Source: Nitrospirae bacterium GWC2_57_13
GTDB lineage: Bacteria > Nitrospirota > UBA9217
DNA: 37,656 nt
Assembly (NCBI GenBank): GCA_001805055.1
Contig: MHDZ01000017.1
Location: 13,357-51,012 of the forward strand
Direction: 5' to 3'
In this document: positions 1 to 37,656 of the stretch, in pieces
Layout of the letters: every line of letters begins with the position of its first letter
How positions within the stretch are numbered: position 1 is the stretch's first letter
Translations under genes and position numbers: made by a program
The notes under the pieces: model-generated
The model's input: only the letters and a program-made list of their open reading frames with translations
The model's database searches: none
Told to the model about the DNA's origin: nothing

Positions 1-1
1 G

Positions 2-1306
2 GTGGATGACGTCATAACTGCCTCAGACACAAGGATCGGCTACAGAACGGTCAGCAGTTTGGCGTCAGGCGCGTCGAGCACGGCAGATACCGCAGTGACG
101 ATCCCGACGAGCATCGCAGCAGGCACCTACTACTTGGGCGCGATTGCCGATTGGCAAAATTCAGTTTATGAATTCGACGAGACGAACAATGCTCTGGCCG
201 GCAACCAAATCACGATCGTCGGCCCCGATCTTACGACGACCGAGGTGTCGGCCCCCGAGAGCGTCCGGGTGGGCGACTCCATGACAATGGGCTACACCGT
301 GAAGAACGGAGACGGGGGCGGCAGCGCGGGCTGGTCGTATGTCGGATTGTATCTTTCCACGGACAACGTGATCACGACGTCGGACATCAGGCTCGGCTAT
401 TACTACGTTGCCGCCATGGCGGCAGGCGCCGCGACCACGTCCCAGAACACGGTAACCGTGCCGTCCACCCTGGCGCCGGGCACCTACTACATTGGCGCAA
501 TTGCCGATTATGCGAATAACGTCGCGGAGCCCGACGAGACGAACAATGCCCTGGCCGGGAGCCAGATCACGGTGATCGGCCCGGACCTGACCATCAGCTC
601 CGTGAGCGCACCGGCGGACTTTCCTGCCGGAGGCTCTGTCGCGGTGACCGCCACGGTGACTGCCTCGGCCGACGGCGCCGATGTATCGCAGGGCTTCTCC
701 GTGTGCCTGTATCTCTCGCAGGACACGACCATCACCGAGTCGGACACCTATCTGGGCGAATGGTCAGTGACCTCCCTGGCCGCGGGGCAATCGAGCTCTG
801 CCACCACCACGGTCACTGTTCCCTCATCCCTGACGTTCGGAGCGACATATTATGTCGGAGCCGTCGCCGATTGCCGGTCTAACTACGTGAAGGAGTCGGA
901 CGAGACGAATAATGCCCGCGCGGGAAATGCCGTTACCGTGGTCGGTCCTGACCTGGTGTTGAGCGGGGTGAGCGGTCCCGCGACTGCGGCATTTGGGGAA
1001 CAGGTTGCCGTGACTACGACTGTGACGAATGCGACGGAGGGGGTTGTCCCCGGTACGTTCTACGTTCACATTTTCCTTTCCGATAACAGTACCATCACTT
1101 CGAGCGACACCTATATAGGCAGCCGGGTGATATCGGGTATGGGGCCGGGTGCCTCGAGCACCGAGGCGACCACGGTGACCATTCCCACGACCCTCAAGCG
1201 GGGGACCTACTACATAGGCGCCATCGTGGACTATCTGAATTCCGTCAATGAGTCCGATGAAACGAACAATGCTTTGACCGGAAACACGATTCTGATCAAG
1301 CGGTAA
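2..1306 (+). CDS. CARDB-repeat surface/extracellular protein, 3' part only
   Basis: The frame is open from the window edge, so this is the C-terminal part of a larger protein. The start shown is the first codon in frame, not a real start. It contains at least three full repeats and one partial repeat of about 115-120 residues. Each begins near GPDL, carries a block like LYLSxDxxIxxSDxxLG and TYYIGAIADYxNxVxExDETNNA, and ends in ITVxGPDL. This pattern fits CARDB domains (PF07705), bacterial Ig-like adhesion modules usually found in exported or cell-surface proteins. The DETNNA block recurs at about residues 59, 178, 300 and 419. The protein ends soon after the last repeat (TILIKR) with no visible anchor or sorting domain. 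The signal peptide and any catalytic domain would lie upstream of the window. Its function beyond adhesion or scaffolding is unknown. Confidence 0.8.
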   Translation: MDDVITASDTRIGYRTVSSLASGASSTADTAVTIPTSIAAGTYYLGAIADWQNSVYEFDETNNALAGNQITIVGPDLTTTEVSAPESVRVGDSMTMGYTVKNGDGGGSAGWSYVGLYLSTDNVITTSDIRLGYYYVAAMAAGAATTSQNTVTVPSTLAPGTYYIGAIADYANNVAEPDETNNALAGSQITVIGPDLTISSVSAPADFPAGGSVAVTATVTASADGADVSQGFSVCLYLSQDTTITESDTYLGEWSVTSLAAGQSSSATTTVTVPSSLTFGATYYVGAVADCRSNYVKESDETNNARAGNAVTVVGPDLVLSGVSGPATAAFGEQVAVTTTVTNATEGVVPGTFYVHIFLSDNSTITSSDTYIGSRVISGMGPGASSTEATTVTIPTTLKRGTYYIGAIVDYLNSVNESDETNNALTGNTILIKR

Positions 1307-1315
1307 CATTATCGA

Positions 1316-1343
1316 GGGTCCCTCTGGCAGTCCGGAGGGACCC
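1316..1343 (+). terminator. Hairpin after the CARDB gene, possible terminator
   Basis: GGGTCCCTC pairs perfectly with GAGGGACCC and the stem can extend inward through a G-U pair to a 4-nt loop. It starts 10 bases after the TAA stop. No clear U tract follows, so it may be a weak terminator or a transcript-end stabiliser. Confidence 0.45.
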
Positions 1344-1419
1344 CTATCTGTGTCAGACGGTCAATAAGTTTAATAAAAAGAGACCGGTAATCAGCATATA
1401 TCGTAATGTAAGCCGTTTC

Positions 1420-1836
1420 TTACTCAGTGATGATCCGGTAGCTGTTCGTGATGGTCCCTGCCTTGGCGAGGGTCGCGCCGACGGAGCAGTACTTCTCCAG
1501 GGAGAGCTTGATGGACCGCTCAACGGCTTGCTGCTCCACGTCCTTGCCTTTCACGACATACTCGATATGCACTTCCGTAAAGATATGCGGGTAGTCGTCC
1601 TGCTGCTCGCCCTTGACGTTCATTTCCAGTCCTGTCACGTTCTGGCGCTTCTTTCGCAGGATCGATATCACGTCCATGCCCGTGCATCCGCCGAATCCCA
1701 CGAGCAGCATCTCCATGGGCCGAAGGCCCGCATTCCTGCCCCCCACGGGCGCGTCTGCGTCCATGGTGATCGTGTGGCCCGTGCCTGATGTTCCCCTGAA
1801 CTCCATGCCGTCAACGAGGGTGACTTTCGCCTTCAT
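1420..1836 (-). CDS. OsmC/Ohr-family peroxiredoxin-like protein (YhfA type)
   Basis: This 138-residue protein matches the OsmC family in length and layout. The two family cysteines are visible: one in GGCTGMDV at the start of the central helix and one in KYCSVGATL about 70 residues later. Family members reduce organic hydroperoxides or act in thiol-dependent redox homeostasis in the cytoplasm. The spacing and the PMEMLLVGFGGCTG block resemble the YhfA-like subgroup rather than classical Ohr. The ORF track starts 16 codons earlier, but the ATG at 1836 is preceded by a good GGAGGT ribosome site about 9 bases upstream on the minus strand, and family proteins start with this MKAKV-like strand. 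It is divergent from the dsr locus and separated from it by 1.3 kb, so co-regulation is not evident. Confidence 0.85.
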   Translation of the reverse strand: MKAKVTLVDGMEFRGTSGTGHTITMDADAPVGGRNAGLRPMEMLLVGFGGCTGMDVISILRKKRQNVTGLEMNVKGEQQDDYPHIFTEVHIEYVVKGKDVEQQAVERSIKLSLEKYCSVGATLAKAGTITNSYRIITE

Positions 1837-2367
1837 CTGATCATTACCTCCGCTTGGTTCATTCGTAATAAAGCTGAAAAGCAACTGCGTACTTCATTCC
1901 AACAAGCGCACAAAGAAAGCCGTGACAGAAACGAGAGAAAGGCCGCTGGATATGGATGAAAAATGCATGGATCAAGTAATCCTGAAAAAAGCAGTTGGCC
2001 ACGGATTAACACGGATATTATGCGGATCCGCAGAGGGCATGACGCATGCAGCAGAGGGGTATAGACGCTATGCGCTTTGCTCTCTGCTCCATGCGTCTTC
2101 ACGTGTTCATCAGTGGTTACAACTGCCGCTCATAGGTTAAATATATATGCAGGTTGTCATGCTAACAGATGTGCCGCAGGGTGTCAAGAAAACCGGATGG
2201 CGAGATAAGTCAGCGAGCGAAGCTGTTGTCCATCATGCGCTGCTCCCTGACGACTTGCCTGCAGCACCGGAACCGCTCTGCGTCGTTGTTTTAGGGCGCA
2301 TGGTTTCGCAACCATAGAACTGGTTGCATTCCGATACAATCCTGTCGCGGCGATAACCCGTGAATTT

Positions 2368-2383
2368 TTGGTAAAATTGCCAA
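2368..2383. promoter_or_regulatory. Dyad element, copy 1 (candidate regulator site)
   Basis: TTGGTAAAATTGCCAA reads as TTGGnAAnnTTnCCAA, a near-perfect dyad. A second copy, differing at two central bases, lies 92 bp downstream. Its centre is about 213 bp upstream of the start predicted from the sigma-54-like element. Its role as an activator site is inferred from position only. Confidence 0.45.
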
Positions 2384-2459
2384 TCTTTATATTTGATCTG
2401 TTAACTGCTTGAATAACAGCATGATAATTAAGTAATTGCCATTTGGTCGTATTGTTAAG

Positions 2460-2475
2460 TTGGTAAAAAAGCCAA
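2460..2475. promoter_or_regulatory. Dyad element, copy 2 (candidate regulator site)
   Basis: TTGGTAAAAAAGCCAA matches copy 1 at 14 of 16 positions and keeps the outer TTGG/CCAA arms. Its centre is about 121 bp upstream of the start predicted from the sigma-54-like element. Between the copies, at about 2434-2447, half-sites occur in the opposite arrangement (ATTGCCA then TTGGT). Confidence 0.45.
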
Positions 2476-2561
2476 AATTTATAGCAGACGCTTATCCGGT
2501 CAGAAATGAATTTTTGTTTTAAAAATGGTATGTTAGATCTTTGTAAAGGCGCAATCTGTCA

Positions 2562-2578
2562 TTGGCAGTCAACTTGCA
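2562..2578 (+). promoter_or_regulatory. Sigma-54-like -24/-12 element upstream of dsrA
   Basis: TTGGCAGTCAACTTGCA aligns with the YTGGCACG-N4-TTGCW consensus. The invariant GG (2564-2565) and GC (2576-2577) are 12 bases apart, as required. Only two positions after the GGCA differ. Transcription would start near 2589, leaving a leader of about 560 nt before dsrA. The upstream dyads sit where enhancer-binding proteins usually bind. Confidence 0.45.
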
Positions 2579-2710
2579 TTTTGTAGCGGACGAGTTTGCA
2601 AAATTAAAATTATAATGAGCCGTTCATCCGGAACCTGCTGAACCTCGCCCACTGGTTAGCGACATAAGTATTAAATTTCAGAGTATTATGGCAGGATTAG
2701 TTTTTTTTAT

Positions 2711-2739
2711 TTGACAAAAGAAAGTATATGAAAGATACT
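2711..2739 (+). promoter_or_regulatory. Sigma-70-like promoter upstream of dsrA
   Basis: A perfect TTGACA is followed after 17 bases by GATACT (4 of 6 against TATAAT). The start would be near 2746, leaving about 400 nt of leader before dsrA. This could be an alternative or basal promoter. Confidence 0.45.
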
Positions 2740-3148
2740 ACGGCTTCTTATCATACTGAATTCCCAAAAAGTACAAGCAAGATTTCGGAAATCCCAATAG
2801 CTATCTGATCAAGTATGACTCTTCGCCGGTGATCTCCTGTTCACGGATTCTTTCCTGAAAGGGCGGGTTGCCGTGCGAGTGCGGCAATCCTGAAGTATCG
2901 ATCCATTCAATCCAGATACGATACTGAGCAGGTATTTCATTGGTAGACGTAGGTCTGTTTCGTCTCGGTTCACAGGATATTGCAAGAAAGGGGGGCGTTC
3001 CAGCAATACATTTTAGGTAGGCGTCGAGCCGTACTTTAGTCCTGCGGATTCTTCGCTGCCGTACGTACGTGAGCGGCGGCGGGGCTGAACGATGAAGGCG
3101 TCGCATTGAACCGGTTGCTGAAAATATTTTTATAAGGAGGGTTTCCGA

Positions 3149-4327
3149 ATGAGCAAAGATGGAAAAACACCGATGCTTGATGAATTGGAAAAAGGCGCAT
3201 GGCCGAGTTTCGTAAAAGAGATCAAGAAGGCCGCTGTCAAGAAGGACTCGGCAAAGGACCTTCTCGGCATTCTCGAAAGATCCTACAAGGACAAGATCGG
3301 CCACTGGAAGCACGGCGGCATCGTGGGCGTGCTCGGCTACGGCGGCGGCGTCATCGGCCGCTACTGCGACCTGCCTGAGGAATTCCCCGGCGTCGCTCAT
3401 TTCCACACCGTTCGTATCAACCAGACCGCCGGCTTCTTCTACACCTCCCAGGCGCTGCGCGAGCTCATGGATATCTGGGATGAGCATGGAAGCGGCCTGA
3501 CCAACTTCCACGGCTCCACGGGAGACATGGTCCTTCTGGGAACCACCACGGACCAGCTCGAGCCCATTTTCGCCAAGACCACGGCGAAGGGTTGGGACCT
3601 CGGCGGTTCCGGTTCCTGCCTCCGCACACCCAGCTGCTGCGTGGGCATGGCCCGCTGCGAATTTTCCAATATCGACGCCATGGACATCTGCGACAATCTT
3701 ACCCATGAGTTCCAGGACGAGCTTCATCGTCCCGCATTCCCCTACAAGTTCAAGATCAAAGTATCCGGCTGCGCCAATGACTGCACGGCTTCCATTGCCC
3801 GCGCCGACCTCTCGATCATCGGCACCTGGAGAGACACGATCCGTATCGACCAGGCCGAAGTGAAGATCGCAGCCAAGGACATGGACATCAAGACCGAAGT
3901 GACCGACATGTGCCCCACCCACTGCATGAGCTGGGACGGCAGCACGCTCAAGATCGCCGACAAGGACTGCAACCGCTGCATGCACTGCATCAACCGCATG
4001 CCCAAGGCCCTGCGTCCCGGCAAGGAAAAAGGCGCGACCATCCTGCTCGGCGGCAAGGCCCCGATCGTGACCGGCGCGCTGATGAGCTGGGTCATCGTTC
4101 CCTTTGTGAAGCTTGAGAAGCCCTATGACAATCTCAAAGACCTCATCCGCAAGCTCTGGGAGTGGTGGGACGATCACGGCAAGAACCGCGAGCGCATCGG
4201 CGAACTCGTTGACCGCATGGGGATGAAGTCCATGCTCGAAGCAACCGGTCTGCCGCCCGTGCCGCAGATGGTGAAAGCTCCGAGAACGAACCCCTATGTG
4301 TTCTGGAATCCTGAAGACGTGAAATAA
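3149..4327 (+). CDS. dsrA: Dissimilatory sulfite reductase alpha subunit DsrA
   Basis: DsrA pairs with DsrB in the cytoplasmic alpha2beta2 siroheme enzyme that reduces sulfite and forms the DsrC trisulfide. The 392 residues are somewhat shorter than the Desulfovibrio protein. The siroheme/[4Fe-4S] cysteines are visible as CLRTPSC near residue 157 and GCANDC near residue 208. The inserted ferredoxin domain carries CPTHC near 255 and CNRCMHC near 274. The stretch [11 protein letters not shown] is typical of DsrA. The ATG has a strong ribosome site (AAGGAGGG) 8 bases upstream. dsrB follows after 27 bases with its own GAGGAGGA. The dsrD neighbour argues for a reductive-type enzyme. Sequence type (reductive versus oxidative DsrAB) should be settled by a tree. 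Confidence 0.97.
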
Positions 4328-4354
4328 AAAATTCCTTGAGGAGGAATACCTATA

Positions 4355-5428
4355 ATGGCTGACAAACCGAAAAGAATAACAGACATTGGAGCGCCTCATT
4401 ACAGCAAATTTCTCCCTCCCGTGATCGCCAAGAACTACGGGAAGTGGAAGTATCATGACATGATCAATAAGGGCGTGATGAAGCACGTGTCCGAGACGGG
4501 CGACGAGCTCTACACGGTCCGCATCGCAACGCCGCGCCTTGTGAGCACCGACTACATCCGCGAGATGTGCGACGTGGCCGAGAAGTTCAGCGGCGGGCAC
4601 CTGCGCTGGACAACGCGGCATAACATCGAGTTCTTCCCGGCCAAGGACCAGGTTGATCCGCTCCAGGCCGAGCTGAAGAAGCGCGGCCACATGGTCGGCG
4701 GCATCGGCTACGGCATCAGCAACGTGGTGCATACCCAGGGCTGGATCCACTGCCATACGCCGGCAACGGACGCATCGGGAGTTGTGAAGGCAGTCATGGA
4801 CGAACTGCATGAGTACTTCACGACCAAGTCCCTGCCCGCCCGGGTCAGGATCGCGCTGGCCTGCTGCCTCAATATGTGCGGGGCCGTGCATTGCTCCGAC
4901 ATCGCCATCCTCGGCGTTCACCGCAAGCCGCCCCGGGTTCTCGATGCCACGCTGGCGAACCAGTGCGAGATCCCCACGACGATCGCTTCCTGCCCCACGG
5001 GCGCCATCAGCCCGAACCCGGCAATGAAGTCCGTGAAGATCAAGGAAGAGCGCTGCATGTACTGCGGCAACTGCTACACCATGTGCCCGTCCCTGCCCCT
5101 TGCCGACGCGACGGGCGGCGGCATCTCCATCTGGGTGGGCGGCAAGGTGTCGAACGCCCGCGGCGTGCCCCGGATGTCCAAGCTGGCCATCCCGTTCCTT
5201 CCGAACAATCCGCCCCGGTGGCCCGAGGTCGTTAAGGCCGTGAAGCACCTGGTGGAAGTTTATGCCAAGGATGCGCGCAAGCACGAGCGCATGGGTGAGT
5301 GGATCGAGCGGGTCGGCTGGGAGCGGTTCTTCAAGCTGACCGGACTGCCCTTCACCTATCAGCACATCGACGATTTCACCTTTGCCCGTGAGACGTTCCG
5401 CATGACCCCCACCTTCAAGTGGGAGTAG
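4355..5428 (+). CDS. dsrB: Dissimilatory sulfite reductase beta subunit DsrB
   Basis: This is the partner of DsrA; in known enzymes the catalytically active siroheme sits at the beta-linked site. The protein has 357 residues. It shows the [12 protein letters not shown] region, the cysteine-rich [14 protein letters not shown] stretch, and a later [15 protein letters not shown] segment. A ferredoxin domain ([12 protein letters not shown]) begins near residue 234. The C-terminal end ([11 protein letters not shown]) is conserved in DsrB. Translation starts at an ATG with GAGGAGGA upstream. It is co-transcribed with dsrA and is followed after 16 bases by a strong terminator-like hairpin. Expression of dsrAB can therefore be set higher than that of the downstream dsrD-N block. 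Confidence 0.97.
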
Positions 5429-5444
5429 GATGCAGTTACTGATG

Positions 5445-5482
5445 ACCGGCCTCCCGGACAGGTGTTCGGGGGGCCGGTTTTT
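5445..5482 (+). terminator. Strong intrinsic terminator between dsrB and dsrD
   Basis: ACCGGCCTCCCGGAC pairs with GTTCGGGGGGCCGGT across a 4-nt AGGT loop, giving a 15-bp stem with two wobble pairs. It ends directly in TTTTT. It lies between the dsrB stop and the dsrD ribosome site and would attenuate read-through. Confidence 0.85.
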
Positions 5483-5517
5483 CGAGCATGCTTAGTGAAA
5501 TTCTGAGAGGAGCCCCC

Positions 5518-5748
5518 ATGGACGCTGCGGAACTGCAGAAAAAGATATACGACATGGTAGAAAAGAGCCAGGGCAAAAAGAAGCTGAAGCCCGGGGACAT
5601 CACGAAGGCGATGGAAGCCGAAGGCGCAGAAAAGGCTGATATCAAAGCGGCGCTTCGTGAGCTGATAGACGGAGGCAGGCTGGTGTATTCGTACTTCGGC
5701 GGCACTGCCGTCGAGATCCCCCATAAGGAAGGTTCGGCAAATCCCTGA
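5518..5748 (+). CDS. dsrD: DsrD, allosteric activator of sulfite reductase
   Basis: DsrD is a small winged-helix protein that stimulates DsrAB activity and marks reductive sulfur metabolism. The 76 residues fit the usual length of about 78. The pattern of an N-terminal helix, a GDITKAM helix and the wing region GRLVYSYFGGTAVEI agrees with the family. The track ORF starts 10 codons earlier, but the ATG at 5518 has GAGAGGAG at proper distance and gives the family N terminus. It overlaps dsrN by one base (TGATG), so the two are translationally coupled. It follows the terminator hairpin after dsrB, so either read-through or a separate promoter is needed. No clear promoter is seen in the 35 bases between. 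Confidence 0.9.
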   Translation: MDAAELQKKIYDMVEKSQGKKKLKPGDITKAMEAEGAEKADIKAALRELIDGGRLVYSYFGGTAVEIPHKEGSANP

Positions 5749-7142
5749 TGCGACGGATCCCGAGGGTGGTGTTTTCGGCCGTCCGCGGAGGGTCGGGGAA
5801 GACGATCATTTCCATCGGGGTCGCCGTTGCCTGGCGGAAGCACGGCAGGCGGATCGGCGTTTTCAAAAAAGGTCCTGACTTCATCGATGCCGGGTGGCTC
5901 GGCGCAGCAGCCGGCAGCGACTGTTATAACCTCGATCTCTTTCTGATGGAGCCCAGCGCGATCCTCCGTTCCTTTGCGGAACATACCATGGGGGTCGACG
6001 CAGCAGTGATCGAGGGGAACCGGGGGCTCTTCGATGGGTTGGACGATGCGGGCACGTACAGTACCGCCCGCCTCGCCCGCCTCCTCGCTGCCCCGGTTGT
6101 TCTTATCATAGATTGCACCAAGGTCACGGCGACCGTTGCCGCCCTGGTGCTCGGATGCCGTGATTTCGATCCTGCTGTGAGCCTTCAAGGTGTGATCCTG
6201 AACCGCGTCGCCTCAGGCCGGCAGGAATCGGTGATCCGGAAGGCCGTGGAAGGGGCCACGGGAATACCTGTTGTAGGCGCAGTCCCGCGGCTGCGGCAGG
6301 AGGAGTTCCCGGAACGACACATGGGGCTTACCCCCTTCCAGGAGCATCCTGAAGTCAACCAGGCGATCGCGGCAGCTGGAGCGATGGCGGAAAAATATAT
6401 CGATCTGGACGCTCTTTGGAATATCGCATCAGAAGCGCCTGACGTGGAAGCGCCCGAGGCCCTCATCGGGCAGGGCCCCCGGGGCGATTCGTTCGTAAGG
6501 GTCGGCATCATCCAGGACCGGGCCTTTCAGTTCTATTATCCCGACAACCTGGAAGCGCTCAGAAAGCAGGGCGCCGAACTGGTGCAGCTCAACGCGTTGA
6601 GCGATGCCGCGCTTCCCGGGATCGACGCCCTGTATATCGGCGGCGGTTTTCCTGAAACACAGGCCGCGGAACTGGCTGCGAACGACAAATTCTGCGCGTC
6701 GCTCAGAGCAGCAGTAGAACGCGGGCTTCCGGTCTACGCGGAGTGCGGAGGCCTCATTTACCTCGGCAGAAGCCTGCAGGTCGACGGCAAGACCTATCCC
6801 ATGGCGTCAGTGCTGCCGGCGGATTTTGTGCTCGAAAAGAGACCGCAGGCGCATGGGTATACCGTACTCGAAGCAGGTGAGAATCCCTTCTTCCCTGTTG
6901 GCACCGTGCTGAAGGGTCATGAGTTTCATTATTCCCGGATCGCGAATCATGACGAGCTTTCGGGAATGGGGCTGCGGATGCAGCGCGGCGTTGGCATCGA
7001 CGGCAAAAACGACGGCTTGGTTTATAAGAATGTGCTGGCCGCCTATACCCATCTTCATGCCCTCGGCGCACCGGCCTGGGCAGAGGGTATCGTGCGAAAA
7101 GCGCGGGAGTACAGGAAGAGAGCAGGGCAGGAGGCAGGGTGA
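5748..7142 (+). CDS. dsrN: DsrN, cobyrinic acid a,c-diamide synthase-like siroheme amidase
   Basis: DsrN is expected to amidate siroheme for DsrAB, using glutamine and ATP in the cytoplasm. The 464 residues match the CobB/CbiA family. An N-terminal ATP-binding domain carries a P-loop (RGGSGKT, residues 13-19) and EGNRGLFDG near residue 85. A C-terminal glutamine amidotransferase domain has the nucleophile Cys333 in YAECGGL and a late HEFHYS motif. Its place inside the dsr operon, overlapping dsrD and the next ORF by one and four bases, favours DsrN over a cobalamin-pathway CobB. No other cobalamin genes are near. The start ATG overlaps the dsrD stop, indicating translational coupling. Confidence 0.88.
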   Translation: MRRIPRVVFSAVRGGSGKTIISIGVAVAWRKHGRRIGVFKKGPDFIDAGWLGAAAGSDCYNLDLFLMEPSAILRSFAEHTMGVDAAVIEGNRGLFDGLDDAGTYSTARLARLLAAPVVLIIDCTKVTATVAALVLGCRDFDPAVSLQGVILNRVASGRQESVIRKAVEGATGIPVVGAVPRLRQEEFPERHMGLTPFQEHPEVNQAIAAAGAMAEKYIDLDALWNIASEAPDVEAPEALIGQGPRGDSFVRVGIIQDRAFQFYYPDNLEALRKQGAELVQLNALSDAALPGIDALYIGGGFPETQAAELAANDKFCASLRAAVERGLPVYAECGGLIYLGRSLQVDGKTYPMASVLPADFVLEKRPQAHGYTVLEAGENPFFPVGTVLKGHEFHYSRIANHDELSGMGLRMQRGVGIDGKNDGLVYKNVLAAYTHLHALGAPAWAEGIVRKAREYRKRAGQEAG

Positions 7143-7501
7143 GCACGGAGTCACGGCAAGGCAAAGGAGTCTACTGTCCGTTCTGTTCCAGTCCGCTCGC
7201 GCGGCCCAGGCCGATCCAGGCCGGGGTCGGCGCCACGGTAGACGGCGGCGCGTGCTCCTGCGGGGCGCGTTATCTGACGGATCCCACGGGTAAGAACGTG
7301 GGCGAGTTGATGCTGCAGGCGCTCACCATGATGGGGGAGGCCCTGTCGCGGGGCCCCTTTGATCTGGCTCAGGGTGTTGATTACGATGAGGTCATCTTGA
7401 GCTATGATTGGAGAATGCATCGTTCTCTCGGCGAGCCCGAGGGCTACATGGACGGACACGGCAGGCTCTATATGTTCCGCGAGAGAAAAAATACACCCTG
7501 A
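7139..7501 (+). CDS. Uncharacterised zinc-ribbon protein embedded in the dsr operon
   Basis: I do not recognise this 120-residue protein as a named Dsr component. It starts with GTG inside the dsrN stop (GTGA, 4-base overlap), which strongly suggests translational coupling. Near the N terminus a CPFC pair (residues 13-16) and a CSCG pair (39-41) could form a zinc ribbon or a small metal site. The rest is acidic and aromatic, with YDEVILSYDWRMHRS and a C-terminal GHGRLYMFRER. No signal peptide or membrane segment is seen. dsrC follows after 114 bases. Position suggests a role in Dsr maturation, siroheme loading or regulation, but this is inference. DsrT, another small dsr-locus protein, is a possible alternative that a profile search would decide. 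Confidence 0.75.
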   Translation: MSTESRQGKGVYCPFCSSPLARPRPIQAGVGATVDGGACSCGARYLTDPTGKNVGELMLQALTMMGEALSRGPFDLAQGVDYDEVILSYDWRMHRSLGEPEGYMDGHGRLYMFRERKNTP

Positions 7502-7560
7502 TCAGAGCGGCGAGGGAAGTCTTCAGAAGCGCTGCGCAGGGAAGACAGATGTTCGGGAAA

Positions 7561-7589
7561 TTGAGACTCGTGAAGAGTGTATCAATTAT
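7561..7589 (+). promoter_or_regulatory. Weak candidate promoter ahead of dsrC
   Basis: TTGAGA is followed after 17 bases by AATTAT, 27 bases before the dsrC start. This 114-bp gap is the largest inside the dsrD-N-C block, so a separate dsrC promoter is plausible. The match is modest. Confidence 0.25.
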
Positions 7590-7615
7590 CAATTCAATGA
7601 AAGGGGTACAAAACA

Positions 7616-7951
7616 ATGGCAATGGTTGATGTCAAAGGGAAGTCAATCGAAGTGGATGAGGACGGCTTTCTGGCCAACCTCGATGACTGGAGCATGGACG
7701 TGGCGAACTATTTCGCCGAGGTCGAGGGGATCGATATGTCCGACCAGCACTGGGAAGTCGTGAATTTTCTGCGCGAGTATTACAAGCAGTACCAGATCGC
7801 GCCGATGATCAAGATCCTGGTGAAGGAGATCGGCAAGAAGCTCGGCCCCGACAAGGGCAACACCAAGTACCTCTATGAGCTGTATCCGGGCGGACCGGCA
7901 AAGCAGGCCTGCAAGATCGCGGGTCTTCCGAAGCCGACAGGCTGCGTGTAA
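7616..7951 (+). CDS. dsrC: DsrC, sulfur-carrier substrate of sulfite reductase
   Basis: DsrC accepts the sulfur of sulfite as a trisulfide between its two C-terminal cysteines and passes it to the DsrMKJOP complex. The 111 residues include the conserved flexible C-terminal arm. It carries both redox cysteines, 10 residues apart (CKIAGLPKPTGCV), the second being the penultimate residue. This distinguishes true DsrC from TusE-type or RspA-type relatives. The helix-rich body (WSMDVANYFAEVEGIDM, HWEVVNFLREYY) is typical. AAAGGGG precedes the ATG; a second ATG two codons later is possible. It closes the dsrD-N block and is followed by an intrinsic terminator. Confidence 0.96.
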   Translation: MAMVDVKGKSIEVDEDGFLANLDDWSMDVANYFAEVEGIDMSDQHWEVVNFLREYYKQYQIAPMIKILVKEIGKKLGPDKGNTKYLYELYPGGPAKQACKIAGLPKPTGCV

Positions 7952-8097
7952 GACATCGCACGCCACGGGCCGCATTTTGCCGCCCGGGCGAATTCGCCGC
8001 TGGAGCACTTTTGCAGACCTCCGGTACCGATGGGCGGGGAAGGTTAAGCCGGCATCGGCTTCGGGGCTGCAAGGGCGGCATCCATACAGGGCGAAGG

Positions 8098-8132
8098 CAG
8101 GGGATAGTTGAGAGATTATCCCCTGTTTTTTT
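8098..8132 (+). terminator. Intrinsic terminator after dsrC
   Basis: CAGGGGATA pairs perfectly with TATCCCCTG across a 10-nt loop, followed by seven T. It lies 147 bases past the dsrC stop and 34 bases before dsrH. Confidence 0.9.
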
Positions 8133-8165
8133 ATCTACCAGACATCTCCAGGGAGGTGATTTATT

Positions 8166-8465
8166 ATGAAGCTGGCCGTGTTTCTGAGCGACTGGGATCG
8201 GACCGAAGCGACCCTCGAAAGACTGAAGGCTGATAAGATGGGCGTCATTCTTGTCGGCAACGGCATCTATCATGCCGTGCTGAAGGCCGGGGGCAAGGAC
8301 TCACCGGTGCTCTCCACAGCGGGCGCGAGCTTTTACGCGCTGGCCGACGACCTTGAGACGCGCGGGTTTACCGCGGCGAACGTGAATTCCAAGGTCAAGG
8401 TCGTGAGCTACGGCGATATTGTCGACTTGATCATGAAGGACTACGAAAAGACCGCGTGGCTGTAA
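8166..8465 (+). CDS. dsrH: DsrH/TusB-family sulfur-relay protein lacking cysteine
   Basis: This 99-residue protein matches DsrH/TusB along its length. It has an N-terminal strand, an LVGNGIYHAV loop, a central FYALADDLETRGF block, and a C-terminal VVSYGDIVDLI...TAWL close to the family ending. In purple sulfur bacteria DsrEFH form a hexamer that hands sulfur to DsrC. No cysteine occurs anywhere in this protein, so the family cysteine seen in phototroph DsrH is absent and this subunit is probably structural. GGGAGGTGA precedes the ATG. It follows the dsrC terminator and starts the dsrH-E-F block, with the gene order unlike the dsrEFH order of Allochromatium. Confidence 0.78.
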   Translation: MKLAVFLSDWDRTEATLERLKADKMGVILVGNGIYHAVLKAGGKDSPVLSTAGASFYALADDLETRGFTAANVNSKVKVVSYGDIVDLIMKDYEKTAWL

Positions 8466-8567
8466 CTGTTCGAAGGATGAGGGACGAGGGAAGAAGATGC
8501 ATCCGTCGTCCGAGCGAGACGCGCGCGACCATCTCTCGTCCATCGATTTTTAAAAAAGGAGGATACC

Positions 8568-8927
8568 ATGGGAGAATTGACCTTAGGTGTTTTCCCCTCG
8601 CTCGTCGGTTCCATGACGCTTGATTTTTCCTTCAGGCTTGCGGATGCGGCGATGGAGAAGGGGCACAAGGTGAACATGTGGCTGTCCGGGAACGCGGTCA
8701 TGATGGCCAAGAAGGGCCAGAAGGCGTTCAAGGATTACTCGCATAATGAAAAAAAGATGAAGGAACTGATGGGCAAGGGGATGGAGATAACCGTGTGTGA
8801 GGCCTGTGCCGAGGCGCGGGGCTACCACAAGGAAGACACGCCGGAGGGAATGAAGCGGGCCAGCATGGACTGGTATCTGGCGAAGACCGTCAAGACCGAC
8901 CGGCTGCTCCATATAGGAGGTGAGTAA
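8568..8927 (+). CDS. dsrE: DsrE/TusD-family sulfurtransferase
   Basis: This 119-residue DsrE-fold protein is expected to carry sulfur as a persulfide and to exchange it with DsrC. The family cysteine region is present as ITVCEACAEARGY (cysteines near residues 74 and 77), aligned with the active cysteine of TusD/DsrE. A short conserved ending (TDRLLHIGGE) follows. AAGGAGGA lies just before the ATG. Its TAA overlaps the ATG of dsrF by one base, so E and F are translationally coupled. In a reductive setting the DsrEFH role is not established. Proposed roles are sulfur trafficking during sulfur oxidation, disproportionation or biosynthesis. Confidence 0.82.
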   Translation: MGELTLGVFPSLVGSMTLDFSFRLADAAMEKGHKVNMWLSGNAVMMAKKGQKAFKDYSHNEKKMKELMGKGMEITVCEACAEARGYHKEDTPEGMKRASMDWYLAKTVKTDRLLHIGGE

Positions 8928-9340
8928 TGGCTGCTGTTAATCTGCTGTTCGTGGTACAAAGGCCGCCGTATAAGAGCGAGAATGCCCGCCTTGCGCTGAC
9001 CCACGCCATCGCGAGCCAGACGGCCGAGATCTATATGGATGACGGCGATTCCGTGGTGCCCATCGTTGCCTTTGTGGGAGACGGGGTGCTGAACGCCGTG
9101 AAGGGCCAGAAGGCCATGGAGCGCTACGGCGTGACAAGCACGGAAATGCATATCAAGAGCAGCCTGATGATCGATATGCCCATCTGGGTCTGCAAGGAAG
9201 ACATGGAGCGGCTGGGGCTCAAGGAAGATCAGATGATCACCCATGCCGAAGAGCTCGGCGCCGACCTCAAGACGAAGTTCGTGTCTTTCGCCGAGATCCA
9301 GAAGGAGATGGAAGGGACGAACCATCTTCTCTTCTTCTAG
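8927..9340 (+). CDS. dsrF: DsrF/TusC-family sulfur-relay protein
   Basis: This 137-residue DsrE-fold protein is the third subunit of the presumed DsrEFH complex. It has an N-terminal VNLLFVVQRPPY strand-loop, a VAFVGDGVLNAVKGQK block typical of TusC/DsrF, and a single cysteine in PIWVCKEDMERLGL at the expected loop. The ATG overlaps the dsrE stop and has AGGAGGTG upstream. It is slightly longer than the usual size of about 120. A strong terminator follows within 10 bases, closing the dsrH-E-F block. Confidence 0.8.
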   Translation: MAAVNLLFVVQRPPYKSENARLALTHAIASQTAEIYMDDGDSVVPIVAFVGDGVLNAVKGQKAMERYGVTSTEMHIKSSLMIDMPIWVCKEDMERLGLKEDQMITHAEELGADLKTKFVSFAEIQKEMEGTNHLLFF

Positions 9341-9348
9341 AACACCCT

Positions 9349-9376
9349 ACCCTGCAGCAGCGGCTGCAGGGTTTTT
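9349..9376 (+). terminator. Intrinsic terminator after dsrF
   Basis: ACCCTGCAGC pairs perfectly with GCTGCAGGGT across the loop AGCG, followed by a T-rich tail. The 10-bp perfect stem begins 8 bases after the dsrF stop. Confidence 0.92.
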
Positions 9377-9424
9377 CTTTGGATGCCGGCCGTAAGCGGC
9401 CGCAGGGAGAGCGCAATTCCGGAT

Positions 9425-9937
9425 ATGGACCTGAACGCATTGCTGAAAGAGAAACAGCCCGCCATCGTCGAAAAATGGTTCGAAACGGTCCTGGCGGCCT
9501 ATCCGGAAAATACCGCCAATATATACCGGAAGTCGGAGGCCCAGTTCACGAACCCCTTGGGCTACAACGCCCGGCAAGGGGTGGAAGGCCTCTTCGATGC
9601 GCTCCTGAAGGGCGTCATGCTTGAGGAAGCTTCGGGCTTTCTCGATAACATCGTGCGGATCCGGGCGATCCAGGAATTCCCGCCCTCCCAGGCCCTTTCA
9701 TTCATCTATGAGCTCAAGAAGATCGTACGCGCTGAGATCGGCAAAGCCGTTGCCGAGCAGGGTCTGACGGAGGATCTCGATTCCTTCCTGTCGACCATTG
9801 ACGACCTGGCCCTCTTTGCGTTCGATCTTTATATGGGATGCCGCGAAAAGCTCTTCGAGATCAAGGTGAATGAAATGAAGAACAGCACCTTCCGGCTGAT
9901 CCAGCAGGCGAACAGGGTCGGCGGAAAGCAGGAATGA
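9425..9937 (+). CDS. RsbRD N-terminal-like domain protein upstream of dsrM
   Basis: This 170-residue helical protein resembles the RsbRD_N domain (non-heme-globin-like N termini of RsbT co-antagonists, PF14361). It has an initial LLKEKQPAIVEKWFETVL helix, an FTNPLGYN turn, and a long VRIRAIQEFPPSQALSFIYELKKI helix pair. No STAS domain or kinase domain is attached. I recall similar stand-alone genes next to dsrM in some sulfate reducers, but have not checked this. The track ORF starts 14 codons earlier; the ATG at 9425 gives the family-like N terminus, and an AGGGAGA lies upstream at a rather long distance. dsrM follows after 52 bases, so it probably heads the dsrMKJOP operon and may act as a sensor or assembly factor. 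Confidence 0.7.
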   Translation: MDLNALLKEKQPAIVEKWFETVLAAYPENTANIYRKSEAQFTNPLGYNARQGVEGLFDALLKGVMLEEASGFLDNIVRIRAIQEFPPSQALSFIYELKKIVRAEIGKAVAEQGLTEDLDSFLSTIDDLALFAFDLYMGCREKLFEIKVNEMKNSTFRLIQQANRVGGKQE

Positions 9938-9989
9938 ACGTCTGATCACCAGGATGCTCGTATCTTAATCAAAGAAACGAGGTAGCGAT

Positions 9990-10985
9990 ATGAAAGTTCT
10001 CGTGTCCTTTTTTGCAGTGCTCGTCCTTGCCTTGGTCGCCTACGCAGGAGTGGAGGCGGCAAATCTGCAGTATCTGTTCGGGGTCATCATCCCCTACGCG
10101 GCCTTTGTGACCTTCCTTGCCGGTGTGGTGTTCCGCATCCTGAAGTGGGGGTCATCACCCGTTCCCTTCCGGATCCCGACCACCTGCGGGCAGCAGAAGA
10201 CCCTTCCCTGGATCAAATCAAGCAAGCTCGAAAATCCATCGGGATTGCTCGGCGTGATCGCCAGAATGGCGTTGGAAGTGCTCTTCTTCCGCTCCCTCTT
10301 CCGGAACCTCAGGACGCAGTTGAGCGACGGTCCGCGTCTCGCCTACGGAGAGGCAAAATGGCTCTGGCTAGCGGGTCTGGCCTTTCACTGGTCTTTCCTG
10401 ATCATTCTGCTCCGGCACCTCCGGTTCTTCATGGAAAAGGTCCCCCTGCCGATCACGATGATCGAGGCACTCGACAGCTTTCTCCAGCTCGGCGCGCCGC
10501 TCCTGTACATGACCGATGTGGTGCTTCTGCTGGCCGTCACGTATCTCTTCATCAGGCGGGTCGGCATCCCGCAGCTCCGGTACATATCGCTCATCAATGA
10601 TTACTTCCCGCTCTTCCTGATCCTCGGCATCGCCGTGACAGGCGTACTGATGCGGTATTTCTTCAAGGTGGACGTGGTGGGTGCGAAGATGCTGGCCATG
10701 AGCCTGATCAGCCTGAAGCCCGCGCTTCCTGAGGTCCAGATCGGTGCGCTCTTCTATACCCACCTGTTCCTCCTGAGCGTGCTCTTCGCCTATTTCCCCT
10801 TCAGCAAGCTCACGCACATGGCAGGCGTCTTCCTGAGCCCCACGCGGAACATGGCGAACAACAGCCGTGCGAAGCGGCATGTCAATCCCTGGAACTACCC
10901 GGTCCATGTTCATACGTACCAGGAGTATGAGGACGACTTCAGGGAAAAAATGAAAGGCGCCGGGCTGCCGGTAGAAAAGGAGTAG
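9990..10985 (+). CDS. dsrM: DsrM, membrane cytochrome b subunit of DsrMKJOP
   Basis: DsrM is the NarI-like diheme cytochrome b that exchanges electrons with menaquinone and feeds DsrK. The 331 residues contain about six hydrophobic segments, the first two directly at the N terminus. Candidate heme histidines occur in LAFHWSFLIILLRHLRFF and FYTHLFLLSVLF. The C-terminal cytoplasmic tail (KRHVNPWNYP) is typical of DsrM and probably contacts DsrK. A partial ribosome site (ACGAGGT) precedes the ATG. dsrK follows after 2 bases, so the two are tightly coupled. Confidence 0.92.
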   Translation: MKVLVSFFAVLVLALVAYAGVEAANLQYLFGVIIPYAAFVTFLAGVVFRILKWGSSPVPFRIPTTCGQQKTLPWIKSSKLENPSGLLGVIARMALEVLFFRSLFRNLRTQLSDGPRLAYGEAKWLWLAGLAFHWSFLIILLRHLRFFMEKVPLPITMIEALDSFLQLGAPLLYMTDVVLLLAVTYLFIRRVGIPQLRYISLINDYFPLFLILGIAVTGVLMRYFFKVDVVGAKMLAMSLISLKPALPEVQIGALFYTHLFLLSVLFAYFPFSKLTHMAGVFLSPTRNMANNSRAKRHVNPWNYPVHVHTYQEYEDDFREKMKGAGLPVEKE

Positions 10986-10987
10986 AC

Positions 10988-12607
10988 ATGGCTAAACTTC
11001 CGAATCCCGAAGAATTGTCCAAGATTGATTACGCTCCGCCTTCCAAGGGGTGGATGGACACGCCCACGGAGTTCAAGCCGGGCATGTTCTGCCATGGGTC
11101 AAAGCCCAAGAGCCTGGAGACCCTGGAATTCCCGAACCCCCGGGAGTGGCGGCCTGCCGACGTTGACTGGAAACTGCCCGAGAACTGGAAGCAGATCCTG
11201 CTGGAAGGCATTGCCGACCGGCTCAAGAAATACCGCTCATTCCGGCTCTTCATGGATATCTGCGTACGCTGCGGCGCCTGCGCCGATAAGTGCCACTTCT
11301 TCATCGGCACGGGTGATCCCAAGAACATGCCGGTGCTGCGGGCTGAGCTGATCCGCTCCGTCTATCGCAAGGAATTCACCATAGCCGGAAAGATCTTCGG
11401 CAAGATGGCCGGAGCGCGCGAGCTCACCGTTGATGTGCTGAAGGAATGGTGGTACTACTTCTTCCAGTGCACGGAGTGCCGCCGCTGCTCGGTCTTCTGC
11501 CCCTACGGCATCGACCAGGCTGAGATCACGATCATCGGCCGGGAGCTTTTGAACCTGCTCGGGCTGAACATCGAATGGATCGCCGGTCCTGCGGCGAACT
11601 GCTACATGAAGGGGAACCATCTCGGCCTCGAGCCCCACACCATTGTGGGCAACCTCGAATATATTCTTGATGACATCGAAACCGTGACAGGCAAGAAGAT
11701 CAAACCGACCTTCAACCGGAAGGGCGCGGAGATCCTCTTTGTCACCCCCTCGGGCGACCTGTTCGCTGATCCTGGCACCTATACCGCCATGGGCTACCTC
11801 ATGCTGTTCGAAGAGCTGGGCCTCGATTATACCTGGAGCACCTACGCTTCCGAAGGCGGCAACTTCGGTTTCTTCACGACCAATGAACTGGCAAAGCGGC
11901 TGAATTCCAAGATCTATGCCGAAGCAAAGCGGCTGGGCGTAAAATACATCATCGGCGGCGAGTGCGGCCATATGTGGCGCGTCATCCATCAGTACATGGA
12001 CACCTGGAACGGTCCAGCCGACTTCCTCGAAGTGCCCAAATCACCGATCACCGGAACGGTCTTCGAGAATGCAAAGGCCTCGAAGATGATCCATATCGCC
12101 GAATTCACGGCCGACCTGATGAAGAACGGCAAGCTGAAGCTCGATCCGAGCCGGAACGACCATCTTAAGGTGACATGGCACGACTCGTGCAACACTGCGC
12201 GCGGCATGGGTATCCTTGAAGAACCCCGCTATGTGCTGAAGAACGTGGTGAACCACTTCCACGAGATGCCCGAGGACACCATTCGGGAGAAGACCTTCTG
12301 CTGCGGCAGCGGTTCGGGCCTGAATGCCTCGGAGGACATGGACCTCAGAATGAAGGGCGGCTTCCCCCGGGCCAACGCGGTGAAGTTCGTGCACGACCAC
12401 TACGGTGTGAACATGCTCGCCAACATCTGCGCCATCGACCGTGCGTCGCTTCCGCCCCTGATGGACTACTGGGTCCCGGGTGTGAAGGTCGCCGGCCTGC
12501 ATGAGCTGGTGGCGAATGCGCTGATCATGAAGGGAGAAAAGGAACGGACGACGGACCTGCGCGGTGAACCCCTTCCGGGCAAGGAACAGAAGGAGGAATC
12601 GGCATGA
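10988..12607 (+). CDS. dsrK: DsrK, HdrD-like iron-sulfur catalytic subunit
   Basis: DsrK is the cytoplasmic, membrane-associated subunit thought to reduce the DsrC trisulfide. The 539 residues carry two ferredoxin-type cluster motifs, CVRCGACADKCHFF and CTECRRCSVFCPYG, in the first third. The C-terminal half resembles HdrD, with GGECGHMWR, WHDSCNTARG and a CCGSGSG cysteine-rich motif for the special [4Fe-4S] site. The final tail is charged (KEQKEES). Its stop overlaps the dsrJ start (ATGA). Length and motifs agree with DsrK of sulfate reducers. Confidence 0.95.
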   Translation: MAKLPNPEELSKIDYAPPSKGWMDTPTEFKPGMFCHGSKPKSLETLEFPNPREWRPADVDWKLPENWKQILLEGIADRLKKYRSFRLFMDICVRCGACADKCHFFIGTGDPKNMPVLRAELIRSVYRKEFTIAGKIFGKMAGARELTVDVLKEWWYYFFQCTECRRCSVFCPYGIDQAEITIIGRELLNLLGLNIEWIAGPAANCYMKGNHLGLEPHTIVGNLEYILDDIETVTGKKIKPTFNRKGAEILFVTPSGDLFADPGTYTAMGYLMLFEELGLDYTWSTYASEGGNFGFFTTNELAKRLNSKIYAEAKRLGVKYIIGGECGHMWRVIHQYMDTWNGPADFLEVPKSPITGTVFENAKASKMIHIAEFTADLMKNGKLKLDPSRNDHLKVTWHDSCNTARGMGILEEPRYVLKNVVNHFHEMPEDTIREKTFCCGSGSGLNASEDMDLRMKGGFPRANAVKFVHDHYGVNMLANICAIDRASLPPLMDYWVPGVKVAGLHELVANALIMKGEKERTTDLRGEPLPGKEQKEESA

Positions 12608-13029
12608 GATTGTATAACGGAGGCCTGATCATTACGGGGATCGTCGTGTTCCTGGCACTGGCGACATTTCCGTTCTATTACAATATCGGCAAGGCAAATG
12701 CCAAGCCCGATATCAAGCTCGAGCCTGCCATCAAGATGAGCGAGGAGCGCTATGGCAAGAAGCAGTGCGTCGAGCCGAAGGAGTGGATACGCCGGGAGCA
12801 CATGGTGCTTCTGAACCACTGGCGCGACGCTGTGGTTCGCGATGAGAACCGCGGGTACCTCAGCACGGACACCGGCACCCGGTTCAATATGAGCCTGCAG
12901 AACGAGTGCATGCAGTGCCATTCGAGCAAGAAGAACTTCTGCGACCAGTGCCATAATTACATGGCGGTAAAGCCCTTCTGCTGGGACTGCCATATCGCAC
13001 CGACGGAAAAGGAGGAGGCGAGATCATGA
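12604..13029 (+). CDS. dsrJ: DsrJ, periplasmic triheme cytochrome c
   Basis: DsrJ is the triheme c-type cytochrome of the DsrMKJOP complex. The 141 residues begin with an uncleaved signal anchor (GLIITGIVVFLALATFPFYY) followed by a periplasmic domain. Three heme sites are visible near the C terminus: CMQCH (Cys102), CDQCH (Cys113) and CWDCH (Cys126). Known DsrJ has unusual Cys/His ligation for one heme. The start overlaps dsrK by four bases and the stop overlaps dsrO by four, showing translational coupling. Confidence 0.94.
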   Translation: MRLYNGGLIITGIVVFLALATFPFYYNIGKANAKPDIKLEPAIKMSEERYGKKQCVEPKEWIRREHMVLLNHWRDAVVRDENRGYLSTDTGTRFNMSLQNECMQCHSSKKNFCDQCHNYMAVKPFCWDCHIAPTEKEEARS

Positions 13030-13871
13030 GCATGAAGAGGAGAGACTTTCTGAAGATCGCCGGCATATCCTCCATCCTTAGCGTGGGGGCCAAGATAGCC
13101 GAAGCGACCCATCCTGCCTGGGTCACCGGTCCGGACCCCAAGCAGCTGGTGCCCAACAAGCAGGCGCTGTCTGCAAAGCGGTGGGCCATGATCGTGGATA
13201 TGACAAAGTTCAAGACCGAGGCGGACACGCTGAAGGTCATCGATGCCTGCCACCGGGCGCACAATGTGCCGGATTTCCGGACGCCCGATGGGAAGGTGGA
13301 CAAGAAGCTCGAGGTCAAGTGGATATGGCAGGCCGGGTTCGAGCGCGCCTTCCCGGGCCAGGACAACAAGTACATGAGCGAGCATCTCAAGGATATGCCG
13401 TTCATGGTCCTCTGCAATCACTGCGACAATCCGCCCTGCGTACGTGTCTGCCCCACGCAGGCGACCTACAAGCTGAAGAACGGCATCACGATGCAGGATA
13501 TGCACCGCTGCATCGGCTGCCGATTCTGCATGGCCGGCTGCCCCTATGGCGCCCGGAGCTTCAACTGGGTCGACCCCCGGAAAGCCGCCAATCTGGATGT
13601 CAAGAGGGGCGGCAAGCTGAACAACGAATATCCCCAGCGGACCAAGGGCGTTGTGGAGAAGTGCACCTTCTGCACTGAACGGCTCCAAATCGGAAAGATG
13701 CCGGCATGCGTCGAGGCGGCCCCCAAGGGCGCCCTGCTCTTCGGCGACCTGGAAGACCAGAACTCGGAGATACGCAAGATCATTACGACCAGGTACACCA
13801 TCAGGCGCAAGCCCGATCTGGGCACAGGGCCGGCTATCTACTATCTCATAGGAGGAAGCGACCATGCTTGA
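13026..13871 (+). CDS. dsrO: DsrO, periplasmic iron-sulfur subunit with Tat signal
   Basis: DsrO is the ferredoxin-like periplasmic subunit that links DsrJ and the membrane subunit DsrP. The 281 residues start with a twin-arginine signal (KRRDFLKIAG). The cluster motifs of the NrfC/HybA type follow: CNHCDNPPCVRVCP, CIGCRFCMAGCPYG, and CTFCTERLQIGKMPACVEA. Gene overlaps on both sides (4 bases with dsrJ, 8 with dsrP) agree with a single translation unit. The family usually binds three or four [4Fe-4S] clusters. Confidence 0.94.
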   Translation: MSMKRRDFLKIAGISSILSVGAKIAEATHPAWVTGPDPKQLVPNKQALSAKRWAMIVDMTKFKTEADTLKVIDACHRAHNVPDFRTPDGKVDKKLEVKWIWQAGFERAFPGQDNKYMSEHLKDMPFMVLCNHCDNPPCVRVCPTQATYKLKNGITMQDMHRCIGCRFCMAGCPYGARSFNWVDPRKAANLDVKRGGKLNNEYPQRTKGVVEKCTFCTERLQIGKMPACVEAAPKGALLFGDLEDQNSEIRKIITTRYTIRRKPDLGTGPAIYYLIGGSDHA

Positions 13872-15030
13872 GAAAGCGCTTGAGGGAAGTAAAAAATACT
13901 GGGCATGGCTCATCCTTCTCAGTGCCCTGGCTTCCGTGGGATTCTACTTCTATCTCCAGCAGTATGCATACGGCCTGGGGCTTACAGGAATGCACCGCGA
14001 CGTTTCCTGGGGGCTCTATATCGGCCAGTTCACGTTCCTTGTCGGCGTTGCCGCCTCGGCCGTGATGCTCGTGATCCCGTACTATCTGCATGATTTCAAA
14101 AAGTTCGGGAAGATCGTGATCCTGGGCGAGTTCCTGGCCATCGCGGCCGTGCTGATGTGCATGCTGTTCATCATGGCCGATATGGGCCAGCCGGGGCGGT
14201 TCATGAACATCATGCTGCATCCCTCGCCGCAATCGGTCATGTTCTGGGACTTTCTCGTGCTCGCGGGCTATCTTGCGCTGAACGCCGTGATCGGCTGGGT
14301 GACCCTCGGCGCGGACCGGAAAGGCATGCCTCCACCCACGTGGATCAAGCCCTTCATCTACCTTTCGATCCCCTGGGCCATCAGCATCCATACGGTCACG
14401 GCTTTCCTGTACGCGGGCCTTCCGGGCCGGCACTTCTGGCTCACCGCCATCATGGCTGCGCGGTTCCTGGCCTCGGCCTTTGCCGGGGGCCCGGCGCTGC
14501 TGCTGATGCTGGCGCTGATCGTGCGGAAGCTGACCAAGTTCGACCCCGGCAAGGAGCCCATCCAGGCCCTGGCAAAGATCGTCACCTATGCCATGTTCGC
14601 CAATGTCTTCTTCCTTGCACTGGAGTTCTTTACGGCCTTCTACAGCCAGATTCCGGGACACATGCATGCCTTTGACCACCTCTATGCGCACAGCGCAACG
14701 CCGCTTGTGCCCATGATGTGGGTTTCCACGGCCTTCGCCCTGATCTCACTGGGGATGCTGTTCTTCCCGGCGATCAGAAAGAACGAGACAACCCTGGTTA
14801 TGGCCTGCATCATGCTGTTCACGTCGCTCTGGATCGATAAGGGCTTCGGCCTGGTGATCGGCGGATTCGTGCCGAATCCTTTCGACGAAGTGCATGAGTA
14901 CTGGCCTACCCTCCCCGAGGGTATAATAACTGTCGGCATCTGGGCCATCGGTTTCCTGGTCCTGACCATGCTCTACAAGGTGGCCATATCGGTGAGGGAG
15001 CAGACAGCAGGGGTCGAGATCGATCACTAA
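13864..15030 (+). CDS. dsrP: DsrP, NrfD-like integral membrane subunit
   Basis: DsrP is the NrfD-family membrane protein that binds the quinone on the periplasmic side and works with DsrO. The 388 residues consist almost entirely of about ten hydrophobic helices. A GMHRDVSWGLYIGQFTFLVG segment near the N terminus is typical, and many membrane-embedded charged residues occur. It overlaps dsrO by eight bases, with GGAGG inside the end of dsrO. It is the last gene of the membrane complex and is followed 26 bases later by a terminator. Confidence 0.94.
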   Translation: MLEKALEGSKKYWAWLILLSALASVGFYFYLQQYAYGLGLTGMHRDVSWGLYIGQFTFLVGVAASAVMLVIPYYLHDFKKFGKIVILGEFLAIAAVLMCMLFIMADMGQPGRFMNIMLHPSPQSVMFWDFLVLAGYLALNAVIGWVTLGADRKGMPPPTWIKPFIYLSIPWAISIHTVTAFLYAGLPGRHFWLTAIMAARFLASAFAGGPALLLMLALIVRKLTKFDPGKEPIQALAKIVTYAMFANVFFLALEFFTAFYSQIPGHMHAFDHLYAHSATPLVPMMWVSTAFALISLGMLFFPAIRKNETTLVMACIMLFTSLWIDKGFGLVIGGFVPNPFDEVHEYWPTLPEGIITVGIWAIGFLVLTMLYKVAISVREQTAGVEIDH

Positions 15031-15056
15031 GGGCTGTCGTACTGTGTACTATCGGC

Positions 15057-15087
15057 ACCCGCCCCTCCCGGGGCGGGTAACCTTTTT
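15057..15087 (+). terminator. Intrinsic terminator after dsrP
   Basis: ACCCGCCCC pairs with GGGGCGGGT around a TCCC loop (9-bp stem), followed after AACC by five T. It closes the dsrMKJOP operon. Confidence 0.88.
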
Positions 15088-15116
15088 CCGGTGCTTTGAG
15101 GCCGGTCTCCGGCCGC

Positions 15117-15197
15117 GCGATGAAAGAGAACAGTGTTTTGCTTCATCGCAGTGCCGGGAAATTTACTGTTGATTTTGCAGGATTGAGCGAGTAGTAT
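15117..15197 (+). promoter_or_regulatory. dsrP-ferredoxin gap: hairpin and candidate promoter
   Basis: The 315-bp gap holds the dsrP terminator, then a perfect 8-bp hairpin GCGATGAA/TTCATCGC (15117-15149). After it lies a promoter-like pair TTGATT-N17-TAGTAT (15169-15197). Transcription would start near 15204, leaving about 140 nt before the ferredoxin. The rest of the gap shows nothing clear. Confidence 0.4.
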
Positions 15198-15345
15198 TAC
15201 GACAACCCGCCTCCGCGCTTCCGGCAGGATCCACCGGAAAATACGCTTACCCGAGCAGGCTTCCGAGCAACGGCGAGTGTCCTCTGCGGTGAATTGTGCG
15301 TTGGCTAGAAGAGGCGGAACATTTCAGCAAGGAGGAACAGGAAGC

Positions 15346-15531
15346 ATGTACATGGTAACCATAGACAATGGCAAGTGTGACGGTGACGGAACCTGTGCGA
15401 ACCTTTGCCCGCAGGCCGTTTTCGCAATCGAAGGCGGAAAGGCCGATCCGGTCAACATGTCCGAGTGCATCAATTGTTTGACCTGCGTTGAGAACTGCCC
15501 GCAGAACGCGATCACCATTACCGAGATGTAA
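15346..15531 (+). CDS. Small dicluster ferredoxin with Asp in cluster I motif
   Basis: This 61-residue ferredoxin carries two cluster motifs. Cluster II is classical (CINCLTCVENCP). In cluster I the sequence CDGDGTCANLCP has Asp where the second cysteine normally sits, as in Pyrococcus-type and some Desulfovibrio ferredoxins, where the cluster converts between [3Fe-4S] and [4Fe-4S]. The track ORF starts 23 codons earlier, but GGAGG at 15331 is well spaced for the ATG at 15346, and the ORF extension shows no domain. It lies just after dsrMKJOP and could donate electrons to DsrAB or a related reductase. It is flanked by its own candidate promoter and a strong terminator, so it is likely monocistronic. 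Confidence 0.9.
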   Translation: MYMVTIDNGKCDGDGTCANLCPQAVFAIEGGKADPVNMSECINCLTCVENCPQNAITITEM

Positions 15532-15561
15532 GTTTCTGCAGGACTGAATCGATATCATACG

Positions 15562-15587
15562 CCGGGGCAGCTGCCCCGGTTTTTTTT
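15562..15587 (+). terminator. Intrinsic terminator after the ferredoxin gene
   Basis: CCGGGGCAGCTGCCCCGG is a perfect 18-base palindrome followed immediately by eight T. It ends the dsr region. Confidence 0.93.
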
Positions 15588-15678
15588 GGCCCATCACGGA
15601 TCCCGGTGAGCGAGCCGTCATCCCCGCCCACTTCCTTCTTTACCTCCTTGACCCCTTGTGCTAATATGGCTCGCGAAC

Positions 15679-17100
15679 ATGGCTATTACCCCTGTCATTA
15701 TTCCACGATCCAGGCATCATGTGTCCCGCGCTTCCATCAGCAGGAACGCAGTCCGGGTGCTTTACCGGCTGAAAGAGGCCGGCTACCGGTCCTATCTTGT
15801 CGGCGGCGGCGTGCGGGACCTCCTGCTGGGACGGGAGCCAAAAGACTTCGATATCGCGACGGATGCGACGCCCCGCGATGTCAAGAAGCTTTTCCGCAAC
15901 TGCCGTCTCATCGGCCGGCGCTTTCGCCTCGCCCATATCCACTTTCACGACGAGATCATCGAGGTTGCCACCTTCCGGTCCTCGGCCATGGAGGCTCCGG
16001 AGCCGGAGGAGGCCGCCCAAGAGGTGCTGCCTGTTCCGGAGGCGTTGCCGGCCCCGGCTGAGGGCGCGGCCGAAGCTGTTGCGCCCCGGCCCCGGCCGCC
16101 GCGGATGCTCAAGACCGAGGACGGCATGATCCTGCGCGACAACGTTTTCGGCACGCCCGAGGACGATGCAGTGCGGCGGGATTTCACCGTCAATGCTTTG
16201 TTCTACAACATAGCCGATTTTTCCGTCATCGATTACATCGGAGGCATTGACGACCTGCAGCGGGGGCTGATCCGGCTGATCGGGGACCCCGTGACCCGAT
16301 TCACCGAGGACCCTGTGCGCATGGTCCGAGCCGTACGGTTCACGGCCATGCTAGGCTTCACCATCGAAGAACAGACCGAGCGAGCCCTGATCGAGGTGCG
16401 GGACAAGGTGGCGCTTGCGTCGCCATCCCGACTATATGAAGAGACGCTCAAACTTTTTCTGCTCGGTGCAGGAGAGAAGACCTACCAGCTGCTCAGGAAA
16501 TACGGCCTCTTTGGGGTGCTCTTTCCCCACTTAAACGACTGGTTGGGTGCCGAATCAGATGGATTCCCCCACACTAGGATCGGAAAGGCGCTGGAATGGG
16601 TCGATGCCTGCATACAGGCAGGCAGGGAAGTGCCGCCGACGGTCCTTTTTTCCCTCATCCTTGGCCAGTATCTCGGTGAGCAGGCAGGGAAGCATCAGGC
16701 CGGCGGCGCTTCAGCGCTTCCTGCTCTTGAACTGGCCGTAGCCGGCCTGCTGAGCGAACAGTCCAAGCGGGTGCTGATCCCCAGAAAGATCGGCATCGCT
16801 ATTCGGGACATCCTCTGGAATCAGCACCGGTTCGAGAAGCGGCAGGGCAGGCATCCGCTCTATTTTCTGCGCCGTCCCGGTTTTTTCGAAGCCTTCGAAT
16901 ACCTGCGGTTCACATCGGAAATGTCGGGTGAGAGGCGGGACCTCGTTGCCTGGTGGCAGGATTTCATCAAATCCCATCCTCCCGGGTCAGATGGGGAGCA
17001 GGCTGAGGGCACCAGCGGCAGACCGCCGGACAGGACTCCCCGGAAAAGGCGCAGGAAACGGCGGCCCCGTTCCAAGCCCGAAACGAAGACCACTACGTGA
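15679..17100 (+). CDS. pcnB: Poly(A) polymerase I / CCA-adding-type nucleotidyltransferase
   Basis: This protein belongs to the class II tRNA nucleotidyltransferase/poly(A) polymerase family and resembles bacterial PcnB. The N terminus (VIIPRSRHHVSRASISRNA) and YLVGGGVRDLLLGREPKDFDIATDATP contain the catalytic GG and DxD motifs. The following KLFRNCRLIGRRFRLAHI and RRDFTVNALFYN complete the head and neck. PcnB 3'-adenylates RNA for degradation. An Ala/Pro/Glu-rich segment of about 45 residues (about 15985-16130) interrupts the head between VATFRS and ILRDN; it is longer than the usual loop there. The C terminus is a strongly basic tail (RKRRRKRRPRSK). The start is uncertain: the ATG at 15679 has no good ribosome site, and a GTG at 15658 is an alternative. 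Confidence 0.88.
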   Translation: MAITPVIIPRSRHHVSRASISRNAVRVLYRLKEAGYRSYLVGGGVRDLLLGREPKDFDIATDATPRDVKKLFRNCRLIGRRFRLAHIHFHDEIIEVATFRSSAMEAPEPEEAAQEVLPVPEALPAPAEGAAEAVAPRPRPPRMLKTEDGMILRDNVFGTPEDDAVRRDFTVNALFYNIADFSVIDYIGGIDDLQRGLIRLIGDPVTRFTEDPVRMVRAVRFTAMLGFTIEEQTERALIEVRDKVALASPSRLYEETLKLFLLGAGEKTYQLLRKYGLFGVLFPHLNDWLGAESDGFPHTRIGKALEWVDACIQAGREVPPTVLFSLILGQYLGEQAGKHQAGGASALPALELAVAGLLSEQSKRVLIPRKIGIAIRDILWNQHRFEKRQGRHPLYFLRRPGFFEAFEYLRFTSEMSGERRDLVAWWQDFIKSHPPGSDGEQAEGTSGRPPDRTPRKRRRKRRPRSKPETKTTT

Positions 17101-17159
17101 TCGAAACTACTCACGCCGGAGCTTTCACTGTAATCCATGCTGAGCCGATATTTCTTTCT

Positions 17160-17324
17160 CATCAGCCTGAAAAGAGCATTTGGACGCAGATAAAATCTGG
17201 AACAGCGGATAAAGTCGGACAATAAGGCTTTTTTGATGCTGAAAAAGAATCACCTTCGGGGTGAAGGCTCTTTCGGCAGGCATGTCTGGTTTTATCTGCG
17301 ACAATCTGCGTTCATCTGCGTCCA
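17160..17324. repeat. Palindromic intergenic repeat element between pcnB and rsmE
   Basis: The left end (17160-17191) contains CCTGAAAAGAGCATTTGGA, which is found exactly, inverted, at 35154-35172. Inside, CGCAGATAAAA (17185-17195) and TTTTATCTGCG (17290-17300) form an 11-bp inverted repeat bounding 116 bp. A small hairpin (CACCTTCGGGGTG) lies between. The right end has TCTGCG words spaced by 9-10 bases. No coding sequence is seen; the long rsmE track ORF reads into it only because no stop occurs. Confidence 0.6.
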
Positions 17325-17350
17325 ACTCTTGTTTCCAGGATCAACAACCC

Positions 17351-18094
17351 ATGCCCAAACCACCTCGTTTTTTCATAGCCCCCGCTGATGTCCGTGAGCG
17401 CGAGATCACGATTTCGGGAGGCGACGTGCGCCACATCCGCACGGTGCTCAGGAAACAGCCGGGCGATGTGCTCACGCTGCTGGACGGGCGGGGCGCCGAA
17501 TACCAGGCGCGGATCATCCGCCTGGAGCAGGCCCGCATCCTCGCCGTGATCGAGAGTCAGGTCCACAAGGAGCGGCAGGGCCCTCTTATCGTTCTGGGGC
17601 AGGGGGTGGCCAAATCGGACAAGATGGACTGGGTGGTCCAGAAAACGACGGAACTCGGCGTATCCTCCATTGTCCCGCTGATGACAGAGCGGACGATCGT
17701 CAAGGTGAAGGACGAGGCAAAGCGGACGAGCCGATGGCAGACCATCGCGCGTGAGGCAGCCATGCAAAGCAATCGTGTGGACATACCCGCTATCGAACAG
17801 ATCGTTTCTTTCAATGATTTTATCCGAACTCCGAACTCCGAACCCGGAACTCTTTCTCTTCTCCCCTGGGAAGAGGGCACGACGCCGGTCAAGGAGGTTC
17901 TTCGCGCTCATGCCGATGCCCGGAAGATCGTAGTCCTGATCGGCCCTGAAGGCGGGTTCTCGGCCAACGAGGCCCGGCTGGCCGAAGCGCAGGGCTTCCG
18001 CGCCGTGACTCTGGGGCCGAACATCCTGCGTACTGAGACCGCGGCGATCGCGGTGCTGAGCATGATCCTCTATGAAACGGGCGCCACTGCGTGA
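17351..18094 (+). CDS. rsmE: 16S rRNA m3U1498 methyltransferase RsmE
   Basis: RsmE methylates N3 of U1498 in 16S rRNA using S-adenosylmethionine and has a SPOUT knot fold. The 247 residues begin with PPRFFIAPADV and GGDVRHIRTVLR of the PUA-like N-terminal domain. The C terminus has the signature IGPEGGFSANEARLAEAQGF followed by LGPNILRTETAAIAVLS, which forms the knot and cofactor site. The track ORF starts 30 codons earlier inside a repeat element; the ATG at 17351 matches the family start. No strong ribosome site is visible. Confidence 0.92.
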   Translation: MPKPPRFFIAPADVREREITISGGDVRHIRTVLRKQPGDVLTLLDGRGAEYQARIIRLEQARILAVIESQVHKERQGPLIVLGQGVAKSDKMDWVVQKTTELGVSSIVPLMTERTIVKVKDEAKRTSRWQTIAREAAMQSNRVDIPAIEQIVSFNDFIRTPNSEPGTLSLLPWEEGTTPVKEVLRAHADARKIVVLIGPEGGFSANEARLAEAQGFRAVTLGPNILRTETAAIAVLSMILYETGATA

Positions 18095-18118
18095 TTTGTC
18101 CGCTATTCCGCTCCAAAA

Positions 18119-18148
18119 GACCAGCCTTCGCTGGTTTCGGGTATTTTT
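18119..18148 (+). terminator. Probable intrinsic terminator after rsmE
   Basis: ACCAGC-CTTC-GCTGGT forms a 6-bp stem with a tetraloop, followed by TTCGGGTATTTTT. It lies 25 bases past the rsmE stop. Confidence 0.6.
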
Positions 18149-18149
18149 C

Positions 18150-18179
18150 TTGACACCCTCGCAGGCAGGATGTTACTAT
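18150..18179 (+). promoter_or_regulatory. Promoter for rpiB-glyA
   Basis: TTGACA is followed after 18 bases by TACTAT (or TTACTA at 17). The start would fall near 18186, about 28 bases before rpiB. Confidence 0.6.
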
Positions 18180-18214
18180 AAAAATTTCACGAAGCGAAAG
18201 GCGGGCACTCCCTG

Positions 18215-18664
18215 ATGAAACTTGCTATTGCCGCCGACCACGGCGGCTGGGAGCTGAAAACTGAACTCCTTAAATTTATTGGGAAAATAGCGAATGTCGA
18301 GGTTGCGGACTACGGCACTTCGGGCCCGGACTCCGTTGACTATCCGGACTTCGGCAAAAAGGTGGCCGAGGCCGTTTCGAGCGGTGCTGTCGACCGCGGC
18401 ATCCTGATCTGCGGAACAGGCATCGGTATGTCGATCACGGCCAACCGGTTCCCTAAAATACGCGCCGCGCTGTGCCACGATCACTTCACCGCGCAGATGA
18501 GCAGGCTGCACAACGACGCCAACATCCTGGTGATGGGCGAGCGTGTCATCGGCCGGGGCGTGGCCTGCGAGATCGTGAAGACCTGGCTTGAGACGGAATT
18601 CGAAGGGGGCCGGCATCTGGGCCGGCTTGAGAAGATCGAAGCAATCGGACAAAGGACACGATAA
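18215..18664 (+). CDS. rpiB: Ribose-5-phosphate isomerase B
   Basis: RpiB interconverts ribose 5-phosphate and ribulose 5-phosphate in the non-oxidative pentose phosphate pathway. The 149 residues fit the family. The N-terminal [10 protein letters not shown], the [10 protein letters not shown] segment and [25 protein letters not shown], which contains the active cysteine and substrate loop, are all present. The C-terminal helix follows ([14 protein letters not shown]). The ATG lacks a strong ribosome site. glyA follows after 18 bases, an arrangement seen in many bacteria, so the two form an operon from the promoter at 18150. Confidence 0.95.
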
Positions 18665-18682
18665 AAGGACAGGGACCGCACA

Positions 18683-19936
18683 ATGTCGGACTTGAAAAAT
18701 ATGGACCCCGAGGTATTCAACGCCATCAAAGGGGAGGAGGAGCGCGAACTGAGTAAGGTCGTGCTGATCGCCTCCGAGAACTACGTGAGCAAGCCTGTGC
18801 TCGAAGCGCAGGGTTCGGTCTTCACGAACAAGTATGCCGAGGGATATCCCGGCCGGCGCTACTACGGCGGCTGTGAGTTCGCCGATCAGGTGGAGAACCT
18901 AGCCATCGAGCGGGGGAAGAAGATCTTCGGCGCCGAGCACGTGAATGTGCAGCCCCATTCGGGGTCGCAGGCAAACATGGCCGTCTATTTCAGCGTGCTG
19001 AAGCCCGGGGCTATGATCATGGGCATGGCACTGCCCCACGGCGGGCATCTGACCCACGGGGCCACCGTGAGTTTCTCCGGCACGCTGTATAAGTCAGTTT
19101 CCTACGGCGTTGACCGGAAGACGGAGATGCTCGATTACGATGAAGTGGAGCGTCTGGTCGTCGAGCACAAGCCGAAGATGCTCGTGGTCGGCGCAAGCGC
19201 CTACTCACGGGTCTTTGATTTCGGGCGATTCCGGAAGATCGCCGACCGCGTCGGCGCCTACTTCATGGCCGATATCGCACATATTGCCGGTCTGATCGCG
19301 GCAGGTGTGCATCCGAGTCCCGTGCCGTATGCGGATTTCGTCACCACCACAACGCACAAGACCCTGCGAGGCCCCCGTGGCGGGATGATCATGTGCCGCG
19401 AGAAGTTCGCCAAGGCCGTGGACAAACAGATATTTCCCGGCATTCAGGGCGGCCCGCTCGTGCACGTGATCGCGGCCAAGGCCGTGGCCTTCCTGGAGGC
19501 GCTCCAGCCGGATTTTCGCGATTACCAGCAGCAGGTCGTGAAGAACGCCCGGGCACTCGCTTCGGTCCTGGTGCAGGACGGATTCAGGATCGTTTCGGGC
19601 GGAACGGACAATCACCTCATGCTCGTGGATCTTACTCCCAAGGGCATCACGGGCAAGGAGGCGGACCATGCCCTCGACGCCGCGGGGATCACGGTGAACA
19701 AAAACAGCATTCCCTTCGACGAGAAGCCGCCCATGGTCACGAGCGGCATCCGCCTCGGCACGCCCATCGTGACCACGCGGGGCATGCGTGAACCGGAGAT
19801 GAAGATCATCGGCGACCTGATCTGCGAGGCCCTGGCCAACATCGCCTCGCCTGCCAGGCTTGCCGGGGTCCGCGAAAAGATCAAAGTGCTCTGCAGCCGC
19901 TACCCGATGTTCGCACTGGAGAAGGCAGGCGTTTAA
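18683..19936 (+). CDS. glyA: Serine hydroxymethyltransferase
   Basis: GlyA converts serine and tetrahydrofolate to glycine and 5,10-methylene-tetrahydrofolate using pyridoxal phosphate. The 417 residues match the family length. Clear motifs are [32 protein letters not shown], and [15 protein letters not shown] with the PLP-binding lysine. The C terminus contains [15 protein letters not shown]. It lies directly after rpiB in one operon. A dCMP deaminase gene and, further on, folA supply other one-carbon and thymidylate-related steps in the neighbourhood. Confidence 0.97.
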
Positions 19937-20079
19937 GCCCAACCACGGATGAACACGGGTGCGGCCTTGCTGGACATACGGCAAAGATCCCGGGATGTAA
20001 ACCGAGAGCTTCTTATATCCGTGATGCGAAGCGCCGAGTGAGCGACGCGCACGTGGTTTCTTATCGTGTTCAAAGGACT

Positions 20080-20529
20080 ATGAACAGACCCAGTTGGGAC
20101 GAATATTTCATGGAGATCGCGCACCTGGTGAAGAAGCGGGCAACCTGCCTGCGCCGCCAGGTGGGCGCCGTCATCGTGAAGGACAAGAATATCCTCGCCA
20201 CGGGGTACAACGGCGCTCCTTCGGGCATCATGCACTGCGCCGACCGCGGGTGCCTGCGTGAACAGCTCGGCATCCCTTCGGGCGAGCGGCATGAGATCTG
20301 CCGGGGGCTCCATGCGGAGCAGAACGCCATCATCCAGTCGGCGAAGCACGGCACGAGCATCCAGGGCGCCACGCTCTACTGCACGAACCAGCCCTGCGGC
20401 ATCTGTGCTAAGATGGTGATCAATGCGGGCATCGAGCGCATCGTGTACGAGGACGGCTATCCGGACGAGTTGGCATCGGACATGATCGCCGAATCGGGAA
20501 TAACGCTCGTTCATTACACGAGGAAATAA
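20080..20529 (+). CDS. dCMP deaminase (ComEB-like)
   Basis: This zinc enzyme deaminates dCMP to dUMP, the precursor of dTMP. The 149 residues contain the deaminase signature: HAEQNAI with the zinc histidine and catalytic glutamate, and PCGICAKM with two zinc cysteines. A further Cys/His-rich insert ([12 protein letters not shown]) resembles the extra zinc site of dCMP deaminases. The track ORF starts at a GTG 14 codons earlier, but the ATG at 20080 matches the family start ([12 protein letters not shown]). AAAGGA lies very close to it. The gene is separated from glyA by a 143-bp gap holding a CCACGGATGAACACGGGT repeat word. Confidence 0.9.
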
Positions 20530-20532
20530 GAC

Positions 20533-20690
20533 AGGGGACAAATAACAAAGTTCAAATCCCAAATAACAAAGAATTTCCAATAACCAAGCCTCAAACAGTT
20601 TGGCAATTCAATGGTGAGGCTTATTGATAATTTGATGTGTGCCGATTGGAATTTGGCTGGAATTTGAATCTTGTAACTTGGAGCTTTTTC
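20533..20690. repeat. AT-rich imperfect palindrome between dCMP deaminase gene and nrdR
   Basis: The element contains a 12-bp direct repeat CAAATAACAAAG (20539-20550 and 20560-20571). AAGCCTCA...TGAGGCTT forms a central stem, and outer arms such as TTCAAATC and its mirror GAATTTGAA-like words pair loosely across about 150 bp. Composition is much more AT-rich than flanking genes. Similar words occur at 32903-32943. Confidence 0.5.
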
Positions 20691-20694
20691 CGTT

Positions 20695-21189
20695 ATGCAG
20701 TGTCCCTACTGTTCCAGCATCGACAATAAAGTGGTCGACTCCCGGATCGGCAAGGAAGGCGACGCCATTCGGCGCCGGAGGGAGTGCCTCAAGTGTGAGC
20801 GCCGCTTCACCACGTATGAGCGGGTGGAGGATGTGCTGCCCTTCGTCATCAAGAAGGACAGCCGGCGGGAACAGTACGATCGGTTGAAGATCCTGCAGGG
20901 CATCAAGAAGGCCTGCGAAAAGCGTCCCATCAGCGTTGAGGCCCTCGAAAAGGTCGTGGACAATATCGAGAAGTCCATCCAGGACCGGGGCCTCAAGGAG
21001 ATCCCCAGCACCATCATCGGCGAAGAAGTGATGAGCCACCTGCACGGCCTCGACGAGGTCGCCTACGTCCGCTTCGCTTCGGTCTATCGGTCCTTCAAGG
21101 ACATCAATGAGTTCATGGATGAGCTGAAGGACATCCTGAACACCAAGGAGATGCGGGCCTTGAAGAACGGCGTTGGCCGGGATTCCTGA
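20695..21189 (+). CDS. nrdR: NrdR, transcriptional repressor of ribonucleotide reductase genes
   Basis: NrdR senses ATP/dATP and represses nrd operons by binding NrdR boxes. The 164 residues start with the zinc ribbon [17 protein letters not shown] and [15 protein letters not shown]. An ATP-cone domain follows ([20 protein letters not shown]...CEKRPIS). The family match covers nearly the full length, with a few extra residues at the C terminus. No NrdR box was seen nearby. An AT-rich palindromic element fills the upstream region, and only a weak ribosome site is visible. Confidence 0.96.
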
Positions 21190-21500
21190 TGCACCGCAGT
21201 CATCCCTCTGCCCCCACCCTCATCCGGACACCTCGGAACCATCGAAAAGAAAGTTCCCGCAAGGCGAAAGATAGCAAAGAAATGTCTGGTTCCTTGGGTT
21301 TTAAACTCGGGCTTAAGGGTTTTCTCTGCGTACTCTCTCCGTCCCGCGTCCAATAAATATTAGTCACGGAGCGGGGGCGGCTCTGCGAGAGATGCCTTTG
21401 TTTCAAATGTAGAATTCCTGTTTTAAAAACCTGTGCGAGCTTTGCGATAGGCGCGTTTAGTTCCGGTTTGTCCCGAATAGAATGAAGGAACGAATTTCCC
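21190..21500. other. 311-bp gap between nrdR and priA with repeat words
   Basis: No gene is supported. It holds degenerate GCAAAG/GCGAAAG-type words (about 21255-21280 and 21432-21450) and a TTCCGGTTTGTCC word (about 21460) that recurs near 26690. No clear promoter or terminator for the flanking genes was identified. Confidence 0.5.
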
Positions 21501-23672
21501 ATGCCTGACCTCGTCGTAGACATCGCTGTCGGCATCTCCGTGCACAAGACCTTTCACTATCGGGCCCCCGGGGAGATGCAGGACCTGCTTCTGCCGGGCA
21601 CACGCGTGCTCATACCTTTCGGCAGCCGGCGCGTTACAGGTACGGTAATCGGCCTCCTGTCCGGCGTTGCTTCTGACGGGCTGAAGCAGGTGATCGAGGT
21701 GCTCGATGACCACCTGTCTCCCGAACTGCTGGATCTGGCCCGCTGGATGTCGGACTACTACCTCCATCCCCTGGGACTCACGATCGAGACGCTCTTGCCG
21801 AAGGCGCTGGGAAGGGCCGTGCCAAAGATGGAGAAGATGCTTTGTCTCATCGCAGGCGCTGATACGGCCGCGCCCAAGGGGCCGAAGCAGGCGGCTCTTC
21901 TGCATTTGCTGAAAGAGCAGGGTGAGACCGCAGTATCTGCACTCGACGGGTTCTCGCGTTCCACGATCAAGTCCCTTCAGGATGCGGGGCTTCTTGAGAT
22001 CACGGAGCGGGAGCTTTCTCTTGTGCCCGTGACCGAAGCCGGCATCCGGGACAAACCCCCTGAGCTGATGCCCGAGCAGGCCGGAGCAGTAGCCGAGATC
22101 GGGGCATCCTTATTCTCCGGGACCTTCGGCGTCTATTTGCTGCACGGCGTGACCGGCAGCGGCAAGACCGAGGTCTATCTCCATTCCATCGCATTGCTCT
22201 CCGGCACGGGCCGCGGCGCCATTGTACTGGTTCCCGAGATCGCCCTCACTCCGCAGCTTCTCGGCAGGTTCCAGCGCCGCTTTGGCGACCGCGTGGCAGT
22301 GCTGCACAGTGGCCTGACCGACCGGGAGCGGGCAGACGAATACCGCAGGATCCGGTCCGGAGGCGTGGATGTGGCTGTCGGGGCCCGTTCAGCAGTCTTC
22401 GCCCCCTTTGCGAAACTGGGCCTCGTCATCGTCGACGAGGAGCACGAGAATTCCTACAAGCAGGAAGAAGGCCTGCGTTATCAGGCCCGTGATGTGGCGG
22501 TCATGCGAGCCAAGCTCCAGGCGGCCGTGGCCGTGCTCGGCTCGGCAACGCCCTCGCTTGAAAGCTTTTTCAATGCAGCAGCGGGAAAATACCGCCTGCT
22601 CAGACTGTCCGCGCGCGTCGACCACCGGCCCATGCCCGAGGTGGCCGTGATCGATTTGAAGGCACAGCCCGCGGAAGGAGGGTATGCTCCGGCCCTGCAG
22701 GCCGCTATCAGGGAGCGGACCGAAAAGAAGGAGCAGACGCTGCTGCTGTTGAATCGCCGGGGCTTCTCATCGGTCCTCATCTGCCGCGACTGCGGAACTG
22801 CGATCCGGTGCCCGAGCTGCAGCGTGTCGCTCACCTTTCATAAACCCGAAGCGAAGCTCAAGTGCCACTACTGCGATCACGTGACCTTCGCGCCTGACTG
22901 GTGCCCGTCCTGCAGCGGCATCAACCTGAAGCTGCTTGGAACGGGAACGCAGAAGGTGGAAGAGGAGCTGCAGAGGTTATTCCCCGCCGCCGTTGTCGTC
23001 CGGATGGACAGCGACAGCGTGAAGGGGCGGCAGGCCTACGAGACCCTGCTCGGACAAGTTGACCGCGGCGAGGTGGATATTTTGCTCGGTACGCAGATGG
23101 TGGCCAAGGGGCATGATTTTCCCGGCGTCACCCTCGTCGGCGTTGTTGATGCCGACATCGGCCTGAACCTTCCGGACTTCCGGTCCGCTGAACGGACCTT
23201 TCAGCTCATCACCCAGGCAGCAGGCAGGGCAGGGCGGGGGGACCGGCCAGGTCAGGTGATGATCCAGACCATGAATCCCGGGCACTACGCAGTCCGGCAC
23301 AGCACGACCCATGACTATGAAGGGTTCTATGAGGAAGAGATCCAATACCGCCGGGAGCTGGGCTATCCGCCGTTCCGGCGGCTCGTCAAGTTCGAGGTCC
23401 GGAGCGCCCAGGAGCAGATCGCGTCAGACGCTGCGCGCAAGGCCTTCAACCGCATGCGCACCATGATCCGCGGGAATGATCCTGCTGTGCTCGGGCCTGC
23501 GCCGTCGCCTGTTGCGCGGGTGCGCGGCAGGTACCGGTTCCAGATACTGCTGCTGTCGGAGCGTCGGGACCTGCTGAGGCGCGTTGCTCTTGAGGGAAAG
23601 AGCGTTGTGGAGGACGAATACGGCCGGGCCTGCAGGGTCGTCGTGGATGTGGACCCGGTGAATTTGATGTAA
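21501..23672 (+). CDS. priA: Primosomal replication-restart helicase PriA
   Basis: PriA recognises stalled forks and reloads the replicative helicase. The 723 residues match the family length. The N-terminal DNA-binding domain is seen as HKTFHYRAPG and VLIPFGSRRVTGTVIG. The helicase core has Walker A GVTGSGKTEVY near residue 213, the DEEHENSYKQEEGLRYQARD motif, and late motifs including LLGTQMVAKGHDFPGVTLVG and QAAGRAGRG. Between them are the zinc-binding cysteines (ICRDCGTAIRCPSC, CHYC, CPSC). GAAGGA lies upstream of the ATG. The next gene is 139 bases away. Confidence 0.97.
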   Translation: MPDLVVDIAVGISVHKTFHYRAPGEMQDLLLPGTRVLIPFGSRRVTGTVIGLLSGVASDGLKQVIEVLDDHLSPELLDLARWMSDYYLHPLGLTIETLLPKALGRAVPKMEKMLCLIAGADTAAPKGPKQAALLHLLKEQGETAVSALDGFSRSTIKSLQDAGLLEITERELSLVPVTEAGIRDKPPELMPEQAGAVAEIGASLFSGTFGVYLLHGVTGSGKTEVYLHSIALLSGTGRGAIVLVPEIALTPQLLGRFQRRFGDRVAVLHSGLTDRERADEYRRIRSGGVDVAVGARSAVFAPFAKLGLVIVDEEHENSYKQEEGLRYQARDVAVMRAKLQAAVAVLGSATPSLESFFNAAAGKYRLLRLSARVDHRPMPEVAVIDLKAQPAEGGYAPALQAAIRERTEKKEQTLLLLNRRGFSSVLICRDCGTAIRCPSCSVSLTFHKPEAKLKCHYCDHVTFAPDWCPSCSGINLKLLGTGTQKVEEELQRLFPAAVVVRMDSDSVKGRQAYETLLGQVDRGEVDILLGTQMVAKGHDFPGVTLVGVVDADIGLNLPDFRSAERTFQLITQAAGRAGRGDRPGQVMIQTMNPGHYAVRHSTTHDYEGFYEEEIQYRRELGYPPFRRLVKFEVRSAQEQIASDAARKAFNRMRTMIRGNDPAVLGPAPSPVARVRGRYRFQILLLSERRDLLRRVALEGKSVVEDEYGRACRVVVDVDPVNLM

Positions 23673-23811
23673 AGGGCGGCATGGCGCAAAAAACAGTAAG
23701 CTGTTCTCAGGGCAGTGATATAGTGTTGCACGTTGAAGAATGAGGGCCCGGCTGGAAACTTTGGAGGGCATTGTTTCTCTCTGATAACTCACCCACAGGA
23801 GCCTTTTTACG

Positions 23812-24150
23812 ATGACTAAATCTATTGAATCGATCCTGGCCTGGCTGGTGATGACGGTCTTCGCCGTTGCCGCGGGTTTCATCGTGTGGTTCCTCGGCGC
23901 GACCTACTCCCGCCACTATGCGGCCAAGACGTGGGTGGAAGTTCCTGCCGCAGTGCGGAGCTTCGACATACGAACGAGCCGTTCGCGCAGCACAGGTTCC
24001 TCAATGCCGACCATCCAAAGCCGCCTGAGCGCCCTGTACACTTATGAATTCGAAGGGACGAGCGACACCGGGGACCGCGTGGATTTCAGCTTCGGCTCCG
24101 ACAACTTCAGCGGCGCGCGGCGCTCCGAGCAGCTTGCCTGGCTGATGTAA
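23812..24150 (+). CDS. DUF3592-like membrane protein, C-terminally short
   Basis: This 112-residue protein has an N-terminal membrane segment (SILAWLVMTVFAVAAGFIVWFL) and then WVEVPAAVRSFDI and LYTYEFEG, which resemble the extracytoplasmic part of DUF3592 proteins. The frame stops after GARRSEQLAWLM. Full family members go on with a strand and usually a second membrane helix, so this copy seems truncated. No continuation is seen in the other frames of the next 100 bases. It may be a decaying gene. No ribosome site is obvious before the ATG; AGGAG lies about 14 bases upstream. The function is unknown. Confidence 0.5.
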   Translation: MTKSIESILAWLVMTVFAVAAGFIVWFLGATYSRHYAAKTWVEVPAAVRSFDIRTSRSRSTGSSMPTIQSRLSALYTYEFEGTSDTGDRVDFSFGSDNFSGARRSEQLAWLM

Positions 24151-24258
24151 GGGGAACCAGTGAGCAGAGAGGTCCATGCTCAGCGTCGCATACAGTCGTT
24201 GCGACACGTATATACGAAGTGTCGGACATTGCAGCTTGCGTTGTAAGGAGGGCGTTCG

Positions 24259-24414
24259 ATGGCAGAGGATTCAGTGTTGTGTTCTGCCTGTGGTCTGCCG
24301 CTCAAGGACTGCATCTGTTGTCCTGAATGAGGCCATGTATGCCTCCTGGACCAGGGGGAACTGTACTGTCCTGTCTGTTTTCCCGAGCCGAAGGAGACGG
24401 AGGATGGCCCGTGA
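24259..24414 (+). pseudogene. Cys-rich zinc-ribbon ORF interrupted by in-frame TGA
   Basis: An ATG with a strong ribosome site (AAGGAGGG) opens a 23-codon frame encoding CSACGLPLKDCICCPE, then TGA at 24328-24330. The same frame goes on for 27 codons as GHVCLLDQGELYCPVCFPE and ends at a second TGA. Read across the stop, the product is a 51-residue double zinc ribbon. The TGA falls exactly where the second cysteine of a CPxC knuckle would be (CPE-stop-GHVC). Explanations are a recent nonsense mutation (TGC or TGT to TGA), a sequencing error, or UGA recoded as selenocysteine. A 5-bp hairpin (GAGGC-N7-GCCTC) starts right at the TGA, but it is shorter than usual bacterial SECIS elements. It is too short for the ORF track. 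Confidence 0.45.
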
Positions 24415-24503
24415 GCGTCGCGGTCAAGGAACGCTATGCCGTGGGGAGCTTCAAGTCTCGACAAGTCCGTGCAGGTATCCGGCTGAGCGATGCCCAGGTG
24501 ATA

Positions 24504-24532
24504 TTGACATTTTTCTGCCAGCGGAGTAATCT
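24504..24532 (+). promoter_or_regulatory. Candidate promoter for the small secreted protein
   Basis: TTGACA is followed after 17 bases by TAATCT, with TATACA just downstream. The gene begins about 47 bases later. Confidence 0.45.
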
Positions 24533-24578
24533 ATACATACGACTACCGCGTATTGTTTTTTTCTGAAGGAGGTCTGTC

Positions 24579-24815
24579 ATGAGGTATACGGGCATCCTGT
24601 TGGCGCTTTTTCTGCTGCTCGGTTACGCCCCTGTTTTTGGCAGCGAGGCGGAAAAAACAGCGAAAGAGGGTTTCCGGCAGGTCCATCAGGGTATGAAAAA
24701 GGTAACCAAGTCCGTCCATAAGAAGGCAAAGAAGGACACCCGCATCATCGACAAGAACGCGAAGAAAACCTGGGAAAAAGCGGGCGACGATATCAATAAA
24801 GCGACGAAGGATTGA
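24579..24815 (+). CDS. Small lysine-rich secreted protein
   Basis: I do not recognise this 78-residue protein. It has a clear signal peptide (RYTGILLALFLLLGYAPVFGS), with cleavage probable near residues 21-23. The mature part, about 55 residues, is very rich in lysine with regularly spaced acidic residues (KEGFRQVHQGMKKVTKSVHKKAKK), likely an amphipathic helix. It has no cysteine. GAAGGAGG precedes the ATG. It has a candidate promoter upstream and a terminator downstream, so it is probably a single-gene unit. It could be a periplasmic helical protein; no function is assigned. Confidence 0.72.
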   Translation: MRYTGILLALFLLLGYAPVFGSEAEKTAKEGFRQVHQGMKKVTKSVHKKAKKDTRIIDKNAKKTWEKAGDDINKATKD

Positions 24816-24831
24816 TCGCTCACATGTGTGG

Positions 24832-24869
24832 AAGGGGATGAACTGTACAGGCTCATCCCTTTTCTTTTT
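24832..24869 (+). terminator. Intrinsic terminator after the small secreted protein
   Basis: AAGGGGATGA pairs with TCATCCCTTT (one G-U pair) around an 11-nt loop, followed by TCTTTTT. It lies 17 bases past the stop. Confidence 0.78.
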
Positions 24870-24929
24870 AGCGGGCCAGGGCTCGTTGCAACGCGGATCC
24901 CGCCCCTCGGCAGCGCACCGGGAATCGAC

Positions 24930-24959
24930 TTGCATTGAGCATCAGGCATCGTGTATGAT
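24930..24959 (+). promoter_or_regulatory. Candidate smpB promoter, possibly giving a leaderless mRNA
   Basis: TTGCAT-N18-TATGAT lies so that the predicted start falls at about 24966, the A of the smpB ATG. No ribosome site is seen before the ATG. Confidence 0.4.
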
Positions 24960-24965
24960 TGCACC

Positions 24966-25433
24966 ATGATGGAGCAGAAAAACGAAGCCGCGGCGACCAC
25001 GAACCGCAAGGCGTACCACGATTACTTCATAGAAGAAACCGTTGAGGCCGGCCTGGCGCTCCAGGGCACGGAGGTAAAGTCCCTGCGCCTTGGCCTGGCC
25101 AACCTTTCGGACAGCTACGCCATCGTCAGGAACGACGAGGTCTTCCTGCTGAACGCGAATATCAGCCCCTATCCCCACGGCAACATCATGAACCACGAGC
25201 CGTTGCGCACGCGCAAGCTCCTGCTGCACCGTGAGGAGATCCGGAAGCTGATCGGCAAGATGGCCCTGAAGGGCTATACCATCATCCCCCTCAAGATATA
25301 CTTTGTTCGCGGCAAGGCAAAGGTGCTGCTGGGCCTGGCAAAGGGCAAGAAGTCCTATGACAAGCGCGAGACCATCAAGGCCAAGGAGTCGAAGCGCGAG
25401 GTGGAACGGGTGGTGAAGGAGCGGAACCGGTAG
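24966..25433 (+). CDS. smpB: SsrA-binding protein SmpB
   Basis: SmpB binds tmRNA and carries it to stalled ribosomes for trans-translation. The 155 residues match the family. Motifs include [29 protein letters not shown], the YPHGN loop, and [12 protein letters not shown]. The C terminus is basic ([17 protein letters not shown]). A GTG five codons earlier is in frame, and a second ATG directly follows the first. No ribosome site precedes the ATG, and the promoter spacing suggests a leaderless transcript. No tmRNA gene was found next to it in the window. Confidence 0.95.
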
Positions 25434-25510
25434 CGTCCTTGCGCAAAAAAGGGCGGATATGATATGATCTCGAAGACGGGGTTAAAAGGCTATCTTTTTT
25501 AACAACATCT

Positions 25511-25627
25511 GGACAAAGATAAGCTCAGATAAATCGAAAACAGTCATCGTGAAATATGGTACACTGATCTCGTGTGTTTTTTCGTAGGTGGTGCGGTTTT
25601 TCTTCCTGCTGTTATCCGTCTTTGTCC
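25511..25627. repeat. Inverted-repeat-bounded element upstream of the hydrolase gene
   Basis: GGACAAAGA (25511-25519) and TCTTTGTCC (25619-25627) form a 9-bp inverted repeat bounding 117 bp, nearly the length of the element bounded at 17185-17300. The interior is AT-rich and non-coding. A weak GTTAAAAG hairpin lies just before it (25481-25503), possibly the smpB terminator. Confidence 0.45.
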
Positions 25628-25675
25628 GATCTTTCCGCGTCCAAATTGCTCTCACGAAGCTCAAAGGAGGGTGCC

Positions 25676-26476
25676 ATGAAACGTTTGATAGCATTGATCG
25701 CAGTGCTGGCAACGGGGTTGGTCTTTGGGTGCACCAAGCCGCCGCAGATCAAGGGCGAAGAGGTGACCTACTCAAGCGGCGGGGTGACCATGAAGGGTTA
25801 TCTGGCCTTCAATCCCGCCGTGAAGGGAAAGCGGCCGGGCGTCCTGGTGGTGCACGAGTGGTGGGGGCATAACGAATACGCGCGCGAACGGGCCCGCATG
25901 CTGGCGGAGCTGGGTTATACGGCCCTTGCCGTGGACATGTACGGCGAAGGCAAGCAGGCCATGCATCCCACTGATGCGGGGAAGTTCGCAGGAGCGCTGT
26001 TCCAGCAGTTCAATGTTGCCAAGGCGCGGTTCTCTGCCGCCATGGACCTGCTCAAGAAGCACGAGACCGTGAATCCCGGGAAGATCGCGGCTGTCGGATA
26101 CTGTTTCGGCGGAGGCATGGTCCTGAACATGGCCCGGCAGGGCCTGGACCTGAAGGGCGTGGCGAGCTTTCACGGCAGTCTGTCGGCCGTTCAGCCGGCC
26201 AAGCCCGGCGTCGTAAAGGGGAAGGTGCTGGTGCTGCACGGGAGCGAGGATAAGATGACGACGGAGAAGGACGTCGCGGCCTTCAAGAAGGAGATGAAGG
26301 ACGCAGGCGTGGACATGACCTTTATCGCCTATCCTGGAGCGCTGCATGCCTTCACCAACCCCATGGCCGATGAATATGCAAAGAAGTTCGATATACCGCT
26401 GGGCTACAGCGCCGATGCCGACAAGAAGTCGTGGAACGAACTGAAGTACTTTCTCAAGAAGATCTTTGATCAGTGA
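25676..26476 (+). CDS. Dienelactone hydrolase-family lipoprotein
   Basis: The 266-residue product has a lipoprotein signal ending in LVFGC, so the hydrolase is likely anchored on the periplasmic side. The alpha/beta-hydrolase domain fits the dienelactone hydrolase family: VLVVHEWWG, YGEGKQAMHP, the nucleophile elbow GYCFGGG with Cys143, an acid in LHGSEDKMT, and a histidine in ALHAFTN. The cysteine nucleophile is typical of this family. The substrate is unknown; secreted relatives act on lactones or esters. The track ORF starts 34 codons upstream in a repeat element; the ATG at 25676 has AAAGGAGGG and gives the signal peptide. A GC-rich hairpin follows the gene. Confidence 0.87.
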   Translation: MKRLIALIAVLATGLVFGCTKPPQIKGEEVTYSSGGVTMKGYLAFNPAVKGKRPGVLVVHEWWGHNEYARERARMLAELGYTALAVDMYGEGKQAMHPTDAGKFAGALFQQFNVAKARFSAAMDLLKKHETVNPGKIAAVGYCFGGGMVLNMARQGLDLKGVASFHGSLSAVQPAKPGVVKGKVLVLHGSEDKMTTEKDVAAFKKEMKDAGVDMTFIAYPGALHAFTNPMADEYAKKFDIPLGYSADADKKSWNELKYFLKKIFDQ

Positions 26477-26489
26477 TCTGCTCTCCTGT

Positions 26490-26524
26490 CCCGGCCCGGA
26501 GCAGTGGTAGCGCCCCGGGCCGGG
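26490..26524 (+). terminator. GC-rich hairpin after the hydrolase gene
   Basis: CCCGGCCCGG pairs perfectly with CCGGGCCGGG (10 bp) around a 15-nt loop. No U tract follows, so termination would be weak or factor-dependent. Confidence 0.45.
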
Positions 26525-26804
26525 GCAAGGTGTGTCATCTGAAGAATTTCCCCAAAAGGGTGATTTTTATCCTAAAAGGGTAAGGAATTTTTTCGCAAAG
26601 ACGCTAAGCTCGCAAAGAAAGACCATAGCAGTTGGCTTCAAAGCCAGGATGTAATGATTTCCTTTGCGCCCTGGCGGTTCAAAATTTTTAATTCCGGTTT
26701 GTCCGGGTTAAGGAAAATTCCTTGCCTTCCCCGTTGCATTCCCCTCCAAGTTGTGATATCACTACAGCATATTCAATGACGACTTTATCGCTAAGGAGGA
26801 TCTC
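26525..26804. other. Gap before cstA with GCAAAG-type repeats
   Basis: No gene is supported. The region has a doubled AAAAGGGT word (about 26553-26582), the words CGCAAAGACGC and CTCGCAAAGAAAG (about 26594-26620), a small TGGCTTCAAAGCCA hairpin (about 26633), and TTCCGGTTTGTCC (about 26691). The cstA ribosome site TAAGGAGG lies at its end. Confidence 0.5.
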
Positions 26805-28538
26805 ATGAACTCGCTAGTCCTTTCAGGGTTGATGATCGTCGGCTACATTGTTGCCTACCATACGTACGGCAAATATCTCTCACGAAAGATTTTCAAGCTC
26901 GATCCCGCGGCTGTTTGTCCGAGCACCGCACTCAGGGACAACCACGATTACATCCCCACCCGGAAAGAGATCCTCTTTGGCCACCACTTCACCTCCATTG
27001 CCGGACTGGGCCCCATTGTCGGGCCGGCCATCGCCGTTATCTGGGGCTGGGTGCCGGCGGTGCTCTGGGTCTTCTTCGGGTCCATCTTTTTCGGGGGCGT
27101 GCACGATTTCGGCGCCCTCGTCATCTCGCTTCGGAAGGACGGCCGCTCCATCGGCGATCTGGCCGCTGACGTCGTGAATAAACGAGTCCGGACCCTCTTC
27201 CTGCTGATCATCTTCTTCGAGCTCTGGCTCATTATTGCCGTCTTCGCGCTGGTCATCGGCATCCTCTTCACCATGTATCCCATCGCCGTGATCCCCGTGT
27301 GGTTCGAGATCCCGATCGCGCTCTATCTCGGATACCTCATCTACAAAAAAGGAAAGGACGCCTTCTGGCCCAGCATCGTTGCAGTGATCATCATGTACGT
27401 GACCGTGGTCATCGGCGCGTACTATCCCATCGACCTGAGCGCTCTGTTCGGTTTGAGCGCCAAGGCGTCGCTCATCACCTGGATACTTCTCGTCCTGGTG
27501 TTCAATGCCTGGCTCGCCTCAAGCCTTCCCGTCCACGCCCTGCTCCAGCCCCGGGATTACATCAACTCTCACCAGCTCATGGTTGCCATGGTGCTGCTCA
27601 TGATCGGCGTCTTCGTCGCCCACCCGCCCGTGGTCGCGCCGGCCACCAATTTTGCGGTCCAGGGCGCTCCGCCCATATGGCCCTTCATCTTCGTGATCAT
27701 CGCCTGCGGCGCAATCTCCGGCTTTCACAGCGTGGTCAGTTCCGGGACCACGTCCAAGCAGTGTGACGCGGAGAACAGCTCCCTGTTCATCGGCTACGGG
27801 GGCATGCTGATGGAGGCGACCCTGTCGACCCTCGTGATCGTTGCGGTCGTTGCAGGGATCGGCATGGGCATGCCGGGAAAAGGAGGGGAAATCTTCACGG
27901 GAGCCGCCGCCTTCAACCACCACTACGCAAGCTGGGGCGCCGTGGGAGGACTGGCATCGCAGCTCGCGGCCTTTGTGCAGGGCTCGGCGAACCTGATCGA
28001 GAGTTACGGGATCCCGAAGGACATGGCCCTCGCAGTGATGGCCGTTTTCATTGTTTCATTTGCCGGCACGACGGTGGATTCGGCAACCCGCATCCAGCGG
28101 TACGTGGTGAACGAGTTGGCGAGCGCCTATCGCTTTAAGCCCCTCATGGGACGCCAGGTAGCTACGCTGTTCGCGGTCATTACGGCCTTTCTCCTGGCCT
28201 TCTGGGACGGCAGCGGCAAGGGCGCGCTGAAGCTCTGGCCCCTTTTCGGGTCGGTGAACCAGCTCCTGGCCGGCCTGGCCCTGCTCGTGATCACAATCTA
28301 CCTTGCCCGGCGCAAGGTGAACGTGGCGTACACGGGCATCCCCATGGTGTTCATGATCTTCATGACCGGGTGGGCCATGCTGTATAATATTGGGGCATAT
28401 TTCAAGAGCTCGAACTGGCTTCTTCTGGGGATCGGCGTCGCGGTGTTCATTCTCGAGATCTGGATGATCATCGAGAGCGTTGTGGTGCTGCGAAAGGTGT
28501 ATGCCGACAGGTCGGCGGTCCCCGGGGCCGCGGCCTGA
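26805..28538 (+). CDS. cstA: CstA-family carbon starvation / peptide or pyruvate transporter
   Basis: CstA proteins are multi-helix inner membrane transporters, linked in enteric bacteria to pyruvate or peptide uptake. The 577 residues are shorter than E. coli CstA (about 700), matching the short form common in anaerobes. About 15 hydrophobic segments are visible. Conserved blocks include YGKYLSRKIFKLD, FGHHFTSIAGLGPIVGPAIA, FFGGVHDFGALVISLRKDGRSIG and SGFHSVVSSGTTSKQ. A strong TAAGGAGGA precedes the ATG. Two palindromic elements follow the gene (28575-28694). Its substrate in this organism cannot be read from the sequence. Confidence 0.93.
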   Translation: MNSLVLSGLMIVGYIVAYHTYGKYLSRKIFKLDPAAVCPSTALRDNHDYIPTRKEILFGHHFTSIAGLGPIVGPAIAVIWGWVPAVLWVFFGSIFFGGVHDFGALVISLRKDGRSIGDLAADVVNKRVRTLFLLIIFFELWLIIAVFALVIGILFTMYPIAVIPVWFEIPIALYLGYLIYKKGKDAFWPSIVAVIIMYVTVVIGAYYPIDLSALFGLSAKASLITWILLVLVFNAWLASSLPVHALLQPRDYINSHQLMVAMVLLMIGVFVAHPPVVAPATNFAVQGAPPIWPFIFVIIACGAISGFHSVVSSGTTSKQCDAENSSLFIGYGGMLMEATLSTLVIVAVVAGIGMGMPGKGGEIFTGAAAFNHHYASWGAVGGLASQLAAFVQGSANLIESYGIPKDMALAVMAVFIVSFAGTTVDSATRIQRYVVNELASAYRFKPLMGRQVATLFAVITAFLLAFWDGSGKGALKLWPLFGSVNQLLAGLALLVITIYLARRKVNVAYTGIPMVFMIFMTGWAMLYNIGAYFKSSNWLLLGIGVAVFILEIWMIIESVVVLRKVYADRSAVPGAAA

Positions 28539-28574
28539 TAGGATTCACGGTGCCGGAACAGACGAACGACTGCA

Positions 28575-28694
28575 GGGCTGAGCCATGACCCCTAGGGTCA
28601 TTGGTTTCGAGCCCCTGGTTCTCCCGAGCGAAGCGAAGGGATGGGCTCCATGGCTCAGCCCCTCATTCCCCCTCGCGGAGCGGGGGGGGGAATG
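28575..28694. repeat. Double palindrome between cstA and the RND gene
   Basis: GGGCTGAGCCATG (28575-28587) and CATGGCTCAGCCC (28649-28661) are a perfect 13-bp inverted repeat bounding 87 bp. Next to it CATTCCCCC pairs with GGGGGAATG (28664-28694) around a GC-rich loop with a run of ten G. It may serve as the cstA terminator or be a mobile short repeat. The track start of the next ORF reads through it. Confidence 0.6.
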
Positions 28695-28701
28695 CGAGCA
28701 T

Positions 28702-31137
28702 ATGACCAACATCAGGCAGCGCATTGAGTACCTCTTTGAGCAGCTGGGGAGGCTGGTATACCGCAATCGGGTGAAGTCCCTGCTGCTCATGGCAGTGTTT
28801 ACAGTTATTCCTGCGGCATTCCTCCCGAAGCTTTCCATAGATACAACGAACGAGAGCTTCTTTCGAAAGGACGACCGGGCCCTTGTCGAGTACAACGCCT
28901 TCAAGGACCAGTTCGGCAAGGACGAGCTGTTCGTCATCGCCGTGCAGGGGCCTGATGTGTTCGATCCGGGTTTCCTCGCTCAGCTGAAGTCCCTCCATGA
29001 TGAGCTGAAGACCCGGGTGCCTTATCTTGACGACATCACGAGTCTGATCAACGCGAGGGACACTCGAGGGAAGGGCGATACCCTGATCGTTGAAGACCTG
29101 CTGGAGCACTGGCCGCGGACGGGCCGGGAACTGCGGGCGCTTCGGGAGCGGGCTCTGTCAAATCCCCTCTACCGTGATCTCCTGGTCTCCGAGGATGCGA
29201 CCTTCACCACTATCATTCTCAAAGCGCAGACCTACCTGGCCGCGGGAGACGTCGATGTGTTTGCAGGATTCGATGAACGGGCCCCCACGGCCCCGGCCGA
29301 ACGAAGCAGACTGTACCTCAGCAACCAGCAGAACCGTGAGATGGTCGACGCGATCCGGGACGTCCTGAAGCACTACGACGGTCCCGGCTTTCGGGTCTAC
29401 CTCGCAGGCACACCGGTGATCGTCGCTGATCTCGAGGCCGGGATTAACAAGACGCTCCAGACCATGATCCCCCTTTCCCTGCTTGCAGTCTTCGTGTTTC
29501 TCTTTGTCATGTTCCGGCGGCTCTCGGGAGTCATCTATCCCCTGCTCACCATGATCCTCTCGCTGCTTGCCTCCTTCGGGATCATGGCCGCCGCGGGACT
29601 GCCTATGACCCATATTACCCAGATCCTGCCCACTTTCCTGCTCGTCGTGGGGGTGGGGGACTCAGTTCATATTCTTGCGATCTTCTATTTCCGCTATGAC
29701 GGGGGGGCAGATAAGGAGGATGCCATTGCTTATGCCCTGGGCCACTCGGCCCTGGCCGTGCTGATGACGAGCCTCACTACGGCAGCAGGACTGCTGTCAT
29801 TCATAGCAGCGGACGTAGCGCCCATCGTTGACATGGGACTGATCGCGCCTGTTGGCGTGATGATCGCACTGCTCTACACGGTCGTCCTGCTTCCCGCGCT
29901 GCTCGCGCTGTTCCCCATACGGAGGGCGGCCCTGCGCCGGGCCGGCACGGCATCAGCGATGGAGCGCCTGCTCGCGGGCATCGCGAAGTTTTCCTGCGAC
30001 AATCCTCTCAAGATCATCTGGATCGCCGCGGTCATTACGCTCCTGTCCATTGCGGGCATGACCAGCCTGCGGTTCTCGCATAACGGGCTGAAGTGGCTTC
30101 CCGACGACTATCCCATCCGGAAGGCCACGGAGGTCATTGATGAGCATCTCAAGGGCGCTGTTGCCCTGGAGGTGATGATCGACACGGGAAGGGAGAACGG
30201 GCTCCATGACCCGGATGTCCTGAACCGCCTTGAGCACTCCGTGGACTTTGCGTCCGGCCTCTCTGTCGGTGAGCTGCAGATCGGCAAGGCCTGGACGATC
30301 ACGGCTATCCTGAAGGAGATCCACCAGGCCCTGAACGAGAACCGGCCGGAGTTCTACGCCATTCCGCAGGACCGAAAGCTGGTCGCCCAGGAGTTCCTGC
30401 TCTTTGAAGGCAGCGGCTCCGATGACCTTGAGGATGTGGTGGACACGACCTTCCGCACGGTCCGGTTCACCATCAAATCGCCCTTCCACGACGCCATGGT
30501 GTACAAGGTCCTTCTTGATATCGTTCACGATCATTTTGTGCAGGTCATCCCGGAAGCGACCGTGACCACAACGGGTGTGATGGCGCTCTTCACCGGCATG
30601 ATCCATAATGTCATTACGACCATGGCAAAGAGCTACCTCATCGCCTTGTCGGTGATCACCGTGCTCATGATCGTTCTGATCGGCAGGGTACGGATCGGGC
30701 TGCTGAGCATGGTGCCCAACCTGATACCCATCATGGCCGTCATGGGCATGATGGGATGGCTGGGCATCTCGCTCGACATGTCGACGATCCTGGTCGGGAG
30801 CATCGCGATCGGGCTTGTGGTGGACGATACTATCCATTTCATGCACAATTTCAGGCGTTATATGGAGCAGACCGGCGACGTCCGGCAGGCGGTGATGAAC
30901 ACCATGCTGACCACGGGCCGGGCAATGCTGATCACGAGCGTGGTGCTTGCGTCGGGATTCTTCATTACCACTGCAGCGGAGATGAAGAATACGATCAATT
31001 TCGGTCTGCTCACGGGCTCCTCCGTGGTCCTGGCGCTGATCGCCGATTACTTCCTGACGCCTGCCCTGATGATCGTCGTCTACGGGCAGCGGAAGGCATC
31101 GGGTTCCCATCAGACGCGCAGCGCGGTCAAGAGTTAG
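28702..31137 (+). CDS. RND-superfamily (MMPL-type) exporter
   Basis: This 811-residue protein has the two-fold RND layout. Each half has one N-terminal membrane helix, a large periplasmic domain (residues about 45-240 and 450-640), and a five- to six-helix bundle. Conserved segments VVGVGDSVHILAIFYFRY and GSIAIGLVVDDTIHFMHNFRRY occur in helix 4 of each half, with the membrane acidic residues used for proton coupling. It fits the predicted-exporter group COG1033 rather than tripartite drug pumps; no membrane fusion or outer membrane gene is adjacent. The substrate may be lipid-like, as for hopanoid transporters, but this is inference. The track ORF begins 39 codons earlier in a repeat; the ATG at 28702 begins the usual helix. 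Confidence 0.88.
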   Translation: MTNIRQRIEYLFEQLGRLVYRNRVKSLLLMAVFTVIPAAFLPKLSIDTTNESFFRKDDRALVEYNAFKDQFGKDELFVIAVQGPDVFDPGFLAQLKSLHDELKTRVPYLDDITSLINARDTRGKGDTLIVEDLLEHWPRTGRELRALRERALSNPLYRDLLVSEDATFTTIILKAQTYLAAGDVDVFAGFDERAPTAPAERSRLYLSNQQNREMVDAIRDVLKHYDGPGFRVYLAGTPVIVADLEAGINKTLQTMIPLSLLAVFVFLFVMFRRLSGVIYPLLTMILSLLASFGIMAAAGLPMTHITQILPTFLLVVGVGDSVHILAIFYFRYDGGADKEDAIAYALGHSALAVLMTSLTTAAGLLSFIAADVAPIVDMGLIAPVGVMIALLYTVVLLPALLALFPIRRAALRRAGTASAMERLLAGIAKFSCDNPLKIIWIAAVITLLSIAGMTSLRFSHNGLKWLPDDYPIRKATEVIDEHLKGAVALEVMIDTGRENGLHDPDVLNRLEHSVDFASGLSVGELQIGKAWTITAILKEIHQALNENRPEFYAIPQDRKLVAQEFLLFEGSGSDDLEDVVDTTFRTVRFTIKSPFHDAMVYKVLLDIVHDHFVQVIPEATVTTTGVMALFTGMIHNVITTMAKSYLIALSVITVLMIVLIGRVRIGLLSMVPNLIPIMAVMGMMGWLGISLDMSTILVGSIAIGLVVDDTIHFMHNFRRYMEQTGDVRQAVMNTMLTTGRAMLITSVVLASGFFITTAAEMKNTINFGLLTGSSVVLALIADYFLTPALMIVVYGQRKASGSHQTRSAVKS

Positions 31138-31159
31138 TACTACTTTTCGGAGGCGGGAG

Positions 31160-32185
31160 TTGAGAAACAGTAAGTATAGTATAATCCTTCTGTGTGTGAT
31201 CACGGGCATGGTGATGCTGCTGGGCAGCGGATGTGCGGCCCCGCGCTGGCAGGAAGCGGCATCGGAAGCCGCGCCGCCCGTGGACCTGCGGAAAACGATC
31301 TCGGTCAACGGCATCGAGCGTTCGTATCTCCTTCACCTCCCTCCGGGACAGGACAGCGCTCATCCCGTGCCCCTGCTGATCCTTCTGCACAGCGGCGGTG
31401 GTAAGGGCGATGACCTGGAGAAGATCTTCGGCATGAACGGCCTGGCAGACCGGGAGGGTTTCGCCGTAGTCTATCCCGACGGCTTTAGCCATCACTGGAA
31501 CGACGGCAGGAACGTGGAGCGATTTCGCGCTCACCGTCAAGACATTGATGATGCGGGATTTATTGCAGCGTTGATCGACCAACTGGTTGAGAGCGCTGGC
31601 GTCGACCGGCATCGGGTCTATGCCGCAGGAGTTGCGGAAGGAGGCATGATGGCCCATCGCCTGGCCTGCGAACTGGCGGACAGGATCGCAGCCGTTGCAC
31701 CGGTCATTGCAGCCATGCCGGAGAGCCTGGCAGGCGGGTGCTTTCCCGCCCGTTCGATCCCCGTGCTGATGATCAACGGGACCGATGATGCCATCGTACC
31801 CTGGGCAGGCGGGGAGGTGAGGGTCGGGTCCCGTGCCCTCGGCCGGGTCATGTCCGTTTCCGGCACGGTCAGTTTCTGGGTGTCTCAGAACGGCTGCTCG
31901 AACACACCGAGCATCACTGACGAGCCGGACCTGGACCCTGACGACGGGACCCGGGTGCGCAAGCAAGTGTACCGCCGGTGCGCGGGCAGTGTCGAGGTCG
32001 TGCTGTACGAAGTGCTGGGGGGCGGCCACGCCTGGCCGTCGGGGAGAAATTCCGCTCTGAGCGGGACTGCACCGGCAGCGGGCAGATCGAACAGGGACGC
32101 TGACACGGCGGCGCTCATGTGGGAGTTTTTCAAGAACTACCGGCTGGAGCGCCTTCCTCCAACCCGCCGGGAGTCTGCGCCATGA
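31160..32185 (+). CDS. PHB-depolymerase/feruloyl-esterase-like lipoprotein lacking the catalytic serine
   Basis: The 341-residue protein starts at a TTG with GGAGG six bases upstream. It has a lipoprotein signal with lipobox LGSGC. The rest fits COG3509 (LpqC-type esterases): LLILLHSGGGKG, VVYPDGFSHHWNDGR, HRVYAAGVAEGGMMAHRLACEL, VLMINGTDDAIVPWAGG and GGGHAWPSG. In active members the nucleophile lies in a GLSNG-type elbow; here the residue is Ala159 (GCG, 31634-31636) in GVAEG. The expected acid and histidine are kept. It may be a pseudoenzyme with a binding role or use another residue. It follows the RND gene by 22 bases and overlaps alkD by four bases, so it is probably in one operon. Confidence 0.85.
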   Translation: MRNSKYSIILLCVITGMVMLLGSGCAAPRWQEAASEAAPPVDLRKTISVNGIERSYLLHLPPGQDSAHPVPLLILLHSGGGKGDDLEKIFGMNGLADREGFAVVYPDGFSHHWNDGRNVERFRAHRQDIDDAGFIAALIDQLVESAGVDRHRVYAAGVAEGGMMAHRLACELADRIAAVAPVIAAMPESLAGGCFPARSIPVLMINGTDDAIVPWAGGEVRVGSRALGRVMSVSGTVSFWVSQNGCSNTPSITDEPDLDPDDGTRVRKQVYRRCAGSVEVVLYEVLGGGHAWPSGRNSALSGTAPAAGRSNRDADTAALMWEFFKNYRLERLPPTRRESAP

Positions 32186-32886
32186 CCTCGCAGGAGATCA
32201 GCGCTGAATTCCGGAAGATGGCGAACCGCACGGATGCGTCGATCCTGCAGCGCTTCTTCAAGACCGGGCCGGGCGAATACGGCGAGGGCGACCGGTTCCT
32301 GGGGGTCCGCGTGCCTGCCATCAGGAACACCGCGAAACAGCATAGGGGAACTTCGCTCACGCACTGCCTGGGGCTGCTCCGCTCCCCTTTCCATGAAGAA
32401 CGGCTGCTCGCCCTGTTCCTGCTGATCGACGCATTTAATCAGGGCGACGATGCAATGAAGAAGAGCGTGTACGGCCTCTATGTCGGCAACACGCGCTTCA
32501 TAAACAACTGGGACCTCGTGGACCTTTCGGCCCATCATATCGTGGGCGCCTGGCTCAGGGAGCGGAGCAGGGCGCCTCTGCAGAAGCTTGCGCGTTCGAA
32601 TCATCTCTGGGAGCGTAGGATCTCCATCCTTGCCACGTTCCACTATATCAAGCGCAGCGAATTTGGCGATGCGCTGCGGATCGCCGCGATGCTGCGAGAT
32701 GATGACGAGGACCTGATCCATAAGGCAGTGGGATGGATGCTTCGGGAAATTGGAAAGCGAGACCAGCGGGCGGAAGAGGCCTTTCTTAAAAAGCACTACC
32801 GCCGCATGCCCCGGACCATGCTGCGTTACGCAATCGAGCGGTTCCCGGAGCCGAGGCGGAAGCAGTACCTGGACGGGAAGGCATGA
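32182..32886 (+). CDS. alkD: DNA alkylation repair protein AlkD family
   Basis: AlkD is a HEAT-repeat DNA glycosylase that removes bulky or cationic alkylated bases. The 234 residues are near the family size. RFLGVRVPAIRNTAKQ near the N terminus and NWDLVDLSAHHIVG, which holds the catalytic aspartate, are clear. The C-terminal WMLREIGKRD and RRMPRTMLRYAIERF motifs complete the family pattern. The ATG overlaps the stop of the esterase-like gene (ATGA), indicating translational coupling; the track start 21 codons earlier lies within that gene. Confidence 0.93.
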   Translation: MTSQEISAEFRKMANRTDASILQRFFKTGPGEYGEGDRFLGVRVPAIRNTAKQHRGTSLTHCLGLLRSPFHEERLLALFLLIDAFNQGDDAMKKSVYGLYVGNTRFINNWDLVDLSAHHIVGAWLRERSRAPLQKLARSNHLWERRISILATFHYIKRSEFGDALRIAAMLRDDDEDLIHKAVGWMLREIGKRDQRAEEAFLKKHYRRMPRTMLRYAIERFPEPRRKQYLDGKA

Positions 32887-32902
32887 GCGCGGCCTCGCGT
32901 GG

Positions 32903-32943
32903 CAATTGAAAATGGGAAATTGGAAATAGCAAATTGAAAATTT
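32903..32943. repeat. AT-rich dispersed repeat words after alkD
   Basis: GGCAATTGAAAAT, GGAAATTGGAAAT and AGCAAATTGAAAATT occur in tandem, similar in style to the AT-rich palindrome at 20533-20690. They lie in the 192-bp alkD-folA gap, which holds no gene. Confidence 0.4.
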
Positions 32944-33078
32944 GTCGCAGGGCCCAAAGCCGTGATGTTATACACAGTCGCGTGAACCTGACAGGTGTTG
33001 AAAAGAAATAGCATAGGGATTTCTTGAGGCCCGTTATAGGCCCCGGCATCAAGGATCTTGTCCTGGCAAGGATATCGC

Positions 33079-33564
33079 ATGATAATTTCTCTTATTGCCG
33101 CAGTTGCCGAGAATAGCGTGATCGGGCGCAATGGCGCCCTGCCCTGGCATATCCCCTCGGACCTGAAACGCTTCAATGATATGACCCGCGGCCATACGGT
33201 CATCATGGGCCGGAAGACCTTTGAGAGCATCGGCAGGCCGCTGCCGGGAAGAAGGAACATCGTTCTGACCCGCCGGCGTGGCTATCAGGCTGAAGGCTGC
33301 GATATCGTTCACGATCTTGATTCCGCTTTCGCGGCCTGCGCGGGCGAGGCAGAGGTCTTTATCGGCGGCGGCGGCGAGGTTTATGCCGGGACGATCCATC
33401 TAGCCGACCGGATCTATCTGACATGCGTCAAGGCAGCGGTCGAAGGCGACACGCTGTTCCCTGAGATACCCGGCGATTTCATCGGCGCGGAACAGGGCCG
33501 GGCGGATGACGTGATCCCTACGGTCTATATCCTTCTCACCCGGAAGGTCGGAACTAGCCCATAA
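33079..33564 (+). CDS. folA: Dihydrofolate reductase
   Basis: FolA reduces dihydrofolate to tetrahydrofolate with NADPH, needed for thymidylate synthesis. The 161 residues match the family. Landmarks are IISLIAAVAENSVIGRNGALPWHIPSDLKRF with the active-site acid, HTVIMGRKTFESIGRPLPGRRNIVLTR for NADPH binding, and VFIGGGGEVYA. The ATG at 33079 has AAGGA upstream and gives the standard N terminus; the track start is seven codons earlier. No thyA or thyX lies nearby. Confidence 0.96.
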   Translation: MIISLIAAVAENSVIGRNGALPWHIPSDLKRFNDMTRGHTVIMGRKTFESIGRPLPGRRNIVLTRRRGYQAEGCDIVHDLDSAFAACAGEAEVFIGGGGEVYAGTIHLADRIYLTCVKAAVEGDTLFPEIPGDFIGAEQGRADDVIPTVYILLTRKVGTSP

Positions 33565-33608
33565 ACCAGAGCGTTTTCTCAGTAAAGAGCCCATACATAC
33601 ACCCCTGA

Positions 33609-33678
33609 GCCGCTAAAAGGTACAAGAAGCGCAAAAAAAGATAAAATCCTTTTGCGAATTTTGCGCATCTTTGCGGCT
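33609..33678. repeat. Palindromic GCAAA-type repeat between folA and the polyferredoxin gene
   Basis: AGCCGC at the left end mirrors GCGGCT at the right. In between, GAAGCGCAAAA and TTTTGCGAATTTTGCGC pair loosely around AAAGATAAAATCCTTTT. It is non-coding; the track ORF of the next gene starts inside it. Confidence 0.5.
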
Positions 33679-33756
33679 AAAAAAAGCATGAATGGCTGTA
33701 CCATGGGCATGATCCATATCATACTCGTTGCCGCATCGATGAGCTATCATGTCTTC

Positions 33757-34746
33757 ATGAGGCCGGATCGCGCATACATCAAGATGGTTAGGTACGGGGT
33801 GCAGGCCCTGTTCCTGCTGCTTACGGTGCATATCGGCTACCGGTTCTTTGCTTTCCTTCAACACTTCACCACACCCGGGAATCCCTTTGTTGAGCGGCCG
33901 CACGCTGTCGACGCCTTTCTGCCCATTGCAGGGTTCATGTCCTTCAAGTATGCACTCTTCACCGGCATCGTAGAGCCCTTCCATCCTGCGGGGCTCGTGA
34001 TGTTCACGGCCATTGTCGCCGTTTCCGTCCTGGTGAAAAAAGGGTTCTGCGGCTGGATCTGCCCTGTGGGCACGCTGTCGCAGTACGTCTGGATGGCCGG
34101 GGAACGCATCTTCGGCAGGAACTTCCGGATGGAGCGGTTCACGGACGGGTCCTTCCGATCGCTCAAATACATCCTGATGGCCTTCTTTCTCCTGTTCATC
34201 GGGTTCGCCATGGCGCCGAACATGATGCTGCTTTTTTTTATCAGCGATTACTATATGATCGCAGATGTGAAGACCATGCTCTTCTTCACGAATATCTCGA
34301 CCCTCTCCCTCTGGGTGATCGGGGTGATCGGGATACTGTCGCTGCTCTACAAGAACGTCTGGTGCCGCTACCTTTGCCCCTACGGGGCACTCCTGGGGCT
34401 GCTGAGCCGCTGGAGTCCCGCGAGGATCGAGCGAACTGAACAGGCCTGCACTCATTGCGGGGCCTGTTCCCGGAACTGTCCGTCGCTGATCGACGTGGAA
34501 AAGCAGGAGGCAATTCGTTCCGCCGAATGCTTCGGGTGCCTGACCTGCGTCGCATCCTGTCCGGCGCCCGGCGCCCTGGATGTCACCATCACTTCCGGCC
34601 GCCGCCGCAGCATCCTGCACCCCGCCCTTTTTCCGGTCGTCCTGCTGGGCATCTTTTATCTTATCATCGGCGCTGCCATGATGCTCGGCATCTGGCGATC
34701 GCAGATCCCCTACGAAGAATATGTGCGCGTCCTGTCCGGCATGTGA
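33757..34746 (+). CDS. NapH/NosR-like membrane polyferredoxin
   Basis: This is a membrane iron-sulfur protein of the Fer4_5 type (NapH, NosR, CcoG relatives). About 330 residues hold five or six hydrophobic segments. Two CxxxCP motifs sit at membrane edges (CGWICPVGTLSQ and CRYLCPYGALLG). Two [4Fe-4S] motifs follow (CTHCGACSRNCP and CFGCLTCVASCP), and a final membrane helix ends the protein. Such proteins pass electrons between the quinone pool and periplasmic or cytoplasmic partners. No partner reductase is adjacent. The start is uncertain: 33757, 33739 or 33709 are all ATG in frame, none with a good ribosome site. The track start lies in a repeat and is unlikely. Confidence 0.85.
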   Translation: MRPDRAYIKMVRYGVQALFLLLTVHIGYRFFAFLQHFTTPGNPFVERPHAVDAFLPIAGFMSFKYALFTGIVEPFHPAGLVMFTAIVAVSVLVKKGFCGWICPVGTLSQYVWMAGERIFGRNFRMERFTDGSFRSLKYILMAFFLLFIGFAMAPNMMLLFFISDYYMIADVKTMLFFTNISTLSLWVIGVIGILSLLYKNVWCRYLCPYGALLGLLSRWSPARIERTEQACTHCGACSRNCPSLIDVEKQEAIRSAECFGCLTCVASCPAPGALDVTITSGRRRSILHPALFPVVLLGIFYLIIGAAMMLGIWRSQIPYEEYVRVLSGM

Positions 34747-35146
34747 TCCCTGGTAAGGCGGGCGTTAAGCCAAAAGCTAAAGGCGTCTCTCGCAAAGCTC
34801 GCAAAGGACGCAAAGGTTGGAGCAGCGCTCAGCGGTCAGGTGTCAGGAACTGATAGCTCATAGCTGACAGCTGATAGCAAGTCCTGCCCCTGGCGCCTTG
34901 GCGAGAAATACCGACTTTTGTTATTCTCTCTGTTCGACCTGGCTCCGTGGTAAAAAGTGCTCCCATTTTTTACGCGCTTTGAGTCTTTCTCCGTTCCGCA
35001 TCATATGCTAATAGATACGCCCGCCCCGGATCAAACAAAAAATAGGAAGCGGGTCCCGCACCTTTGCCAATAGTAGTGGACGCGGGACTCTCGAAACGGA
35101 GCCGGGGGAGCGGAGGCGGCTTTGCGCGAGATGGCATTTCCGGTTC

Positions 35147-35178
35147 ATCCGCTTCCAAATGCTCTTTTCAGGTTGATG
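35147..35178 (+). repeat. 32-bp dispersed repeat, inverted copy at 17160-17191
   Basis: TCCAAATGCTCTTTTCAGG (35154-35172) equals the reverse complement of 17166-17184 exactly. The match extends to 32 bp with three differences. The copies lie about 18 kb apart in opposite orientation, both intergenic. Confidence 0.75.
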
Positions 35179-35193
35179 TGGTATGCTTATAGT
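35165..35193 (+). promoter_or_regulatory. Candidate promoter for the sugar dehydrogenase gene
   Basis: TTTTCA-N17-TATAGT gives a start near 35200, 23 bases before the ATG. The -35 part lies inside the 32-bp dispersed repeat. Confidence 0.45.
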
Positions 35194-35222
35194 ATTCCCA
35201 TCAATGCAAGGAGGGCAAAACA

Positions 35223-36365
35223 ATGGATCGATGTGCTCTCTTCACCATTACAATCCTGCTTCTTTCGGCAAGCGCTTCGGGGGCGGCGGAACCGGCCGAG
35301 AGCGCTCCGTGGCCCAAGGTCACCATAACCCCGCTGGTGCAGGGCCTGGACAAACCCACGCACATCACCCATGCCGGCGATGGGGGCGGCAGGATCTTTG
35401 TAACTGAGCAGCGGGGAAGGATCATGATCCTCAGGGACAACAGCCTGCTCCCGACGGTCTTCCTGGACATCCGCGACCGCGTGGGCTGCTGCGGGGAGCG
35501 GGGCCTTTTGTCAGTTGCCTTTCCGCCTGCCTATGCTTCGAAGAAACACTTCTACGTCAATTATACTGATCGTTCAGGCGACACGGTTGTGGCGCGGTAC
35601 CGGGTGGCCGGGCACCCCGACACTGCGGACCCTGCCAGCGAAGAGGTCCTGCTCACCATCGGGCAGCCCTATGCGAACCACAATGGCGGCCAGCTCGCCT
35701 TTGGCCCTGACGGGTTCCTGTATATCGGCATGGGTGACGGAGGCTCAGGCGGCGATCCGCAGAACAACGGGCAGAAGGCCGGCACGCTGCTCGGCAAGAT
35801 CCTGCGGATCGACGTTGAATCGGGAACAAGCCCCTACCGTCTCCCCCCGGGCAATCCCTTTGTGAACAAAAAAGGCTTTCGGCCAGAGATCTGGGCATTG
35901 GGCCTGCGCAATCCCTGGCGCTTTGCCTTTGACCGGCAGACAGGCGATCTGTTCATCGCCGACGTGGGACAGAACCAATACGAGGAGATCAATGTGCAGC
36001 CGGCAGGGAGCCGGGGCGGCGAGAACTACGGCTGGAGGATCATGGAAGGCAGCCACTGCTTCCGGGCGAAGACCTGCAAAAAACAAGGGCTCGTGCCGCC
36101 GGTAGCCGAGTACGATCATTCAAAAGGATGCTCGGTGACGGGCGGAGCGGTGTACAGGGGCACAAACCATCCTCGTCTGCGCGGCATCTATTTTTATGGT
36201 GATTACTGTTCCGGCCGCGTCTGGGGTCTGCGTCGCACCGGCGGTGTCTGGGAATCAAAAGAGCTGCTGGAGACGGGCTATGCGATAAGCACCTTCGGCG
36301 AGGATGAGGACGGGGCCGTCTATGCGGCGGACCACGGGAAAGGCGGTATCGGCAGACTTGAATAG
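35223..36365 (+). CDS. Soluble PQQ-type sugar (glucose/sorbosone) dehydrogenase family protein
   Basis: The 380-residue product has a signal peptide (CALFTITILLLSASASGAAEP) and is thus periplasmic or secreted. The rest is a six-bladed propeller of the glucose/sorbosone dehydrogenase family: TPLVQGLDKPTHITHAGDG, RGLLSVAFPPAY, NHNGGQLAFGPDGFLYIGMGDGGSGGDPQNNGQ, EIWALGLRNPWRFAFDRQTG, and DVGQNQYEEIN. The family oxidises aldose sugars with PQQ, but many members have unknown substrates and PQQ genes are not in the window. AAGGAGGG precedes the ATG. Four extra cysteines near CCGERG and CFRAKTCKK suggest disulfides. It appears to be a single gene unit. Confidence 0.9.
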   Translation: MDRCALFTITILLLSASASGAAEPAESAPWPKVTITPLVQGLDKPTHITHAGDGGGRIFVTEQRGRIMILRDNSLLPTVFLDIRDRVGCCGERGLLSVAFPPAYASKKHFYVNYTDRSGDTVVARYRVAGHPDTADPASEEVLLTIGQPYANHNGGQLAFGPDGFLYIGMGDGGSGGDPQNNGQKAGTLLGKILRIDVESGTSPYRLPPGNPFVNKKGFRPEIWALGLRNPWRFAFDRQTGDLFIADVGQNQYEEINVQPAGSRGGENYGWRIMEGSHCFRAKTCKKQGLVPPVAEYDHSKGCSVTGGAVYRGTNHPRLRGIYFYGDYCSGRVWGLRRTGGVWESKELLETGYAISTFGEDEDGAVYAADHGKGGIGRLE

Positions 36366-36420
36366 CACTTGGCGTGGTGAGAGCCGCGGCGGTTGTATGC
36401 GTTTTTATGCGGAAAAATGC

Positions 36421-36449
36421 TTGACAGGTACAGGGCTTTTTGGTATGGT
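36421..36449 (+). promoter_or_regulatory. Promoter of the cold-shock gene
   Basis: TTGACA is followed after 17 bases by TATGGT. The start falls near 36456, leaving about 94 nt of leader before the GTG start, consistent with the long leaders of csp mRNAs. Confidence 0.65.
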
Positions 36450-36549
36450 AGTCCCTGTTTCATCGTCATGCAGGAATGTATGGCGTAGATCCCTCAGGGC
36501 AGTATAGTGTGTCTTGAGATTTTGTTTCACATCACAAGGAGGGTTACAC

Positions 36550-36753
36550 GTGGCAAAGGGCAAAGTAAAGTGGTTCAATGATGCAAAGGGCTTTGGTTTC
36601 ATTACTCAGGATTCCGGTGAGGATGTATTCGTGCATTTTTCCGCGATCCAGGGCGACGGCTTCAAGTCTCTCAAAGAGAACGACGAAGTCGAGTTCGACG
36701 TTACCAGTGGTCCCAAGGGGCCGCAGGCGGGCGACGTCACCAAAGCGAACTGA
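36550..36753 (+). CDS. Cold-shock-domain protein (CspA family)
   Basis: This 67-residue OB-fold protein binds single-stranded RNA and DNA. Both nucleic-acid motifs are visible: KGFGFIT (RNP1) and DVFVHFSAI (RNP2). The start is a GTG with AAGGAGGG eight bases upstream, which gives the standard [10 protein letters not shown] beginning; the track ORF starts 12 codons earlier with no family support. It has its own promoter (36421) and a hairpin after the stop. It may act as an RNA chaperone; cold induction is not shown by sequence alone. Confidence 0.95.
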
Positions 36754-36765
36754 ACTCACGCAACT

Positions 36766-36792
36766 GGGGCCGGGATCAGCGATTCCGGCCCC
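36766..36792 (+). terminator. Hairpin after the cold-shock gene
   Basis: GGGGCCGGGATC pairs with GATTCCGGCCCC (12 bp, one wobble) around AGC. Only a pyrimidine-rich tail follows (GTCCCTTCC), so the terminator is likely but not classical. Confidence 0.6.
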
Positions 36793-36820
36793 GTCCCTTC
36801 CTCGCACGACGCGCGATCCC

Positions 36821-37255
36821 CTACCGAATCAGCAGCCAAATCATCGGCAGCCACAACTCCCTGGCGTAGGGAACGGGCTTGTTGTCGACCAGCACTTCGC
36901 ACCCCGGCACGGCATGGACCACGTCCCACAAATCCCTCAACCGTGACGGACTCTTGCCTGGAAAGTACGTGGCGAAATGCCGCGCGGTCAACCCCGTGCC
37001 GATGGCTCTGAGATCATCGGCGCCGCGCGCGAGTTCCATCGCCTTCCCGTAACCATCGCCGTCGAACACGGGGAATGAGAGCGTGACGGAAAACGGCAGT
37101 GACTCCGCGCCGAAGAGCGCTTCACGCAACTCCGGATGCAGTGTCTCCAGCTCCTCCTGCGACGGCTGCTCGGGCAAATCCGCGTACGGCCAGAACCGAT
37201 CCAGCGGCCGATTGACCGGCTGGTCGGGCAGAACGCGGCCTGGGATCTTCGGCAT
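36821..37255 (-). CDS. Hypothetical protein downstream of nuoN
   Basis: I do not recognise this 144-residue protein. It begins with a Pro-rich, basic-acidic stretch (PKIPGRVLPDQPVNRPLDRFWPYADLPEQP) and has an acidic EELETLHPELREALF helix. The C terminus ends in WLPMIWLLIR. No cysteine cluster is seen and the N terminus is not a signal peptide. It starts 9 bases after the nuoN stop on the minus strand, so the two are probably co-transcribed. The convergent arrangement with the csp gene and a style unlike the rest of the window leave open that it comes from a different genome. Confidence 0.6.
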   Translation of the reverse strand: MPKIPGRVLPDQPVNRPLDRFWPYADLPEQPSQEELETLHPELREALFGAESLPFSVTLSFPVFDGDGYGKAMELARGADDLRAIGTGLTARHFATYFPGKSPSRLRDLWDVVHAVPGCEVLVDNKPVPYARELWLPMIWLLIR

Positions 37256-37264
37256 CTAATCTAC

Positions 37265-37656
37265 TCAGAAAATCGACGCCACCGAGTTGGCGGCGATCGT
37301 CAGCAACCGGCCGGGCAGCACGCCCAAGTAGAACACACCAACCACCGCCACAAGCAAGCCCACGCCCACCATCACCGGCACAGCCGGCCGGCGGCCCTCG
37401 GCGGGCTCGTCAACCATGTACATCATGACGACGATGCGCAGGTAGAAGAACACGGACACGACGCTCGTCAAGACGCCCAATACGGCGAGCGCGACCATGT
37501 GTTCCTGCATGGCGGCGTTGAAGATGTACCACTTCGCCACGAAGCCGACGGTCGGCGGAAATCCGCCGAGCGACAGCAGAAAGACCGTCAGCAGGCCCGC
37601 GAGCCACGGACGATCCTGCCCCAGCCCCGCGAAGTCGCGCATATCGTCATGCGGCC
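37265..37656 (-). CDS. nuoN: NADH-quinone oxidoreductase subunit N, C-terminal part
   Basis: The frame runs off the window edge, so only the last 130 or so residues are seen. NuoN is an antiporter-like membrane subunit of respiratory complex I. The visible part contains DMRDFAGLGQDRPWLAG, LSLGGFPPTVGFVAKWYIFNAAM and three further hydrophobic helices. The FPPTVGFVAKWYIF segment is diagnostic for NuoN. The track Met at 37642 is internal; the frame continues upstream. nuoN is usually the last gene of the nuo operon, which agrees with the order read on the minus strand. No other nuo gene is in the window. Confidence 0.9.
   Translation of the reverse strand, partial: PHDDMRDFAGLGQDRPWLAGLLTVFLLSLGGFPPTVGFVAKWYIFNAAMQEHMVALAVLGVLTSVVSVFFYLRIVVMMYMVDEPAEGRRPAVPVMVGVGLLVAVVGVFYLGVLPGRLLTIAANSVASIF

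Follow-up and report, generated by a model that had tools for sequence, protein, structure and literature searches.

A TGA codon within a cysteine-rich reading frame

The analysed window, a stretch of 37,656 nucleotides, contains a short cysteine-rich reading frame at 24259-24414 (+ strand) that is interrupted at codon 24 by an in-frame TGA (24328-24330, + strand), which raises the question of whether the gene ends at this codon or is read through it. Translation yields MAEDSVLCSACGLPLKDCICCPE, a stop, GHVCLLDQGELYCPVCFPEPKETEDGP and a second, terminal stop that is also TGA (24412-24414). On the basis of its homologues, the TGA at codon 24 is very probably read as selenocysteine (Sec), forming a CPEU motif, and the product would be a selenoprotein of 51 residues, MAEDSVLCSACGLPLKDCICCPEUGHVCLLDQGELYCPVCFPEPKETEDGP, where U stands for Sec. 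The strong ribosome site described in the initial annotation is present as AAGGAGGG (24245-24252, + strand), about 6 nt upstream of the ATG, and its count of 27 codons from the TGA to the second stop is correct. The source genome is a draft of 3.3 Mb. Two small neighbouring ORFs (23812-24150 and 24579-24815) are without a Pfam match, and beyond them the flanking genes are priA and smpB.

Distribution and conservation of the family

A search with the read-through protein against 99 related genomes recovered close homologues; in several genera these carry this TGA, in others Cys. A wider scan of 84,980 species, in which one of the two patterns favoured Cys forms, returned 44 loci, mostly from Nitrospirota. 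Some of these loci bore the titles Deltaproteobacteria or Proteobacteria, and the taxonomy label placed several of them in Myxococcota. In a profile search of Nitrospirota genomes, the family was present in 92 of 396 (E<=1e-4). Among the genomes typed at the site, 58 have TGA and 27 have Cys, two being counted under both. The TGA-form genomes span many genera and families of Nitrospirota, and the family sequences stem mostly from metagenome-assembled genomes. TGA and Cys were the only states observed at this codon, which bears out the placement of the TGA at a cysteine position. Invariant positions in an alignment of 43 sequences were C8, C11, C20, U/C24, H26, C28, C37, P38, and C40.

Among 52 distinct TGA forms, mismatches after the TGA amounted to 0.14, 0.18, and 0.48 at the first, second, and third codon positions, respectively, and median pairwise dN/dS was 0.095. 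Past the final stop, the corresponding mismatches were 0.75, 0.75, and 0.74 and similarity was gone. Purifying selection acts before as well as after the TGA but not beyond the second stop; the low dN/dS, the codon-position pattern and the end of similarity at that stop indicate that selection sees read-through up to it.

Cys and TGA copies occur together in genomes G208 (L124/L181) and G365 (L127/L145). The TGA copy of G208, L181, looks decayed, with an extra TAA and a lost Cys, as if the Cys copy had replaced it, and G063 holds a remnant of the family only. One Cys form (L167, G359) has a different in-frame TGA at the position of its relatives' Gly (DY-TGA-EEYC), for which a genuine nonsense mutation or an error seems the likely cause. 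The short protein tree does not settle whether Sec gave way to Cys or Cys to Sec.

A SECIS-like hairpin specific to the TGA forms

In the bacterial SECIS model (PMC13188914), the apical loop has 3-9 nt with G in its first two positions and lies 16-37 nt downstream of the UGA. Folding and a family-wide test identified a SECIS-like hairpin of this bacterial type, CCUCCUG-GAC-CAGGGGG, at 24342-24358 (+ strand). It has a stem of 7 bp and the loop GAC, or GGACC in an open form. The apical loop lies 17-18 nt after the UGA (18 nt for the loop GAC) with G in its first positions, and both its location and the G agree with the model (PMC13188914). Across the TGA forms, the hairpin is placed at 16-18 nt.

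In the source gene, the hairpin reaches -10.3 kcal/mol, where synonymous recodings average -5.1 (z -2.8). When nt 10-33 after the codon were set against protein-preserving recodings based on each locus's own codon usage, mean z was -2.19 in 52 TGA forms and 0.01 in 32 Cys forms (Mann-Whitney p = 2e-11; this and the other hairpin p-values are optimistic because related sequences share ancestry and are not independent). When the test was repeated with codon usage pooled, z at nt 13-36 was -1.87 for TGA forms and 0.07 for Cys forms, and the signal was confined to this interval, being absent at nt 2-18 and nt 37-60. A screen for strong hairpins was passed by 50 of 52 TGA forms and 16 of 32 Cys forms.

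The difference in stability arises from synonymous choices at stem positions. The Gly codon GGG was used in 43 of 51 TGA forms but in 5 of 31 Cys forms (p = 1e-9), and the Leu codon CTG in 43 of 49 and 7 of 27, respectively (p = 8e-8), while codons of the other invariant residues differed little between the two forms. Cells of the stem 16-20/27-31 were paired in 90% of cases in TGA forms and 56% in Cys forms. The Cys form L045/L115 of G381, whose genus includes the TGA forms of G103 and G125, retains CTG GAC ATG GGG; we infer that these codons are what a recent Sec-to-Cys change would leave.

Applied to the 52 TGA forms, RNAalifold returned a consensus of other, weak pairs and not a hairpin of the 24342-24358 type, as the register of the stem slips between sequences. 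For the same reason strict column-wise covariation, which was not above shuffles, is uninformative. Rfam returned no match. The hairpin named in the initial annotation, GAGGC-N7-GCCTC, does exist (24329-24345, -6.0 kcal/mol), but its role as a SECIS was rejected since its loop is too near the UGA for the bacterial model and it has no excess stability (mean z -0.4 in TGA forms versus -0.06 in Cys forms, p = 0.12). The SECIS-like element specific to TGA forms is the next hairpin downstream, at 24342-24358.

Selenocysteine machinery

The search for selA, selB, selC, and selD proposed along with the Sec site found all of them, and the set is complete in the source genome. selA (599 bits), selB (367 bits), and tRNA-Sec (66 bits) lie within ~6 kb on one contig (C33). 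selD (G000:C76:25022-25939) has one in-frame TGA inside, so that SelD of this genome is probably a selenoprotein as well. All other TGA genomes checked carried at least one gene of the Sec machinery. Seven of them had no detected selA (G003, G007, G141, G216, G315, G325, and G391), as is expected of fragmentary assemblies; each has tRNA-Sec and/or selB, and selD was present in all five that were tested.

The family and selA occurred together in 82 of the 92 family-bearing genomes of the 396 Nitrospirota. Within this phylum, selA did not differ between the forms (51 of 58 TGA and 22 of 25 Cys), and genome co-occurrence alone therefore discriminates poorly. G036, which has a Cys form, is without selA, selB, selD, and a tRNA-Sec over the cut-off, and selA was absent in five of eight Cys-form genomes whose loci bear the titles Deltaproteobacteria, Proteobacteria or uncultured. 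In G006, which belongs to the same family as the source genome, two full-length selA matches (contigs C42 and C71) were observed, and selB likewise matched twice over the cut-off, yet no member of the 50-residue family was found.

With this machinery, Sec-tRNA(Sec) would be made by SelA and SelD. SelB would recognise the hairpin that starts ~11 nt after the UGA and deliver Sec at codon 24, and the ribosome would carry on for 27 codons past the UGA. Machinery and signal are visible in the sequence, and decoding is deduced from them.

Weighing other explanations of the TGA

The Sec reading of the site is strongly supported by the TGA/Cys exchange among homologues, the sel genes of the source genome and the hairpin specific to TGA forms, of which the RNA evidence is the decisive one. 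The initial annotation had held a nonsense mutation to be at least as likely. On this view, a former Cys protein would be truncated by the TGA, through a nonsense mutation or as a decaying pseudogene. TGA is one base from TGC and TGT, and real decay does occur in the family, both in L181, the second copy of G208, and in the remnant of G063. However, 58 genomes from many genera share this TGA, and the sequence past it is conserved across genera with the median dN/dS of 0.095 given above and a selected hairpin behind it, which makes a nonsense mutation very improbable here. The single base that parts TGA from TGC or TGT could also have been misread in sequencing or assembly, but the TGA is shared by independent assemblies of many species and the source gene has the SECIS-type codons CTG and GGG, which are mostly missing from Cys forms; we regard such an error as extremely improbable. 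Insertion of another amino acid (e.g., Trp) through a changed code or a suppressor tRNA would formally yield the same read-through. Against it stand Cys as the only alternative residue at the site, the use of TGA by the gene itself for termination, and the presence of Sec machinery together with a SECIS-like hairpin, and its probability is likewise close to nil.

The UGA might instead act as a regulated stop, with Sec insertion as the switch and selenium being sensed through the short product or through its ratio to the long one. The late position of the UGA would give a discrete peptide of 23 residues in which the first knuckle pair is complete, but nothing points to a function of the short form on its own, and many lineages swapped Sec for Cys and thereby have a constitutive long form. 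This replacement speaks for the long form as the one that counts, and we consider a regulated stop very unlikely. The explanation favoured as a whole, which joins a selenoprotein family, Sec decoding through SelB and the hairpin, cysteine knuckles and a redox role, is held with high confidence.

Predicted fold and possible function

The gene would thus encode a selenoprotein whose family is small and stand-alone, with members of ~50 residues that occur mainly in anaerobic Nitrospirota. The fold is predicted to be built on the cysteine knuckle pairs C8xxC11/C18xC20 and C21xxU24/C37xxC40, probably coordinating one or two ions of zinc or iron. The second pair, C21-x2-U24 ... C37-x2-C40 (24319-24381, + strand), resembles zinc-ribbon/rubredoxin knuckles, and its region includes the invariant H26 and C28. 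Its putative role in metal binding is suggested by weak profile matches of the C-terminal half to RNA polymerase zinc ribbon and rubredoxin chains (PDB profile E 0.0014) and by weak Pfam matches to Zn_Ribbon_1/RUBY_RBDX (best E 0.0017, under the cut-off). None of the 43 members had a Pfam or NCBIfam match over the cut-off. The AlphaFold model was weak (pLDDT 69.6, pTM 0.37), and a fold search with it gave no match.

Sec-24 occupies the second position of the CPEU knuckle, where it would stand in for the cysteine kept by other members. Judged from the motif and the known chemistry of CxxU selenoproteins, the family most likely has a redox-active CxxU, a selenol/thiol pair in or beside the second zinc or iron site, with a cytosolic role in thiol-disulfide or sulfur-related chemistry; this would be the weakest step of the proposed mechanism. 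It is possible, though we put it forward only tentatively, that Sec-24 is itself a metal ligand in a Zn or Fe site of three Cys sulfurs and one Sec selenium. If true, this would be a natural selenolate-ligated centre of the zinc-ribbon/rubredoxin type, for tuned redox or metal release.

Gene neighbourhoods are not conserved across the family (dnaX-like, yajQ, priA/smpB, fabH/plsX, and others), and function is consequently without support from gene context. The association of the family with dsrA was strong (84 of 92) but is confounded with selA and lineage and was not used as functional evidence. The window itself holds a dissimilatory sulfite reductase-type cluster at 3149-15531, with dsrA identified by TIGR02064 (G000:C17:16532-17674) and with dsrB, DsrC/E/F/H-like and DsrMKJOP-like ORFs recognised by eye. 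Given this cluster, reduction or oxidation of sulfur compounds is probably part of the organism's metabolism.

Comparison with known selenoproteins and implications

The motif of the family has no entry in a 2026 catalogue of 119 prokaryotic selenoprotein families (PMC13188914), and the new families reported with deep-Sep have domains that differ from this 51-residue family (PMC12013277). An earlier description was not found in the open-access literature searched and may exist elsewhere. We call it a new selenoprotein family, without a curated model or an entry in the 2026 catalogue. The fold of the FmdB family is of the zinc-ribbon type. The putative regulatory selenoprotein of that family, which is listed in PMC13188914 (TIGR02605), resembles the new one as a small zinc-ribbon-type protein with predicted Sec at its knuckles, but its two Sec lie in UxxU, and none of the FmdB NCBIfam models is matched by a member of the new family.

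The CxxU redox selenoproteins (SelW-like, AhpD-like, and GrdA; PMC13188914) share the CxxU motif, the exchange of Sec and Cys and a SECIS directly after the UGA. In contrast to these, the new family has ~50 residues and nine invariant or nearly invariant Cys/Sec positions, and nothing in it suggests a fold of the thioredoxin or AhpD kind. The dual CXXC motif small protein (OS_HP3/DW, NF041197) is also a small cysteine-rich selenoprotein of unknown function, but its motif is RxU/GxU and NF041197 does not match the new family. Rubredoxin, the C-terminal domain of rubrerythrin and RNA polymerase zinc ribbons show a similar CxxC(G)...YCPxC pair, with weak matches over residues 18-44. The new family differs from them by Sec as the second ligand, a further CxxC...CxC pair at the N-terminus and the invariant H26 and C28, and it scores under every curated cut-off.

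The family is common in anaerobic Nitrospirota yet stands outside curated models and the 2026 catalogue; standard annotation, which stops at the TGA, would miss the gene as a fragment of 23 residues. With Sec and Cys forms in close relatives and hairpin codons that come and go with the TGA, it offers a good natural test of the gain and loss of Sec and its SECIS, and the predicted placement of Sec in a metal knuckle poses a chemical question that can be tested.
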